The notes below the pieces were generated by a model. It saw only the letters and a list, made by a program, of their open reading frames with translations, did no database searches and had not been told where the DNA came from. The position numbers and the translations under genes were made by a program. From Leptonema illini DSM 21528 (lineage in GTDB: Bacteria > Spirochaetota > Leptospiria > Leptospirales > Leptonemataceae): DNA of 64,000 bases. Below, piece by piece: positions 1 to 64,000 of the stretch (position 1 is the stretch's first letter; every line of letters begins with the position of its first letter). The stretch is from positions 1,323,989-1,387,988 of the forward strand of contig NZ_JH597773.1 of assembly GCF_000243335.1 (NCBI RefSeq). The letters are read 5' to 3'.

Positions 1-1904
1 TAGTCGCGCGCATAACGCTGCACCACGCTACGGTAGGGTCGCGGATAAAGGGCCTCAAGCAGGCGAGGCGGCAGTACAAACGGATCTTCGGGAATGTTCA
101 GCTTTCGCAGCAGCGTGCGAAGATAATAGACCTCGACGAATCGATTACGGCTCTGGATGCCGGCAGCAACGAGGCTTTTCAGATAATCGACGTCGGGCAG
201 ATCGCCGTATTTCTCTTTGAAATAGGCGAAGCCGAGAGTGAATTCACCAAGAGCAAGGATCTCGACGATCTCGTTATCCACCGGCCTGCCGTCCATGTAC
301 AGCTCTTTAGAGAGACGGACGGCGTCCTGATTGTAGTATCCGTACAGGCTCTTACGAGAAAGGAAGCGCAGGGCGTCGTCGTTGCCTCCATGCGCCGAAA
401 TCCAGCGATAGTAGCCGTCGACGCCTGAAACGTTATTCCAGTCCGCCTCATAACCCTTCGTCGTGGATTTATCCCAGAAGGGAACGGAGTAATAGGAGCC
501 CGGCGCATAACGATAAAAGTTCTCGGCCAGCTCTTTCGCTCGCCCCGGATACTTCTCGGTATAATATCTCCAGAGCCAGTAAACGAAGCGACCGCTTCCG
601 GGCTGTTTGGGCAGCTTAGTTGCCGCCGTTTCCCAATGTCGCTGATCGGCCCAGCGAATCTGCTCGGGATGATCGCCGATCAGAAAGTTGATGAGCCGAT
701 CATGCACATGAATGTCGGAGTGATGGACGACGAGGTATTCAAGCAGCTCGTTAAAATATACCTCGCGATTCCCGGTCTCAAGCAGTTCAAGGTAGGCCTT
801 CCAGAGCCCGCTGTGATAGAGCCGCGTATGGGCGAACTGTTGCAGCAGATCGAGGGCGACGGCTCTGTTCTTCTTTTTTGCCAGCTCGTCCACCCAGAGC
901 TTGAGCACGTCCGCTTCGCGCGAAAGGTACGTATAACCGCGGGCGGCAAGGTCTTTCAGATACCGCTCCTGATTCGATCGAATCAGATACATGCCGTCCT
1001 GCCGGATCGTATCGGCCGATGTGGTGGCGATCAGCGTCGTCGGAGAGATACCGATGCGGGCGACAGGAATCTGATCATAAAACTGAACGGCCGAGCGTCG
1101 CTCCCAATCTGTCAGGCCGGGCGTCGCCGGATAATCAGGAGCGACGGCCGTCAGATCTTTATGAATGGCGCGAAGAAGCCAGGAGGCATTGGTGTCTGAC
1201 GCTGCTTTGATATAAGAGTCGATGGCTTCCTGCTTTCGGTTCAGGCCGGCGTAGATCTTTCCGCGGGCATGGTAGACCGACCCGCCTGTGATCGATGTGT
1301 TGCGCTGCATGTGAGCGTGGGCGCGGTCGAGCTGACGCAGATTGAAAAGCGCAAGCAACGTATCGGCAAAGATGCGTCGGGTAACGGGATTGTCGCGCGA
1401 AAGATCGGCCTGAAGCAGAATGCCTGCGCGCAGTCGCGTATCACGCAGTTTCTCGGCGAGCTCGCCGGCACGCATGACGGCAAGATTACGAAGTATGCCG
1501 CGGCCGTTTGCACGACCCGATTCGACGCAGACCGTCAGATCGCTTCCACAAAAAAGCCCAGCAGCGCGCAGATATTCGGCGATGACGGCCTTCGTCTGCT
1601 CGGGATCGGGATTGCGAAGCAGACGCTTTTCCTCTTCTGTCGCTCTTGCCAGGGCATAACGCTGCGCCGGATCGGACGGCGTGCGATTGCGGAACTGACT
1701 GATGATCGTCGACCACCGGCCGGAGCGAACGAGATCGTAGATCTCCACATTGAGCGGATGGGCCGAAAGCGACGAACAAACGGGAAGCAGGCTTATAAGA
1801 GCAACAAGATATAAAGGCCGACTTTTCGACGAGAAGGCCGAATAAATCAACTTCACAGGATGATTCTTAGAAATAGTATTGCTTTTCTCGATTTTTCTCT
1901 TCAC
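1..1904 (-). CDS. Soluble lytic murein transglycosylase-like protein, partial (catalytic domain off the left edge)
   Basis: The minus strand is open without a stop from a GTG at 1904 to the window edge (about 634 codons). The start has a GGAG ribosome site six bases upstream. An N-terminal export signal is visible (basic start, then LYLVALISLLPVCSSLSA). A long helical, solenoid-like region follows, as in the ring-shaped N-terminal part of Slt70-type enzymes. The last residues seen, YPRPYRSVVQRYARDY, match the usual entry into the SLT catalytic domain. The catalytic Glu and ESxxNP motifs would lie beyond base 1. The family cleaves peptidoglycan glycan strands to 1,6-anhydro products in the periplasm. 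It is divergent from the gene at 1916, with 11 bases between the two starts. The family assignment rests on the domain entry motif and overall architecture, so an inactive relative cannot be excluded. Confidence 0.72.
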   Translation of the reverse strand, partial: MKRKIEKSNTISKNHPVKLIYSAFSSKSRPLYLVALISLLPVCSSLSAHPLNVEIYDLVRSGRWSTIISQFRNRTPSDPAQRYALARATEEEKRLLRNPDPEQTKAVIAEYLRAAGLFCGSDLTVCVESGRANGRGILRNLAVMRAGELAEKLRDTRLRAGILLQADLSRDNPVTRRIFADTLLALFNLRQLDRAHAHMQRNTSITGGSVYHARGKIYAGLNRKQEAIDSYIKAASDTNASWLLRAIHKDLTAVAPDYPATPGLTDWERRSAVQFYDQIPVARIGISPTTLIATTSADTIRQDGMYLIRSNQERYLKDLAARGYTYLSREADVLKLWVDELAKKKNRAVALDLLQQFAHTRLYHSGLWKAYLELLETGNREVYFNELLEYLVVHHSDIHVHDRLINFLIGDHPEQIRWADQRHWETAATKLPKQPGSGRFVYWLWRYYTEKYPGRAKELAENFYRYAPGSYYSVPFWDKSTTKGYEADWNNVSGVDGYYRWISAHGGNDDALRFLSRKSLYGYYNQDAVRLSKELYMDGRPVDNEIVEILALGEFTLGFAYFKEKYGDLPDVDYLKSLVAAGIQSRNRFVEVYYLRTLLRKLNIPEDPFVLPPRLLEALYPRPYRSVVQRYARD

Positions 1905-1915
1905 ATGGATCTCCG

Positions 1916-3325
1916 ATGACAGCTCTTTCGGCCGTTCTGAGTCTCTATGCGGAGCATATCGCTCCCTTTGCAAGACACGATGACTTCTATGGCAACATTC
2001 TTCTGCCTTCTGTGATCGGCAACCAGAAAGGCCGTCTGCGTGCGATTATCAATCGTCGCCCTTTCTTCCTGTATAAAGCCTGGGCGCTTTCCACGCCTGA
2101 GTCGCTCGTCTTTCTCAAGCGTCAGGAAAAAGAGCTGCTTCTGCCATTAAGCGACGAGCTTTTGGAAAACGGCTTGAAGCCGATCTGCACAGCGCTCTCT
2201 ACGTTACCTGCTTCATCTCCTTCTTCATCTCTTTCACTATCGTCCATCGTCGAGACAATCTTTCGTTTTCTTATCGTATCGATGCAGGACGAACAGGCCC
2301 TTCGTCTTGCAGCCATGTTCGGCGACAGGGCGGGGCTGTTTCTACGTCGTTCCTCTGTGCTGCTCTGTACGGTTGATCCGACGCTACGTCGATCGTCCAT
2401 CATCGACGACTGGATGGCAGCGTTTGATAGCGAGACACTACATGATTTACAGGCCCTTGCCGGCGAAGGCGATGTTGTCTATCGGCGCCTGCCGGGCGAA
2501 ACCTCTTCAGGGGCGGCGCTCTTTTATTCGCTTTTCGATAATCGATCCGGGTCTGCGATCCTTAGCGAGCTCTATCATGTTGTGGGATCGCCTGCCATCG
2601 CCCTTGAACGTCGTTCGATGCAGAGCCTTATACTCTATGTATTCGAGGCTCTATTAAGCAGCGGACGTCTGTTCACTGCCTTCCGCCTGTATCAGGCTCT
2701 CGCTAAAAGCGGATCAGATCAGCGTATCGTCAGAAGCATGGCCGAACAGTGTATGCGCGTCGCTCTTCTGAACGATCGCATCTCTCTGTACGCACGCCTT
2801 GCGTCAGACGATGATGCACACGATCATCACAGACGCCTGCGTTACGTTCAAGCACTCTATGGCTCCGTCAGGGCTCGTGCGGTAAAACAGCTATTGCACC
2901 ATAACGGCATCGACGACGGCTCGACGACTGAGCCGGGATCGGCCGGTGAATCCGACGCTGCGCCCGACGAATCCCTGAAACAGCGACAGGAGCATGAGCT
3001 GTATAATAACTTTGAAGAACTCCTGCTCGACGAGAAGCCCGGCGAAGAGCTGAGAGCGGCTCGTCGCTATATCGCCAGTTTTGCCGGAGATGATTATCGT
3101 CTGCGCGCCCTGCTCGGGCGTTTCTATCAGGAATCCGAACCCGAGACCGCTCTACACCATTACAATGTTTCTTCGTATCCTTCGCTGCGTCGGTATCTGG
3201 CCATGCGCCTTGGCCAGCGACTGGGGCGTCCGGTGCAAAAAAGAGATCAGCGTTTGAGAAAAATGCTGGAATCTTCGTCTGCGCATCCGGATCATGGGTC
3301 TGGAGATCCGCATGAGCGCCGATGA
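1916..3325 (+). CDS. Hypothetical protein, 469 aa
   Basis: No family is recognised. The product is soluble by eye, with no signal peptide or membrane segment. It is rich in Leu, Arg and Ser and looks largely helical. The middle (about residues 150-310) reads like irregular helical repeats, and there is an acidic linker around residues 340-365 (GSAGESDAAPDESLKQRQEH). The end is a basic tail. It starts 11 bases from the divergent transglycosylase gene, and its last 14 bases overlap the next gene, so the two downstream genes are probably co-translated. GC and codon use match the neighbours, which suggests a native lineage-specific gene. Confidence 0.75.
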   Translation: MTALSAVLSLYAEHIAPFARHDDFYGNILLPSVIGNQKGRLRAIINRRPFFLYKAWALSTPESLVFLKRQEKELLLPLSDELLENGLKPICTALSTLPASSPSSSLSLSSIVETIFRFLIVSMQDEQALRLAAMFGDRAGLFLRRSSVLLCTVDPTLRRSSIIDDWMAAFDSETLHDLQALAGEGDVVYRRLPGETSSGAALFYSLFDNRSGSAILSELYHVVGSPAIALERRSMQSLILYVFEALLSSGRLFTAFRLYQALAKSGSDQRIVRSMAEQCMRVALLNDRISLYARLASDDDAHDHHRRLRYVQALYGSVRARAVKQLLHHNGIDDGSTTEPGSAGESDAAPDESLKQRQEHELYNNFEELLLDEKPGEELRAARRYIASFAGDDYRLRALLGRFYQESEPETALHHYNVSSYPSLRRYLAMRLGQRLGRPVQKRDQRLRKMLESSSAHPDHGSGDPHERR

Positions 3326-4124
3326 AATAGAGAAGCTGATTAAATTCCTCAAGCAGATGGAGATCATCGTGCGGACTTCTTCGAACGCCACACAGGTGGA
3401 GCGCGTGAAGAAGGATATCGGGCGATACAGGGCGCGCCTGAAAGAGCTTATCCCGGACTATCGTCCCGAAAAAGAAACCGTCGACCAGCTGGCACGGCGT
3501 ATGTCGGGCACGCTTGCAGCGGAGCGTCCGGCTGCGACGACCGTCAGTTCCCCTTCTGCGCCCGAAGCCGGCGCACCGACAAGCATTGCCGAGCGGATTC
3601 CCGAGGAACGCGCCTCGCCGCACAGCACCGATCCCGACGTCAACTTTGTCGCCTCGGTAATCAAGATCCTGCTTCGCGAGTACTGGCCGGCTCTGACCGA
3701 GCAGCATATGCGCATGGATTTCACCTCGACTCAGGAACGTCAGGCGTTACGTTTCAAGCTGGATAACCTTGTTCGTTCGCTCAAGACGTTGACCGAAACG
3801 ATCGAAGAGTATGCGACGGCTGAAAAGCCCGATTTTCGCGAACAGCTCTTTAAAATGAAGAACAAGCAGAGTCGTCTTTTCTTATTCGAGGCGAACGACG
3901 TGTTCCGCGATTTCAAGGCATTTCTCGGCAAGCACATCGAAGAGATGCAGCGCGGAGGATCGGCCATCAAGAATCCCGACGATCGCATCCGCTTCGATCG
4001 TAACTATGAGGACGCTTCCTGGCTTGAAAATCACACGGTGCGTGAAGCGGTGTATGAATTCTTCAACCTTGTCGACTTTGCCATCAAGAAAGTGAACCTT
4101 CCCACGCTGAAGCAGGGAAGCTGA
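3312..4124 (+). CDS. Hypothetical protein, about 270 aa
   Basis: No family is recognised. The N-terminal 50 residues (SADEIEKLIKFLKQMEIIV onward) look like an amphipathic helix or coiled coil. A Pro/Ala/Ser-rich linker follows (about residues 80-110), then a charged helical domain rich in Phe, Lys and Asp. I prefer the ATG at 3312 over the ATG at 3294, because GGAG lies six bases before 3312. The gene overlaps the end of the upstream gene by 14 bases and is followed 9 bases later by the SGNH hydrolase, so the three probably form one transcript. Cytoplasmic by eye. Confidence 0.72.
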   Translation: MSADEIEKLIKFLKQMEIIVRTSSNATQVERVKKDIGRYRARLKELIPDYRPEKETVDQLARRMSGTLAAERPAATTVSSPSAPEAGAPTSIAERIPEERASPHSTDPDVNFVASVIKILLREYWPALTEQHMRMDFTSTQERQALRFKLDNLVRSLKTLTETIEEYATAEKPDFREQLFKMKNKQSRLFLFEANDVFRDFKAFLGKHIEEMQRGGSAIKNPDDRIRFDRNYEDASWLENHTVREAVYEFFNLVDFAIKKVNLPTLKQGS

Positions 4125-4133
4125 TCGTCGTTC

Positions 4134-4820
4134 ATGCTTCGAGCCGTTATCCTCTTCATCGCTTCCTCGCTTCTATCGGCCTCTCTCGTCGCAGCGCCGC
4201 AGTTCACGCAGCGTCTTGCGAACGGCGAGAGCCTGACCGTCGTCGTCTACGGAACAAGCCTGACAGAGCAAGGCGCCTGGCCCGAGCTAATGCAGGCGGA
4301 GCTCCATCGTCGGTATAAAGGGCGCATCCATCTGATCAATGGCGCCATGTCGGGGCAGACATCGAAATGGGGCGTCATGAATATCGAGGATCGCGTGATT
4401 CAGAAGCGGCCCGACGTACTGTTCATCGAATTTGCCATAAACGACGCGCATAGAAGGTTTGAGATCGACGTCGACGATACGCGAAGAAACTTTCGCCGCA
4501 TGGTTCAGCGTGTGAAGAAGGCCCTACCTGAGTGCGAGATCATCTTGATGACGATGAGCGACGCAAAAGGGGAGGCGGAGTATAACCGACAGTTCCGTTT
4601 GCACGAGTACTATCAGGCGGTCAGAGACGTGGCGGCCGAGAACGGCCTGACGCTGATCGATCTGTATCCGCAGTGGCAGAGGTTGCGTCTGGGCGATGAA
4701 GGGCTTTATGATCGCTACATGCCCGATGGACTGCATCCGACAGAAGAGGCGGCCCGGCATTTTATTATTCCGGCGCTGATCAAGGAATTAGAATCTCAGA
4801 AGTCTCCGGTACGTTTTTGA
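4134..4820 (+). CDS. SGNH/GDSL-family hydrolase, exported
   Basis: 228 aa with a signal peptide (ILFIASSLLSASLVAAP, cleavage near residue 21). SGNH blocks are visible: block I VVVYGTSLTEQG with the presumed nucleophile Ser42 (GTS in place of GDS), block II Gly in NGAMSGQ, block III FAIND (Asn103) and block V DGLHPTE with the Asp/His pair near the C-terminus. Family members are esterases or lipases acting on acyl or acetyl groups, often on polysaccharides. The substrate here is unknown. It lies 21 bases before a membrane acyltransferase that itself ends in an SGNH domain, so a joint role in surface-glycan acylation or deacylation is plausible but inferred. Confidence 0.85.
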   Translation: MLRAVILFIASSLLSASLVAAPQFTQRLANGESLTVVVYGTSLTEQGAWPELMQAELHRRYKGRIHLINGAMSGQTSKWGVMNIEDRVIQKRPDVLFIEFAINDAHRRFEIDVDDTRRNFRRMVQRVKKALPECEIILMTMSDAKGEAEYNRQFRLHEYYQAVRDVAAENGLTLIDLYPQWQRLRLGDEGLYDRYMPDGLHPTEEAARHFIIPALIKELESQKSPVRF

Positions 4821-4841
4821 ATTTTAAGAGTTAACTGACAG

Positions 4842-6890
4842 ATGAAAGATACGCAATCGGCCTTTCTGCCGGGCATTCAGGGGCTGCGCGCTGTCGCCGT
4901 TCTGCTTGTTCTGTTCTATCATATATGGCCTGAGGCGTTACCCGGGGGATTTGCCGGCGTCGATGTTTTCTTCGTGCTTTCGGGGTATTTGATCACGGGG
5001 CTTCTTCTGCGCGAAGCGAAAGGTGGACGCATTGATCTGGTGGCTTTCTGGGCGCGCCGCATTCGACGTCTTCTTCCGGCGGCGACTGTGGTGCTTCTCG
5101 TGAGCCTCGCACTTTCCTGGCTGCTGCTTCCCGAAACAAAGCGGCTTGAATACTCCGGCGATATTCTCTCGGCCGCTCTTTACGTCGTGAACTGGCGTTT
5201 TGCTCTTTCATCGGTGGATTACGGTCATCGCGGAGCGGCTCCGTCGCCGGTACAGCATTACTGGTCTTTGAGCATCGAAGAGCAGTTCTACATCGTCTGG
5301 CCCGTAATGGCCGCCCTGCTCGCCCGGGCTGCGACTCCGGAAAGACAGAAAAGAGTCTTCGCCGTGGTTTCTTTCAGCTGTTTGATCGCCTCTTTCTTTT
5401 ATTCGATCTATTTCACCTACTCGGGCAGCGCCGCCGCCTATTTCGTCAGCGGCACACGCATCTGGGAGCTGGCTGCCGGCGCTCTTCTTGCTTCGTTTAA
5501 CATAAGAGCGCTTTCAGGAAGACTTGCCGGGCTTCTTAGCTGGACGGGCCTCGCCCTGATCCTCGTATCGGGTTTCGTTTTGAAAACGTCGATGCCCTTC
5601 CCTGGATGGCTTGCACTGCTGCCCGTTCTCGGCACGATCTTCATGCTCCTTTCAGAGCAGGCCTCTGACTGGTCGCCCGCTTATATTCTAAAATGGAAGC
5701 CGCTTCAGTATATCGGCGATATCTCGTATTCGGTCTACCTCTGGCACTGGCCCATCGTTCTTGTGCTGCCCGGCATCGTGGAAGAGCAATCCTTGCTGGC
5801 CGACGGACGCACGCTTGTCGTTCTTTCGCTTCTTGCCGGCATTGTTAGCAAACATGTTATTGAAGATCCCTTTCGCGATGGGTTATTCACCGCACATCTA
5901 CAGCGATGGCGAGCCGTGCTTTTTGGCGCCCTGCTTGTGCTGATCACGGTAAGCGCCTCGCTCTGGTTCATGCACAGGCAAGAAGAGAAGGAGCGTCTGG
6001 CCTTCGAAGAGGAACAGCGCATTGTCGTTGCCGACGCCGACTATCCAGGAGCGGCCGCCCTTGATCCCGCTGCGTTTTTTATCGCTGATCCGACGCTTCC
6101 TGTGCGTCCCGATCCGCTGCTTGCGAAAAGAGATTCCCCCGTTCTGTATAGCGATGGCTGCGAGCTGAAGCAGACCGGCACGGCCGTCGCCTGCGAATAC
6201 GGCAATCCGACGGGCAGGCGAACGATCGTGCTTCTTGGCGATTCGCATGCGGCGCAGTATCTTCCGGCGCTGCAGGCACTGGCAGAGAAGCATGACTGGC
6301 GCATCGTCGTATACCAGAAATCGGCCTGCATGGTCGCCGATTCCGTCGTGCGTATTCGATCGACGGGCATGGTGCGCGAAGATTGCGAAAGCTGGAAGAA
6401 AGAGGCGCTTGCCGCTATTATTCAGCAGAAGCCCGATATCGTCGTCACATCGGCTGCGCTTCCGCATATCTACAACGAATACTACCAGCTTGCGCCGACC
6501 TCTGAGCTCGTCCTTGCTTATCGCTCGCTCTGGAGTCGCCTGGCCGATAGGGGAATACCGCTTCTCGTGATCCGGGATAATCCGCGGCCGCTTCTTGACG
6601 TACCTGCCTGCGTCGCCATGAACCGAACGGCGCCCGGTCGGTGCAGCCGCCTGCGCGAGCAGGTGCTTGATCGCCATGAAGACCCGTTAGTCGAAGCATC
6701 GCAGATGCGGGGGGTGCATCTGCTTGATCTAACGCATCTCTTCTGCAACGGCCAGGAATGCCCGGCTGTGATCGGCAATGTTCTCGTTTACCGAGACGGC
6801 GATCATCTGACCGCCACGTTTGCCCGATCGCTTTCTCCGTATATCGAGCGTGAGATGCGTTCTATTCTGAGAGAAGATCAGAGGGATTGA
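4842..6890 (+). CDS. Membrane acyltransferase 3 with C-terminal SGNH domain (OafA/YrhL type)
   Basis: 682 aa. Residues about 1-375 form the acyltransferase-3 membrane domain with roughly ten hydrophobic segments. Its signatures are LRAVAVLLVLFYHIWP (catalytic His), GVDVFFVLSGYLITG, FWARRIRRLLPA and WSLSIEEQFYIVWP. A last membrane segment (LFGALLVLITVSASLWF) leads to a periplasmic SGNH domain with VLLGDSHAAQ (nucleophile Ser) and a closing GDHLT Asp/His pair. Such two-domain proteins O-acetylate LPS O-antigen, peptidoglycan or other glycans. Length is normal for the family. The O-antigen ligase-like gene at 30.3 kb is consistent with an LPS substrate, but nothing here fixes it. Confidence 0.9.
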   Translation: MKDTQSAFLPGIQGLRAVAVLLVLFYHIWPEALPGGFAGVDVFFVLSGYLITGLLLREAKGGRIDLVAFWARRIRRLLPAATVVLLVSLALSWLLLPETKRLEYSGDILSAALYVVNWRFALSSVDYGHRGAAPSPVQHYWSLSIEEQFYIVWPVMAALLARAATPERQKRVFAVVSFSCLIASFFYSIYFTYSGSAAAYFVSGTRIWELAAGALLASFNIRALSGRLAGLLSWTGLALILVSGFVLKTSMPFPGWLALLPVLGTIFMLLSEQASDWSPAYILKWKPLQYIGDISYSVYLWHWPIVLVLPGIVEEQSLLADGRTLVVLSLLAGIVSKHVIEDPFRDGLFTAHLQRWRAVLFGALLVLITVSASLWFMHRQEEKERLAFEEEQRIVVADADYPGAAALDPAAFFIADPTLPVRPDPLLAKRDSPVLYSDGCELKQTGTAVACEYGNPTGRRTIVLLGDSHAAQYLPALQALAEKHDWRIVVYQKSACMVADSVVRIRSTGMVREDCESWKKEALAAIIQQKPDIVVTSAALPHIYNEYYQLAPTSELVLAYRSLWSRLADRGIPLLVIRDNPRPLLDVPACVAMNRTAPGRCSRLREQVLDRHEDPLVEASQMRGVHLLDLTHLFCNGQECPAVIGNVLVYRDGDHLTATFARSLSPYIEREMRSILREDQRD

Positions 6891-6945
6891 ATGACCGGGT
6901 CTTGTTCCCGGCTCTTCTGAAGCCAGGGAGGAGAAGAAGGAATAA

Positions 6946-6963
6946 CCACGGCGGCACGGAGGA
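6946..6963. repeat. GC-rich dispersed repeat fragment (CCACGGAGG family)
   Basis: CCACGGCGGCACGGAGG just after the acyltransferase gene. It matches the family seen at 51415-51440, 55912-56116 and 59070-59103 and at the group II intron insertion site. Confidence 0.6.
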
Positions 6964-6976
6964 AGACAGAAGGAGA

Positions 6977-7211
6977 TTCAAACCCTTTTTTCCACGAAAA
7001 ACACGAACAGCGCGAAAGAAATCCCCTGCTGATAACTTCCAATCCGACACTTTATTTTTCCATCACTTGATAAGGCTTTATAAAGACCGGCAAAATTCTG
7101 TATTCGATGTTCGCGTCGTTCGTGTTTTTCGTGGAGATTAGATTCTTCAAAGGAGTAGCAGTCTTCTGTCGCATGGAGTGGAACGCAGCTCGCGGAAGAG
7201 TGACACCGGAC
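6977..7211. repeat. Dispersed repeat, copy 1 of a tandem pair
   Basis: Two-part unit. 6991-7135 begins TCCACGAAAAACACGAAC and ends with its near reverse complement (TTCGTGTTTTTCGTGGA), giving a 145-base element with inverted ends. A tail of about 75 bases follows, starting TTCAAAGGAGTAGCAG. Copy 2 lies 294 bases downstream and is nearly identical in the first part and clearly similar in the tail. The open frames through it encode only the repeat's VRVFRG-type translation and are not genes. With copy 2 it fills most of the non-coding stretch between 6891 and the intron. Confidence 0.85.
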
Positions 7212-7269
7212 ACCCGATACCGCTAATCACGTCGAATTCAATACCTGCCAATGGGGCTATCGGCTTTAA

Positions 7270-7505
7270 ATTCAAACCCATTTTTCCACGAAAAACACGA
7301 ACAGCGCGAAAGAAATCCCCTGCTGATAACCTCCAATCCGACACTTTATTTTTCCATCACTTGATAAGGCTTTATAAAGACCGGCAAAATTCTGTATTCG
7401 ATGTTCGCGTCTTTCGTGATTTTCGTGGACATTAAACTCTTCAATGGAGTAGCAGACTCCTGTACCAGCGAGTGGAACTCAGTTCGCACAAGAATGATAC
7501 CCGAC
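7270..7505. repeat. Dispersed repeat, copy 2 of a tandem pair
   Basis: Second copy of the 6977-7211 unit. The core 7285-7429 has the same inverted ends (TCCACGAAAAACACGAAC, closing TTTTCGTGGA) and only a handful of differences from copy 1. The tail after 7430 has diverged more (TTCAATGGAGTAGCAG at the start). The copy ends about 45 bases before the group II intron. Elements with the same ends but a different interior occur at 60651 and 60931. Confidence 0.85.
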
Positions 7506-7548
7506 TAACACCCTCATTACTCTCCGTCCGTCTCCTCCGTGTCCTCCG

Positions 7549-9486
<1,938 letters not shown>

Positions 9487-9629
9487 TGGTAAAATTCTTT
9501 CTTCGATCCTGAAGGTAACGATGCGGCTCGCAGCAGCGTGCATGGCTGACATACGGCGACCTCCAGGGCTCCTCACCCGAACGCGATAAAACGATTGCAG
9601 GCTGATAATCCTCCGGCCGTTCTGACGCT

Positions 9630-12600
9630 ATGATCCGGGAGCTGCTTTCTGCCGAGTCCATTGTCCTGGATCTGCCGCTTGCTCCACTTACGGCCATCGA
9701 GCGACTGACCGAAAGACTGATCCAAAGGCAGGCCGGGAAGCGGCTCGATTCCGATGATCAGAGATCGTCCCTTCGACAAGCGTTATCAACTAACATCGTG
9801 CAGACGCTTCTCGCATCGCTGGATCGCCCCGGAGGAACGGGCGACCGAGCCTATTTTCCGCATGCTGCCATTCCGGGGATTCGGTCTCCGCGACTGATGA
9901 TCGGGCGACTCAGTCCGCGCGCAGGGCAGGACGATGCGGGCGATTGCAGATTCATGGCGCTTTTGCTTGTTCCCGAAGAAGATCCGGAGCGCATGCTTCT
10001 TCTGCTTGAAAGGCTGGCCGCTCTGATTCCTGCTCTTGTTCCCGAGCTGAGTCGCATGCGCAGTGCAGATGCGATTCTGCAACGGTTAATCAGCGCCGAG
10101 GCGGAGGCAAGAGGCCCGACATATTTCAATATGACCGATGCCGATCTGGCCGCCGAACTGGTAACAGACCGGCTACGCGGGCTGAGCGAAGGAGAGGCCC
10201 GGCGTCGCCTTCAGCGCTATGGCCGCAACGTTCTCAGGCCGCCCGCTCGCACGCCGCTGTGGATGCGCCTTATCCGCAATTTTTTCAGCTTCTTTGCGCT
10301 GCTTCTGTGGGCGGCCGGCATCCTCTGTTTTATTCCCGGCGTCGATATGCCCCAGCTCGGATGGGCCATTCTTGTCGTCATCGTGATCAACGGTATCTTT
10401 TCCTTCTTGCAGGAGACGAGAGCCGATCGCGCCGTAGAAACCCTGCAGCGTCTGTTAACGCGTAAGGCGCTCGTTCTAAGAGACGGCGAAGAGCGAGAGG
10501 TTGATGCTGAGTTGATCGTTCCGGGCGACATTGTTCTGCTTGAAGAAGGGGATGCCGTTCCCGCCGATGCCAGGTTGATAGAAGCCTCGGGAATCGAGGT
10601 GAATAACTCCTCGCTTACGGGAGAATCCGCATCTGTAAAACGATACAAATCCGATCGCCCCGTCCTTATCGATAAGCCGTTTCTATGGATAGAGATGCCA
10701 AACGTACTGTTCGCCGGCTCTTCGTTGATTAAAGGTCGGGGCCGGGCGATCGTTATCGGAACAGGCATGAATACCGAGATCGGTCGTATCGCCGGTATGA
10801 CGCAGTCCATTCGCGGCGAAGATACTCCTTTACAGAAGCAGCTGCGCGAAACGGTGGCGACGATCACTTTGCTTGCAGCTCTATTCGGCGCGGTCTTTCT
10901 TCTGCTCGGCTGGCAGATGGCCGGCCTTACGTTTATTCAGGCCTTTATCTTCTGTATCGGTCTGTTTGTCGCAAACGTTCCGGAGGGTCTATTGCCGACG
11001 GTGACGCTGGCGCTCGCCCTTGGAGTGCAGCGTATGGCAAAGCGCAATGCCATCGTGAAAAACCTTTCCTCCGTAGAAACGCTCGGATGCACGACCGTGA
11101 TATGCACCGATAAAACAGGGACGTTAACCGAGAACGTGATGTCGGTGGTGGAGGTTTATGCCGCCGGCGAGATCTTTGAGGTCGAAGGAAGCGGGTATGC
11201 TCCGATCGGTCGCTTCTTACAGGATGGTGGCGAGATTCCCGTCGCCCGGCTGCACGAAAATCTGGCATTCAAAGAACTGAGTCGGTGCGCCCGACTGTGT
11301 AATAACGCCCGCCTTGTCCGGAACGCCTCGGGTGACGATCGGCAAGAATGGCATCTGTCGGGTGATCCGACCGAAGGAGCGCTGCTCTGCCTCAGCATGA
11401 AGGCTGGAATCGAAGCGCAAAACGATCGAATTCATCTTTTTCCATTTGAGTCCGTTCGCAAGCGCATGAGCGTCGTCGTGCAAACGGAGCAGGGCCCTAC
11501 CGTTTATGCAAAAGGAGCTCCTCTTGAGCTGCTTGCCCGCTGCGCGCACATACAGTCCGCCAGCGGTGTCGTTCCACTTGAGACGACGCATGTCGAGCAG
11601 ATCCGTTCAATAAACGATCGCTGGGCGCAGCGCGGTCTGCGTGTTCTGGCTCTTGCATGTAGAGTGGATGGGCCGGGAGCCGAATACACCGAAGAGAGCG
11701 CCGAATCCGGTCTTGTATTCCTCGGACTGACGGCCATGCAGGATCCGCTGCGTCGTGAGGTACCCGATGCGATTCGTGCCTGTCATGAGGCGGGCATTCG
11801 TATCGTGATGATCACCGGTGATTATGCAGGCACGGCGCGAAGCATCGGCCTCCAGGCCGGCATGAGGTTGCCCGACGATCAACCCGTTTATTCGGGGACA
11901 GAGATCGGCGAACTTGAAGAGGAGCGTCTGCGCGATCTCTTACGGCAGTCGGATCGCGTTTTTGCGAGGGTTAGTCCCGAGCAGAAGTTGCGCATCGTCT
12001 CCTGCCTGCGCGATCTTGGCGAAATCGTCGCCGTCACCGGAGACGGTGTGAACGACGCCCCCGCCTTGAAGAAGGCGCATATCGGTATCGCTATGGGCGG
12101 TCGGGGCAGCGATGTAGCGCGAGAGGCGGCGCATATGGTGCTTGCCGACGACAACTTCAGCACGATCGTGCATGCAATCGAAGAGGGTCGGGCGATTTTC
12201 CGAAATATTCGCCGCTTTATCGCCTACGTGCTGAACTCCAATCCACAGGAGATGATTCCTTACATTCTCTGGATGCTTTTTCCAGGAACTCCTCTGGCTA
12301 TGACCGTAATGGGCGTGCTGGCCATCGACGTGGGCACGGATCTTGTGCCTGCTATGGGCCTCGGCATCGAACCGCCTGAAAAGAATGTAATGAAGCAACC
12401 TCCGCGCAGTCGATCCGAAAAGATGCTCAGTCTGCCGATGGTTCTGAAAAGCTATTTCATAAGAGGAAGCATCTTAACGATCGGCTGTTATATCACGTAT
12501 CTTTTCTTCGGATGGATCGAGGGTTATGCGCGTGATTCTTCGAATCTGCTTTCCCTGCTGAAGGCCATGCCGGCCTCTCCGGCTAACCTTGAAATGAGGG

Positions 12601-13067
12601 ACGCCTCTCAGCCATATCTTATGAGTCTGAGCGCCTTCTTTCTCGGCACCGTCTTCACGCAGATTGCTAACGTGCTGTGCAAGCGATCAAACGAATCGCT
12701 TTTCAGCCGAGATTTTCTCTCAGAGGAAAGGCGTGCAAGAGCTTTAAAGAGTCTGAGGCATGGCCGTTTTCGTACCGGGCTCAGACTTGAGATGAGATTG
12801 CGGGCAATCACATCGGCCTTTTTGGGGCGGCACTGGTTTGTTATGAATCTGGTTTCCAATCCGCTGATAACGGTCGGTATTGCCTTCGAGATTCTCTTCG
12901 CGCTTATCGTAATCTATTCGCCTTTGAATCGTCTTTACTATTTCGCCCCCGTCGGATGGCCTGTTTTCCTCGCAGCCCTTAGCGGGCCGGTGCTGCTTCT
13001 TGCCTTTGAAGAGACACGCAAATACCTCCTGCGCCGCGGCAGGAGGTATTCATTGCTTGAAGAGTAA
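9630..13067 (+). CDS. P-type cation ATPase (IIC, Na,K-ATPase-like) with an N-terminal PTS EIIA-like domain
   Basis: 1145 aa. Residues about 1-155 resemble a PTS EIIA type-2/PtsN domain: LSAESIVLDL, a presumed phospho-acceptor His78 in YFPHAAIPG, then MALLLVPEEDPERMLLLLERL. From about residue 170 a complete P-type ATPase follows: N-terminal cation domain, SSLTGESASVKR actuator loop, VPEGLLPTVTLALA in M4, phosphorylation motif CTDKTGTLTEN (Asp494), GDPTEGALL, GDGVNDAPALKKAHIG hinge, and a C-terminal membrane part with IDVGTDLVPAMGLGIEPPE. PEGLL and the GTDLVPA block are typical of Na,K-ATPase-like pumps, so monovalent cation transport is more likely than Ca2+. The start is the only good in-frame ATG after an in-frame stop at 9603. 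The ribosome site is poor, and the gene begins 144 bases after the intron. Confidence 0.88.
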   Translation: MIRELLSAESIVLDLPLAPLTAIERLTERLIQRQAGKRLDSDDQRSSLRQALSTNIVQTLLASLDRPGGTGDRAYFPHAAIPGIRSPRLMIGRLSPRAGQDDAGDCRFMALLLVPEEDPERMLLLLERLAALIPALVPELSRMRSADAILQRLISAEAEARGPTYFNMTDADLAAELVTDRLRGLSEGEARRRLQRYGRNVLRPPARTPLWMRLIRNFFSFFALLLWAAGILCFIPGVDMPQLGWAILVVIVINGIFSFLQETRADRAVETLQRLLTRKALVLRDGEEREVDAELIVPGDIVLLEEGDAVPADARLIEASGIEVNNSSLTGESASVKRYKSDRPVLIDKPFLWIEMPNVLFAGSSLIKGRGRAIVIGTGMNTEIGRIAGMTQSIRGEDTPLQKQLRETVATITLLAALFGAVFLLLGWQMAGLTFIQAFIFCIGLFVANVPEGLLPTVTLALALGVQRMAKRNAIVKNLSSVETLGCTTVICTDKTGTLTENVMSVVEVYAAGEIFEVEGSGYAPIGRFLQDGGEIPVARLHENLAFKELSRCARLCNNARLVRNASGDDRQEWHLSGDPTEGALLCLSMKAGIEAQNDRIHLFPFESVRKRMSVVVQTEQGPTVYAKGAPLELLARCAHIQSASGVVPLETTHVEQIRSINDRWAQRGLRVLALACRVDGPGAEYTEESAESGLVFLGLTAMQDPLRREVPDAIRACHEAGIRIVMITGDYAGTARSIGLQAGMRLPDDQPVYSGTEIGELEEERLRDLLRQSDRVFARVSPEQKLRIVSCLRDLGEIVAVTGDGVNDAPALKKAHIGIAMGGRGSDVAREAAHMVLADDNFSTIVHAIEEGRAIFRNIRRFIAYVLNSNPQEMIPYILWMLFPGTPLAMTVMGVLAIDVGTDLVPAMGLGIEPPEKNVMKQPPRSRSEKMLSLPMVLKSYFIRGSILTIGCYITYLFFGWIEGYARDSSNLLSLLKAMPASPANLEMRDASQPYLMSLSAFFLGTVFTQIANVLCKRSNESLFSRDFLSEERRARALKSLRHGRFRTGLRLEMRLRAITSAFLGRHWFVMNLVSNPLITVGIAFEILFALIVIYSPLNRLYYFAPVGWPVFLAALSGPVLLLAFEETRKYLLRRGRRYSLLEE
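13021..13050. other. Perfect 12-bp inverted repeat inside the end of the ATPase gene
   Basis: AATACCTCCTGC, a 6-base centre GCCGCG, then GCAGGAGGTATT. It lies within the last codons of the P-type ATPase. No T-run follows, so it is not a classic terminator. It could be an mRNA 3' stabiliser or a bidirectional stop between the convergent ATPase and ilvD genes. Confidence 0.6.
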
Positions 13068-13135
13068 GGGCGGGCTGCAATCGGGCTTTAGATCGCGCAT
13101 CTTTCACGGAGAAGCGACGCAGCCGAACCGAATCC

Positions 13136-14986
13136 TTACCTCTCAATCTGACTGACGTCGCGCACCCCGCCTTTTGCCGCCGAAGTGGCCATAGCGGCGT
13201 AAGCGCGCAGAGCAGGCGATACGTGACGCTCGCGCTTAACCGGCTTGAAGGCCGTCGATCCCTTCGCCTGCATCGCCGCACGTCTTTTTGCCAGCTCTTC
13301 GTCCGTGATGGCGACGCGAATGCTGCGATTCGGGATGTCGATTTCGATGACGTCATTCTCTTCGATGAGCGCGATGTTGCCGCCTTCGGCCGCCTCGGGC
13401 GAGACGTGACCGATGGAAAGCCCCGATGTGCCGCCTGAAAAGCGTCCGTCCGTGATGAGAGCACAGGCCTTGCCTAACCCTTTCGATTTGATATACGACG
13501 TCGGGTACAGCATCTCCTGCATGCCCGGCCCGCCTTTCGGTCCTTCATATCGGATGATAACGACGTCGCCGGCCTTCACTCTATCATTGAGAATGCCTTC
13601 GACGGCGGCCTCCTGCGATTCAAAGATACGCGCAGGCCCCGAGAATTCCAGAATGGATTCGTCCACGCCGGCCGTTTTTACGACACATCCGTCGATAGCG
13701 AGGTTGCCATAAAGCACGGCGAGTCCGCCGTCTTTCGAATAGGCATGTTCGAGATCGCGAATGCATCCTGTGCTTCGATCCAGATCAAGCTGCCAGCGTT
13801 TCTCCTGCGAGAAGGGCTCCTGTGTGGGCACGTTACCCGGAGCGGCCGTGAAGCGTTTCTTTGCCGCCTCGCTGACCGAGGGGCTGCGCACATCGTATTC
13901 TTTAAGGGCGTCGGCAAGCGTGGCGCTGTGAACGGTCGGCACGGATGTAGTTAACAGCTTCGCGCGATCAAGCTCGCCGAGAATTCCCATAACGCCGCCA
14001 GCGCGGTGAACGTCTTCCATGTGATACGTTTGAATCGACGGGGCGACCTTGCACAGATGGGGTACGCGGCGCGAAAGACGATCGATATCCTTCATCGTAA
14101 AATCGACGCCCGCTTCTTGAGCGGCGGCAAGCAGATGCAGGATGGTATTCGTCGAGCCGCCCATGGCAATATCAAGGCTCATGGCGTTTTCAAAGGCGGC
14201 AAAGCCGGCAATGGATTTCGGCAGCACCGATGCATCGTTCTTTTCGTAGTAGCGACGCGTCAGTTCGACGATGCGGCGCCCCGCTTCAAGAAAGAGCTCT
14301 TTGCGATCGGCATGTGTGGCCAGCGTGGAGCCGTTTCCAGGAAGCGAAAGCCCGAGCGCCTCGGTCAGACAGTTCATCGAGTTCGCCGTGAACATGCCCG
14401 AGCAGGATCCGCATGTGGGGCAGGCCGACCGCTCCATCTTCTGCACGTCGGCGTCCGATTCATTGGGATCGGCAGCGGCGATCATAGCATCGATGAGATC
14501 AAGATGTCGCTCTTCGCCGCCAATCAGAGCCTTACCCGATTCCATCGGTCCGCCCGATACGAAGATGGTCGGAATGTTCAGGCGCATCGTGGCGAGAAGC
14601 ATGCCCGGCGTGATTTTGTCGCAGTTTGAGATGCAGATCAGCGCGTCGGCCGTATGGGCGTTTACCATGTATTCGACCGAATCGGCGATCAGCTCACGCG
14701 AGGGCAGGGAGTAAAGCATGCCGCCGTGGCCCATGGCGATGCCGTCATCGATGGCGATGGTGTTGAATTCTTTAGCCACGCCGCCTGCCTTTTCGATCTC
14801 GCGGGCGACGAGCTGCCCCATATCTTTAAGATGCACGTGCCCTGGAACAAACTGCGTGAAGGAGTTGGCGATGGCGATGATGGGCTTGTTAAAATCGGCA
14901 TCCTTCATGCCCGTAGCGCGCCAGAGGGCGCGGGCGCCGGCCATATTTCGGCCTCGTGTTGTCGTCCAGGAGCGATAGTCTGGCAT
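13136..14986 (-). CDS. ilvD: Dihydroxy-acid dehydratase
   Basis: 616 aa, the usual length of the E. coli-type enzyme. It dehydrates 2,3-dihydroxy-isovalerate and 2,3-dihydroxy-3-methylvalerate to the keto acids of valine and isoleucine synthesis (also feeding leucine and pantothenate). Visible signatures are [25 protein letters not shown] (Asp81/82), [13 protein letters not shown] with cluster Cys122, and [19 protein letters not shown] with Cys195. The C-terminal half has [19 protein letters not shown]. Cytoplasmic, needing an Fe-S cluster and Mg2+. It converges with the ATPase and is divergent from the bactofilin gene. No other ilv gene is in the window. Confidence 0.97.
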
Positions 14987-15128
14987 GGAATCCTCTCAAA
15001 AGTGCGGAATAGGGGCGGAGCCCTTACTGGAAACAAATTGATTATGACTCTGGCGGGCAAGCGGGAAATGGATTGCAGATCGTTATGGCTGTGGAAAGAT
15101 GGGCCAAATCCCGCTCTGGACCGGATCA

Positions 15129-15563
15129 ATGGCAATCGTAAAAACTGCATCGGATGTAACGAACTCAACGATCGGAGAAAACTCCTACTTCAGCGGACGT
15201 TTCTTCATCAACGGATCTTTGAAGATCGACGGGAAGTTCGAAGGGAAGTCCCTGCAGGCCGATCAGCTCTATATCGGCGCCACAGGCCGCGTGAAAACGA
15301 ATATCACGGCCACCTCGGTCATCGTTGAAGGCATCATTATCGGCAATATCACCGCCCGCAACAGGGTCATGCTTCTGCCGACCGCCCGCATCCTCGGCGA
15401 TATCTCCACCCCTGAACTTATTATCCAGAACGGTGTGATCCTCGAAGGCCGCTGCATGATCTCGAACGATCTCAAGCATTCGGCCCGGGATTATATCAAT
15501 GCCGAGTATAACCGTGACAACCTCTCCGTTGACCGACTCTTCGGCAAAGAAAAGGCCTCCTGA
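15129..15563 (+). CDS. Bactofilin (polymer-forming cytoskeletal protein)
   Basis: About 144 aa from the ATG at 15129 (MAIVKTASD). An upstream in-frame ATG at 15099 would add ten residues but has its GGA too close. The central part is a run of short beta-helix rungs with alternating hydrophobic residues (LKIDGKFEGKSLQADQLYIG, VIVEGIIIGNI, LIIQNGVILEGRC), flanked by polar ends. Bactofilins self-assemble into filaments without nucleotide and help localise peptidoglycan enzymes or control cell curvature, which fits a helical spirochaete. The 3' end overlaps pdxA by 65 bases. Confidence 0.88.
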   Translation: MAIVKTASDVTNSTIGENSYFSGRFFINGSLKIDGKFEGKSLQADQLYIGATGRVKTNITATSVIVEGIIIGNITARNRVMLLPTARILGDISTPELIIQNGVILEGRCMISNDLKHSARDYINAEYNRDNLSVDRLFGKEKAS

Positions 15564-16596
15564 GCTCGTCCTGATTTCGGGCGGCGATCCGGCCGGCATC
15601 GCCCCGGAGGTCGTCCGTAAGGCGATTGCAGGGCTTGATGCGACCACCTCCTTCCTCTATCTTTACAATGCCGGTCATGCCGATGCCGCTGACGAAGAGT
15701 TTCAGCGGCTCAAACAGGCATTGAAGTCCCGGTTGTGCCTGATCTCGGGCGGCTCGGACGATCTTGTAGAGACGGCTCGTGGCCTGAGCGAAACTGCGGA
15801 TGGCTCGGTTTATCTCTACCCGGTTTTGCGTCCCCACGAAAAGCCCTGTCTGCCCGGCCAGGCCAGCACACATTCGGGCGATCTGTCGTTTCGCGCACTT
15901 GACCTTGCCTGCTCCGTCATCGATGCAATGCCCGATGACATCTCGAGTGTTGCGCTGGTCACCGCACCTCTCTCTAAAGAGTTTGTTATCAGAAGCGGCC
16001 AATCCGACTTTTCGGGGCATACGGGCTATCTGGCACGGCGCTTTAACCGAAACGTGCTGATGCTGATGCATGGTCGGGGGTTCAGCGTCATTCCGCTGAC
16101 CGAGCATGTCGCCCTTGCCGATGTGCCGTCCCATCTGCGCGCCGTTCTCGGGAGATCTGATCTTCCCGCCCTGCTTGTGGACCTTGCCCGTCGTGCCGTT
16201 TTCTCGGGAAAAGAGATCGCTCTTTGCGGATTGAATCCGCATTGCGGAGAGGGCGGCTTGATCGGGAACGAAGAGCAGGAGATCTTAATGCCCTTTATCG
16301 CGAAGGTTCGCGAGGCCGGGGTGTCGATAAAGGGCCCCCTGCCAGCCGATACTCTTTTTATGGAATCGGTGCGCAAGCAGTTCCGTCTGATCCTCTCCTG
16401 CTACCACGATCAGGGGCTGATCCCCTTTAAGGCGCTTGAAGGCGAGCAGGGCATCAACGTGACGATAGGACTGCCCTTTCTGCGCACAAGCCCCGATCAC
16501 GGCACCGCCTACGGTCTTGCCGGTAAAGAGATCGCCGATTCCACAAGCATGCGGCGCGCCCTTGAAGCGGCGGTGTCATCGGAGCTGAGCCATTGA
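15499..16596 (+). CDS. pdxA: 4-hydroxythreonine-4-phosphate dehydrogenase
   Basis: 365 aa. It oxidises 4-phosphohydroxy-L-threonine in the deoxyxylulose-dependent route to pyridoxal phosphate. Motifs are GGDPAGIAPEVV near residue 29, HSGDLSFRALDLA, the metal-binding histidines in FSGHTGYLARRF, LTEHVALADVP and CYHDQGLIPFK, and the closing RTSPDHGTAYGLAGK. The first about 25 residues lie in the overlap with the bactofilin gene. A TTG at 15529 is an alternative start, but any start overlaps. It ends TTGA, shared with the next gene. pdxB (25.4 kb) and dxs (38.3 kb) of the same pathway are also in the window. Confidence 0.95.
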   Translation: MPSITVTTSPLTDSSAKKRPPELVLISGGDPAGIAPEVVRKAIAGLDATTSFLYLYNAGHADAADEEFQRLKQALKSRLCLISGGSDDLVETARGLSETADGSVYLYPVLRPHEKPCLPGQASTHSGDLSFRALDLACSVIDAMPDDISSVALVTAPLSKEFVIRSGQSDFSGHTGYLARRFNRNVLMLMHGRGFSVIPLTEHVALADVPSHLRAVLGRSDLPALLVDLARRAVFSGKEIALCGLNPHCGEGGLIGNEEQEILMPFIAKVREAGVSIKGPLPADTLFMESVRKQFRLILSCYHDQGLIPFKALEGEQGINVTIGLPFLRTSPDHGTAYGLAGKEIADSTSMRRALEAAVSSELSH

Positions 16597-17063
16597 TACC
16601 CGATATCTTACAATTCCCACTTGCGCTTTTCTGGGGCATCGCTCTTCTTTTAGTTCTGTTCCGTCGCCGACTGGGCGCCGCGTGGAAGATCGGAGCGTTG
16701 CTTCTATATATCTTTTATGTCGTCTGGTTTCGCGAGCCCATTCTCCAGGGATGGAACGGCTTTCATTATCAGTTCGGAGTCTCGCTCTTCGCGATGCTGG
16801 CCGCTCTGTGGCTGGAGGTGGGCAGAACGCTGATGCTGGTCTGGCCCGTTTTTCTTGTGATGGTCTTTTTCTTCGCATCGGATCGCAGCGCATCGTGGAT
16901 TCTGCGTGTGCTTGTCGTGCTCACACTTTTTTACTGGCTGTTCTTCTTTCTCTTTCGTTCTCTGCCTGAAGGGTGGGCGAAGCCGTATCAGGAGAAGATT
17001 CCACAGAAGCTTGAGATGCCGTCGCTTCCGAAGATTGAAGGTCTGAATACAGACTTGAAGTAA
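16593..17063 (+). CDS. Hypothetical membrane protein, 156 aa
   Basis: No family is recognised. It has four or five hydrophobic segments (ILQFPLALFWGIALLLVLF, IGALLLYIFYVVWF, FGVSLFAMLAALWLEV, MLVWPVFLVMVFFFA, VLVVLTLFYWLFFFLF) and a short polar C-terminal tail rich in Pro/Lys. The start is a TTG overlapping the pdxA stop (TTGA), with GGAG about ten bases upstream, so translation is probably coupled to pdxA. The roughly 160 bases after it, before dapA, hold no recognisable feature. Confidence 0.75.
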   Translation: MIPDILQFPLALFWGIALLLVLFRRRLGAAWKIGALLLYIFYVVWFREPILQGWNGFHYQFGVSLFAMLAALWLEVGRTLMLVWPVFLVMVFFFASDRSASWILRVLVVLTLFYWLFFFLFRSLPEGWAKPYQEKIPQKLEMPSLPKIEGLNTDLK

Positions 17064-17225
17064 GGGGCTGTATTTGATGCCAGTCGTTGACTGCGGCCCA
17101 TCTGGCTGATGCTCTCCTGCGACCAGCGGCGGCCGCCGGTTGCCACCTGTTGATTTTCCTGTCGAAGAGAAGGCTCTGATACAAAAACACTTGTAAAGGC
17201 CGCCCGATTTCGCATTGAGGGATCT

Positions 17226-18110
17226 ATGAAACTCGAAGGCCTCTATACTGCACTGATCACCCCCTTTACGGCAGACGGATCGAAGATCGACTACGAGGCC
17301 TTCGCTAAGCTGATTGAGCGTCAGATTGCCGGCGGCGTCAGCGGCGTCGTGCCCTGTGGAACGACGGGCGAATCGCCGACACTCAGCCACGAAGAGCATG
17401 CCGAGCTGATCGCACAAACGGTGAAGCTTGTAAACGGACGCGTGCAGGTCATCGCCGGCACGGGCTCGAACTCGACGACGGAGGCCATCGAGCTCACCGA
17501 GCAGGCCTGCAAGGCCGGCGTCGATGCCGTTATGCTTGTCAATCCCTATTATAACAAGCCGTCGCAGGAAGGCCTGTACAGGCATTTTAAGGCTGTGGCC
17601 GAACGCAGCTCAAAGCCCGTTGTTCTCTATAATATTCGTGGCCGCACCGCCGTAAACGTCGAGCCCGAAACCTTTGTTCGCCTGGCCGAGATTCCGAACA
17701 TCGTATCGGTCAAAGAGGCCTCCGGCGATCTGAATCAGATGGCCCGCATCATCGGCCTCACTAAAGGCCGCCTGGCTCTCCTGTCGGGTGACGATAACCT
17801 GACGCCGGCCGTCATCGGCGTCGGCGGAAAGGGCGTGATCTCGGTGGCATCGAACCTGTATCCGAAGAAGCTGTCGCGCATGGTCGGCAAATACCTGTCC
17901 GGCGACTTTACGGGCGGCAATGTCATCTTTTATGAGATGCTTGAGTTCATGAACGCCCTCTTCTGGGAAACGAACCCCGTTCCCGTAAAGACCGGAGCGG
18001 CCATGCTCGGTCATTGCACGCCGGCGATGCGTCTTCCGCTTGTAGAGATGCCTGCCGATAAGGCGGCGAAGTTCAAGGCCCTTCTCGATCAGATCGGAGC
18101 CGATGCATGA
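17226..18110 (+). CDS. dapA: 4-hydroxy-tetrahydrodipicolinate synthase
   Basis: 294 aa, the standard length. It condenses pyruvate with aspartate semialdehyde, the first committed step to diaminopimelate and lysine. Visible residues are Schiff-base Lys163 in VSVKEASGD, Tyr135 in VVLYNIRGR, Thr46/Thr47 in [11 protein letters not shown], and substrate Arg140. The YNxxGR loop has Arg where Pro is usual. The start is well supported (GAGGGATCT before ATG). It shares ATGA with dapB and opens a five-gene run. Confidence 0.96.
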
Positions 18111-18898
18111 GTCGCGTTTGCGTATCGGGCTCGGCAGGCCGGATGGGCCGCGCCATTGTTTCTTTGCTCAAAGAAGAAGGCGTTGAGTTAGGGGCAGCCC
18201 TTGAATACGAAGGGCATGCTCTGCTCGGTACCGATGCCGGAGTCCTTGCCGGCGTCGATGCCATAGGCCTGGCGCTGACCGCCGATGCAGTCGCTGCCGT
18301 CGCAGCATCCGATGTGGTGATCGATTTCAGCGCGCCGGCGAATACGATGCGCCTGCTCGACCTCTGTATCAAGGCAAAAAAAGGCCTTGTCATCGGAACG
18401 ACCGGCCTTTCAGACGAGCAGAAGACCACTATTCTCAAGGCCGGCGCTTCGATTCCCGTATTGCTTTCGCCGAATATGGCCGTCGGCGTGAACGCCCTTT
18501 TTGCCCTTGTCGAACAGGCGGCAAAGATGATGCGCGACGGCTTCGACGTTGAGATATCTGAGATCCATCATCATTTCAAGAAGGATGCTCCGTCGGGCAC
18601 GGCCGTGCGTCTGAAAGATATCGTGCGCGATGCTCATGCAACGGATGAGTCGCAGATCGTTTACGGCCGCGAAGGCATCGTCGGGGAGCGTCAGACCGGT
18701 GAGATCGGCGTGCATGCGCTTCGCGGAGGCGACGTCGTCGGCGAGCATACGGTGTATTTTTTCGCCGACGGTGAGCGTATCGAGTTGACGCATCGCGCCA
18801 CATCGCGCATCATCTTCGCCCGGGGAGCTCTTCGCGCCGCGAAGTTCCTCTCAGGCAAGCCGCCCGGTTCTTATAACATGATGGATGTACTTCGGTAA
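18107..18898 (+). CDS. dapB: 4-hydroxy-tetrahydrodipicolinate reductase
   Basis: 263 aa. NAD(P)H-dependent second step after DapA. It has the N-terminal dinucleotide-binding motif [32 protein letters not shown], and the catalytic block [15 protein letters not shown] (His154 and Lys158). It overlaps dapA by four bases and its stop shares one base with the cdaA start, so the genes are almost certainly co-translated. Confidence 0.96.
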
Positions 18899-19710
18899 TG
18901 CTGTCAGATGTATGGAAAATGGAGAGCATCTTTCCCGCCGTCGCACCTTTCACCAAGGTGGTCGACATACTGCTTGTTGCTTACGTTTTCTATCGCATCT
19001 ACATCCTGCTTTCTCGCACACGGGCCATCCAGCTTTTAATCGGCTTTGCCCTGATCATCGCCGTCGATATTCTGTCGCGCAAATTCAATCTTGAAACGCT
19101 TTCGTGGATCATTACAAACGTTTCCACATACCTCGTTTTCGGTATTATCGTTCTTTTGCAGCCCGAGCTGCGTCGCCTGATCAGCGATATCGGCAAGATG
19201 CAGCTCTTTCAGTGGGTGAACCCGCCGAAGGCCTATTATATCGACGAGATCGTCATCGCCGCGCAGAACATGGCGCACGATCGTGTCGGCTCGCTGATGT
19301 GCATCTTGAAAGAGATCAAGCCTCAGCAGATCATCGATTCGGCCGTGCGGCTTGATGCGAACATCACGCATGAGCTGCTTGAAACGATCTTCTTCAAGGA
19401 TAGCCCGCTGCATGACGGCGCCGTCATCATCGAATCGAATAGAATCCTCGCTGCTTCCTGCTATCTGCCGCTTTCCGGAGCGCGCGATCTGAAAAAGACG
19501 ATGGGCGCCCGACACAGAGCGGGCATGGGATTCTCTGAGGAAAGCGACGCCGTCATTATCGTCACCTCTGAAGAGACGGGAAAGATTTCCGTCATGTATA
19601 ACGGTCGCATGATATCGCCCGTGAAAACGAAGGATCTCAGATCGACGATCCAGGAATGCATCGCCGATCGCTCGGGGCGTCCGAAGCCTCCTGAAGAGGG
19701 AGAAGAATAA
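18898..19710 (+). CDS. cdaA: Diadenylate cyclase CdaA (c-di-AMP synthase)
   Basis: 270 aa. Three N-terminal membrane helices (residues about 22-90) precede a DAC/DisA_N domain with the DGA motif at 173-175 (LHDGAVII) and RHR at 205-207 (GARHRAGMGFSEESDA). It makes cyclic di-AMP from two ATP; in other bacteria this controls potassium and osmolyte uptake and wall stress. It sits in dapA-dapB-cdaA-cdaR-acpS with one-base overlaps on both sides. The usual glmM partner is absent here. Production coupled to wall-precursor synthesis is an inference from the operon. Confidence 0.95.
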   Translation: MLSDVWKMESIFPAVAPFTKVVDILLVAYVFYRIYILLSRTRAIQLLIGFALIIAVDILSRKFNLETLSWIITNVSTYLVFGIIVLLQPELRRLISDIGKMQLFQWVNPPKAYYIDEIVIAAQNMAHDRVGSLMCILKEIKPQQIIDSAVRLDANITHELLETIFFKDSPLHDGAVIIESNRILAASCYLPLSGARDLKKTMGARHRAGMGFSEESDAVIIVTSEETGKISVMYNGRMISPVKTKDLRSTIQECIADRSGRPKPPEEGEE

Positions 19711-20744
19711 TGGAACTGTTTCTGGACAGGCTCGTACTGGTCAAAGAGGCGTTGCTTGAGAACTGGAAGGCGAAGCTCGGTTCGCTTATCGTCGCCATTA
19801 TCTTTTTCTATTACGTTCAGTATACAAGAAACGTTACCCGTGTCGTTCATGTGAAGGTCGATATACCGGCCGTGCCCGAGCATCTTGTTTTGAATTCGCG
19901 TATTCCGTCTTTCGTTAAAGTGGAGTTCTTCGGCCCTCAGGAGGTCATGGACTTTAATCCGGCTAACTTTAAGATCATCCTGATTAATCCGGGTCCCGGT
20001 CCGGGCGAGAACCGCTACAGACTGGATATGCTGCCGCGACCGCCTGAAGGCATCGAGGCGCGCTTCGACGAAGGCATGACCGTTACGCTTGACCGCCTTG
20101 CCGAGCGAACTCTTCCTCTTGTCGGTGACTTTCAGTTAAACTCGGGCTCTGACGTGCGTATCGGCGCCGTTACCATGCATCCGCAAACGATTCGCGTAAG
20201 CGGACCGGCAAGCGTGCTTGACGTGATGGATCGCGTGAGTCTCAATCCGCTGCGTATCACGCCGGGAACTCCGGATTACGCTACGCGAGTTCTTGTCAGT
20301 ACGTTACCCGAGTTTGTCAGGCTGGCCGATGATCAGCCCTATGAGATCGACGTGCGCGTTAAGCTGCTTGATAGTACGGCGAACGAATCCACAGAGGGCA
20401 TATTTCTACGTGAACTTCCCGTGAATTGCGACAACGCCATTCCGGGCCTCAAGCTTGACGAATCGCCGACCGTGAAGGTTCTCTATCGTGCTGAGGCAAG
20501 TGTCGCCGAAGGCCGCCTGACGGCACATACGTTCTGTCCCGTTTTTCTTGATCCGAATACGCGAAATATATTGCCCTCGCTACGCATTCCAGGCATTCCA
20601 GTGCATATCAAAGATGCTCTTGCGCAGAAGGATATCGAAATACTGGAAGTAACGCCGTCGGTCGTGAATCTGCAATTCAGCGTGCAGAAAGTGCGAGCGC
20701 CGACTCAGGTGCAGAAAGGCATGGAGGAGCATCTGATCCGATGA
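19710..20744 (+). CDS. cdaR: YbbR-domain protein, CdaA regulator-like
   Basis: 344 aa. One N-terminal membrane helix (LGSLIVAIIFFYYVQY), then an extracytoplasmic chain of YbbR-type beta repeats, e.g. RTLPLVGDFQLNSGSDVRI and TMHPQTIRVSGPASVLD. CdaR-type proteins sit directly downstream of cdaA and modulate its activity; the position and topology here match. Its start codon overlaps the cdaA stop by one base, and it shares ATGA with acpS. Confidence 0.85.
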   Translation: MELFLDRLVLVKEALLENWKAKLGSLIVAIIFFYYVQYTRNVTRVVHVKVDIPAVPEHLVLNSRIPSFVKVEFFGPQEVMDFNPANFKIILINPGPGPGENRYRLDMLPRPPEGIEARFDEGMTVTLDRLAERTLPLVGDFQLNSGSDVRIGAVTMHPQTIRVSGPASVLDVMDRVSLNPLRITPGTPDYATRVLVSTLPEFVRLADDQPYEIDVRVKLLDSTANESTEGIFLRELPVNCDNAIPGLKLDESPTVKVLYRAEASVAEGRLTAHTFCPVFLDPNTRNILPSLRIPGIPVHIKDALAQKDIEILEVTPSVVNLQFSVQKVRAPTQVQKGMEEHLIR

Positions 20745-21118
20745 TACTGGGCCTGGGAACGGACATCGTCGAGAACAAGCGCATAGCCCGCATCTTCAAG
20801 CGGCACGGTCGGCATTTTCTCGAACGCATCTTCACCGAAGAAGAGATCGAGTACTGCCTGAGCCATCAGGATCCAGTTCCGTATCTTGCTGCAAGATTCG
20901 CGGTGAAAGAAGCGGCGGTTAAGGCCCTGAATATACGCGAGCGCATCGGTCTGCTTTACAGAGATATCGAGGTGGCGGGCAGGGTTTACGGCAAAAAGAA
21001 GCTGCGTCTGAACGGACGGGCCGGTGATATCGCCGAAAATCTCGGCGTGAAGCATCACCATCTCAGTCTGACGCACTCCGACGATCTGAGTGTCGCCGTC
21101 GTTATTTTCGAAAGCTAA
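20741..21118 (+). CDS. acpS: Holo-[acyl-carrier-protein] synthase
   Basis: 125 aa, usual size. It transfers 4'-phosphopantetheine from CoA to the ACP serine. Motifs are GLGTDIVE (Asp8) and ARFAVKEAAVKAL (Glu57), which bind Mg2+, with the C-terminal HHHLSLTHSDDLSVA block. Last gene of the dapA run. Its stop overlaps the end of the convergent ppx gene by four bases. Confidence 0.95.
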   Translation: MILGLGTDIVENKRIARIFKRHGRHFLERIFTEEEIEYCLSHQDPVPYLAARFAVKEAAVKALNIRERIGLLYRDIEVAGRVYGKKKLRLNGRAGDIAENLGVKHHHLSLTHSDDLSVAVVIFES

Positions 21119-22671
21119 TCCTCTATTTCCACCTGGATCTTCAGCTTCAGCGCCTCTTCGAGAAGCTCTTTTCTGATCTCTGCCGAGGTGAGCGCATAGC
21201 TCAGATCGGGCGTGCCGCGAAAGGGATTCTTCGTCAGATGCACGATCAAACGCAGCGAGCGCACGTCGGTTCGCTCGGCCACGATCTCTCTGATAACGCC
21301 CTGCTTTGCCCGCGAAAGGCCGATGGCCACTCTTAGAATGCCCGAGAAAAGCCTCACGCGCGCTCGATCCTCTTCGGCAAGAACCTGAAACTCGGGATGA
21401 TTCTTTGAGGGGAAGCTCTTACGATGATACCGGGCGAGGGCGGCCAGCATGGCGATCTCGCGCGTAGAGAAACCGAGCAGGATGTCGGTGTTCTGAATGA
21501 TATACATCCCGTGCTTGTGATGTCCGGCGTGTCCGATGGCCATGCCGACGTTATGAAGCAGGGCTCCGTATTCGAGCAGGTCCTGGTCGACGAGATGCGC
21601 CAGATGCACCTCGTTTAACGCATGCAAAAGAAGAACGCAGATGCGTGCGGTGTCTTCGCCGGGGCCCCGACCGAGAAACTTACGGGCGAGAAACTGAACG
21701 GATTTGCGTCGTATCTCGTTCAGATTCTCGCGCTTCTTCTTGCGAAAGAGGATCTCGTAGAGCACGCCTTCGCGAAGGGCATAGGGCGAATAGACCATCT
21801 TATCGATGTGCAGAATGCGAAAGGACTCCTGTAAAACAAGTACGCCGCCGGTGATGATGTCGGCCCGCTTCTCGTCGAGTCCGGTCTTTTTGATGCGCTC
21901 CTCCGGCGTCTTCGCTGCGAGCAGCATCTCGACGATGCGATCGAGATCACGCGAGGTGAACGTATCGGCGGTGCGGTTCGGCTCGGGCAGATGTCGCTGC
22001 ACGAGGTCGAGTACGGTCTTGATCGTACCCGAGCTGCCGACGGCCATTTCATAAGAGAAAGATTCGCCGCGATCGCCGAGCAGTTCAAGCATGCTTTCCA
22101 GCCGATAGCGGATGAAGGTGCGGCACGGCTCGATGGCCTTTGCCTCGACGTTGCCTCCAGGAAAAAAACGCTCCGTCATGCGGATGGCGCCCAGCTTGAG
22201 CGACTGGATAAACTCAGGCGTGCCGCGTTTGCCGATGAGGTATTCGGTCGAGCCTCCGCCGATGTCGATGGTCAGAATCTTCTTCTCGAAAACGGGCAGG
22301 GCCTGAAGGATGCCCAGATAGATGAGTCGGGCCTCTTCCTGCCCGGGGATAACGTGGATGCGTACTCCGCATTCGCGCCGGACCCGCTTCAGGAAATCGT
22401 CCTGATTGCGAGCTTCGCGCACGGCGGACGTGCCGACGGCATGAATCAGGGCGTTCTGCTGGCGGGCGATCTGCACAAAACCCTTCAGGGCGGCGACGGC
22501 TCGATCCTGCGCCTCGGGCAGTATCTGATCGAAGTCGTCGCCACCCGATCCGAGGCGCACCGACACCTTCTCGCGATCGAGGATCTCTATATGGCCGGAT
22601 GCGTCGGCCCTGGCGATGATCATGTGGAAGGAGTTTGTCCCTATGTCGATAGCGGCAACAGGTCGGTTCAT
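21115..22671 (-). CDS. ppx: Exopolyphosphatase / guanosine pentaphosphatase (Ppx/GppA)
   Basis: About 518 aa from the ATG at 22671, where MNRPVAAIDIGTNSF begins after AGGAAA; a longer frame to 22737 lacks support. The N-terminal half is an actin-like phosphatase with AAIDIGTNSF, HAVGTSAVREA, PGQEEARLIYLG and TIDIGGGSTEYL. The C-terminal half is an HD-like helical domain with LLHNVGMAIGHAGHHKHG, where Asn replaces the Asp of a strict HD pair, as happens in this family. It degrades polyphosphate and/or pppGpp; the two cannot be separated by sequence. Confidence 0.92.
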   Translation of the reverse strand: MNRPVAAIDIGTNSFHMIIARADASGHIEILDREKVSVRLGSGGDDFDQILPEAQDRAVAALKGFVQIARQQNALIHAVGTSAVREARNQDDFLKRVRRECGVRIHVIPGQEEARLIYLGILQALPVFEKKILTIDIGGGSTEYLIGKRGTPEFIQSLKLGAIRMTERFFPGGNVEAKAIEPCRTFIRYRLESMLELLGDRGESFSYEMAVGSSGTIKTVLDLVQRHLPEPNRTADTFTSRDLDRIVEMLLAAKTPEERIKKTGLDEKRADIITGGVLVLQESFRILHIDKMVYSPYALREGVLYEILFRKKKRENLNEIRRKSVQFLARKFLGRGPGEDTARICVLLLHALNEVHLAHLVDQDLLEYGALLHNVGMAIGHAGHHKHGMYIIQNTDILLGFSTREIAMLAALARYHRKSFPSKNHPEFQVLAEEDRARVRLFSGILRVAIGLSRAKQGVIREIVAERTDVRSLRLIVHLTKNPFRGTPDLSYALTSAEIRKELLEEALKLKIQVEIED

Positions 22672-22797
22672 GAAGTTTCCTGATTCACAAATGTTTTGGA
22701 GCAGTCCATTCATTGCGGATTGCCTTTCTTGAGTCAAAGGAAAAAATGAACACAGGAAGCATTTCTGCCCTACGGCCTGAATGTTCCGAATAAAAAT

Positions 22798-23799
22798 ATG
22801 AACCCCATCATCTCCGTTAAAGGACTGACAAAAATCTTCGAATCGCGAAAGCGCCGCCCGGGACTGCTCGGCTCCATCACAGGCCTCGTCGCCGGCGAGA
22901 AGACCCTGATCAAGGCCGTCGACTCGGTCAGCTTCGATATCGGCGCCGGCGAACTGGTCGGCTATCTTGGCCCGAACGGCGCCGGCAAGTCGACTACGAT
23001 CAAGATGCTTACCGGCATCCTGCAGCCCACATCGGGCGACATTCGCATTGATGGCCTTGATCCGACGAAGCGGCGTCGCGACGTCGCGCGCAAGATCGGC
23101 GTAGTCTTCGGTCAGAAGACGCAGCTCTGGTGGGATCTTCCGGTTCGCGAAAGCTATGATCTTCTTCGTATGATCTATCGAATTCCGAAAGACGTCTTTC
23201 GCAGCCGTATGGATTACTTCATCGATCTGCTCGGCCTCGAAGACTTCCTCGATCAGCAGACGCGAAAGCTATCGCTCGGTCAGCGCATGCGCTCCGACCT
23301 TGCGGCGTCGCTGATTCACGATCCGTCCATCCTCTTTCTTGACGAACCGACGATCGGCCTTGATATTCTCACCAAAGACGTCGTGCGGCAGACGATCCGA
23401 CGACTGAATAAAGAGAAGGGCATCACCGTTATCCTGACGACGCACGATATGGACGATATTGAGTTCCTGGCAAGTCGGCTGATTCTGCTTGATAAAGGCA
23501 AGGTACAGTATGACGGCGCCATCGATTCGTTCATCAATACCTACCAGAAGAAGAAGCTGGTGACGATGCACCTTGAGAACGATATGAACGGCGTGCAACC
23601 TTCGTTGAACGGCTTCAAGCTGCTTCAGGCGAAGTCCAATCGCATGTTCGAATTCGAGATGCCGAAAGAAGAGAGCGTCGCTCCTTTGATCGAGTGGTTT
23701 AACAATCACGGCGGTCGCATTCAGGAGATCAACGTTCGCAAAGAAGATTTGACCGATACGCTGAAAGGCATCTACGCCGGCCAGAAGCTGGAGCTGTGA
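22798..23799 (+). CDS. ABC-2 type transporter, ATP-binding protein
   Basis: 333 aa. Walker A GPNGAGKST at about residues 58-66, signature LSLGQRMRSDLAASL, Walker B ILFLDEPTIGLD, and a C-terminal extension of about 100 residues. This form, with an insertion after the first strand (KRRPGLLGSITGLVAGEK), is typical of the COG4586 group encoded with two six-helix permeases. One base separates it from the first permease. The cargo is unknown. Export of a lipid, glycan or drug is possible. Confidence 0.92.
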   Translation: MNPIISVKGLTKIFESRKRRPGLLGSITGLVAGEKTLIKAVDSVSFDIGAGELVGYLGPNGAGKSTTIKMLTGILQPTSGDIRIDGLDPTKRRRDVARKIGVVFGQKTQLWWDLPVRESYDLLRMIYRIPKDVFRSRMDYFIDLLGLEDFLDQQTRKLSLGQRMRSDLAASLIHDPSILFLDEPTIGLDILTKDVVRQTIRRLNKEKGITVILTTHDMDDIEFLASRLILLDKGKVQYDGAIDSFINTYQKKKLVTMHLENDMNGVQPSLNGFKLLQAKSNRMFEFEMPKEESVAPLIEWFNNHGGRIQEINVRKEDLTDTLKGIYAGQKLEL

Positions 23800-23800
23800 T

Positions 23801-24586
23801 ATGGTGTATTTGAAGTTCATCTCCATGTCGTTTCAGCGTTCGCTGGCCTATCGGGTAGAATACTTCACCGCCATCCTGAACGCCTTCCTCTATATTTTCA
23901 TCTTTGTCTCGGTCTGGCAGGCCCTTATTCCCGAAGAAGGTCTCGCCGACGGCATCACGCGCGAAAGCATGACGGCCTATGCCGTCCTGTCGACGTTGAT
24001 CAAGGCCAGCTTCGGCCGCAATGACAGCCTGCTTTCGCAGAAGGTGAAATCGGGCGAGATCGCCACCGATCTCATGAAGCCGTTCTATTTTCCGCTCATG
24101 TATCTCTCTGATACGATCGGCAGCACGCTCTTTCAGCTGTTTTCGCGAGTGATACCTCTTCTGCTTTTCTGCATCTTTCTCTTTGATATAAAGCTGCCGG
24201 TCGACGGAGAGCTTTTTCTGCGGTTCCTGCCCGTGTATATTCTCGCCTTTCTTCTTTTCTTTCTGCTGTCGTTCTTTATCAGTTCGCTCAGCTTTTACTT
24301 CGTAGAGATATTCCCCTTCTATATCTTTTATTATGCGCTGATAACGCTTGCATCGGGCGCCGTGATACCTCTCGATTTCTTTCCAGAAGGAATCAGCGGC
24401 ATGCTGGAATGGACTCCGTTCCCGTATCTTTTTTATTATCCGACGATGCTGCTCTTGCAGAAGCCCGGCCTGCCCGAATATTCCGACCTGCTTCTACGGT
24501 ATGGCGTTCTGACCTTCGGATTGCTTTTGCCCTGTACTCTTCTTTATCGAACGGGTCTGCGCAAGCTGACCATCGCCGGAGGTTAA
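23801..24586 (+). CDS. ABC-2 type transporter, permease subunit 1
   Basis: 261 aa with about six membrane segments (e.g. FLYIFIFVSVWQALI, YILAFLLFFLLSFFISSLSF). The layout resembles the COG4587 permease that pairs with COG4586 ATPases. It begins one base after the ATPase gene and ends one base before the second permease, so all three are one transcript and one complex in the inner membrane. Confidence 0.88.
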   Translation: MVYLKFISMSFQRSLAYRVEYFTAILNAFLYIFIFVSVWQALIPEEGLADGITRESMTAYAVLSTLIKASFGRNDSLLSQKVKSGEIATDLMKPFYFPLMYLSDTIGSTLFQLFSRVIPLLLFCIFLFDIKLPVDGELFLRFLPVYILAFLLFFLLSFFISSLSFYFVEIFPFYIFYYALITLASGAVIPLDFFPEGISGMLEWTPFPYLFYYPTMLLLQKPGLPEYSDLLLRYGVLTFGLLLPCTLLYRTGLRKLTIAGG

Positions 24587-24587
24587 C

Positions 24588-25418
24588 ATGTCTGCCGAAG
24601 TTACTCAGATCGGACGCTGGCAGCGACTGTCGCCCTATATTCAGCTGATGAAATCGAGCATCCAGAGCCGCATGGAATACAGGGGCACGTTTATCGCCTT
24701 TCTGTTAACGATCGCCGGTTTTTATCTGGCGCAGATCGCCGTCATCGGCTTGATGCTCGGTCGTTTCGGCACGATCGGCGGCTGGTCGCCGGGCGAGATG
24801 GCCTTTCTCTATTCGCTGCTCATTCTTTCGACCGGATGCGTTTCGGCGATATTCTCGGGCATGCTCGACTTCTCGGAGTTCATTCGTGAAGGCACGTTTG
24901 ACAGGCTGCTTCTGCGACCGCTCTCGACACTGGGGCAGGTTCTCGCCATGCGTTTTGATATGACGGGCTTCATGCATCTGCTTCTGGGTATCGCCGCACT
25001 GGCGTTTGCGACCGCCCTTCTCGATATTGAATGGACGACTGTGCGTGTCGCCTTCCTGATTCTGTCCGTGGCCGGCGGAGTTCTTATTCTGGGGGGAGTG
25101 CGCATCATCGTCGCCTCGATATGCTTCTTTACGGTACGCAATGAAAGCCTGCAGCATCTGATCGTCTTTTCGACGCGCGAGTTTTTGATGTATCCGGTCA
25201 GCATCTATATCAGGCCGGTGCAGATCTTTCTCACGTTTCTCTTCCCGATCGCCTTTGTGAATTTTTACCCGGCCCATGTTCTCCTGAATCGCGATGCAAA
25301 TACGCTGATCGCCCCGGCCCTGGCCTACCTGGCCTTTCCCGTCGGCCTTCTCGTTTTTATCGCCTCGCTGTATTTCTGGAGGGTGGGGCAGCGCCACTAC
25401 TCCAGCACCGGATCATGA
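24588..25418 (+). CDS. ABC-2 type transporter, permease subunit 2
   Basis: 276 aa, about six membrane segments (FIAFLLTIAGFYLAQIAVIG, MHLLLGIAALAFATALL, IFLTFLFPIAFVNFYPA). It resembles the COG3694 permease with the typical FIREGTFDRLLLRPLSTL loop, which contacts the ATPase. It shares ATGA with pdxB, an unrelated metabolic gene, suggesting a shared transcript but not a shared function. Confidence 0.88.
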   Translation: MSAEVTQIGRWQRLSPYIQLMKSSIQSRMEYRGTFIAFLLTIAGFYLAQIAVIGLMLGRFGTIGGWSPGEMAFLYSLLILSTGCVSAIFSGMLDFSEFIREGTFDRLLLRPLSTLGQVLAMRFDMTGFMHLLLGIAALAFATALLDIEWTTVRVAFLILSVAGGVLILGGVRIIVASICFFTVRNESLQHLIVFSTREFLMYPVSIYIRPVQIFLTFLFPIAFVNFYPAHVLLNRDANTLIAPALAYLAFPVGLLVFIASLYFWRVGQRHYSSTGS

Positions 25419-26569
25419 AGCGCATTCTCTATCCCGACCATACGGCAGCCATCGCCGGCGTGCCCGAGCTGATGCAGGATTTCGCCGCGGCTAACGGCCT
25501 TGAGGCCTCGAGATATGAGTTATCTGATCTCCAGAAACTGCTTGCGAGTGAAGGCACGGCGTCTTCAGAGTTCGCCGCATGGCTTCAGGAAAGTCCCATC
25601 GCCCTTTTATCCGTTCCGACGACCGTTCGCATCGACGAAAGACTTCTTCGGCTAACAGAGGCAGAGGCCTTTGCAACGGCATCGACGGGCACCGATCATG
25701 TTGACTTTTCTTCTCTTGAAAGAGAAGGCCTGCCGTACTTTTCAGCGCCCGGTGAGAACGCCCTTTCCGTCGTCGAGTATGTGTTAGCCGCTCTTCCTCT
25801 TCTGTTTGATCCCGACAGACTCTGCAAAGCGGAAGGCGATTTCAGCCTGGGCATCGTCGGCTACGGTCGCATCGGCGGCGCCCTCGGTGCGGTCGCACAC
25901 AGGCTGGGCTGGACGGTCAGAGCGTATGACCCGCCGCTTTTTCATTCAACAGAAGATGATCTGCATTCCGTTTTGCAGAGCGACGTGATCACCTTTCATG
26001 TTCCGCTGACGAAAGAGGGAAGGCATGCGACGCGCGGAATGATAACCGATACCTTTCTCGATCAGGCCAATCCTTCGTCGGTCTGGATCAACGCGGCAAG
26101 AGGCCCTGTTATTACTCCCGAGACGCTTCTCAGGCTATGCAGTGAATTCCGCACCGTCATCGATGTCTTTCCGTCTGAGCCTGCGAGGCCGGAGTGGCTC
26201 GAGAAGGCGACGCTCGTCAGTCCGCACGTGGCCGGCTACTCCTGGAAGGCGCGCTTTGCCGGAGTCTTTCGCGTTCTACAGAGCTTTGCTGTGGCCCGTT
26301 CTCTTCGTATGCCTTTCAGAATCGAAGACTATCGGCCGGAGCGGTTTGCGTTAAGCGGCCTCGATTTTCTGGAAGCGGAGTCGCAGTCGCTGAAATCTGA
26401 TCCGGATTCCTTTTCTGAAAGGCGCAATCGTTACCCGACACGCAGCTCTATTCGCGACGAGATGGAACTCGGTCGGCTTGAGGGCCTTTCGGGCCTGAAT
26501 GCAGGCTCGCCGCACGGACGTTATTTCGGTCGGATTTTCGAGGCATGGAACGAGCTGCATCTTTATTGA
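25415..26569 (+). CDS. pdxB: 4-phosphoerythronate dehydrogenase
   Basis: 384 aa, a D-isomer-specific 2-hydroxyacid dehydrogenase of the PdxB length and layout. NAD motif LGIVGYGRIGGALGAVAHRL; catalytic Arg in INAARGPVI, Glu in VFPSEPARPEW and His in SPHVAGYSWKAR, the last a PdxB-like block. A C-terminal dimerisation extension follows. It oxidises 4-phospho-D-erythronate in the route to pyridoxal phosphate, alongside pdxA at 15.5 kb. A related hydroxyacid dehydrogenase is the main alternative. Overlaps the permease by four bases and mutY by 25. Confidence 0.85.
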   Translation: MKRILYPDHTAAIAGVPELMQDFAAANGLEASRYELSDLQKLLASEGTASSEFAAWLQESPIALLSVPTTVRIDERLLRLTEAEAFATASTGTDHVDFSSLEREGLPYFSAPGENALSVVEYVLAALPLLFDPDRLCKAEGDFSLGIVGYGRIGGALGAVAHRLGWTVRAYDPPLFHSTEDDLHSVLQSDVITFHVPLTKEGRHATRGMITDTFLDQANPSSVWINAARGPVITPETLLRLCSEFRTVIDVFPSEPARPEWLEKATLVSPHVAGYSWKARFAGVFRVLQSFAVARSLRMPFRIEDYRPERFALSGLDFLEAESQSLKSDPDSFSERRNRYPTRSSIRDEMELGRLEGLSGLNAGSPHGRYFGRIFEAWNELHLY

Positions 26570-27843
26570 AAGGACAGGCTTTCGGCGCGGCCCTTGTCGA
26601 CTGGTATAGAGAGAACGAGAGGGATCTTCCCTTTCGTCGCAGCCGTGATGCCTATCGCATCTGGATCTCTGAGATCATGCTGCAGCAAACAAGGGTCGCA
26701 GCCATGCTGCCGTCGTACGATCGCTTTATTCGAAGGTTTCCCGATCTCAGCTCTCTTGCCCTGGCCGATCTCGAAGAAGTTCTGCAGCACTGGAAGGGCC
26801 TCGGATATTATCAGCGCGCCCGTAACCTGCATCGAGCCGCCGGGCAGATGCACTCCGAGGGCCTGGAATCCGTGCCGATCGACTATGAGCGATTGCGATC
26901 GTATGCCGGTATCGGCCCGTATACGGCGGCGGCCATTGCAAGCATCGCCGGCGATCAGATGCATGCGGTGCTTGACGGTAATGTGAAGCGCGTGATCAGC
27001 CGGCTCCTTGATCGTATGGAAAGCGATCGAAAGCTTCAACAGATTGCCGACGATCTGTTAAAGAAATCGCAACAGAGGCCGTCGCTGTTTAACCAGGCTA
27101 TGATGGAGCTGGGAGCGACGGTCTGCATTCCTAACCGACCTCTCTGTGATCGTTGCCCGGTGAGGCGTGATTGCCAGGCCGGCGCGCGGGGAGTGGATTA
27201 TGCGGCGACCATTCCAGTCTCGCGAAAAGAAGCGCCGATTCCGCTTCATGTTCGCGTTTATGTTCACCGACGCAGGGGCGATGCAGGCAGAGAGTATGCT
27301 CTGATAGAGAATTCAAACGGACTCTTTTTGAAAGAACAGCTGAGCTTTCCCTATTCAGCGACGGAGGATGACAGGCCGGTATATCAGAGCCCTGGATTAA
27401 CCGAAGGCGAAGGGGCTTCCGGGCAACGTCTGCTCGGAAGCTTCCGTCACAGTATTATGAAATGGCGGATGCGCTGCGACGTGATCCTTAGCGAGACCGC
27501 AGTTGCCGGCGCCCTTTGGCTTACTGACGACGAGATCGAGAAGAGGTTGCACAGCTCATTCGCCTCGAAGGTGCTATCGGTGCTCGGTAAGGTCGGTGCG
27601 GTCAAGGTGCTCGATCCTGTGGGCGAAGCGACGGATCGTGCTGACGATGATCCCACGTCGGATGAGTCGCGGCGAGTCAAGAAGCCGCGTGATCTCAAGG
27701 CCAAGAAGAAAGAACTGAACGAGAAAAAGCAGCACCATCAGACCAAGCGGAAGGGCGACCCAGATACCGTAGACGACTCCCGTGTTCGCAAAAAGCGGAA
27801 TGATCTGCCTGAAAATGGCCGTAAAACCGAGAGAGATCGTTGA
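26545..27843 (+). CDS. mutY: A/G-specific adenine DNA glycosylase with an unusual C-terminal tail
   Basis: 432 aa. Base-excision enzyme removing adenine paired with 8-oxoguanine. Catalytic Glu in WISEIMLQQTR near residue 43, helix-hairpin-helix YAGIGPYTAAAIASI, Asp in AVLDGNVKRV, and the four-Cys [4Fe-4S] loop CIPNRPLCDRC..RDC. A NUDIX-like C-terminal domain runs to about residue 350. The last about 85 residues are a charged Lys/Arg/Asp-rich tail (e.g. KKKELNEKKQHHQTKRKG) with no known counterpart. They are encoded antisense to the last 90 codons of yihY, over about 270 bases. The tail is probably read-through after loss of a stop. Confidence 0.93.
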   Translation: MERAASLLKGQAFGAALVDWYRENERDLPFRRSRDAYRIWISEIMLQQTRVAAMLPSYDRFIRRFPDLSSLALADLEEVLQHWKGLGYYQRARNLHRAAGQMHSEGLESVPIDYERLRSYAGIGPYTAAAIASIAGDQMHAVLDGNVKRVISRLLDRMESDRKLQQIADDLLKKSQQRPSLFNQAMMELGATVCIPNRPLCDRCPVRRDCQAGARGVDYAATIPVSRKEAPIPLHVRVYVHRRRGDAGREYALIENSNGLFLKEQLSFPYSATEDDRPVYQSPGLTEGEGASGQRLLGSFRHSIMKWRMRCDVILSETAVAGALWLTDDEIEKRLHSSFASKVLSVLGKVGAVKVLDPVGEATDRADDDPTSDESRRVKKPRDLKAKKKELNEKKQHHQTKRKGDPDTVDDSRVRKKRNDLPENGRKTERDR

Positions 27844-29508
27844 GGTAAGAAGCGCTCCGAGCCATGCGGCCGTCAGACTGACACCGGCGTTAGGCAAAAG
27901 CGAATACGAAAACGTGAAGAAGATATTCAGCGCGAAAAAAGCGAGCAGGTTCACAAGCAGGTGTCCGACCAGCGGACGCCACGTAGAGGGGATTTCGCTC
28001 TCGATCGGTTCGGTGCGCAGAACGGGAATCTCGCCCGGCTGCTTGAGAGCGATACGATCCAGCCTGAATCTATAAAGGGCGTTCTGGTCGGTTCCTATGC
28101 GAAAGCCTCCGGGCTCGGGCCGGAATACGGTTAACGACGACGCCTCGGGCCTGAAAATATCGACGCCCATCCAGCTTTCGCCTTCATCGAGGGAGGCCCG
28201 GATCTCGCCCGATTTCGTCCACAGAAAGAGCCGACCTGTGGCGTCGCGGATAACTCCGCTTACGCCTGAAGAAGGGGGAAGATGAAGCGCCGGAAATGTG
28301 CTGGCGAGGTCTTTATCGAGTATGGCCACGCGTCCCGTGCCTGTGAGGGCGAGCCATCCACCGCGCTCAGGGCGAGGCTGTAAGTCGATGATCGTCTCAG
28401 AAAGCGCCGGAACCGAGCGCGGTTCGCTCCACTGAAAGGCTGCAGGACTTTCGCGCAGCATCCCCCTTGCAGTCAGTATGTATCGCGAAGGCTCCTGGCC
28501 TGTGAAGATGATCGAGCGGTGTATCTCGCGAAAGGCCGTCAGATGCTGAACTTCCATGCGTTCCGGATGAATCTGCAAAAGGCGTGAGCCGCGCGGAGAG
28601 CTTAACAGAAGCAGCAATCGTTGCGGCTCGACACGCACCGATTCGATACGCGGAACGGAGGCCCCTCGGTCATAGGTGGATTGAAAGACGCGATAGTCCC
28701 AGCTCTGGCCTGCATCAAGCGAGAAAAACAGGAAGTTAGGCCGGGCTACGATATAGATGCGATCGCCCTGCACATAGATGGACTGCGCCGGGCCCAGCTG
28801 CTCCTTCCAGCGCTGATTCGAGCTTTCCTGCGCCTCGGTTGCTTCGACGTCGGGCGTGATATTACGTCCCGGAACGTTGAAGTCGGTCTTCTCGACGTAA
28901 AGGATTTCCTGTTCCTCTATATCATCTTTTCCGTTGCGTATCGTCAGACGATGGCGATCGCGCAGCAGATAGAGGCGATCGTTTTCGAAACGCATGTCGA
29001 TAATGGCGGGATGGGAATAGGCGTTCTGAACGTCCGAGAGAACGTTAACCGTGATCAGAATAAAGAAAGGTGATACGACCAGCCAGCTTGTGAAGATGGA
29101 GTTGCGAATCAGCCACGGACGCGGTTTTACCCGAAAGATATGATTGGCCGTCTCTTCAAGATACGAGAAGATGTTGATGGCCGCGTAGATCATGAAAAGC
29201 AATCCGATGCCGGCAATCGTATTCGAGCGACCGAGAATATCGTCGAGGGCGTTGACGACGGGCTCGGCGCCCGTGATGCCGTACAGCTGAAAAAACGACG
29301 TTAACTGAAATCTCAGCTCTTCACGGTTCACGTTCGTGAAGCGCATGGCGATCGTCAGCAGCGGAACGATCGAGATCAAGAGAGAGTAGGCGATGGCGTT
29401 GGCCCGTTGTGTAAGCCCGTCACGGTAAAAGCGTCGAGCTGCCGTTTCGAGCAAATCGACAAGATTGGCGATCCGGTGCAGAATGCCCGAAAAGAAAGCG
29501 CCGCTCAA
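27574..29508 (-). CDS. yihY: YihY/BrkB family membrane protein with a large BNR-like insert
   Basis: 644 aa, about twice the normal length. Residues 1-160 and 510-615 together make the YihY/BrkB membrane domain (ANAIAYSLLISIVPLLTIAM, AGIGLLFMIYAAINIFSYLEE, and later VYGIWVALPLGLMVLLFLVQ). Between them about 350 residues look soluble and beta-rich, with two BNR/Ycf48-like turns (FFSLDAGQSWDYRVF near 261 and ASLDEGESWMGVDIF near 438), suggesting a propeller-like domain. It would face the periplasm if the topology is typical. Formerly called RNase BN; the true role of the family is unclear. Overlaps the upstream gene by four bases and mutY by 270 bases in antiparallel. Confidence 0.85.
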   Translation of the reverse strand: MSGAFFSGILHRIANLVDLLETAARRFYRDGLTQRANAIAYSLLISIVPLLTIAMRFTNVNREELRFQLTSFFQLYGITGAEPVVNALDDILGRSNTIAGIGLLFMIYAAINIFSYLEETANHIFRVKPRPWLIRNSIFTSWLVVSPFFILITVNVLSDVQNAYSHPAIIDMRFENDRLYLLRDRHRLTIRNGKDDIEEQEILYVEKTDFNVPGRNITPDVEATEAQESSNQRWKEQLGPAQSIYVQGDRIYIVARPNFLFFSLDAGQSWDYRVFQSTYDRGASVPRIESVRVEPQRLLLLLSSPRGSRLLQIHPERMEVQHLTAFREIHRSIIFTGQEPSRYILTARGMLRESPAAFQWSEPRSVPALSETIIDLQPRPERGGWLALTGTGRVAILDKDLASTFPALHLPPSSGVSGVIRDATGRLFLWTKSGEIRASLDEGESWMGVDIFRPEASSLTVFRPEPGGFRIGTDQNALYRFRLDRIALKQPGEIPVLRTEPIESEIPSTWRPLVGHLLVNLLAFFALNIFFTFSYSLLPNAGVSLTAAWLGALLTSTISLGFTAIFRQIIPLFANTGVVYGIWVALPLGLMVLLFLVQFFLLGLEITRLLDSPRLIRRGIIVSTIRRFAHRIEHLDRTDLTEHR

Positions 29509-30191
29509 GGCCGACTCCTTTCACGTATAAAACGGACCTCGCGTAGAGCGGCTCTGTTTTCATTCTTGTTTATGCCTGTGCCATAAAGGCTTAGCACTTC
29601 GATGCGCATCCATCGCTGCTTCACCTGATCTGGAAATCCTTTAGATGGCGCAATGGTCGGCAGAGAGAGCGCCACGCGCTGTCCGTCTGCCGTATCGCGC
29701 AGCGGCACGTCGATCGACGAAACAAAGACAGGAGGATCGGGGAACTTATAGTCGTGGTTGATATGATAGAGCTGTTGCTCAAAGTAGCTCAGGCGTATGC
29801 GACTGGGACGACCCACACCCGCCGTATCGCCGGTGAACAGTTCGATGCCGACGATAGGATCGGGCTCGGGAATGCGGCCGGGGCGATGCGTCATGCCCGG
29901 ACTGAGCATGATATACAGTCCCTCATAATGAACAGCCGCGGGCTGTGCGGGCTTGCTACTATCGCCCGTACCGGGGTCAAGTCGTCCTGAATCAGACCAG
30001 AAGGTGGTGAGATCACCGTCGCTGACCGCTTCGAGTCGGGTCTCGGTGAGCATGGAATGAGTGGACCAGCCGAGAAAGGGCTCTCTGTAAGCGGCCAGCG
30101 TCTGACGGGTGCCCTGGATCAGCGCAAACTGTATTATCAGAAATCCCGTCAGAAAGATGGCAATGAAGGCAACTCTGCCGCTTCTCAGCAT
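29505..30191 (-). CDS. Membrane-anchored protein with a possible discoidin/NADase-type glycan-binding domain
   Basis: 228 aa. One N-terminal membrane helix (VAFIAIFLTGFLIIQFALI), then an extracytoplasmic domain. The segment LEAVSDGDLTTFWSDSG resembles the DGDxxTxW element of discoidin-like carbohydrate-binding domains. The rest is beta-rich. Its stop shares four bases with the yihY start, so the two are co-translated and may act together outside the membrane. The domain match is weak and based on one motif. Confidence 0.7.
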   Translation of the reverse strand: MLRSGRVAFIAIFLTGFLIIQFALIQGTRQTLAAYREPFLGWSTHSMLTETRLEAVSDGDLTTFWSDSGRLDPGTGDSSKPAQPAAVHYEGLYIMLSPGMTHRPGRIPEPDPIVGIELFTGDTAGVGRPSRIRLSYFEQQLYHINHDYKFPDPPVFVSSIDVPLRDTADGQRVALSLPTIAPSKGFPDQVKQRWMRIEVLSLYGTGINKNENRAALREVRFIRERSRP

Positions 30192-30275
30192 ACAGGAGAG
30201 GTTCCGGGAAATTCTATTTACCGTAAATCCATTTTCGTTTTTTCAGTTCATATAGAGAACAGAGGGTGCTATTAG

Positions 30276-31745
30276 ATGGTGGAGGATGCCGCGAAAGGCG
30301 CAAATAGAGTGAGCGATCGAGCGAACCAGATCAGCCTGTGGGCCGGTATGCTCGGCCTGTGTTTTTTTCCTCTGTCGATCAGTCTGTCGCAGGGCTTTCT
30401 GGCCGTTGCGCTTGTCGCGCTGCTGTTTCGCGTTCGCCGGAGCGGGACGGCCGCCTGGACGGCTGATTTTCGCCGGGTTATCATTCTTGTTTTACTCCTG
30501 TACGGCAGCTGGTTTGTCTCGGCCGCTCTGCATGCTCTGATCGAAGGCTCTATCTCTCCGCTGCGGGCCGCTCTGCGATCCGATTTAAAGGACGTTTGGC
30601 TGGTCGGGACGGCCGTCTGGGTTTATCATCATGGAACTGCCTCTGAAAGACATCGTAGCCTGCTTCTGCGTGCCGTTGCCGTAGCCTTCTTTATCGTGAT
30701 CGGTACGGGATTTCTTTCGGTTTTTACGCCCTTCAGACTCTCAAAGACGCTCTACCATCTGCAGCATGGACTCAACTTCTCGTCAGAGGCGCGACTCCAG
30801 CATCCGATGTTTACGCTGCCGTTTGATATTACGCTCTATATGCCGGTGGGTATGCTCGGAACACACCTCGCCTACGGAGCGCAGCTCGGCTTTTTCTTTA
30901 TTCCGCTCGCTCTCTATGTTCTGAATCGCTGGGTGCAGAGGCCGTGGTTTCGCAGCTGGCAGCTGGTCGACTGGATACCGACACTTCTTCTTGGCATCGC
31001 CTCTCTGGTTCTGATCCTGAATAATGCGCGATCGGCGCTTTTCGGCGTTTTAAGTGCTTTACTTGCGGGCATCTTCTTTCTAACCTACCGTAAGTGGAAA
31101 CGTCGCGCTTGGACTCTGGCTCCGGTGCCCGTTCTTCTGCTGCTCGTCGCCGTCATCGTAACGGTGGCGAATGCAGATGTCCGCGAATTTCTGATGCAAT
31201 CGGTCGGCCTCGAAAAGAAACATTCGGATTATCAGCGCGTGATGCTCTGGTCAACTGCCTCTCAGCTGGCGCTGGATCATCCCGTCATCGGTGTCGGTCC
31301 TAACAGGTTCTCTGAGGCCGTCGCCGATCGAATGCACGAAACGGCCGCAGATCGCCCCTACCTCTGGTATCTCTTCATGCAGACGGAGCGCGGGCATTCT
31401 CATAACGATTTTCTGCACAATATGACGACGGCAGGCCTTCCGGCCGGGCTGCTCTTTCTGCTTTTCTGGGCCGCTCTGCTCGGCCTGGCCGCAGGCAATG
31501 CTGCCCACCCTGACGATCGCTTTTCGAGCAATACGGTGAATGCCGCCGACTCTGAGCCGTCTCTCGATCGCATGCTCGTCACGATGCGACCGTATCTGCC
31601 TTATATGCCTCTCCTGCTTTTTGCAGGGGGGATTTTCCAGTGTTATTTTCTTGATGATCAGGTCCTGATGCCCTTCTGGATGTCAGTGGGCCTGGCCGCT
31701 CTGGCCCGGAAGGCCGAAACTTCAGCCGAAACTTCAATGGGATAG
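30276..31745 (+). CDS. O-antigen ligase-like membrane protein (Wzy_C family)
   Basis: 489 aa with about 10-12 membrane segments. The large periplasmic loop before the last helices ends in GVGPNRFSEAV and GHSHNDFLHNMTTAGLPAG, the H-x-H-N block typical of WaaL and related polymerases, which join O-antigen to lipid A-core or polymerise repeat units. Whether it is WaaL, Wzy or a protein O-glycosylase cannot be told. It lies five bases before secA and is divergent from the discoidin-like gene, leaving an 84-base intergenic promoter region. Confidence 0.85.
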   Translation: MVEDAAKGANRVSDRANQISLWAGMLGLCFFPLSISLSQGFLAVALVALLFRVRRSGTAAWTADFRRVIILVLLLYGSWFVSAALHALIEGSISPLRAALRSDLKDVWLVGTAVWVYHHGTASERHRSLLLRAVAVAFFIVIGTGFLSVFTPFRLSKTLYHLQHGLNFSSEARLQHPMFTLPFDITLYMPVGMLGTHLAYGAQLGFFFIPLALYVLNRWVQRPWFRSWQLVDWIPTLLLGIASLVLILNNARSALFGVLSALLAGIFFLTYRKWKRRAWTLAPVPVLLLLVAVIVTVANADVREFLMQSVGLEKKHSDYQRVMLWSTASQLALDHPVIGVGPNRFSEAVADRMHETAADRPYLWYLFMQTERGHSHNDFLHNMTTAGLPAGLLFLLFWAALLGLAAGNAAHPDDRFSSNTVNAADSEPSLDRMLVTMRPYLPYMPLLLFAGGIFQCYFLDDQVLMPFWMSVGLAALARKAETSAETSMG

Positions 31746-31749
31746 GTCC

Positions 31750-34566
31750 ATGTTTGATAAAGCGTTAAAACTTGTTTTCGGAACGAAACACGAACGAGAC
31801 ATAAAAAAGATGGTCCCCATCGTCTCGCAGATCAATGCCCTCGGCGATACCGTGCGTGATCTGACCAACGAGCAGATCACGGCAAAGACGGCCGAGTTCC
31901 GGCAGAGGCTTGAGGCCGGCGAAACGCTCGATGATATTCTTCCCGAGGCCTTTGCCCTTGTGCGCGAAGCGGCCTGGAGAGCTCTCGGTATGCGTCACTT
32001 CGACGTACAGATGATGGGCGGTATGGTTCTGCATCAGGGCAAGATCGCCGAGATGAAAACGGGTGAAGGAAAAACGCTCACGTCGACGTTGCCGATCTAT
32101 CTGAACGCCCTCTCAGGCAAAGGCGTGCATGTCGTGACGGTAAACGACTATCTCGCTCGCCGTGACGCCATGTGGATGAAACCCGTTTACGATCTGTTAG
32201 GCGTCAGCGTCGGCTTCATTCAGAACCAGATGGAATTCTCGGAGCGGCAGAAATCCTACGCCTGTGATATCACCTACGGCACGAATAACGAATTCGGCTT
32301 CGACTATCTGCGCGATAACATGGTGCAGGATCTGAGCTTTCGCGTACAGCGCGGCCATAATTACGCCATCGTCGACGAAGTGGACTCCATCCTGATTGAC
32401 GAGGCCCGCACTCCTCTTATTATCTCGGGCCCGACCGAAGAGAACACCGACAACTACCGCGTCGTCGACCGTGCCGTGCGCAAACTCATCGACGCCGAAA
32501 AACGGCTACCGCCTCCGCCTCCGCGTGAAGTGGAGCCCGGCAAAGAAGAGCCGCACGTACTTTTCGGCAATTATTATGACGTCGACGAAAAGTCAAAGAA
32601 CGTCCTGTTAACCGAAGAAGGCATTCATAAGATCGAAGAGATGCTCGGCGTAACGAACCTGTACGCTCCGGAGCACGTCAATCTCGTCGCACATACGTCG
32701 CAGGCACTGCGGGCACATCTTATCTACAAAGACGAGGTGGATTACGTCGTGAAAGAAGGCGAGGTCGTTATCGTCGATGAGCATACGGGCCGTCTCATGG
32801 TCGGTCGTCGTTATTCCGATGGTCTGCATCAGGCCATCGAGGCGAAAGAGAACGTCGAGATCAAACAGGAGACGCAAACGCTCGCCACCGTCACCTTTCA
32901 GAACTTCTTTCGTATGTACAAGAAGCTGGCCGGTATGACCGGTACGGCCGATACCGAAGCCGAGGAATTCAAGAAGATCTATCGCCTGGATGTCGTTGTC
33001 GTTCCGACGAACGTACCCGTACAGCGCAAGGACTACGCCGACCGCGTTTATAAGACCGAGGCCGATAAATTCAACGCCATCGTCAAAGAGATTCTCGAAT
33101 GCAACGAGCGACAGCAGCCGGTGCTTGTCGGTACGATCTCCATCGAAAAATCCGAGTATCTTTCGGCCCTTCTCAAGAAGAATCATATCGCGCACAGCGT
33201 CCTGAACGCGAAGCATCATGAACGCGAGGCTGAGATCGTCGAGAACGCCGGTCGACCCGGAGCCGTCACCGTCGCCACAAACATGGCCGGTCGCGGAACC
33301 GACATCGTGCTTGGCGGCGCTCCGACCTTTTTAAAAGATCTTGAGAAGATGGAAGATAGCGACCCGGCTGTCGTTGAGTTCAAAGAGGCGCTCGTCCGCA
33401 AACAATATGAAGCGGCCGAGATGGCCATCCGACGGATCGCCCATACGGACCCCCGCAAAACGGCGCAGGATATCTTCGATCGTTCGCAGATCTGGCTGAA
33501 GTTTCACAATCAGGTGAAAGAGGCGGGCGGGCTTCATATCATCGGTTCGGAGCGGCATGAATCGCGCCGTATCGACAACCAGCTGCGCGGCCGTTCGGGG
33601 CGTCAGGGTGACCCGGGTTCAAGCCGCTTCTATCTGTGCCTTGAAGATACGCTGATGCGATTGTTCGGCGGGGATCGCTGGAGATCCATCATGGAACGCA
33701 TCTGGGTCGAAGAAGGCCAGGAGCTTGAGGCGAAGATGGTGGACCGCGCCATCGCCCGCGCTCAGAAGCGAGTGGAAAGCCATAACTTCGACGTGCGCAA
33801 GCATCTGCTTGAATACGACGACGTGATGAACCGACAGCGCGAGATCATCTATGCCGAGAGAGATCGCATTCTCAACAATAACAGCGTGCGTGAGCTGATC
33901 TTCGACTGGGCCGGCGACGTCATCGAGACGCGCGTGCTCGACTTCTGCGATTCAAACGATCCCGATAAATGGCAGACCGTGTCGATGGTCGAGTGGTTCA
34001 AAGGAGCGCTCGGCTTCGAACCGAAACTGAATATCGCAGATCTTAAGAAAGAGAAAGATTCGCAGATGGCCGCGTATAACGTTCTTATGAACGAAGCCCG
34101 CTTCTTCTACGAGAACAAGGTCGCTCAGGTCGGCGAGGGCGAATTCGAATACGTAGAGCGTCGCATCACGCTTGATATCATCGACATTCGCTGGAAGGAG
34201 CATCTGTATCAGATGGACCATCTGCGCGAGGGCATCTGGGCGTCTTCGTATTCCGAGAAGAATCCGCTTGTCGAATACAAGATCCAGGGATTCCGCATCT
34301 TTGAAGGCGTTCTCGAATCGATTAAAGAGCAGGTCGTCGAGGCGCTGTTCCGTATTCAGATCATGGGACCGGTCGAACGTAGCACGCCCGAGCCGAAACG
34401 TGTGCAGGGGCAGGAGCATCATGCGCAGCTCGATTCGTTTGCAGCGTCGCAGGAGGTCGTGCCCGGGCTTAATCCGGCGCAGCAGACGTCCTCTGACAAT
34501 CCGATCGTCGTATCGTCGGGCGGAGCGTCGAGAAGACGCGGCTCGCGACGGAACAGACGAAAGTAG
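31750..34566 (+). CDS. secA: Preprotein translocase ATPase SecA
   Basis: 938 aa. Motor that drives proteins through SecYEG. Walker A AEMKTGEGKTLTSTLP, Walker B/DEAD-like VDEVDSILIDEARTPLI, preprotein cross-linking domain, NMAGRGTDIVLGG, HESRRIDNQLRGRSGRQGDPG, and the helical wing and scaffold to about residue 870. A Pro-rich PPPPPREVEPGKEE insert occurs near residues 252-266. The C-terminus is a basic RRRGSRRNRRK tail with no Cys cluster, so the SecB/zinc-binding motif is missing. A 10-base tandem repeat begins right after the stop. Confidence 0.97.
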   Translation: MFDKALKLVFGTKHERDIKKMVPIVSQINALGDTVRDLTNEQITAKTAEFRQRLEAGETLDDILPEAFALVREAAWRALGMRHFDVQMMGGMVLHQGKIAEMKTGEGKTLTSTLPIYLNALSGKGVHVVTVNDYLARRDAMWMKPVYDLLGVSVGFIQNQMEFSERQKSYACDITYGTNNEFGFDYLRDNMVQDLSFRVQRGHNYAIVDEVDSILIDEARTPLIISGPTEENTDNYRVVDRAVRKLIDAEKRLPPPPPREVEPGKEEPHVLFGNYYDVDEKSKNVLLTEEGIHKIEEMLGVTNLYAPEHVNLVAHTSQALRAHLIYKDEVDYVVKEGEVVIVDEHTGRLMVGRRYSDGLHQAIEAKENVEIKQETQTLATVTFQNFFRMYKKLAGMTGTADTEAEEFKKIYRLDVVVVPTNVPVQRKDYADRVYKTEADKFNAIVKEILECNERQQPVLVGTISIEKSEYLSALLKKNHIAHSVLNAKHHEREAEIVENAGRPGAVTVATNMAGRGTDIVLGGAPTFLKDLEKMEDSDPAVVEFKEALVRKQYEAAEMAIRRIAHTDPRKTAQDIFDRSQIWLKFHNQVKEAGGLHIIGSERHESRRIDNQLRGRSGRQGDPGSSRFYLCLEDTLMRLFGGDRWRSIMERIWVEEGQELEAKMVDRAIARAQKRVESHNFDVRKHLLEYDDVMNRQREIIYAERDRILNNNSVRELIFDWAGDVIETRVLDFCDSNDPDKWQTVSMVEWFKGALGFEPKLNIADLKKEKDSQMAAYNVLMNEARFFYENKVAQVGEGEFEYVERRITLDIIDIRWKEHLYQMDHLREGIWASSYSEKNPLVEYKIQGFRIFEGVLESIKEQVVEALFRIQIMGPVERSTPEPKRVQGQEHHAQLDSFAASQEVVPGLNPAQQTSSDNPIVVSSGGASRRRGSRRNRRK

Positions 34567-34604
34567 GCGCAGGCAGGCGCAGGCAGGCGCAGGCAGGCGC
34601 AGGC
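34567..34604. repeat. Short tandem repeat, 3.8 copies of GCGCAGGCAG
   Basis: Three perfect copies and one partial copy of the 10-base unit directly after the secA stop codon. Such arrays vary by slippage. Extra units could not affect SecA because the stop precedes them. Confidence 0.9.
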
Positions 34605-34659
34605 GATCGGTAGAATAAACAGAGCGAAATCAAGGCCTAACGATAACAGGTGAAATCAG

Positions 34660-35517
34660 ATGACGGTGCAAACGACAAGCCCTCTTGCTATGCGGCTGAA
34701 ACAGATCATGACCGAGAAGGGCAGGCCTCTTTATATGCCGTACCTGACGCTCGGCGATCCGAGTTTTAAGGCGTCGGTTGAGATTGCCGGAGCCATGCTG
34801 CGCGGCGGGGCCGATGTGCTGGAACTGGGCATTCCGTTTTCTGATCCGACGGCCGACGGGCCGGTCATTCAGAAGGCGATGGTGCGCTCGATGAGTGCTT
34901 CAGATTTCTCGATCGATGCCGTTTTCGAAACGACTGAGAAGATCCACGCCCTGCAACCCGAGACGCCGCTTGTTTTTCTCACGTATCTCAATCCGGTGCT
35001 ATCGGGATTTGCCGCCTCATCGGCCGACGAGCAGGAAAGCGCCGTTCGCTTCTTCGAGCGCTCGGCACGGGCCGGAATTCGCGGCCTGGTAATTCCCGAT
35101 CTGCCCTACGATAGCAAAGAGGCGCGGCTGCTTGCCCGACTGGGAGCGATGGCCGGCGTTGAGATTGTGGGCATGATTGCCCCGAATACATCGCCAAAGC
35201 GCCTGAAAGAGATCGCTGCGGCGGCCCGTGGCTTCATCTACTACGTTACGAGCCATGGCGTTACGGGCGAACGCTCCGAGCTGCCCGCCGACCTTGTCGA
35301 ACGGCTCGAACAGGTGCGAAAGCTATCTGGCGTTCCCGTTTTCGCCGGATTCGGCATCAGCCGGCCCGAACAGGCCGCAACGCTTGTCGGCCATGTCGAT
35401 GGAGTCATCGCCGGCAGCGTGCATCACCGCATCATCGAAGAGGATGCATCGACGGCGGCGGCGAAAATCGAGCAACTGACGCGCGATTTTACGGCCTCTC
35501 TGCAGACGCGAAACTGA
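34660..35517 (+). CDS. trpA: Tryptophan synthase alpha chain
   Basis: 285 aa. Cleaves indole-3-glycerol phosphate to indole, which passes to TrpB. Catalytic Glu55 in VLELGIPF and Asp66 in SDPTADGPVI; phosphate-binding loops VTSHGVTGERS and FAGFGISRPEQA. Standard length plus a short N-terminal leader. No trpB or other trp gene is in the window, so the trp genes are dispersed. Preceded by a 93-base gap holding a short tandem repeat. Confidence 0.95.
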   Translation: MTVQTTSPLAMRLKQIMTEKGRPLYMPYLTLGDPSFKASVEIAGAMLRGGADVLELGIPFSDPTADGPVIQKAMVRSMSASDFSIDAVFETTEKIHALQPETPLVFLTYLNPVLSGFAASSADEQESAVRFFERSARAGIRGLVIPDLPYDSKEARLLARLGAMAGVEIVGMIAPNTSPKRLKEIAAAARGFIYYVTSHGVTGERSELPADLVERLEQVRKLSGVPVFAGFGISRPEQAATLVGHVDGVIAGSVHHRIIEEDASTAAAKIEQLTRDFTASLQTRN

Positions 35518-35558
35518 AAAAAACTTGTTAAAAAAACCATTCCCCGGAAGAACACTGT

Positions 35559-38267
35559 ATGCGTAAAATCGGTCTTGTACTGCTCGGAATCGCCGCCGGG
35601 TTGCTGATCCTTCTGCCTGCCTTTCTTTATTTGCTGGCATTTATGGACAGCTCCTTGCAGTTCGGCTACACCCGCTTCTTCAAAGAGGTCTACTTCACCA
35701 TCGTTCCAGGGATAGCTCTTGTCGGCGCCGGCTTCTTTTTTCAAGAAAAGCTTACGGCCACCGAAAAAGACCGATTCGTTCTTAAAGACTATCTCTGGAC
35801 GGCTCTTTTTGTCGGTTCTCTTTTGCTTTACATCCTGGTCTTTATTGCCGGTCCCGATTCGATCTTCAATCGCATGGGCAATCTTATTCCGCCTATCGAT
35901 TTTCTTGCTCCCGAATGGAATGCCTTTCTTCTCTGGATCAGCTTTTTTGTCGTTCTTGTATCTTCGATCATGCTCTATCGATCGGTGCAGCGCTTGCGCT
36001 GGGATAAGAACCGATCGGGTGCTTTGATGATCGGACTGCTGCTTTCGGTTTTCTTTTCTCTCATGATGGATCGATTTCCGTTAATGAGAAACCTGGAGAG
36101 TACATTCGAATCAGAAAAATATAGCCTTATGCGGAACCCTGCAAATTCATTGCATCCACCTTCGGGCTTAAGGTACTGTCGGGCTCCTTATGACGATAGC
36201 GGTGAAACGGTAACGACGTTTGCTCCTAATCCTGAAGGAGTCCGTGATGACATTGAGATTATCGGTATCGCAACCGTAACGTTCGAAAAGATTCAGGGGG
36301 CATGGCCTTTAGATTTCGGGGTTTACGCCAATATTGTCGATAATCTGGCGCAGGCGGAGCGAAGCGTAACACTATTCGACATTAGCTTTCAGGATGACAA
36401 AGGTATTCATGGGGGCAGCGCGTGTGGCGTCACCATAAAGTGTGATCCGCTTGAAGGAAAACCAATGCCGGGAAGGCAAACCGACATCCTCGCAAAGGCC
36501 ATCGCATCGAGTCCGCAAAAGATCGTAGGAGACTTTCCAATCGAAGCCACTGACGATATGAAGTCCAAGGTGGCCAACTATCAGGCACGTCTGGACATAC
36601 TCAATGAACGTGAGCGTTTAAGAAACATAAAAGGTGGACAACTCGCAAGAGTATGGGCCAAACTTCCGGTACCTCCTGTAGTCCCAATCGCTGAGGCCTA
36701 CGATGGAATGGGCTTTGCAAATATCCTTAAGAGCGATTCGGGTGTTAACAGTCAGGTGCCGCTTGTGTCCAGGATTGTGAATACGGAACGCAGTCAGCAA
36801 CCAGACTACAATCCCGATAGAGATGATTATTTTTATCCCGGTATTGATCTGGTTCTGGCAGTCCAATACTACGGCATAGACCTACTTGAGGATGTTGAAG
36901 TTGACTTCCTTAAAGGCGTGATTACGCTGAAAAATATTCCAGAGGTCAAGTATAGAAAATTCGACCTGGAAACAATGGCCGAGCAAGAGCTTGATATCAT
37001 GGCAAAGCCGAATGCCAGCAGGCAGATCGTCATCCCTATCGACGTTTTTGGTCGCATGAATATCAACTTCCGCGGCGGCCGCTACTGCTTTCGGTACAGG
37101 GAGATCCTCGAAGTTGCTGATATGTCTCCTGAAGAAGCGGGGGCTAACTATAAGAATAAGATCGCCCTTGTCGCTATGTACTATGCCACAGGGGCGGGAA
37201 CAGCTCAGGATATGCACCTCGGTCCGTACGGCGATATGGCCGGTATCGAGCATCATGCCCATGCCATCAATACGATCCTGAATCAGGACTTTGCCTACAC
37301 GGCGCCTGCATGGGTGAACCTCTTGATCCTGCTTGGCATCGGCCTTCTGATGGGCATGTACCAGCCCCGCGTGCCGACGGGTATGAGCTTCGTTCTTGCT
37401 CTGGCCATTGCCGCCGTCTTCACGGGCATCACGCTTTTTGTGAGCTTCGATCTTTTCAGCTTTCATCACGTCTTCCCCACGGTTCTCATCTTACAGTTCG
37501 TGCAGCTTGTGGCCTTCATCGGCTTCCGGGCCCTGACCGAAGAAGAGAACGTGAAGTTCATTCGCACGACCTTCTCGAAGTTCGTATCGCATGACGTCGT
37601 TGAAGAGCTTCTCGCCAATCCCGAGGCGATCAGCCTTGGCGGTTCTAAAAAGGAGATTTCGGTCTTCTTTTCTGACGTGCGCGGATTCACGACGATCTCT
37701 GAGGCGCTGTCTCCGGAAGGGCTCGTCTCGCTGCTGAACGAGTATCTGTCTGAAATGACGGAGCTGATCATCGACTACAGGGGCACGATCGACAAGTACA
37801 TGGGCGACGCAATTATGGCCTTCTGGGGAGCTCCGGCTCGCAACGACGACCATGCCTATTATGCCTGTGTGGCCGCCATTGCGCAGTACAGGGCCCTGCA
37901 GGGGTTGCAGAAGCGCTGGTCCGAGCGGAACATTCCGGTTATCGACATCGGTATCGGTATCAATACCGGCCTTGCCGTCGTCGGAAATATGGGGTCGAGC
38001 CGCCGCATGGACTATACTTTGATGGGAGACACGGTCAACCTCGGGTCCCGTCTTGAAGGCATTACGAAAACCTACGGCGTGAAGATCTGTATCTCTGAGT
38101 TCACCTATGAGCGAGTTAAGGATCGGGTCTATGCGCGAGAACTTGACCTGGTGAGGGTAAAAGGAAAGCTGGAACCTGTACGGATCTACGAGCTGATGGG
38201 ATTGGTAAACGAAGCCGACGTGGAGTCACTCAAGGTTTCGCATTCTGCCACTCCAGCGAAGGGTTGA
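35559..38267 (+). CDS. CHASE2-domain adenylate/guanylate cyclase
   Basis: 902 aa. Several membrane helices lie in the first about 170 residues (four or five by eye), then a CHASE2 sensor (about 195-580) with IGIATVTFEKIQGAWPLDF and ITLKNIPEVKYRKFDL. Further helices (WVNLLILLGIGLLMGMY, VLALAIAAVFTGITLFVSF) precede a class III cyclase with the metal-binding SVFFSDVRGFTTISE and KYMGDAIMAFWGAP, and MDYTLMGDTVNLGSRLEG. It should make cAMP in response to an extracytoplasmic signal. The catalytic residues look complete. The sensor part (about 36.1-36.9 kb) is visibly more AT-rich than the flanks. Confidence 0.92.
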   Translation: MRKIGLVLLGIAAGLLILLPAFLYLLAFMDSSLQFGYTRFFKEVYFTIVPGIALVGAGFFFQEKLTATEKDRFVLKDYLWTALFVGSLLLYILVFIAGPDSIFNRMGNLIPPIDFLAPEWNAFLLWISFFVVLVSSIMLYRSVQRLRWDKNRSGALMIGLLLSVFFSLMMDRFPLMRNLESTFESEKYSLMRNPANSLHPPSGLRYCRAPYDDSGETVTTFAPNPEGVRDDIEIIGIATVTFEKIQGAWPLDFGVYANIVDNLAQAERSVTLFDISFQDDKGIHGGSACGVTIKCDPLEGKPMPGRQTDILAKAIASSPQKIVGDFPIEATDDMKSKVANYQARLDILNERERLRNIKGGQLARVWAKLPVPPVVPIAEAYDGMGFANILKSDSGVNSQVPLVSRIVNTERSQQPDYNPDRDDYFYPGIDLVLAVQYYGIDLLEDVEVDFLKGVITLKNIPEVKYRKFDLETMAEQELDIMAKPNASRQIVIPIDVFGRMNINFRGGRYCFRYREILEVADMSPEEAGANYKNKIALVAMYYATGAGTAQDMHLGPYGDMAGIEHHAHAINTILNQDFAYTAPAWVNLLILLGIGLLMGMYQPRVPTGMSFVLALAIAAVFTGITLFVSFDLFSFHHVFPTVLILQFVQLVAFIGFRALTEEENVKFIRTTFSKFVSHDVVEELLANPEAISLGGSKKEISVFFSDVRGFTTISEALSPEGLVSLLNEYLSEMTELIIDYRGTIDKYMGDAIMAFWGAPARNDDHAYYACVAAIAQYRALQGLQKRWSERNIPVIDIGIGINTGLAVVGNMGSSRRMDYTLMGDTVNLGSRLEGITKTYGVKICISEFTYERVKDRVYARELDLVRVKGKLEPVRIYELMGLVNEADVESLKVSHSATPAKG

Positions 38268-38317
38268 TCTGACCGGGCCATCGGGCCCGGAATCTGGAGC
38301 CGGCGTCGGAGAAGGCG

Positions 38318-40249
38318 ATGAAACAGTATTCCTATCTGGATCGGATCGACACTCCGGAAGACCTCAGGCGGTTTCCGGTAAACGATCTCAAGGCCGTCGC
38401 CGATGATGTGCGCGACTATCTCATCGACACGCTGGCCGAGGTGGGCGGGCATTTCGCCTCGAACCTCGGCGTCGTCGAGCTCACCGTCGCCCTTCACTAC
38501 GTTCTCAACACGCCGAAGGACCGCCTGATCTGGGATGTCGGCCATCAGATTTATCCGCATAAGATTCTCACCGGCCGCAAGCATCGCCTGCGCAGTGTGC
38601 GCCGGTACGGCGGGCTGTCGGGCTTTCCCAAACGTGAAGAATCGGAGTACGATCTCTTTAATACGGGCCATGCCGGTACGTCGATCTCACAGGTAATCGG
38701 CGAGGCCCTGGCCCGCGACGTCAAAAAAGAGGACTACCGTTGCTTCTGCGTCATCGGCGATGCCTCGATGACGGCCGGTATGGCGCTTGAGGCGCTGAAC
38801 CACGGCGGCCACGTCAAGTCGGATTGCGTCGTTATCCTGAACGACAACGACATGTCCATATCGCATGCCGTCGGCGCTCTCAATCATTATCTGAATCAGG
38901 TCATCACATCGAATTTCTATAACAAAAGCCGCCGGCTCTGGTACAAGTTCCTGGCCCTTCTTCCGCTTGTAGGAGCCGGTCTGCGCATGTTCTCACGTCG
39001 CATGGAGCGCGTGATGAAGAACATCTTTATTCCGGGATCGCTTTTCGAAGACCTGGGCTTTCGTTATATCGGCCCTGTTGACGGGCACAATATGGAAGAG
39101 CTTGTCGAGGTGCTCATGCGAGTGAAGCACATAAAAGGCCCCATCCTTGTGCATGTTTACACACAGAAAGGAAAGGGCTATCAACCGGCCGAGTCGAATC
39201 CCATCAAGTATCATAGCGTCACGACGTTCAATCGCAAAGACGGCACCTTTGTCGGGAAAAGCGAACAGCCGACGGTTTCTTACAGTCAGATCGTCGGCGA
39301 TACGCTCACAGATATCTTTTCTCGCAATGACAGGGCAGTCGCCATCACTCCGGCGATGATCGAAGGATCGGGGCTACGCTCCCTTGCAGATAAGTATCCA
39401 GATCGTGTTTACGATGTGGGCATCGCCGAGCAGCACGCTGTCGCCCTGGCCGGCGGTATGGCTTCCGGCGGGATCATTCCGTATCTCTGTATCTATTCGA
39501 CCTTTCTTGTGCGCGGTCTCGATCAGCTCATCGAAGACGTCGCCCTCATGCGCTTTCCCGTCCGTATCGTTATCGATCGCGCCGGCTGTGTGGGGCCAGA
39601 CGGCGAGACGCATCAGGGGTTATACGACATCGGTTATCTGCATGCCATTCCCGAGATCCGCATCTATGCTCCGACGAACGGCGCCGAACTCAAGGCGATG
39701 CTTCTTCATATGGAGCATGACGAGGCCGGTCCGCTTGCCGTGCGCTTCCCGAAAGGGGACGCTACGGTCGCCGAGCTGAACGGACCTCTGCCCGACGTCA
39801 CCGACACAAAGCCCGAGCGCATCGGCGAGGGAACCGATCTGGCCATCGTATCGATCGGCGTAATGAAAGAGGCGGCGCTTGCGCTTCAGGCGGAGCTGAA
39901 GGAGCGACACGGCATCAATGCCTCGGTCATCGCCATCCGCTGGGTGCGGCCGATCGATCTGGCTGCACTGAACGATATGCTGCGGCGGGTGGATGCCTTT
40001 GTCTTTGTTGAGGACTCGTATCGTTTCGCATCGGGGGCGATGTGCCTTCTCGAACAGCTCGACTCCGATGCCAAAGGCCGCCATATTCAAACCTTTGCCT
40101 TTCCCGATGTTCCGATCGAACACGGTACCCGCGGCGAGATCTTTCACCACTACGGTATCTCGGTCGAGGCGATGCGGGAGTTTCTCGTGCGCCATCCTAA
40201 GATGAAGCGAGAAAGTGGAAAGGTCTCGGGCCGGGCCATCTCTCTCTAA
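38318..40249 (+). CDS. dxs: 1-deoxy-D-xylulose-5-phosphate synthase
   Basis: 643 aa. Thiamine-diphosphate enzyme joining pyruvate and glyceraldehyde 3-phosphate, first step of the non-mevalonate isoprenoid path and also a source of deoxyxylulose for pyridoxal phosphate. Motifs are HFASNLGVVELTVALHYV, WDVGHQIYPHKILTGR, TGHAGTSIS, the ThDP block GDASMTAGMALEALNH, the catalytic Glu in VGIAEQHAV and RAGCVGPDGETHQG. Standard length. ATG 38318 is preceded by GGAGAAGGCG. Confidence 0.97.
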   Translation: MKQYSYLDRIDTPEDLRRFPVNDLKAVADDVRDYLIDTLAEVGGHFASNLGVVELTVALHYVLNTPKDRLIWDVGHQIYPHKILTGRKHRLRSVRRYGGLSGFPKREESEYDLFNTGHAGTSISQVIGEALARDVKKEDYRCFCVIGDASMTAGMALEALNHGGHVKSDCVVILNDNDMSISHAVGALNHYLNQVITSNFYNKSRRLWYKFLALLPLVGAGLRMFSRRMERVMKNIFIPGSLFEDLGFRYIGPVDGHNMEELVEVLMRVKHIKGPILVHVYTQKGKGYQPAESNPIKYHSVTTFNRKDGTFVGKSEQPTVSYSQIVGDTLTDIFSRNDRAVAITPAMIEGSGLRSLADKYPDRVYDVGIAEQHAVALAGGMASGGIIPYLCIYSTFLVRGLDQLIEDVALMRFPVRIVIDRAGCVGPDGETHQGLYDIGYLHAIPEIRIYAPTNGAELKAMLLHMEHDEAGPLAVRFPKGDATVAELNGPLPDVTDTKPERIGEGTDLAIVSIGVMKEAALALQAELKERHGINASVIAIRWVRPIDLAALNDMLRRVDAFVFVEDSYRFASGAMCLLEQLDSDAKGRHIQTFAFPDVPIEHGTRGEIFHHYGISVEAMREFLVRHPKMKRESGKVSGRAISL

Positions 40250-40403
40250 ACGATAGCCCTTTTTACGGGAGAGGGACCGGAAGAGAATCTCCGGCAGAGA
40301 GCGGCAGAACCAGTATCGCCCGGCCTGCCGGGAAATAAGCGGGCGAAGGCGTTATCGCTGATTTTTTTCTGCAGTGCGGGCTCACTGTACCGTTAATGGA
40401 ATT

Positions 40404-40844
40404 ATGTCCTCATCTGAAGCACAGACGAACATTGAAGCGGAAGAATACGCTCTTCTGCACGAACTGGAAGACAACCGAGCCGCTCTGAACTGTATTCGAG
40501 CCGGATGGTATTACTTTGAGCGACGCGGCGACTCCCAGTCGGCCGGACGATGGTTTTTCAGGGCCGTCATGAGCGAGCCGAACGTTCTGCATCATCGCAT
40601 CGAGCTTGCCCGATTCCTTTCGCGAGATGACAGGCTTGTGCGCGCGATTGAATGGTGGCAGGGAGCTCTGCGTCTTGCGCTTACCTTGCGCGCATCGGCC
40701 GACGAGCTGGCGCTGATCTATTTAGAACTGGCGAAGCTTTACCGACGCACCAACCGACTGGAGCGGTTTCACCGCTATCTGCATCTTTCTCTGAAGGCCT
40801 GTCCGGGGTATCGCCCGGCGCAACGGTTGCTGGATATGGCATGA
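40404..40844 (+). CDS. TPR-like hypothetical protein
   Basis: About 146 aa from the ATG at 40404 (MSSSEAQTN); an upstream ATG at 40374 would add ten residues. The body is a run of paired helices of TPR type (SAGRWFFRAVMSEPNVLHH, AIEWWQGALRLALTL, ADELALIYLELAKLYRR, ERFHRYLHLSLKACPGY). No export signal. Ends ATGA with dinG. Probably a protein-binding scaffold; its partner is unknown. Confidence 0.7.
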   Translation: MSSSEAQTNIEAEEYALLHELEDNRAALNCIRAGWYYFERRGDSQSAGRWFFRAVMSEPNVLHHRIELARFLSRDDRLVRAIEWWQGALRLALTLRASADELALIYLELAKLYRRTNRLERFHRYLHLSLKACPGYRPAQRLLDMA

Positions 40845-42802
40845 ACGAAGGCGGCCTGCGCTTCTTTGAATCCGATAGCCCTCTGAAAAATCTCTTTCCA
40901 GGCTTCGAGCTGCGCGAAGGGCAGAGGAAGATGGCAGAGGCGGTGCAACAGGCCCTTCGTCAGAAGCAGATCCTCGTCGTCGAGGCGGGAACGGGAACAG
41001 GCAAGACGCTGTCGTATCTTCTGCCGCTGCTTGCAGAGGCGAAGGCCACAGGACGGCGCGTGCTCGTCAGTACAGAGACCAAGACGCTTCAATCGCAGAT
41101 ACTCAAGAAAGAGCTTCCGCTGATTCAAAAGGCGCTCGGCGCTTTATTCGGGCAGGCCGATCCCATACAGGCCGAGATCTGCCTCGGCGCCGGGAACTAC
41201 CTGTGCAAGCGAAAGCTACAGCGCCGCAGAATGGCGGGCGAAAAGCAGATATGGTACAGAGACTTCATGAAATGGGAGCGGACGACGGCGACCGGTCTTA
41301 TCTCGGAGTACACGGACTATACGCCGCCAGGATTTCTTTCGGGGCTCGGCCGCGAAAGCGATCGCTGCCTCGGTGCGAGGTGCCCGAACTATCAGACCTC
41401 ACATTATTTTGTCGCACGCGAACGCTGGAAAAGGTCCAATCTTTTAATCGTTAACCATGCGCTGCTTGCCCGTCATCTTCTCGGCGAATCGACGTTGCTT
41501 CCGGAATTTCACTATGCCGTCATCGACGAAGCGCACCGTTTTGCAGAGCTGTTCAACGCCCAGGCCGAAGAGACGCTTTCGCTGGAGTGGCTGAAATCCG
41601 TCGTCGCCGAACTGCCGTACCCGGCGCCCGGTCTTGTGCAGGCGTCGGATGATCTTTATGCGGCGCTGCGTCAGGCGCATGGACTGAGAAACAGACGCTT
41701 CAGGCTGACGAAGGCCCTTGATCTGCCCGAGGTGAATCCGCTTCTCGGTAGCATCGATCGTGCCGTCCAGGATCTGGAAAACGACGATCAGAGCGATCTT
41801 TTCGGCGAAACCCAGGCCGAGGCAAATCTACGCAAGACGATGCTGACGGGACGGCTGAAGACGGCATCCCGTATTCTTGACCGATTCTGCGAAGGTCCGA
41901 CCTCGACGGAGGTCTTTTCGCTCGTCGTCGAGAAGGACGACGCTAAGTTAACCGTGACGCCCGTCGACAGCTCGGAGCGGATTCATGCGTTATTTCTACA
42001 GACGATCGATTCCGTCGTCTTCACCTCGGCCACGTTATCGGTAAAAGGCAGCCTCGATTATTTCACGTCACAGATCGGTATCGATGGGAAGAATCCGCGG
42101 TATCGATCGATGCAGCTGCCGTCGCCCTTTGATTATGCAGGCCGATCCATGCTTTATATTCCAAGGCATTTGCCCGAGCCTGGCGCCGTCGATACTGGAT
42201 TCGAGCAGGCCTGCGTCGAAGAGGTGCGGCGACTGATCGAGCTGGCCGGCGGCGGCGTGCTTGTCGTCTTTTCGTCTCTGCGCTCTTTGCAGACGGTGGA
42301 ATCCGGACTTCAGGGCATAACGTTTCCTGTTTATTCAAGCGCTAAGGACGGACCGGAACGGGCGATCGAGCTCTTTCGCCAGACCGACGATGCGGTGCTG
42401 CTCGGACTGGAATCCTACCGGCAGGGGCTTGATGTGCAGGGAGATCGCTTGCGCATGGTCGTTCTGGTAAGGCTTCCTTTTCCCGTGCCCGATGATCCGC
42501 TTCTACAGGCCCGCGAAGAGCGTGAGAAAGAGCAGGGCCGCAATCCGTTTACTTCGCTTCAGATGCCCGAGATGATTCTAAAAATGAGACAGGGCTTCGG
42601 GCGTCTGATCCGATCATCAGAAGACAGAGGAGCCGTCGCCATTCTTGATCCGAGGGTGTACACCAGGCCCTATGGCAAGACCCTGCTTGCCAGTCTGCCG
42701 CCGGCCCGTCGCACCGATTCGTTCGAGGAACTGGATCGGTGGTGGAAAGGTATTTTCACGAAGCCGGGAAAAAAGAGCATACGCGGAAAGGTTTCTATAT
42801 GA
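40841..42802 (+). CDS. dinG: DinG-family ATP-dependent helicase
   Basis: About 653 aa from ATG 40841 (MNEGGLRFFE), which overlaps the previous stop as ATGA; the frame is open further upstream but inside the TPR gene. Superfamily 2 XPD-like helicase: Q-motif region REGQRKMAEAV, Walker A VEAGTGTGKTLSYLLP, four Cys of an Fe-S cluster (EICLGAGNYLCKRK and RCLGARCPNY), DEAH box VIDEAHRF, and motif VI MRQGFGRLIRSSEDRG. Unwinds DNA and R-loops in repair. No exonuclease domain is present. Confidence 0.92.
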   Translation: MNEGGLRFFESDSPLKNLFPGFELREGQRKMAEAVQQALRQKQILVVEAGTGTGKTLSYLLPLLAEAKATGRRVLVSTETKTLQSQILKKELPLIQKALGALFGQADPIQAEICLGAGNYLCKRKLQRRRMAGEKQIWYRDFMKWERTTATGLISEYTDYTPPGFLSGLGRESDRCLGARCPNYQTSHYFVARERWKRSNLLIVNHALLARHLLGESTLLPEFHYAVIDEAHRFAELFNAQAEETLSLEWLKSVVAELPYPAPGLVQASDDLYAALRQAHGLRNRRFRLTKALDLPEVNPLLGSIDRAVQDLENDDQSDLFGETQAEANLRKTMLTGRLKTASRILDRFCEGPTSTEVFSLVVEKDDAKLTVTPVDSSERIHALFLQTIDSVVFTSATLSVKGSLDYFTSQIGIDGKNPRYRSMQLPSPFDYAGRSMLYIPRHLPEPGAVDTGFEQACVEEVRRLIELAGGGVLVVFSSLRSLQTVESGLQGITFPVYSSAKDGPERAIELFRQTDDAVLLGLESYRQGLDVQGDRLRMVVLVRLPFPVPDDPLLQAREEREKEQGRNPFTSLQMPEMILKMRQGFGRLIRSSEDRGAVAILDPRVYTRPYGKTLLASLPPARRTDSFEELDRWWKGIFTKPGKKSIRGKVSI

Positions 42803-43686
42803 TAACACGAAAAAGTTATACCTTGATGAAGCTCTTTACGTTATCCGCTCTGTTTTTTATCAGTGCCGTCGATCCTGCCGGTCCTTTTACAGCTGCCCTT
42901 CATGCAGCACCGGCTGTCGACCGTCCGTTTCACCTGATCGAGAGACTCTCTGAGAATACCTATATCAACTGGACGGGCGGATGGATTTACGCGAAGGTAA
43001 CGGTGCCCGTGCGTCGCGCCGAATCCATTAGCCTGACCGAGGCCAGGTTGCGCGCCGTTCGCGAGGCGAAGGAAAGGGCTCGCACCGAGTTGAGTCGTGG
43101 CGTGTTGTTGTTACCTGTCGACTCCCGCGGTAGCTATGGCGAACATATGCGCGAGAATTCTCGACTGCGGCAGGATTTTGAATCCATCGATCGCTACTAT
43201 CGCCTTCTCGAACATACGACGGGCGAGGGCAGCGTTACCATTCGCATGGGACTTCCGTTATTCGGTTCTACCGGACTTCTTCGACGCATACCTGCATCGG
43301 TGCTTCCTGAGTTCGACCAGGCCCTGAAGCTGCCCGTGAATCATGAGAAGTTTACGGGCCTCATCGTCTACACGGAGCTTGCGGCTTCGTATCGACCATC
43401 GCTGCGTCCCGCGCTTGCTCTGAAAACGGGAGAGCGGTTTCTGTCGATCGACAATACGCGCGATAGCCGCGGCTTCTATTTCATGGAAGAAGAATCGGCG
43501 CGTAACTTTGGCCGGGCCGGTGATCGCCCCTTTGTATTGTATGCGACGGCCGAGTTGAATGGCACGGATTTAATCATCGACACCGACGACGCGCAGAGAA
43601 TCCTGGGGAATGCCGGACTTCTCCGGTCCGTACGCGAAGGCCGCGTGGCGATCATTGTATCGGGTCCTGGCATGACCGGAAGATAG
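42799..43686 (+). CDS. Hypothetical exported protein, about 295 aa
   Basis: Start at ATG 42799 (MITRKSYTLMKL), which overlaps the dinG stop and follows AAAGG. A signal peptide is visible (LFTLSALFFISAVDPAGPF, cleavage near HAAPAVD). The mature part has a charged segment with LTEARLRAVREAKERARTEL and resembles exported proteins of the LPP20 kind in its repeated A-R-x-A-R helix followed by a beta-rich domain (GLIVYTELA, PFVLYATAELNG). No firm family. In line with dinG and, three bases on, rfaE1. Confidence 0.7.
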   Translation: MITRKSYTLMKLFTLSALFFISAVDPAGPFTAALHAAPAVDRPFHLIERLSENTYINWTGGWIYAKVTVPVRRAESISLTEARLRAVREAKERARTELSRGVLLLPVDSRGSYGEHMRENSRLRQDFESIDRYYRLLEHTTGEGSVTIRMGLPLFGSTGLLRRIPASVLPEFDQALKLPVNHEKFTGLIVYTELAASYRPSLRPALALKTGERFLSIDNTRDSRGFYFMEEESARNFGRAGDRPFVLYATAELNGTDLIIDTDDAQRILGNAGLLRSVREGRVAIIVSGPGMTGR

Positions 43687-43688
43687 AG

Positions 43689-44669
43689 ATGTCTGAACTC
43701 ACACAACTGATCGAACGCTTTCGCACCCGGCGCATCCTCGTCGTCGGCGATTTCATGCTCGATGAATACATCTTTGGCGCCGTCGAAAGGATCTCTCCTG
43801 AAGCGCCTGTGCCCGTCGTCGAAGAACGGCAGGTGAACCGTGTTCCAGGCGGGGCTGGAAACGTCGTCACCAATTTGCGTTCCCTTCAGAGTATGGTAAC
43901 GGCCTGCGGCGTCATCGGTCGCGATACGGACGGCAGTCGCCTTGCCGACCGAATGAAAGAAACCGGTATGCAGGAATCCGATCTGCTGCTTCTGGAACTT
44001 GAAGAGCGGCCGACGACGCGAAAGACGCGCATCATAGCGGGCAATCAGCAGGTGTGTCGCCTTGATCGTGAAGACCGTTCTCCGTTACCCGACCCGGCTC
44101 GCCATCGACTGCTGAGCATGCTTGAAGATCAGGTTAAGCGAAGCGATGCCGTTATCCTTTCGGACTATGATAAAGGCGTCGTATTGCCCGACGTCATCGA
44201 AAAAACGGTGACTCTGGCTAAGGCGAAAGGTATTCCCGTTACCGTCGATCCTCAGGTAACGCATTTCGCGCAGTACCGGAACGTTTTCATTCTCACGCCG
44301 AATCACCATGAAGCCGGTCGCTTTCTCGGGCGTAAGCTCATCAGCGATGACGAGGTCGAGCATGGCGGACGGGAGATCATCGAACGTCTGCAATGCGACC
44401 ACATCCTCATTACAAGAGGCGAGAAGGGTATGAGCCTGATTTCGCCCGACCGCGTGCGGCATGTGCCGACGGTGGCCCGCGAGGTCTTTGATGTGACTGG
44501 CGCCGGCGATACGGTTATCTCTCTTCTTACGCTTGCCCTGGCTGCCGGCGCTGATCTCGATCTTGCCGTCGAGCTGTCGAACTTCGGAGCCGGTATCGTC
44601 GTCGGCCGAATCGGAGCCGCCACTCTGCAACCCTCTGACCTTTATGGATTTCAGAGAGGAGTGGTATAA
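43689..44669 (+). CDS. rfaE1: D-glycero-beta-D-manno-heptose-7-phosphate kinase
   Basis: 326 aa, PfkB/ribokinase fold. Equivalent to the N-terminal half of E. coli HldE. It phosphorylates heptose-7-phosphate to the 1,7-bisphosphate for LPS inner core. Motifs are VVGDFMLDEYIFG, RVPGGAGNVVTNLRSL, and the ATP/catalytic DVTGAGDTVISLLTLALA. The adenylyltransferase half is a separate gene five bases downstream, unlike the fused enterobacterial HldE. Confidence 0.93.
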   Translation: MSELTQLIERFRTRRILVVGDFMLDEYIFGAVERISPEAPVPVVEERQVNRVPGGAGNVVTNLRSLQSMVTACGVIGRDTDGSRLADRMKETGMQESDLLLLELEERPTTRKTRIIAGNQQVCRLDREDRSPLPDPARHRLLSMLEDQVKRSDAVILSDYDKGVVLPDVIEKTVTLAKAKGIPVTVDPQVTHFAQYRNVFILTPNHHEAGRFLGRKLISDDEVEHGGREIIERLQCDHILITRGEKGMSLISPDRVRHVPTVAREVFDVTGAGDTVISLLTLALAAGADLDLAVELSNFGAGIVVGRIGAATLQPSDLYGFQRGVV

Positions 44670-44673
44670 TAGA

Positions 44674-45156
44674 ATGAATATGCTATCTCGCATAGAAGCG
44701 AAGATCGAGCAGGATCGTAGTAGCCTCAAAGAAAAGTTCGACGCTCTGAAAGGAAGGCGTGTCTTTACAAACGGCTGCTTTGATCTGCTTCATCGCGGCC
44801 ATGTGGATTACCTCTGTCGGGCACGCGATCTTGGCGATCATCTCATCGTCGCCCTGAACACCGACGAGTCGGTAAAGCGACTGAAAGGCCCGAGCCGTCC
44901 TGTGCAGACCCTCGAAGATCGCATGTTTCTCATGGCCTCGCTTGAATGCGTTAGCCTGGTCGGTTGCTTTGACGAGCAGACGCCTGAAGAGCTGCTCTCG
45001 ATTCTCAAACCCGAGATCCATGTGAAGGGCGGAGATTACAGACCCGACGATCTTCCCGAGAAACGAGTGATAGATTCCTATGGCGGTCGCATCGAGATTC
45101 TGCCGTTTGTGCCGGGGCGCTCCACCACGGGCATAATTCAAAAGCTCGGTGGCTGA
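44674..45156 (+). CDS. rfaE2: D-glycero-beta-D-manno-heptose 1-phosphate adenylyltransferase
   Basis: About 160 aa from ATG 44674 (MNMLSRIEAK); an ATG at 44680 is also possible. Cytidylyltransferase-like fold with the nucleotide-binding FTNGCFDLLHRGHVDYL (HxGH) and the C-terminal STTGIIQKLGG. Makes ADP-heptose from heptose-1-phosphate, following rfaE1 in the same transcript. The frame is open further upstream, but that part is inside rfaE1. A terminator overlaps its stop codon. Confidence 0.93.
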   Translation: MNMLSRIEAKIEQDRSSLKEKFDALKGRRVFTNGCFDLLHRGHVDYLCRARDLGDHLIVALNTDESVKRLKGPSRPVQTLEDRMFLMASLECVSLVGCFDEQTPEELLSILKPEIHVKGGDYRPDDLPEKRVIDSYGGRIEILPFVPGRSTTGIIQKLGG

Positions 45157-45180
45157 GGTCTCAGCTCCTCAGGCTTTTTT
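45153..45180 (+). terminator. Intrinsic terminator after rfaE2
   Basis: CTGAGG, loop TCTCAGCT, CCTCAG, then GCTTTTTT. The stem includes the rfaE2 stop codon. It closes the dinG-rfaE2 run and lies just before the end of the convergent YfiT-like gene. Confidence 0.75.
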
Positions 45181-45191
45181 AACCTTACGAC

Positions 45192-45719
45192 TTACCAGCT
45201 CTTCGCGTTTATTAGCTGCTTTATGAAGCCGAGATGATGGTCGCCATGATGAACGTACATGAAAAGTTGTTCTGCGACGCTGACCGTTGCGCGATCGCCT
45301 GGATGGTAGTAAGTGCGGTTAAGTTGTGTCTCATCGAGATGTAGAAATAGATGACTCCACTTACGGTGAATCCCGTCGAGTAGTTCCAGCGAAACCGAGA
45401 CGGGAAGATCTATATCGGGTAAAAGAGCCCATCTGCCTTCATCGTAGGGTTTGATCGTCGGATTCTCTTCGGTGAGCGCCATTTTTGTACGTATCATTCC
45501 GTTCATATGACTGTCGGCCAGATGATGAACGATCTGTTGAACGGTCCAGACGCCGGGAAGAGTCTTTGTTTTCCATTGCTCATCGCTTAGCGGTTGCGTC
45601 ACATCTCGCAGGATTGCGGGGAATTCGGCAAGGCGCTGAGCAGCCGTTTTTACGGTCTGCACAGTAAGAATATCGGGCTTGGTGTAGCGGCCGGCGGGAA
45701 AGGGATCGTATTCAGTCAT
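45192..45719 (-). CDS. YfiT/BstA-like DinB-fold protein
   Basis: 175 aa. DinB four-helix fold with metal-binding histidines in VHHLADSHMNG and in the C-terminal YVHHGDHHLGFIKQL. IKPYDEGRWA is a typical YfiT block. Relatives are zinc- or nickel-binding, annotated as metal hydrolases or thiol transferases (bacillithiol in Firmicutes). The thiol used here is unknown. Stand-alone gene converging on rfaE2. Confidence 0.85.
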   Translation of the reverse strand: MTEYDPFPAGRYTKPDILTVQTVKTAAQRLAEFPAILRDVTQPLSDEQWKTKTLPGVWTVQQIVHHLADSHMNGMIRTKMALTEENPTIKPYDEGRWALLPDIDLPVSVSLELLDGIHRKWSHLFLHLDETQLNRTYYHPGDRATVSVAEQLFMYVHHGDHHLGFIKQLINAKSW

Positions 45720-45795
45720 TTCTTTTCAATCCGTTTACCCGCCGTGCTGTCAAGTCGCAGAACTTTCATTCACAATGCGATGATGCGCAAGCCTG

Positions 45796-46854
45796 TCATA
45801 TCAATTTTTCGTCTATCAGCTGCTGAAATGTATCAACCATGGATTCTTCTATCGAACGGTAAGAGATGCCAAGCTCTCGGATGCTTTTCGAGTTGTCTGC
45901 GACAAACGGATAGCCGACGTTCTTTGAAACAAACTCGCGGGTGAGGCTTGCATTGATGAAAGGCCCGACCAGCCATATCAGAGCTTTCGGAAGCTCACGC
46001 CGAGGAATCGGATACTGCTTTCCGTAACGCTGATGCAGAGCTGCGGCAAGATCGCGAAAGAATGCGTTGTGTCCCGAAACGATATGACGGCCTTTTGCCT
46101 GGGGCAGGATGCCCGCTTTGAAATGCGCCTCGGCGACATCGCGCACATCGACCACACCAAATCCAAGCTCGGGCATTCCCGTTTTTACCGAGCCATCACC
46201 CATCTGTTTAATAATGTGGAAGGACTCCGACGTCGTCGACTGAGGGTTGAGCGACGGTCCGATGACAAGCGAAGGATTGATCACGACAAGATCCCACTGT
46301 GATTGCGCCTCGTTGATGCGCCACGCCTCTTTTTCGGCCAGGGTTTTTGAATAGGAATAGACCTGATGCCGTTCCGAGGAGGTCGTATTCCAGATATCTT
46401 CTGTGAAAACACCATTCGGAGCTTTCTTCAGATCGATGTTATCGCCGTAGATGGCGGCACAGCTGCTTGTAAGAACGACCCGTTTTACGGTTGTTGTGCG
46501 ATTCGCCTCTTCAAGTACGTTACGGGTACCGAGAACGGCCGGCTCTATCAGGTCTTTCTTCGCGTCTTTTACGTTGCTTGTAAAGGGCGAAGCCGTATGA
46601 AATACGATCTCACAGCCCTGCATCGCTTCGGCGTAGGCGCTCGGCGTGAGAAGATCGGCCTTGAAAAGGCGCAATGTACCTGGCTCTGATTCGGCGATCC
46701 TCTGTAAATGAGCTACTTTATTCGTATCATCGGGATTGCGAACGGTTCCATGCACGGTAAAGCCTTCGGCAAGCAGGCGCTTTACAAGCCATCCGGCCAC
46801 ATAACCTGTCGCTCCGGTAACAAGTACCGGCTTTGTTTTATCGATAGTCGTCAT
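45796..46854 (-). CDS. NAD(P)-dependent epimerase/reductase (dihydroflavonol-4-reductase-like)
   Basis: About 352 aa from the ATG at 46854 (MTTIDKTKPVLV), preceded by AGAGGAATAGG; the longer frame to 46881 lacks a ribosome site. Extended short-chain dehydrogenase: VLVTGATGYVAGWLVKRLL, HTASPF, TSSCAAIYGD and the catalytic YSYSKTLAEKEAW (YxxxK). Substrate unknown; aldehydes and ketones are common. It lies 42 bases downstream of a TetR gene on the same strand, which probably controls it. Confidence 0.87.
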   Translation of the reverse strand: MTTIDKTKPVLVTGATGYVAGWLVKRLLAEGFTVHGTVRNPDDTNKVAHLQRIAESEPGTLRLFKADLLTPSAYAEAMQGCEIVFHTASPFTSNVKDAKKDLIEPAVLGTRNVLEEANRTTTVKRVVLTSSCAAIYGDNIDLKKAPNGVFTEDIWNTTSSERHQVYSYSKTLAEKEAWRINEAQSQWDLVVINPSLVIGPSLNPQSTTSESFHIIKQMGDGSVKTGMPELGFGVVDVRDVAEAHFKAGILPQAKGRHIVSGHNAFFRDLAAALHQRYGKQYPIPRRELPKALIWLVGPFINASLTREFVSKNVGYPFVADNSKSIRELGISYRSIEESMVDTFQQLIDEKLI

Positions 46855-46896
46855 CCTATTCCTCTTTTGCCTGAGACTCACAGGCTCTAATTTTTT

Positions 46897-47469
46897 TTAT
46901 GAGCGGATCGCCGCCCACGTCATTTCGATCACTCTGCCCAGAAGTCGGTCGTCGACCTTCAATTCTCTGTTTCTATGTGCATGAACGAGATCCATTATCG
47001 GCGCGAAGACAAAGGCGGCCATCAATGGAATCGGATAATCCTTTACGGCCTTCTCGGATTTTGCCCTTTCATAAAGCTCAAAAAGCGGAGCGTAACATTG
47101 ATTCCCTTCTTCGCGCGCCTTTGCCGAGATTCCCGGAGAGCGGAAGAACTGCTCGTGAAAAGAGAAATGCACGGGATTTTTTATCATGAAATGAAAGAGG
47201 TTCTTCATGAATATCCCGAGGGCCTCTTTCACAGAGTGACGCTCACCAATGCCTTTAAAAACTACGGCTCCCGATTCTTCCTTCATCATGAGGTAGAGTT
47301 TATTCAGCATATCCTCTTTATTCTCAAAGTAAACGTAGATCGTCGAAGCAGAGACTCCGGCCCGGGAGGCGATCTTTGACATCGAAGCCGCGGCCAGGCC
47401 GTCTTCGGTGATGACCTCCATCGCCGCTCTATAGATGGCCGACCTTTTGTTCTCGTCCTTCAGGCGCAT
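46897..47469 (-). CDS. TetR-family transcriptional regulator
   Basis: 190 aa. N-terminal helix-turn-helix AAASMSKIASRAGVSASTIYVYFENKEDML followed by a TetR ligand-binding domain with no specific signature. A 28-bp palindrome sits directly upstream of the start (47474-47501), suggesting autoregulation and control of the downstream reductase gene. Confidence 0.9.
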   Translation of the reverse strand: MRLKDENKRSAIYRAAMEVITEDGLAAASMSKIASRAGVSASTIYVYFENKEDMLNKLYLMMKEESGAVVFKGIGERHSVKEALGIFMKNLFHFMIKNPVHFSFHEQFFRSPGISAKAREEGNQCYAPLFELYERAKSEKAVKDYPIPLMAAFVFAPIMDLVHAHRNRELKVDDRLLGRVIEMTWAAIRS

Positions 47470-47473
47470 AATT

Positions 47474-47501
47474 AATAATAAACGATCATTCGATTATTAT
47501 T
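47474..47501. promoter_or_regulatory. Palindromic operator upstream of a TetR gene
   Basis: Arms AATAATAAACGA and TCGATTATTATT around TCAT (11 of 12 positions pair). It lies four bases before the regulator's start codon. Size and symmetry suit a TetR dimer or dimer pair. Confidence 0.7.
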
Positions 47502-47560
47502 CAACCTTTTTTTCAACCAGTATCAGAATTTTGAGAATACAGGGGATGGGTGGAGGCTTC

Positions 47561-48274
47561 TCAGGAGGGTTTCATGCCTGCAAAGCCCGTCGCACAGCCG
47601 AAAAAGAAGCTCCGTTTTTCAACCGTAAATCCAATTTCGCTGAAAACGTCGGCTGCCTCGGACACGCTTCCAAAGGCAAGCGTATACTTCCATAGCATCC
47701 GATATTCGACGGGGTTGCCGAGAAGCAGACGCCCGAAAAGTGGGATGACACGACCCAGATAGAAGGCATAGAGAGAATAGAGCAGGCGATTCGGGGGGCC
47801 TGAGATCTCGATAAAGGAGAATCGACCGCCTGGCTTCAGGATGCGGTATGTTTCTTCTGCAAGTCGTCGCACCTGTTCTTTTGCAAAGGTCTTCAGACCG
47901 AAGGAGCAGGTGATGATATCGAATGAAGAAGTAGGCAGGTCGCTCTGTAGAGCATCACGCTGTGTGATAATGACGCGGTTGTTGAAACGTCGTGTATTTT
48001 TCGCACGAGCGGCGACAAGCATGCCTGTCGAGAAATCCAGGGCGGTGAGTTCTGCGTTTGGAAATCGGTTCATGATAGCCGACCAGGATTCTCCCATGCC
48101 CGTGAGCAGATCGATGACTTTCAGAGGTTGATTGTTTTCTGGAATCATCTCGGCCATCTGGCGACGCCAACGAGCAGAGAAGCCAAATGACGTTATGTAA
48201 TTTACCCTCTCATAGGATGAACTCATGCGATCAAAAAGCTCGCGCACAAAATCCGGATTGTATTGTTGATTCAT
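47561..48274 (-). CDS. UbiE/MenG-like SAM-dependent methyltransferase
   Basis: 237 aa. SAM-binding motif KVIDLLTGMGES (LTG in place of the usual ACGTG), then ALDFSTGMLVAAR, a UbiE-like RDALQSDLPTSSFDIITCSFGLK, and RILKPGGRFSFIEIS. A quinone or lipid methyltransferase is likely; as a member of a TetR operon it is more likely a specialised enzyme than the housekeeping MenG. Overlaps the upstream TetR by four bases. Confidence 0.82.
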   Translation of the reverse strand: MNQQYNPDFVRELFDRMSSSYERVNYITSFGFSARWRRQMAEMIPENNQPLKVIDLLTGMGESWSAIMNRFPNAELTALDFSTGMLVAARAKNTRRFNNRVIITQRDALQSDLPTSSFDIITCSFGLKTFAKEQVRRLAEETYRILKPGGRFSFIEISGPPNRLLYSLYAFYLGRVIPLFGRLLLGNPVEYRMLWKYTLAFGSVSEAADVFSEIGFTVEKRSFFFGCATGFAGMKPS

Positions 48275-48870
48275 GTATGCTGGCCGCCTGAAAGATCAAT
48301 GTCCAGCATCTTTCCTATCAGCCGCATCTGTTCGTGCAGCGCCGCCTTACCCGGCCTCTTCCCTTCATTGCGAATATAGAAACCCAGATAATAGTTATAC
48401 AGGAAGACTGCTCCACTGCTTGCGAAATCCGCTGTCTTGCCGCAGCCTTCAATCAGCTCTCTGAGGAACTCAATGCGATTGTTATCCATAGATGCGACGA
48501 ACCGTGCCGCCGTGCGGTTCTTGCGAGCGAACTGGCGAATATAAAAGTCAAAATCCTTGCCGCGTTGCTCCTGGAAGACGCTTAACAGCAGGCTTGCAAG
48601 TCGCTCTCGCGCCGTCGCCTCTGCGGATGCCCGATCGATAAAAACCTGTGTCGTGATCTCAAGGGCTATCTCAAGCATCTGCTCGATAAACTCGTCGCGA
48701 TTCTTGAAATAGTAATAATAGCTGCCTTTCGTAACACCGAGGTCTTCGGCAATGCGCTCAACGCGAAGATTCTGTTCTCCGCCGTCGGCGAAGCGCATCA
48801 GGCCGGCAAGAAGCCAGTCCCGTCGCTCTCGTCGTTTCTTCGATCCCTGTGTCGCGGCCTTTTTCGGCAT
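48271..48870 (-). CDS. TetR-family transcriptional regulator
   Basis: 199 aa. Helix-turn-helix RIAEDLGVTKGSYYYYFKNRDEF after a basic N-terminus (KKAATQGSKKRRERR), then a ligand-binding domain resembling regulators of fatty-acid or hydrocarbon genes. Middle gene of a three-gene run (49443 to 47561) whose promoter holds two perfect palindromes, so autoregulation is likely. Confidence 0.9.
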   Translation of the reverse strand: MPKKAATQGSKKRRERRDWLLAGLMRFADGGEQNLRVERIAEDLGVTKGSYYYYFKNRDEFIEQMLEIALEITTQVFIDRASAEATARERLASLLLSVFQEQRGKDFDFYIRQFARKNRTAARFVASMDNNRIEFLRELIEGCGKTADFASSGAVFLYNYYLGFYIRNEGKRPGKAALHEQMRLIGKMLDIDLSGGQHT

Positions 48871-48909
48871 GGGTCGTAAATCGTAGAACTGAGCGGTTCG
48901 ACAACAAGT

Positions 48910-49443
48910 TTATCGGGAGTCGTCGGCCAGTGCCGTTCGTCGTACGATACGCAGCATCTCGAGGCGTATCAATCCGCTGAAAGGGCGAACAAAAAGCCAG
49001 TAGAAGAAAAAGATCACTCTCGCCTTCAAGTCTGTGCTCTGGATACGGGTCTCGGTGCGCACAATGGTGGAGCCCGGGTTCTTGTTATCTTGATGCAAAG
49101 AGAAATTCCAGCAGATCTTGATCAGGCCGGGCTCCTGCATCGCCTCGAATTCACTTTCCGTTTCAAAAGTAACGAGATCTCCGCCCAGGCGCCCGATGCC
49201 GGCCACGACCAGTTCATCGTCGGATTCGGCAATGATGCGAAACGGGCCTGGGGCCGAAACCATCGCATCGAGATTCATTGCCTTGGTCGAAAGCCCCCGG
49301 AGCGCAAAGAGTGCCCTCGTGATCCACGATGAACTGAAATCGAGGTGCCTGACGATAGGAAAAAGTTGAGTGGGCGGACGGGCAACGCGTATCGAATGGA
49401 CCTCCCGGGAATGGAATTCGGGCATATAGCGGTCAAGTAGCAT
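48910..49443 (-). CDS. SRPBCC-like hypothetical protein
   Basis: About 177 aa from ATG 49443 (MLLDRYMPEF), preceded by GGAGG at good spacing; the longer frame to 49500 has no ribosome site and crosses the promoter. The pattern of strands with SIRVARPPTQLFPIVRHLD at the start resembles SRPBCC ligand-binding folds. The C-terminal helix FFFYWLFVRPFSGLIRLEML may touch the membrane. First gene of the TetR-controlled run. Function unknown. Confidence 0.72.
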   Translation of the reverse strand: MLLDRYMPEFHSREVHSIRVARPPTQLFPIVRHLDFSSSWITRALFALRGLSTKAMNLDAMVSAPGPFRIIAESDDELVVAGIGRLGGDLVTFETESEFEAMQEPGLIKICWNFSLHQDNKNPGSTIVRTETRIQSTDLKARVIFFFYWLFVRPFSGLIRLEMLRIVRRTALADDSR

Positions 49444-49455
49444 AAAGCCTCCATT

Positions 49456-49492
49456 TATACGGTATCGTACAGATAATATACGGTATCGTATA
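49456..49492. promoter_or_regulatory. Twin palindromic operators of the SRPBCC-TetR-methyltransferase operon
   Basis: TATACGGTATCGTA at 49456-49469 and TATACGGTATCGTATA at 49477-49492, 21 bp apart (two helical turns). The second has perfect 6-bp dyad arms TATACG/CGTATA. On the minus strand one site fills the spacer between -35 and -10 and the other sits just after the -10, as expected for tight repression by the TetR encoded in the operon. Confidence 0.8.
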
Positions 49493-49500
49493 ATTGGCAA
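49473..49500 (-). promoter_or_regulatory. Sigma-70-like promoter for the SRPBCC-TetR operon
   Basis: On the minus strand, -35 TTGCCA (49500-49495), 16-base spacer, -10 TATTAT (49478-49473). It lies about 30 bases upstream of the GGAGG/ATG at 49443 and is interleaved with the two operators. Confidence 0.6.
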
Positions 49501-49624
49501 GCACGGAAAATGCCCGGGGCGAGCGGAAACGCTGAATCAGCGCGGCTTTTGAATCCCCGATTCTCAGACCTCGCTTGTGGCAGATCGTTAAGACGGATTG
49601 ACAGCTGATCTGTCAGATCTCTCA

Positions 49625-49683
49625 AGTTCCCCGGCATTCCCTCATTCAGGAAACGGTCGAGCGAATGCCGGGTTCCCGGAACT
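49625..49683. other. Long interrupted inverted repeat downstream of a lipoprotein gene
   Basis: Outer arms AGTTCC/GGAACT and inner arms CCGGCATTC/GAATGCCGG pair around a loop of 23 bases, with a six-base bulge (GTTCCC) on one side. It starts at the stop of the lipoprotein gene, so a rho-independent-like 3' end is possible, though no T-run follows. Confidence 0.55.
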
Positions 49684-50252
49684 CAGGGAGTGGGCATCTG
49701 CGGAAAGGAGGCTTTATACCAATTCAGGATTTCATCATTCCGCTTTCCGGAATGGTCACGGGTGACCGTTAGTTCACCGCGCGCACTGTATTGAACCGAA
49801 ATGACGGGCAGTATCGTTACCTTGCCTGCTTCAATCTTGAGTGCGCTCTTTTCTACAAGAGGGACTGTGTAGCCGTTAGTCATGGAAGCGGATACTCCCG
49901 CCCCCGGGCTGCCCGCTTTGCTGCTTTCTGAATAAAAGAATTTCGCATCTTTTAATTCGCCTGCTTTATAGCGAATGATGAAAAAACCGTCAGAGTTGAT
50001 AGAATACTGGCTTTCTAATCCGTCGATGACAATTCCATACACCATAGGTACGCCCAGAAGAGTTTTCCAGAGAGGTCTCCATGAAGTCGGTGATCCTCCC
50101 GTCAGGCCAAGATTTTCCACCTTGCCGATTAGAATGCCCTCACCCGTTTCAATAGCGGGGGCCTCTCTCGATACGTCGAATTTCTGTGGGGTGGTGCTGC
50201 AGGACATCAGCAGAAACGTCATGCCTGCGAGAACGAGAATAAATTTTTTCAT
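49683..50252 (-). CDS. Hypothetical lipoprotein, 189 aa
   Basis: Signal peptide with lipobox LLMSC (MKKFILVLAGMTFLLMSC), so it is probably lipid-anchored at Cys18. The mature part has GEGILIGKVENLG at the start and a beta-rich body. No family recognised. Monocistronic and followed by a long inverted repeat. Confidence 0.75.
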   Translation of the reverse strand: MKKFILVLAGMTFLLMSCSTTPQKFDVSREAPAIETGEGILIGKVENLGLTGGSPTSWRPLWKTLLGVPMVYGIVIDGLESQYSINSDGFFIIRYKAGELKDAKFFYSESSKAGSPGAGVSASMTNGYTVPLVEKSALKIEAGKVTILPVISVQYSARGELTVTRDHSGKRNDEILNWYKASFPQMPTP

Positions 50253-50546
50253 ACAGATACGATTTCCAGATAAATGCCTTGATCAATCTATTTTCCGAGA
50301 CAGTTGATATTTTATTAGATCGTTTATTACGAGATCTCAAAGTCATATCTGGACTGTGTAGTGATTCGATAAGGTGGGACTCCCAGAATGAAGGCCAGTC
50401 GGGGTCCATTCTGGCAGCTGACGGGAATGGGAAGGAGCGCTTTGCGGGAGGCAGCATCGGCATTGTGCTGGCCATCGCTGTGGCGTCGTTTTATCAGGAT
50501 GTAGTTTTTTTGGGTTTTATTCTCAGTAGAATCACGAGGCAGCACC
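50253..50546. other. Intergenic region with an 8-bp inverted repeat
   Basis: 294 bases between the divergent lipoprotein and glyoxalase-like genes. It contains CCAGAATG (50383-50390) and CATTCTGG (50407-50414), a perfect 8-bp inverted repeat with a 16-base loop. Otherwise no gene or motif is recognised. Confidence 0.5.
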
Positions 50547-50927
50547 ATGAAACGCGTAACAGGCATCGGTGGCATATTTTTCAAAGCGAAAGACCCGGCG
50601 GCCTTACAGGCCTGGTATCGCCGGCATCTGGGCATCGACGTGCAAGACTGGGGTGGCACAGTATTCTTCTGGGCCGATGAGTCCGGCAACGCCATGAAGG
50701 GCAGCACTGTCTGGTCGATCATGAGTGCAGACAGCTCGAGCATCGGTCCGAGCGGATTCACGATTAACTATCGCGTCGCCGATCTTGCCGCACTATTACA
50801 GGCTCTCAAAGAAGAGGGTTGTAACGTACTCGATAAAACAGAAGAGTCAGACTTCGGCAAGTTCGGATGGGTCATCGATCCTGAAGGCAACAGGGTGGAA
50901 CTCTGGGAACCGCCAGAGGGGATGTAA
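50547..50927 (+). CDS. Glyoxalase/VOC-family protein
   Basis: 126 aa. Vicinal-oxygen-chelate fold: GIGGIFFKAKDPAALQAWY at the start and the closing WVIDPEGNRVELWEPPEGM with the metal-binding Glu. A single VOC unit that would dimerise. Members include glyoxalase I and fosfomycin- or bleomycin-resistance proteins; the substrate is undetermined. Confidence 0.87.
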   Translation: MKRVTGIGGIFFKAKDPAALQAWYRRHLGIDVQDWGGTVFFWADESGNAMKGSTVWSIMSADSSSIGPSGFTINYRVADLAALLQALKEEGCNVLDKTEESDFGKFGWVIDPEGNRVELWEPPEGM

Positions 50928-50953
50928 GGGGCAAGCAGGCTCATAAAGCCCGA

Positions 50954-51241
50954 TTAAGGGGAAAAGCCGCCGGAAAGCGGTAGGGTGGATTTTTTGTTGC
51001 AGTTCTCTTTTGATACATATTCCAGAAGGCACATCTGAATACGAAAATTCTCGCATTGTTCGGGCTCAGCATCGTCAGAGCAATCAAATGTAGAGGAAAA
51101 GGCGCAGATGCCGTCGTAGAGGAGGTAGTTCTCATCGTGGTACTGACAGTCTTCCTTAGCGGAAACAGGGACTACAATACAGGATGACAGCGAGAGCAGG
51201 CAAAGGGCTGCGATCTGCAAACGCTTTTTGAGCCTGAGCAT
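50954..51241 (-). CDS. Small Cys-rich lipoprotein, hypothetical
   Basis: About 95 aa from ATG 51241 (MLRLKKRLQIAALCLL), with a lipobox-like LSSC; a longer frame begins at 51295. The mature part has six more Cys (e.g. EDCQYHDENY, CAFSSTFDCSDD, EQCENF, MCLLEYV, NCNKK), suggesting disulfides outside the cell membrane. No family recognised. Weak ribosome site, so existence is likely but not certain. Confidence 0.5.
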   Translation of the reverse strand: MLRLKKRLQIAALCLLSLSSCIVVPVSAKEDCQYHDENYLLYDGICAFSSTFDCSDDAEPEQCENFRIQMCLLEYVSKENCNKKSTLPLSGGFSP

Positions 51242-51414
51242 CAGAAGACCGGAACCAGAACGACCAAACGATCGCTCTATTAATGGACGCAGCATGTAAT
51301 TACTTTGTATGGCGATTATTTTTGCGTCAACATCGTTTTCTCATAGCCCTGGGAGGTCAGGCTCAGCTGTGAGAAGAAAAAAATCTTTTGAAGCGATGAC
51401 ATAACTCCGGCCAA

Positions 51415-51440
51415 CCCCCTCCGTGCCTCCGTGGTTCGCC
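51415..51440. repeat. GC-rich dispersed repeat fragment (CCACGGAGG family)
   Basis: CTCCGTGCCTCCGTGGTTCG, between the small lipoprotein gene and purA. Same sequence family as the array at 55912-56116 and the group II intron target at 7548/9487. Confidence 0.7.
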
Positions 51441-51500
51441 GGCTTTACTCGGCTTTCAACGGCCAGACGCCGGCCCGTTGTCGAGCCGACGCCCATCTGC

Positions 51501-53745
<2,245 letters not shown>

Positions 53746-53829
53746 GAACGGTTCATTGTTTTCCTTCCCCGCCAGGAAGCAATTTCTTTTCCAGATTGGC
53801 CCCCTGGCCGTCGATAATAGGAGAGAATC

Positions 53830-54954
53830 ATGAAAGCGCTTAAAATCCTGTTCGGATCCTTCCTCATCGCCGTTTTACTCGTCACGGCACTTGCCCTGCC
53901 GGTCTGGTATGTCTATTCGCAGGGAAATCGCTTTGTGCGCGAATCCGAGCAGGTGGCCCGTAACAGGGCTCTTGAGATGGGTATTACGCTCAATACGCTG
54001 AGCGGAGAGAGCCTCTATTACGACAATCTCATCGCCCTCAGCCATACGATGCACATGGTCGTGCGACAGAGCGAGACTCGCAAAGACGCCTTTCAGATCC
54101 GTGAGATTTTCTTCGTTGATAAAGATGGAAAGCTCATCGCGCACAGCGACATCGCCAAACTGGCCGCCGATTCGGGCGTCTCTTATGATAAAGATAAGTT
54201 CCAGTTCGGACAGCTTCGCTTTAAAGGAGATCCGCTTTCGCTCGAAGTTACGCAGCGCGTGAAGCCCGATTTCGGCCCGCTTGTTGCGAAGATCGGCGCC
54301 ACCCCGCTTTTCGAGCGTCTTCTCGCCTTCATGCTTCCCGATCTGACTGCGTCGGACTATCATCTTGCCGGATCGGTCTATATGCCCGATGAGGCGCTGC
54401 CGTCGGGCTCGCTTCACATCGTCATTCACAATCAAAACGCCGCCCTTGTTCTCGCACAGTATTCGTCGACGGTGCTTCAGGCGCTTGCCGTATCGGTGCT
54501 TGGCGCCGGCGCTCTGTGGATCATCTTCACCGTCGTGCTGGGCGTGCTTGTCGTGAAGAATTCGTCGATAGCGCCTCCGCCTTTTATGCCGCATCAGAGC
54601 CTGAACAGCGAACACCCCGAGGGGCAGGACTCTGATCTTAATCGCCATGAACTCGATCGACTTGAAGAGATCAGCGTAAACGATTCGGAGTTTGATCCGC
54701 TTCCCGGACCGGGCGTTCGCTCCGTCGCCGGAAAGCCGACCGCGAATCAAGCGGCTTACCAGACGCAGGCAGCCGAGGAGGCCGACGAGATCGGCTATGA
54801 TAACGATCTCGAACCTGCATTCGACGAACTGCCCGGGCCGAACGTCTCGCGTATCGATCAATACCGGGACAGAAAAAAAGCTGTCATCCCTCCCGAGGAA
54901 TCGACCGATGCTCGTAGCAAAATATACGACGCCGTTCCTCTGGACCGAATATGA
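53830..54954 (+). CDS. Two-helix membrane sensor-like protein with a repeated FDxLPGPxV tail motif
   Basis: 374 aa. N-terminal helix (IAVLLVTALALPVWYVYS), an extracytoplasmic domain of about 200 residues (cache-like pattern: REIFFVDKDGKLIAHSDIA), a second helix (ALAVSVLGAGALWIIFTVVL), and an acidic cytoplasmic tail. The tail holds two copies of a short motif, EFDPLPGPGV and AFDELPGPNV. No enzymatic output domain. Overlaps the downstream STAS gene by ATGA, so it probably signals to it. Confidence 0.75.
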   Translation: MKALKILFGSFLIAVLLVTALALPVWYVYSQGNRFVRESEQVARNRALEMGITLNTLSGESLYYDNLIALSHTMHMVVRQSETRKDAFQIREIFFVDKDGKLIAHSDIAKLAADSGVSYDKDKFQFGQLRFKGDPLSLEVTQRVKPDFGPLVAKIGATPLFERLLAFMLPDLTASDYHLAGSVYMPDEALPSGSLHIVIHNQNAALVLAQYSSTVLQALAVSVLGAGALWIIFTVVLGVLVVKNSSIAPPPFMPHQSLNSEHPEGQDSDLNRHELDRLEEISVNDSEFDPLPGPGVRSVAGKPTANQAAYQTQAAEEADEIGYDNDLEPAFDELPGPNVSRIDQYRDRKKAVIPPEESTDARSKIYDAVPLDRI

Positions 54955-55883
54955 ATGCCGCAGCTCAAACAGAAATACGAGATAGCGATCGCATAGCCTT
55001 CCTGCGTCTTCGCGGATCGCTTGACGATAAGACCGTCTTCTCTTTTAAGAAGTCCGTCTTTAATATACCACCGACGAAGAAGGTGCTCGTACTCGATCTG
55101 AGCCGCCTCGATCATGTCTCGAACGTCGGTCTCGGCACGATGATCGACTCGTTTCGATATTTTAGAAAGCGCGGCGGACGGATCTTTCTCGTTCAGGCGG
55201 GAGAAGAGCTACAGCTGCTTCTGCGTCACTTTCGCGCCACCGACCTGTGCACGCTTGTACAGTCCTATGAAGAGGTGCAGGATCATCTGCACATGCAATC
55301 GTCGCTTGAGTTATCCGACACGCCGTTTATCGAATCGGATGGCGTCGCAGGCTCGCCCATCGTTCATCATCATTACTATGGCCGTCGCAGCGAGATCAGC
55401 CGCCGCGAACCTATCGCCAACGACGAGCTTGAAGAATCGGATTCTGGAACGCTGCACGTCCTCAATCAAACGCTGGCACGTCTGCAACAGACGCTCAGCC
55501 AGCAATCCGACGGCGTACCGGGCGCCGCTCTGGAAAAGCTCGATCGTATCGAGAAGGCCGATGAGCGTATCGAAACGAAGCTCGACGAGATCGGCAAGGG
55601 CGAAGGCCGCCTCAGCGAACGTCTTTTTAACCTTGAAAAAAACCTCAGCCGCTCGTTTGAAGAGCGGCTCGAACGCATGGAAGCCCGGCTCATCGATCAT
55701 ATCGAGCATCGTCCGGCTACGTCTCTATCGGCGAAGCCGGCCGCCAGCGCCTTCCTGGGCACACGTATGGTCGAATGCGGTCATTGCGGCTCCGTTCTGC
55801 GTGTGAAGCAGAGCGGCCGCCATCTGTGTCCGTCCTGCCAGGCGGAGTTTGTCGTGGACGAGAAAGGGCACGCTAAGTTCTGA
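54951..55883 (+). CDS. STAS-domain protein with a coiled coil and C-terminal zinc ribbon
   Basis: 310 aa. Residues about 1-115 form an anti-sigma-antagonist-like STAS domain (VLVLDLSRLDHVSNVGLGTM), in which the usual phospho-acceptor Ser before GLG is Val. A charged coiled coil follows (LDRIEKADERIETKLDEIGK), then a CxxC..CxxC zinc ribbon (VECGHCGSVLRV, HLCPSCQAEFV). The combination is uncommon. Co-translated with the membrane protein upstream, so it may carry a signal in the cytoplasm. Confidence 0.82.
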   Translation: MNAAAQTEIRDSDRIAFLRLRGSLDDKTVFSFKKSVFNIPPTKKVLVLDLSRLDHVSNVGLGTMIDSFRYFRKRGGRIFLVQAGEELQLLLRHFRATDLCTLVQSYEEVQDHLHMQSSLELSDTPFIESDGVAGSPIVHHHYYGRRSEISRREPIANDELEESDSGTLHVLNQTLARLQQTLSQQSDGVPGAALEKLDRIEKADERIETKLDEIGKGEGRLSERLFNLEKNLSRSFEERLERMEARLIDHIEHRPATSLSAKPAASAFLGTRMVECGHCGSVLRVKQSGRHLCPSCQAEFVVDEKGHAKF

Positions 55884-55911
55884 AGCGGCCAGCGGAGTCT
55901 TGGGCCGAAGA

Positions 55912-56116
55912 GGGTTAACCGCAGAGGGCGCTGAGGGCGCGGAGAAAGCCCGGGAGAGAGGGTTAACCGCGGAGGGCGCTGAGGACGCGGAGAAAGCCGG
56001 GGAGAGAGCCGAAGAGGGGTGACCACGGAGGCACGGGGAAGGTCGCGGAGAAAGCCCGGGAGAGAGCCGAAGAGGGGTGACCACGGAGGCACGGAGAAGG
56101 TCGCGGAGGAAGCCGG
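55912..56116. repeat. Array of four GC-rich repeat units (CCACGGAGG / CCGCGGAGG)
   Basis: Units start with GGTTAACCGC (55913, 55961) or GGTGACCACGG (56018, 56076) and contain GGCGCTGAGG or GGCACGG plus CGCGGAGAAAGCC. The last two have a 58-base period. Too irregular, and without spacers, to be a CRISPR. It forms the left border of the accessory segment with the broken RES gene. Confidence 0.85.
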
Positions 56117-56122
56117 TCGCGC

Positions 56123-57400
56123 TTAGAAATGGGTATCGTTGGTTCTACGATTTTCAGGACTTTGCTCAAAGAGGGATTGTTCCGGCCTGTAACGTGATAC
56201 TGACCTTTCGCTGGATTTGTATTCGACACCTTTGACTCTTACGACTGTGATATCATCATAAACATTCAATCGTAACGAGTGCTGTAGGGAATCTTGTGTG
56301 GTTTGAATGAGTTGAGGATCTTCTTTAATGCGGTTATCCGTTTTTTTCTCGCAGATGAAAACGCTATCGTCAGCTACACCATCCTCTGTCGGCCACCCAT
56401 AGTGGATATTAATTTCCCAATCTGAAGGCAAACTATAAGGTTCTACTCCGCTGGATTTTTGGAAAAGAACAATATTCTCTCTGCCTCCTGACGACTGCGT
56501 GGAATTGAAAATGATTCCGTCTAATTCTGGATTTGATTTATTGGACAAGTACTCGGCGATTATCTGCGTGGGTAGATAGTCTAACAGTTCTTCTTCGGGC
56601 ATGACTGGCTTTGTTAGTTCAGCGACCAAATGTTTCAAGAAGGCTGCATGTGACTTACGTTTAACGAAATCACGGTCAAAGTAACTTCCTTGAGCGTATA
56701 CTTTTGAAAGCATTCCTAAGTCCAGGAGCTGTAGTCTTCTTAGAAGCTGAAATTTGCCTACGATAACATCACTGCCGACTGGCGGTCTAACTTCTGAGAC
56801 GCAGGTGCCAATATCTGCTGCACCGTAGAAAACGGAAATTCCATATGCATTCATGCGACCGGCTTTGGCTTTTTTTGGGGGCGGGGCGGATAGCTCAATG
56901 ATCGGGTTTTTAAGTATTCCCTCAAATACCTCACGGCTTTGGGAAACTCTTGCTCTAAATATTTGAGCAATCTCTGTTGAAGGACCTGCTTCACGTATTA
57001 CGGATTTATGATCATCCGTTTCAAGAGAGTGGATGCCATTAAAAATACTGTCTAATATTCTTTCAGAATTTTGATTAAAGAAACGAGCTCTCTCACTTAT
57101 CTCCTTACAGAAATAATCCCATGATTCCATGTAATGACTGGCATCAGGATTTTTTTCTGCGTAGCAAACATCACTACCCCAGGGATCTTCTTCAAGGTCC
57201 ATTGGGTTATGCCCGGAGTTATATGAAAGAAAAGTCTGAATATTCTCGGCAATTGTATCATCGATTTCTGCAATTTCTTGAATTAGACATCGAACCTGTT
57301 GGCCTTCCCGTTCCCATTGAAAGCCCAACTCTTCATCGTTCATTAAAATGGAATCTATAGCGTTGGGCACGTCTGAAGTAATATAGAAATGCTCTTCTAT
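56123..57400 (-). pseudogene. RES-domain (HEPN/RES type) gene, 3' part after IS insertion
   Basis: About 422 codons of the interrupted gene, from HFYITSDVPNAID to the stop. A HEPN-like N-terminal stretch is followed by a RES domain (about 170 residues in): QIFRARVSQ, GRMNAYGISVFYGAADIGTC, EVRPPVGSDVIVG and FNSTQSSGGREN. RES proteins degrade NAD+ in toxin-antitoxin systems; this large form has no recognisable antitoxin beside it. Base use is AT-rich relative to the flanks. A frame running into the IS could give an aberrant N-terminus. Confidence 0.85.
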
Positions 57401-58780
57401 GACTATGTCCCAGTGATAGTTAGACTTTGAGGCGGGACCCACTGAATGCATCCTATGCCGAGATCCGCTCGTCAATCTTTTTATCCAGGAAGCTGTTTAA
57501 GAACTCATGGATATGAGTGTATGACCGCACCTTACGGAATTGTTCCTCCTGTGATAGCAGGAGACTGCCGACCCATCGGAGCACCTGGTCTGTCTGAGGC
57601 CTTGACCGTTTAACCCGGTTAAGCTGAGATCTGGGATTCGAGAATGCCGAATCGATCAGATTGGTTGTGTAAAAGGATGTTCTCAATTTCGGCGGCATAT
57701 TGATGCGATGCAGCGTTAACAGTGCCTCTAAACCCTCCTGAAGACTCTGAGAGGCACTGTAGCTGATGGATTCGAGCCATGATAGAACGGACCGCATCTC
57801 GCTTGCGACATCTTCGTAACTGTTAGCGCTGAATGCCTGCTTGTATCTCTTGCAGAATTCTGCATGATACTTCCGTGGGAGCTTGGCAAGAACATTTCTC
57901 TGTTTATGAAGGTAGCAGAGTTGGATCTCTGCCTTCTTTCCGAAGAACTCTCTGGCCGCTTTTTCAAGAGCCTTTGATCCATCCATGACGACAAGCACAC
58001 GATCTGTGAAGCGGATATCACGGCTCTCGATTGATTGAAGGACACTGAGTGCGCTATCAGCATTCTCTGTAGACCCCTCAGAAATGCCCAGAAAATGCTT
58101 GTTTCCGGCCGTATCGACCCCGAGAGCAACGATTACGACAGAGCCGCCGAATACGATGCCATCAAGAACAATACACCAGAATGTCTGATCAGGAAACCTG
58201 CGTGAATTCAAATGATTGAGCGACTCACGGCTGGACTTCACAAACTCCCGCGAAACCGCACTCCGCGAAAGGCCGAGAGAGGCTTCTGTCTTTCTCAGCG
58301 TCTTTTCATAGTTCCGGGTGCTGATGCCCGCCAGCATCAGGCGCTCAACATGCTCGCGAAGATCAGAGCGATCCTGAAGGATCTCATATCGCTCCAGCTT
58401 CACCTCCTTGCCGTTACGTCGAGCTCTGGGCTTCTGGATGGCCACCCTTTCTCCATCGAGCACAATGGAACCTCGCTGGCTGCCGCCTCGATGAGCAAAT
58501 CCACGGCCTCTCTTATGCTCCCCTGTCTTGCCGCATAACGTTTCGATTTCTTCGAGAATCAAAGCTCCTACGTAGCCGAGTGCAAATTCGCGCACACGGG
58601 AATCGAGGCTGGTTCGAATATAATCCCGAAACTCATCGGCCGCCAGGCTTTGTGTTTGACTGTTTTCTGCCCGTTCGTTCTTCTTCACTTGGAACCCTCC
58701 GTAAGGGAATGTGGTTGTTCGGCCCATTTTGGGCCAGGGTTCCGCCTTTTCAAACTCTAACTAAATTCGGGACATAATCT
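57401..58780 (-). mobile_element. IS256-family insertion sequence, 1380 bp, complete
   Basis: Ends begin GACTATGTCCC (left) and, on the opposite strand, GATTATGTCCC (right). The imperfect terminal inverted repeats extend about 40 bp (TAGTTAGA, TTTGA and GGCGG shared). The 8-bp target duplication TCTTCTAT lies at 57393-57400 and 58781-58788. Contains one transposase gene. Structure suggests a recent, intact insertion. Confidence 0.93.
57453..58688 (-). CDS. IS256-family (mutator type) transposase
   Basis: About 411 aa from GTG 58688 (VKKNERAENSQ), preceded by GGAGGG; an ATG at 58727 in the same frame lies nearer the terminus. DDE transposase: Asp in CIVLDGIVFGGS, Asp in VLVVMDGSKALEKAA followed by AEIQLCYLHKQRNVL, and the final Glu is likely in the SYEDVASEM/LSWLES region. 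N-terminal GSIVLDGERVAIQKPRARR is typical of the family. Appears intact. Confidence 0.93.
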   Translation of the reverse strand: MKKNERAENSQTQSLAADEFRDYIRTSLDSRVREFALGYVGALILEEIETLCGKTGEHKRGRGFAHRGGSQRGSIVLDGERVAIQKPRARRNGKEVKLERYEILQDRSDLREHVERLMLAGISTRNYEKTLRKTEASLGLSRSAVSREFVKSSRESLNHLNSRRFPDQTFWCIVLDGIVFGGSVVIVALGVDTAGNKHFLGISEGSTENADSALSVLQSIESRDIRFTDRVLVVMDGSKALEKAAREFFGKKAEIQLCYLHKQRNVLAKLPRKYHAEFCKRYKQAFSANSYEDVASEMRSVLSWLESISYSASQSLQEGLEALLTLHRINMPPKLRTSFYTTNLIDSAFSNPRSQLNRVKRSRPQTDQVLRWVGSLLLSQEEQFRKVRSYTHIHEFLNSFLDKKIDERISA

Positions 58781-58949
58781 CTTCTATAGCCAGACGTGTT
58801 AATTCAGCAATTGCTGAAAGTGGCATTGCGCTCTCAGACTTGTGGCAATAAGTGCATTGATTTGCCTTCCCATTTTTTATGATTTCTGATTTGAGGAAGG
58901 ACTCGCCAACGCAGCTACTGCAAATGAAAACGCTTTCAAAATCATTCAT
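58781..58949 (-). pseudogene. RES-domain gene, 5' part before IS insertion
   Basis: Codons 1-57 of the interrupted gene: MNDFESVFICSSCVGESFLK, a zinc-binding CxxC pair (CSSC and CTYC), and TRLAIEE. Removing the IS and one TCTTCTAT copy joins it in frame to HFYITSD, giving a protein of about 479 aa. The CxxC start is usual for HEPN/RES N-terminal-domain proteins. The intact frame as it stands ends five codons into the IS. Confidence 0.85.
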
Positions 58950-59069
58950 AAACTGATGACGCTACTGCCTTGATACTGTGAAAATTTAATGATAAATTGG
59001 ATTGTCAATTTTTTTTGCTTTTCCGGATGAGTGGGCAGGGCCTTGACTCTCACCCCTCTCCACTTTTTT

Positions 59070-59103
59070 CTCTGTGCCCTCTGAGCCCTCTGCGGTTAAA
59101 TGG
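59070..59103. repeat. GC-rich dispersed repeat fragment
   Basis: CTGTGCCCTCTGAGCCCTC followed by TGCGGTTAAATGG, opposite orientation to the 55912 array. It is the right border of the AT-rich RES/IS segment. Confidence 0.7.
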
Positions 59104-59130
59104 TTCCCAATTGTTGAAATTGGGGGATTT

Positions 59131-60156
59131 ATGCGATCGTTTTCTGCTATTCTATCGAGCCTGATGGCGTCTGATCTGCCATCCGACAGAAGTCCAAAGT
59201 CTAAGTTTCCTGTGGGCCGTGTTATAGCAATTCTGTTCCTCGCCCTGGCGTTGATCGGATTCGTGATTCCGCTGCTTGTGGGGAACAGGGAAGAGCGTCC
59301 TTTAACGTCTGAAGTGCGACAGGAACGCTACGCAGATCGTTCTTTCGTTAAGCTCAGCGATGGCATTGTGCATTATGAGCTGAGCGGACCCGAGAATGGG
59401 CCGCTGGTCGTTCTTGTGCACGGCTTCAGCGCCTGGTCGACGATCTGGAACGGCGTCACGCCGGAATTGAATGCAGCCGGGTATCGAGTGCTGCGCTACG
59501 ACCTTTTCGGACGAGGATTGAGCGATCGTCCGTCGGGCGTTAAGCATAACGCCGATCTTTACGACCGTCAGCTACTTGAATTGCTCGACAAACTGAACAT
59601 CCGCAAGCCCGTGAATCTGGTCGGTCTTTCTATGGGCGGAGCGATCAGCGTCGTTTTCACGGCACGACATCCGGAACGTGTGCAGCGTCTGGCACTGCTT
59701 GCGCCGGCCGGCCATCCGGTGAAACTGCCGTTTACGGCTAAACTTGTTCGTATGCCGCTGATCGGCGAATACATCATGCGCGTGCTCGGCGACCGGACTG
59801 TATTGCAGGGCAGCGAGAAGAGCCTTTACAATGCAGAGAAGAACTGGCCCGGCCTTCGTGAACTGTATCTCGAACAGATGCAGTTCACGGGATACAGACA
59901 GGCACTGCTGCAAACGCTGCGCGACTATCCGCTCAACGATCTGGACGCCGAGTACAGTAAAGTGGGAAGCTACACGATGCCGGTCACCGTGATCTGGGGC
60001 CGCGAAGATTCGATCATTCTCGTTGAGAATACGGAGCGAATCAAGGCAGCCATTCCGCGGGCAAGAATCGAGGTTCTCGAAAAGGCCGGTCACATTGTCG
60101 TTTATGAAGAGCCTGAACGTGTGGTTGGTCCGTTGCTTGGGTTATTACGCGAGTAA
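59131..60156 (+). CDS. Alpha/beta hydrolase, membrane-anchored
   Basis: About 341 aa from ATG 59131 (MRSFSAILSS), preceded by GGGGGA; the open frame further upstream lies in the repeat. One N-terminal helix (VIAILFLALALIGFVIPLLV), then an alpha/beta hydrolase fold: HGFSAWSTIWNGV oxyanion loop, nucleophile Ser in VGLSMGGAIS, Asp in WGREDSI and His in AGHIVVYEEPERV. An esterase or lipase facing the periplasm is likely. The 3' end overlaps the antiparallel GxxExxY gene by 55 bases. Confidence 0.87.
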   Translation: MRSFSAILSSLMASDLPSDRSPKSKFPVGRVIAILFLALALIGFVIPLLVGNREERPLTSEVRQERYADRSFVKLSDGIVHYELSGPENGPLVVLVHGFSAWSTIWNGVTPELNAAGYRVLRYDLFGRGLSDRPSGVKHNADLYDRQLLELLDKLNIRKPVNLVGLSMGGAISVVFTARHPERVQRLALLAPAGHPVKLPFTAKLVRMPLIGEYIMRVLGDRTVLQGSEKSLYNAEKNWPGLRELYLEQMQFTGYRQALLQTLRDYPLNDLDAEYSKVGSYTMPVTVIWGREDSIILVENTERIKAAIPRARIEVLEKAGHIVVYEEPERVVGPLLGLLRE

Positions 60157-60575
60157 GGGGAGAGAGGTGGGGCTGTTACGGAACCGGCAAGTCTGCGGAC
60201 CTGGGCCTTCGGATACGCCCCGAAATTCACAAGCAGCCCCAGCGGCAGGCCCGTAGCCTTCAGATAGTTAAGCATCTGGCTCACATGCTCCGGACCGAGT
60301 TCCTTCAGCGCCTTCAGCTCAACGATGATCTTGCCATAGCAGATGAAATCGGGCCGATAGATCTGTTTCAGGCATTCACCCTTGTAAGATAATCGAATCC
60401 CTTTCTGGCTTTCGAAGGGAACCTTTCGAAAGCGGAATTCTATATCCAGGCAATCCTGATAAACGGCCTCCAGAAAGCCGCAGCCCATCTGGCGGTAAAC
60501 CTCGAACACTGCTCCCTGAATGGCATAGCATTCTTCTTCGTATAGTATGTGTGAACTCTTTTTCGCTTGATGCAT
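60102..60575 (-). CDS. GxxExxY protein (PD-(D/E)XK-like)
   Basis: 157 aa. The defining motif is GFLEAVY in MGCGFLEAVYQDCLDIEF; the nuclease-like signature YRPDFICYGKIIVELKAL gives D and ExK. The usual end NFGA is followed by about 25 extra residues read through the end of the hydrolase gene. These proteins occur in many copies in some genomes and are of unknown function; a nuclease or repeat-associated role is suspected. It lies 75 bases from the first of two long repeats. Confidence 0.87.
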   Translation of the reverse strand: MHQAKKSSHILYEEECYAIQGAVFEVYRQMGCGFLEAVYQDCLDIEFRFRKVPFESQKGIRLSYKGECLKQIYRPDFICYGKIIVELKALKELGPEHVSQMLNYLKATGLPLGLLVNFGAYPKAQVRRLAGSVTAPPLSPYSRNNPSNGPTTRSGSS

Positions 60576-60650
60576 GGTAAGACCTCTGCAAGGGAAAGGT
60601 CAATTTTCGGGCAATCTGTTAGCAAAATTCTGGCATTGTGGACGAAAACT

Positions 60651-60877
60651 TCCACGAAAAACACGAACGAGCACGAAAAGGCTTTGCGTGTCGGAAATCC
60701 CGACTATGAATTCGATCTTCGCGTTTCCGCTTGCGTGTTGTCGAAATCCTGGGAAATGCAGAATTCAGGTTTCGTGTATTTTCGTGCCTTTCGTGGACGC
60801 TAAATGTTTTAAGCCTTGAGTCCCGCTGGCATTCCGGTCTTTCCCGAGGCTTGTCGGAACTCGTTATCCTCACTCAA
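60651..60877. repeat. Dispersed repeat with inverted ends, copy A
   Basis: About 227 bases. The core 60651-60801 begins TCCACGAAAAACACGAACGA and ends TTTCGTGGA, and the tail includes CCGCTGGCATTCCGG. The interior differs from the 6991 elements, but the ends and the hairpin-plus-tail layout are the same. Copy B follows 280 bases later. Fills most of the non-coding stretch before murJ. Confidence 0.85.
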
Positions 60878-60930
60878 ACCGCTTTACATGGCTGTTACAG
60901 GCGATTGATCTTTTTCCGTTCTTTTTCTTG

Positions 60931-61157
60931 TCCACGAAAAACACGAACGAGCACGAAAAGGAGTTGCGTCTCGGAAATCCCGACCCTGAATTCAGTCTTT
61001 ACTTCTCTGCTCGCATGTTGTTGAAGTCCGGGAAAATGTAGAATTCCAGTTTCGTGTATTTTCGTGCCTTTCGTGGACACTAAATGTCTTAAGGCTTGAG
61101 TCCCGCTGGCATTCCGGTCTTGCCCGAGGCCTGTCAGAATTCGCTATCGTCATTCAA
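60931..61157. repeat. Dispersed repeat with inverted ends, copy B
   Basis: Same length and layout as copy A, roughly 80-85% identical by eye, core 60931-61079. It shares GTCCCGCTGGCATTCCGGTC in the tail. The pair parallels the 6977/7270 pair in being tandem and about 280-295 bases apart. 61158-61237 has no recognised feature. Confidence 0.85.
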
Positions 61158-61237
61158 CGCCCGTTCGTGGACTGCAAGTCTCCACGTGCCGCCCTGAAAT
61201 CGCTTTTCCGCTCTCTGCCCCCTGAAATCCCGGTCTG

Positions 61238-62827
61238 GTGAGCCGAACCGCCCGGAATTCCCTGAAACTTTCCGCGATGACGATGATCTCGCGGGTGCTT
61301 GGCCTTGTGCGCGATCATTACCAGGCCGTCTTCTTCGGCACCGGACCGATTGCTGCCTTCTGGGAGATCGCCTACATGCTGCCGAACATGCTGCGCAATC
61401 TGCTGGCAGAGGGCGTGCTGTCGCAGTCCTTTATACCGATCTACTCGCAGGCGATGAAGGAGTCCGACCGGAAGGCGGCCGAGACGGCGGGCTCGATTAT
61501 TGGCTTCTTGATTCTTTTTCTGAGCGGTATTGTGCTGACGGGCATTCTTGTTTTTCCGTTCTTTCTTCCCGTCTATGTGGGCAAGCCGCTTGGCGAGATC
61601 GGCCTTCTTCTCTATCTCAGTCAGGTGCTCTTTGGTTTCATTCTTGCCGTTAGCCTGACGGCTATCTTCTCGGGTATCGCGCAGACGCATGAGTATTTCG
61701 TCTTTCCGTCTCTGTCGCCGATCCTTTTGAATCTGAGCTTTATCGCCGGATTCCTCGTTCTCATGCCGTTCGGTTTTAACCAGGAGTTGAACGCCGAGAT
61801 TCTCGCCTGGGTGGTGTTAGGCGGAGGCTTTCTTCAACTCTTCGTGCAGATCGGCTACACCTACTATAAAGGCTGGATGCCGCGCATCCATATCAACCTG
61901 AAAGATCCGGCACTGATGCGTATCTTTTCGCTGATGGGGCCGGCGGTGTTAGGCGCAAGCGTCTTTCAGCTGAATCAGATGATGGATATCGCTCTCGCCA
62001 GCTATTTCATCGACGAGGCGGGCGCCATTCCCGCTCTGCGTTTCGCACACCGCCTGATCCAGCTGCCGACGGGTATCATCGGAGTGGCGCTTTCGACGAC
62101 GATCCTTCCCGCGCTTGCCGGGTTAATCCGTTCCGGAGAAAATCATCGCAGCGCCTTTGAGGTCGTCGAGGCCGTCGGCTTCGCCCTCTTTCTCACTGTG
62201 CCGGCCGCTTTTGGGTTTCTCTTTCTTGGCCCCTGGATTATACACCTGCTCTTTCACGGAGGCGAGTGGACGCTTTACTCCACCTATCTGACATGGTCGG
62301 CTCTTCAGTTCTACGCCCTTGCCATCCCGATCTATAGCTTCAATAAGATCCTGACGTCTTCGTTTTACGCCTATCAGGACACAAAGACGCCGGTGAAGAT
62401 CCTGTTCCTCACCGTTGCCGTTAACCTGGCGTGCAATCTTGTTCTGATCGGCCCGCTCAAGCAGGGCGGACTGGCCCTGAGCACGGCGATCAGCTCCACG
62501 GTGAATTTCCTGCTTCTGAACAGAGCTTTAAAGAAGAAGATGGGAGCGCTTCCTTATGCCGATCTCGGTCGTTCGCTTCTGGGGCTGGCTCCGGCTATCC
62601 TGTTGCTGCTTGGCCTGCTTCTTGGCCTCAGCTATTTCATGCCGTATCCGATGACCGACGTGCCCGATGCGTCGCTTCATGCCGATCTGCCGTACTCGAA
62701 GGCGGTTCTTGTCGTCGGATTGGGTGCGGGCCTTGGAGCTGTGCTCTATCTGGTGACGGCCCATCTGACCGGCGCTGCGCAGATGCGCATTATCAGCGAT
62801 ATGTTGCGTCGTCGATTTGGAAAGTGA
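61238..62827 (+). CDS. murJ: Lipid II flippase MurJ
   Basis: 529 aa from a GTG, with about 14 membrane helices. Moves lipid II across the inner membrane for peptidoglycan synthesis. Motifs are SRVLGLVRDHYQAVFFG (with functional Arg and Asp) and MLPNMLRNLLAEGVLSQSFI. The interior LPTGIIGVALSTTILP is typical of the MviN/MurJ family. Preceded by dispersed repeats. Confidence 0.95.
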   Translation: MSRTARNSLKLSAMTMISRVLGLVRDHYQAVFFGTGPIAAFWEIAYMLPNMLRNLLAEGVLSQSFIPIYSQAMKESDRKAAETAGSIIGFLILFLSGIVLTGILVFPFFLPVYVGKPLGEIGLLLYLSQVLFGFILAVSLTAIFSGIAQTHEYFVFPSLSPILLNLSFIAGFLVLMPFGFNQELNAEILAWVVLGGGFLQLFVQIGYTYYKGWMPRIHINLKDPALMRIFSLMGPAVLGASVFQLNQMMDIALASYFIDEAGAIPALRFAHRLIQLPTGIIGVALSTTILPALAGLIRSGENHRSAFEVVEAVGFALFLTVPAAFGFLFLGPWIIHLLFHGGEWTLYSTYLTWSALQFYALAIPIYSFNKILTSSFYAYQDTKTPVKILFLTVAVNLACNLVLIGPLKQGGLALSTAISSTVNFLLLNRALKKKMGALPYADLGRSLLGLAPAILLLLGLLLGLSYFMPYPMTDVPDASLHADLPYSKAVLVVGLGAGLGAVLYLVTAHLTGAAQMRIISDMLRRRFGK

Positions 62828-62936
62828 ACGCCTGTTTGGTTATGAAAAAATGCTTGTTCGAAAATCGTTCTGCTTGCATCTTGTAATGGCTATGCTTACC
62901 CTGACGTAAGCTTTTCAAATAGAGACGGGGGAGAAC

Positions 62937-64000
62937 ATGAACGCAGGTACCGTTGAGACCGCTGAGCGACATCGCGTCGCCGCAAACCTTGAAGAATTCA
63001 TCAATCGCAATCCGGCAACGGGGGAGGAGATCGGCCGCCATCCCGTACTTATGGCCGGCGAGGTCGAGGCCCTGCTTGAGCGCGCCGAGAAGGCGTCCGT
63101 AAGCTGGGGAGCGCTACCGGCGAAGGAGCGAGCGAAACATCTGCGTCGCTTTCGCAAGCAGATCGTTCGCGACATGGACGAGATCGTCGATACGATCTGC
63201 GCCGAAACGGGCAAGACGAAGATGGACGGCGTCTTCGAGATCTTCACCGTCGCCGAGCATGTGAAATACATGGAAAAATACGGTGCTGCTTATCTGAAAG
63301 ACGAGCCGCGCAGCACGGGCCTTTACAAAAATAAGAAGGCGTGGGTAACCTTTCAGCCTAAAGGCGTGATCGGCATCATTAGCCCCTGGAATTATCCGTT
63401 TATTCTGACGGCCGGTCCGATCGCTCAGGCGCTCATGGCGGGCAATACGGTCGTTGTGAAGCCTTCCGAGGTGACGCCGGCGACGACGCTGAAGATGCGC
63501 GAGATCGCCGATCGGGCGGGGCTTCCGGCCGACGTCTTTCTTGTGGCAACGGGTGACGGTCGCACCGGTCAGGCCATCGTTGAATCGCCGCGCACGAAGA
63601 TGATCTGCTTTACGGGCTCGACGGCGACGGGGCGCAAGATCGCAGAGATATGCGGTCGTATGCTCAAGCCCGTTCTGCTGGAGCTGGGCGGCAAAGATCC
63701 GATGATTGTGCTTGATGACGCTCCGCTTGAGCGTGCCACTCATGCCGCTCTGTGGGGAGGCATGTCGAACTCCGGTCAGACGTGTATCTCTGTGGAGCGC
63801 GTCCTTGTGCACGAGAAGGTGAAGGATCGTTTTATAGAGCTTCTTCAAAAGAACATCGTGAATCTGAAGCAGGGCGTCCAGTCCGAGCATCCGAGCGTCG
63901 GCTCGATGGCCTTTGATAAACAGTTAGGCATCGTGCTCGATCATATCGACGAGGCGAAAAGCAAAGGCGCCCGCATCGTCGCCGGCGGAAACCGCAATGT
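62937..64000 (+). CDS. Aldehyde dehydrogenase, partial (3' end off the right edge)
   Basis: About 354 codons visible from ATG 62937, preceded by GGGGGAGAAC. NAD(P)-dependent oxidation of an aldehyde: catalytic Glu in LLELGGKDPMIV and Cys in NSGQTCISVERV, NAD-binding FTGSTATGRK, and IGIISPWNYPFILTAGPI. Closest in pattern to succinate-semialdehyde/medium-chain dehydrogenases of the broad family. Substrate not determined. Confidence 0.92.
   Translation, partial: MNAGTVETAERHRVAANLEEFINRNPATGEEIGRHPVLMAGEVEALLERAEKASVSWGALPAKERAKHLRRFRKQIVRDMDEIVDTICAETGKTKMDGVFEIFTVAEHVKYMEKYGAAYLKDEPRSTGLYKNKKAWVTFQPKGVIGIISPWNYPFILTAGPIAQALMAGNTVVVKPSEVTPATTLKMREIADRAGLPADVFLVATGDGRTGQAIVESPRTKMICFTGSTATGRKIAEICGRMLKPVLLELGGKDPMIVLDDAPLERATHAALWGGMSNSGQTCISVERVLVHEKVKDRFIELLQKNIVNLKQGVQSEHPSVGSMAFDKQLGIVLDHIDEAKSKGARIVAGGNRN

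Follow-up and report, generated by a model that had tools for sequence, protein, structure and literature searches.

Organization of the locus

The window, a 64,000-nucleotide stretch of the Leptonema illini genome, contains a forward-strand gene whose uninterrupted frame starts with ATG and encodes a protein of 1145 residues. The protein is sequentially composed of an EIIA-like domain, a short linker, and a P-type ATPase (Table 1). The two parts form one polypeptide, with the EIIA domain at the N terminus of the pump, and this arrangement is conserved across species. The fusion that the first-pass annotation of the window had read from the sequence is thereby confirmed. The linker is poorly defined in the predicted structures, with pLDDT values below 50 at residues 161–163 of the full-length model and at residues 163–167 of the domain model.

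Table 1. Coordinates of the fusion gene and its parts within the window.
Feature	Position	Strand	Remarks
Fusion gene	9630..13067	+	EIIA-Ntr-like domain and type-IIC (Na,K-ATPase-like) P-type ATPase, 1145 aa; orthologous fusions in 7 further genomes
EIIA-Ntr-like domain, residues 1-160	9630..10109	+	AlphaFold2 model, PDB matches, match of profile to PtsN structures, PF00359 in 5/8 orthologues
His78 codon (CAT), equivalent of the PtsN phospho-acceptor His	9861..9863	+	Invariant in 9/9 fused domains; aligns with PtsN PH
Linker joining the EIIA domain to the pump, residues 161-167	10110..10130	+	Low model confidence
P-type ATPase body, residues 168-1145	10131..13064	+	PF00690, PF00122, PF13246, PF00702, PF00689
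Glu452 of M4 motif VANVPEGLL (ion site)	10983..10985	+	Stretch shared unchanged with Na,K-ATPase alpha-3
Asp494 of DKTGTLT (catalytic aspartyl-phosphate site)	11109..11111	+	Sequence
M5-M6 ion-site residues Ser870, Asn871, Glu874, Asp900, Asp904	12237..12341	+	Na,K-ATPase pattern SNxxE / DxGTD

No promoter- or terminator-like sites were found at positions 9300–9700. A group II intron (Rfam RF02005, RF00029) occupies positions 7586–9486 of the forward strand and ends about 144 bases before the start of the fusion gene. Its reverse transcriptase/maturase lies at 8014–9378 (PF00078, GIIM). Just 5' of the intron is a 236-base direct repeat, the copies of which (6976–7211 and 7270–7505) are 91% identical. 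A diadenylate cyclase gene (DAC, CdaA_N) is located at 18898–19710 (+), about 6 kb downstream of the fusion and not adjacent to it. The dinucleotide c-di-AMP is a messenger of K+ homeostasis.

The N-terminal domain

An AlphaFold2 model of residues 1–167 has a pLDDT of 84.4 and a pTM of 0.80. Its top matches are PtsN chains, both by Foldseek and by VIA-align. The VIA-align superpositions on PtsN have Z-scores of 15.0, 14.6, and 14.0 and cover 136–138 residues at 2.8–2.9 Å, the best of them (Z 15.0) spanning 138 residues at 2.8 Å. The structure matches also include the N-terminal domains of SLC4 transporters, among them BTR1 (Z 12.8) and band 3 (Z about 10); the literature describes an EIIA-like fold for these domains (PMC4664831).

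The sequence relationship is weaker for the single copy than for the family. The search against PF00359 proposed in the first-pass annotation succeeded only in part: residues 1–165 of the window copy stay below the cut-off (17.2 bits against 27, E 0.005), but five of the eight orthologous N-termini match, with a best E-value of 5.4e-11. The same residues of the window copy weakly match TIGR01419 (PtsN) with an E-value of 0.0044. A profile built from the eight orthologous domains retrieves Neisseria and Burkholderia PtsN structures from the PDB with E-values of 7e-10 to 5e-8, and in these alignments the conserved PH of the fused domains falls on the PtsN PH. Residues 1 to about 160 are predicted to adopt an EIIA-2 / EIIA-Ntr-like fold, and the EIIA-like N terminus of the first-pass annotation stands on the PtsN matches of the model.

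Chance similarity, which the single-sequence E-value of about 0.005 might suggest, is ruled out by the orthologue profiles, the fold, and the conservation of the histidine.

Conservation of the active site

The comparison covered nine orthologous fused domains: eight belong to genes whose frames run uninterrupted to the end of the gene or of the contig, and the ninth belongs to a decayed copy. The eight-member alignment spans 22–50% identity to the domain of the window, and only seven of the 124 ungapped columns are invariant across the nine domains (M1, E4, I11, H78, P115, L126, and E157). His78, the phospho-acceptor histidine of the (I/V)PH motif, is thus kept in all nine. Of the two outcomes that the first-pass annotation had named as refuting, a fold unlike EIIA and loss of the histidine in orthologues, neither occurred. 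The codon of His78 is CAT in five of the domains and CAC in four, so conservation is seen at the level of the residue and not of the DNA.

The surroundings of the histidine are less well preserved. The loop arginine and a second histidine belong to the active site of EIIA proteins. The ordinary PtsN proteins encoded by genomes of the window's class invariably carry the Arg-Glu pair of the RExSM(S/T)TG loop and the second active-site histidine. In the fused domains, by contrast, the aligned arginine column reads S/S/S/S/A/A/V/K/S and holds arginine in none, although this reading depends on the alignment, as the loop is shortened and an arginine lies nearby in some members. The second histidine is kept in two of the nine. 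The fused domain has lost the RExSM(S/T)TG loop, and most members also lack the second histidine; it is therefore a diverged EIIA and not an ordinary PtsN. The EIIA-Ntr pattern first assigned to it holds for the fold and the phospho-acceptor histidine and fails for the loop and mostly for the second histidine.

Judged by these alignments, the domain has retained its phospho-acceptor, whereas most of the active site around it is gone. Phospho-transfer to the domain could be slow or absent, because its members retain neither the canonical arginine at its column nor the STGIG loop, and few of them have the second histidine. The conservation of His78 supports a role in phosphorylation and leaves room for a phosphorylation-independent one.

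The P-type ATPase body

Residues 168–1030 match all of the Pfam cation-ATPase domains listed in Table 1 above their cut-offs, and the pump is complete, with the DKTGT, TGES, and GDGVND motifs all present. The best-scoring NCBIfam model is TIGR01106 (Na,H/K antiporter alpha subunit), at 565.9 bits and below its cut-off of 946.1 bits. Among solved structures, human Na,K-ATPase alpha-3 is the best sequence match (E 1.7e-148). In the alignment to alpha-3, VANVPEGLL in M4, SNxxE in M5, and DxGTD in M6 reproduce the Na,K-ATPase ligand pattern. The full-length model has a pTM of 0.67; ordered by E-value, its Foldseek matches begin with Na,K- and H,K-ATPases, while SERCA structures reach equal or higher TM-scores.

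These features identify the pump as a type-IIC, Na,K-ATPase-like enzyme in which the cation ligands of M4–M6 (E, S-N-E, and D-D) are present. The description of the pump in the first-pass annotation as Na,K-ATPase-like agrees with both the best match and the retained ion-site residues. From this pattern we infer that the pump moves monovalent cations of the Na+/K+ type. TrkH, the K+ system searched for, was found in only two of the eight carrier genomes, which would fit a K+-uptake role of the pump in the remaining carriers.

Distribution and origin of the fusion

A profile of residues 1–330 was run over 393 Spirochaetota genomes. Full-length matches to the fusion occur in eight of them and score 472–509 bits. 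The next-best pumps score at most 159 bits, and most of these start at profile positions 135–165, so that the EIIA domain is missing from them. In a few, the match extends back to positions 101–131, in some of these only across stop codons. Every scored pump match beyond the fused set in these genomes is without an EIIA domain. All carriers belong to the class of the window, and a profile of the N-terminal domain run over the 48 genomes of that class recovers the same set. The survey of how widespread the fusion is, suggested at the outset, therefore gives a narrow answer for the sampled Spirochaetota: one clade in one class, plus a decayed copy.

An assembly or frame-joining artefact is ruled out, since the identical domain order occurs in one frame in seven genomes besides that of the window. 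The ninth copy (L027:6389-9352) comes from a Leptospiraceae genome with 7% contamination (G217). Its EIIA frame is intact and ends in the linker, the region before MNSEIGQ is missing, and there is a further frame break; the copy is decayed or misassembled.

When a maximum-likelihood tree was built from the pump bodies without the EIIA domain, the eight fused pumps fell into one clade with support of 100/100. The clade spans at least two families, and its sister group consists of three unfused pumps from the class of the window, whose M4 and M6 likewise show the IIC-type pattern. Under the simplest history consistent with this tree, the EIIA domain would have been joined once to a IIC pump that already existed.

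A comparison of gene neighbours in five carriers showed shared neighbourhoods only between close relatives. In two genomes of one genus, a channel with Ion_trans and cNMP_binding domains adjoins the fused pump (L021:11693-13072 and L022:6648-8156). Outside Spirochaetota, the profile was applied to plasmids, where 674 records match parts of residues 1–330 and none covers 80% of them. An exact-peptide scan of genome contigs returned one distant pump only (Marininema, 32% identity) and is uninformative on the spread of the fusion.

Phosphorelay components in the carrier genomes

Genes for HPr, EI, and HPr kinase are present in all eight carriers, so a donor for His78 exists. The search for EI and HPr genes recommended in the first-pass annotation thus found both in the Leptonema genome, together with HPr kinase. 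Leptonema HPr keeps its HARPA and KSIMG sites, EI keeps its GGPSGH site, and the HPr and HPr kinase genes are adjacent. One ordinary PtsN is encoded in Leptonema by a separate gene (L030:9268-9843; PF00359, E 1e-25). PF02378, the EIIC permease family searched for, was detected in none of the eight carriers, and for this reason their PTS appears to be regulatory. A regulatory PTS without sugar permeases has been reported for the related Leptospira interrogans (PMC2405797).

Relation to known systems

The fused domain shares with PtsN / EIIA-Ntr (PF00359, TIGR01419) its fold, length, and PH phospho-acceptor motif, as well as its best PDB matches. It differs in being covalently attached to a pump and in the active-site losses described above, and the window copy falls below the Pfam cut-off. 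The pump resembles the alpha subunits of Na,K- and H,K-ATPases over its whole body, including DKTGTLT and the M4–M6 ion residues of Na,K-ATPase, but it is bacterial, carries the extra N-terminal domain, and does not reach the TIGR01106 cut-off.

Several other transporters carry EIIA-type domains. The lactose/galactose transporter LacS likewise has an EIIA-type domain fused to it and is modulated by HPr, but its domain is of the EIIA-Glc type and the transporter is a secondary sugar carrier rather than an ion pump. EIIA-Glc belongs to a different fold family from EIIA-Ntr. Closer in phylogeny are Na+/H+ exchangers with PF00359 in two other Spirochaetota genomes (L007:88-1845 in G379 and L013:67-1812 in G170), in which an EIIA-2 domain is also fused to a monovalent-cation transporter. 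These are secondary transporters in which the domain is C-terminal and above the Pfam cut-off, and they represent a separate fusion. The SLC4 anion exchangers, including band 3, have an EIIA-like fold as the N-terminal cytosolic domain of an ion transporter; however, they are eukaryotic, have another transporter fold, and operate in host cells without a PTS.

EIIA-transporter fusions were thus already known. The attachment to a P-type ATPase is the new part as far as the open-access literature is concerned, in which searches turned up no description of such a fusion.

Genomes of another spirochete family have a standalone EIIA gene near the gene for subunit D of a V/A-type ATP synthase (L012:1498-3079 and L011:1489-3058). 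The gene between the two in L012 encodes a universal stress protein; L016, L017, and L019 show a comparable arrangement.

Proposed mechanism and alternatives

We propose that the N-terminal part is a regulatory domain that the PTS phosphorylates and that is tethered to a pump for monovalent cations, with a probability of roughly 0.6. The coupling of PTS state to ion transport that the first-pass annotation envisaged is thus partly supported. The phosphorylation of His78, the direction of its effect, the docking on the actuator, and the transported ions are what we infer in this proposal. The chain from EI to HPr would phosphorylate His78, with HPr kinase as a second input. PF00690 follows the linker immediately, from residue 168 on, and the phosphate state may alter the packing of the EIIA domain on the adjoining actuator region and set pump activity in this way. 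The ion gradient would thus be governed by PEP supply and by the state of HPr, in a tethered version of the action of free PtsN on TrkA, KdpD, and YcgO. Free PtsN regulates K+ transporters by its phosphorylation state and, when unphosphorylated, binds these three proteins in E. coli (PMC13104625; PMC11808508). In LacS, the fused EIIA domain is phosphorylated by HPr (PMC10710835).

Two alternatives concern the role of the domain. The EIIA fold may be used without phosphorylation, as a docking, oligomerizing, or ligand-sensing platform in the manner of the SLC4 N-terminal domains, with His78 kept for structure or binding. The SLC4 domains are indeed the closest structures beyond PtsN and other EIIA proteins, and most catalytic neighbours of His78 are lost. 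Against this, His78 has remained invariant across nine divergent domains in which most other PtsN-invariant positions have drifted, and every carrier has EI and HPr; we regard a phosphorylation-free role as unlikely. Alternatively, the domain may accept phosphate from the PTS but have an output other than the pump; as a PtsN paralogue held at the membrane by the pump, it would bind other partners or act as a drain on HPr~P. A second acceptor could be specialized in this way, given that Leptonema has its ordinary PtsN as a separate gene. Yet the fusion has been kept as one frame throughout its multi-family clade, and the differing neighbourhoods of the carriers suggest no other partner, which makes an anchoring role highly improbable.

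A further alternative retains the regulation and changes the ion. If the pump were a Ca2+ or H+ transporter, the fusion would control calcium or proton traffic. SERCA-, PMR1-, and PMCA-type models also score high on the full protein, the equivalog cut-off is reached for no type, and the SERCA TM-scores noted above point the same way. On the other hand, Na,K-ATPase is the best sequence match (E 2e-148), and VANVPEGLL, SNxxE, and DxGTD fit its pattern, whereas most other fetched pumps have NLxTD or similar in M6. A calcium or proton pump is accordingly rather improbable, and a Na+/K+-type pump is the preferred assignment.

Biological significance

The tethered, PTS-phosphorylated pump that we favour suggests that the energy-source signal of the cell sets pump activity directly. 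A fuller version of this proposal, to which we give an even chance, is that a P-type ATPase is under phosphohistidine control: a PEP-driven relay with no detected PF02378 EIIC output would act in cis on a Na+/K+-type pump, and PEP and HPr status would set the gradient without transcription or a free regulator.

Evidence from E. coli on EIIA-Ntr and K+ transport has led to discrepant models (PMC13104625), and the fusion would offer a simple in-cis system for testing EIIA-Ntr control of K+ transport. It would also be a bacterial counterpart to SLC4 transporters, for which the role of the EIIA-like N-terminal domain has been posed as a key question (PMC4664831). For the carriers themselves, the fusion suggests an output for a PTS without a detectable EIIC permease. 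If the proposal is true, a primary pump of the Na,K-ATPase type would be directly under the control of the PTS phosphorelay.
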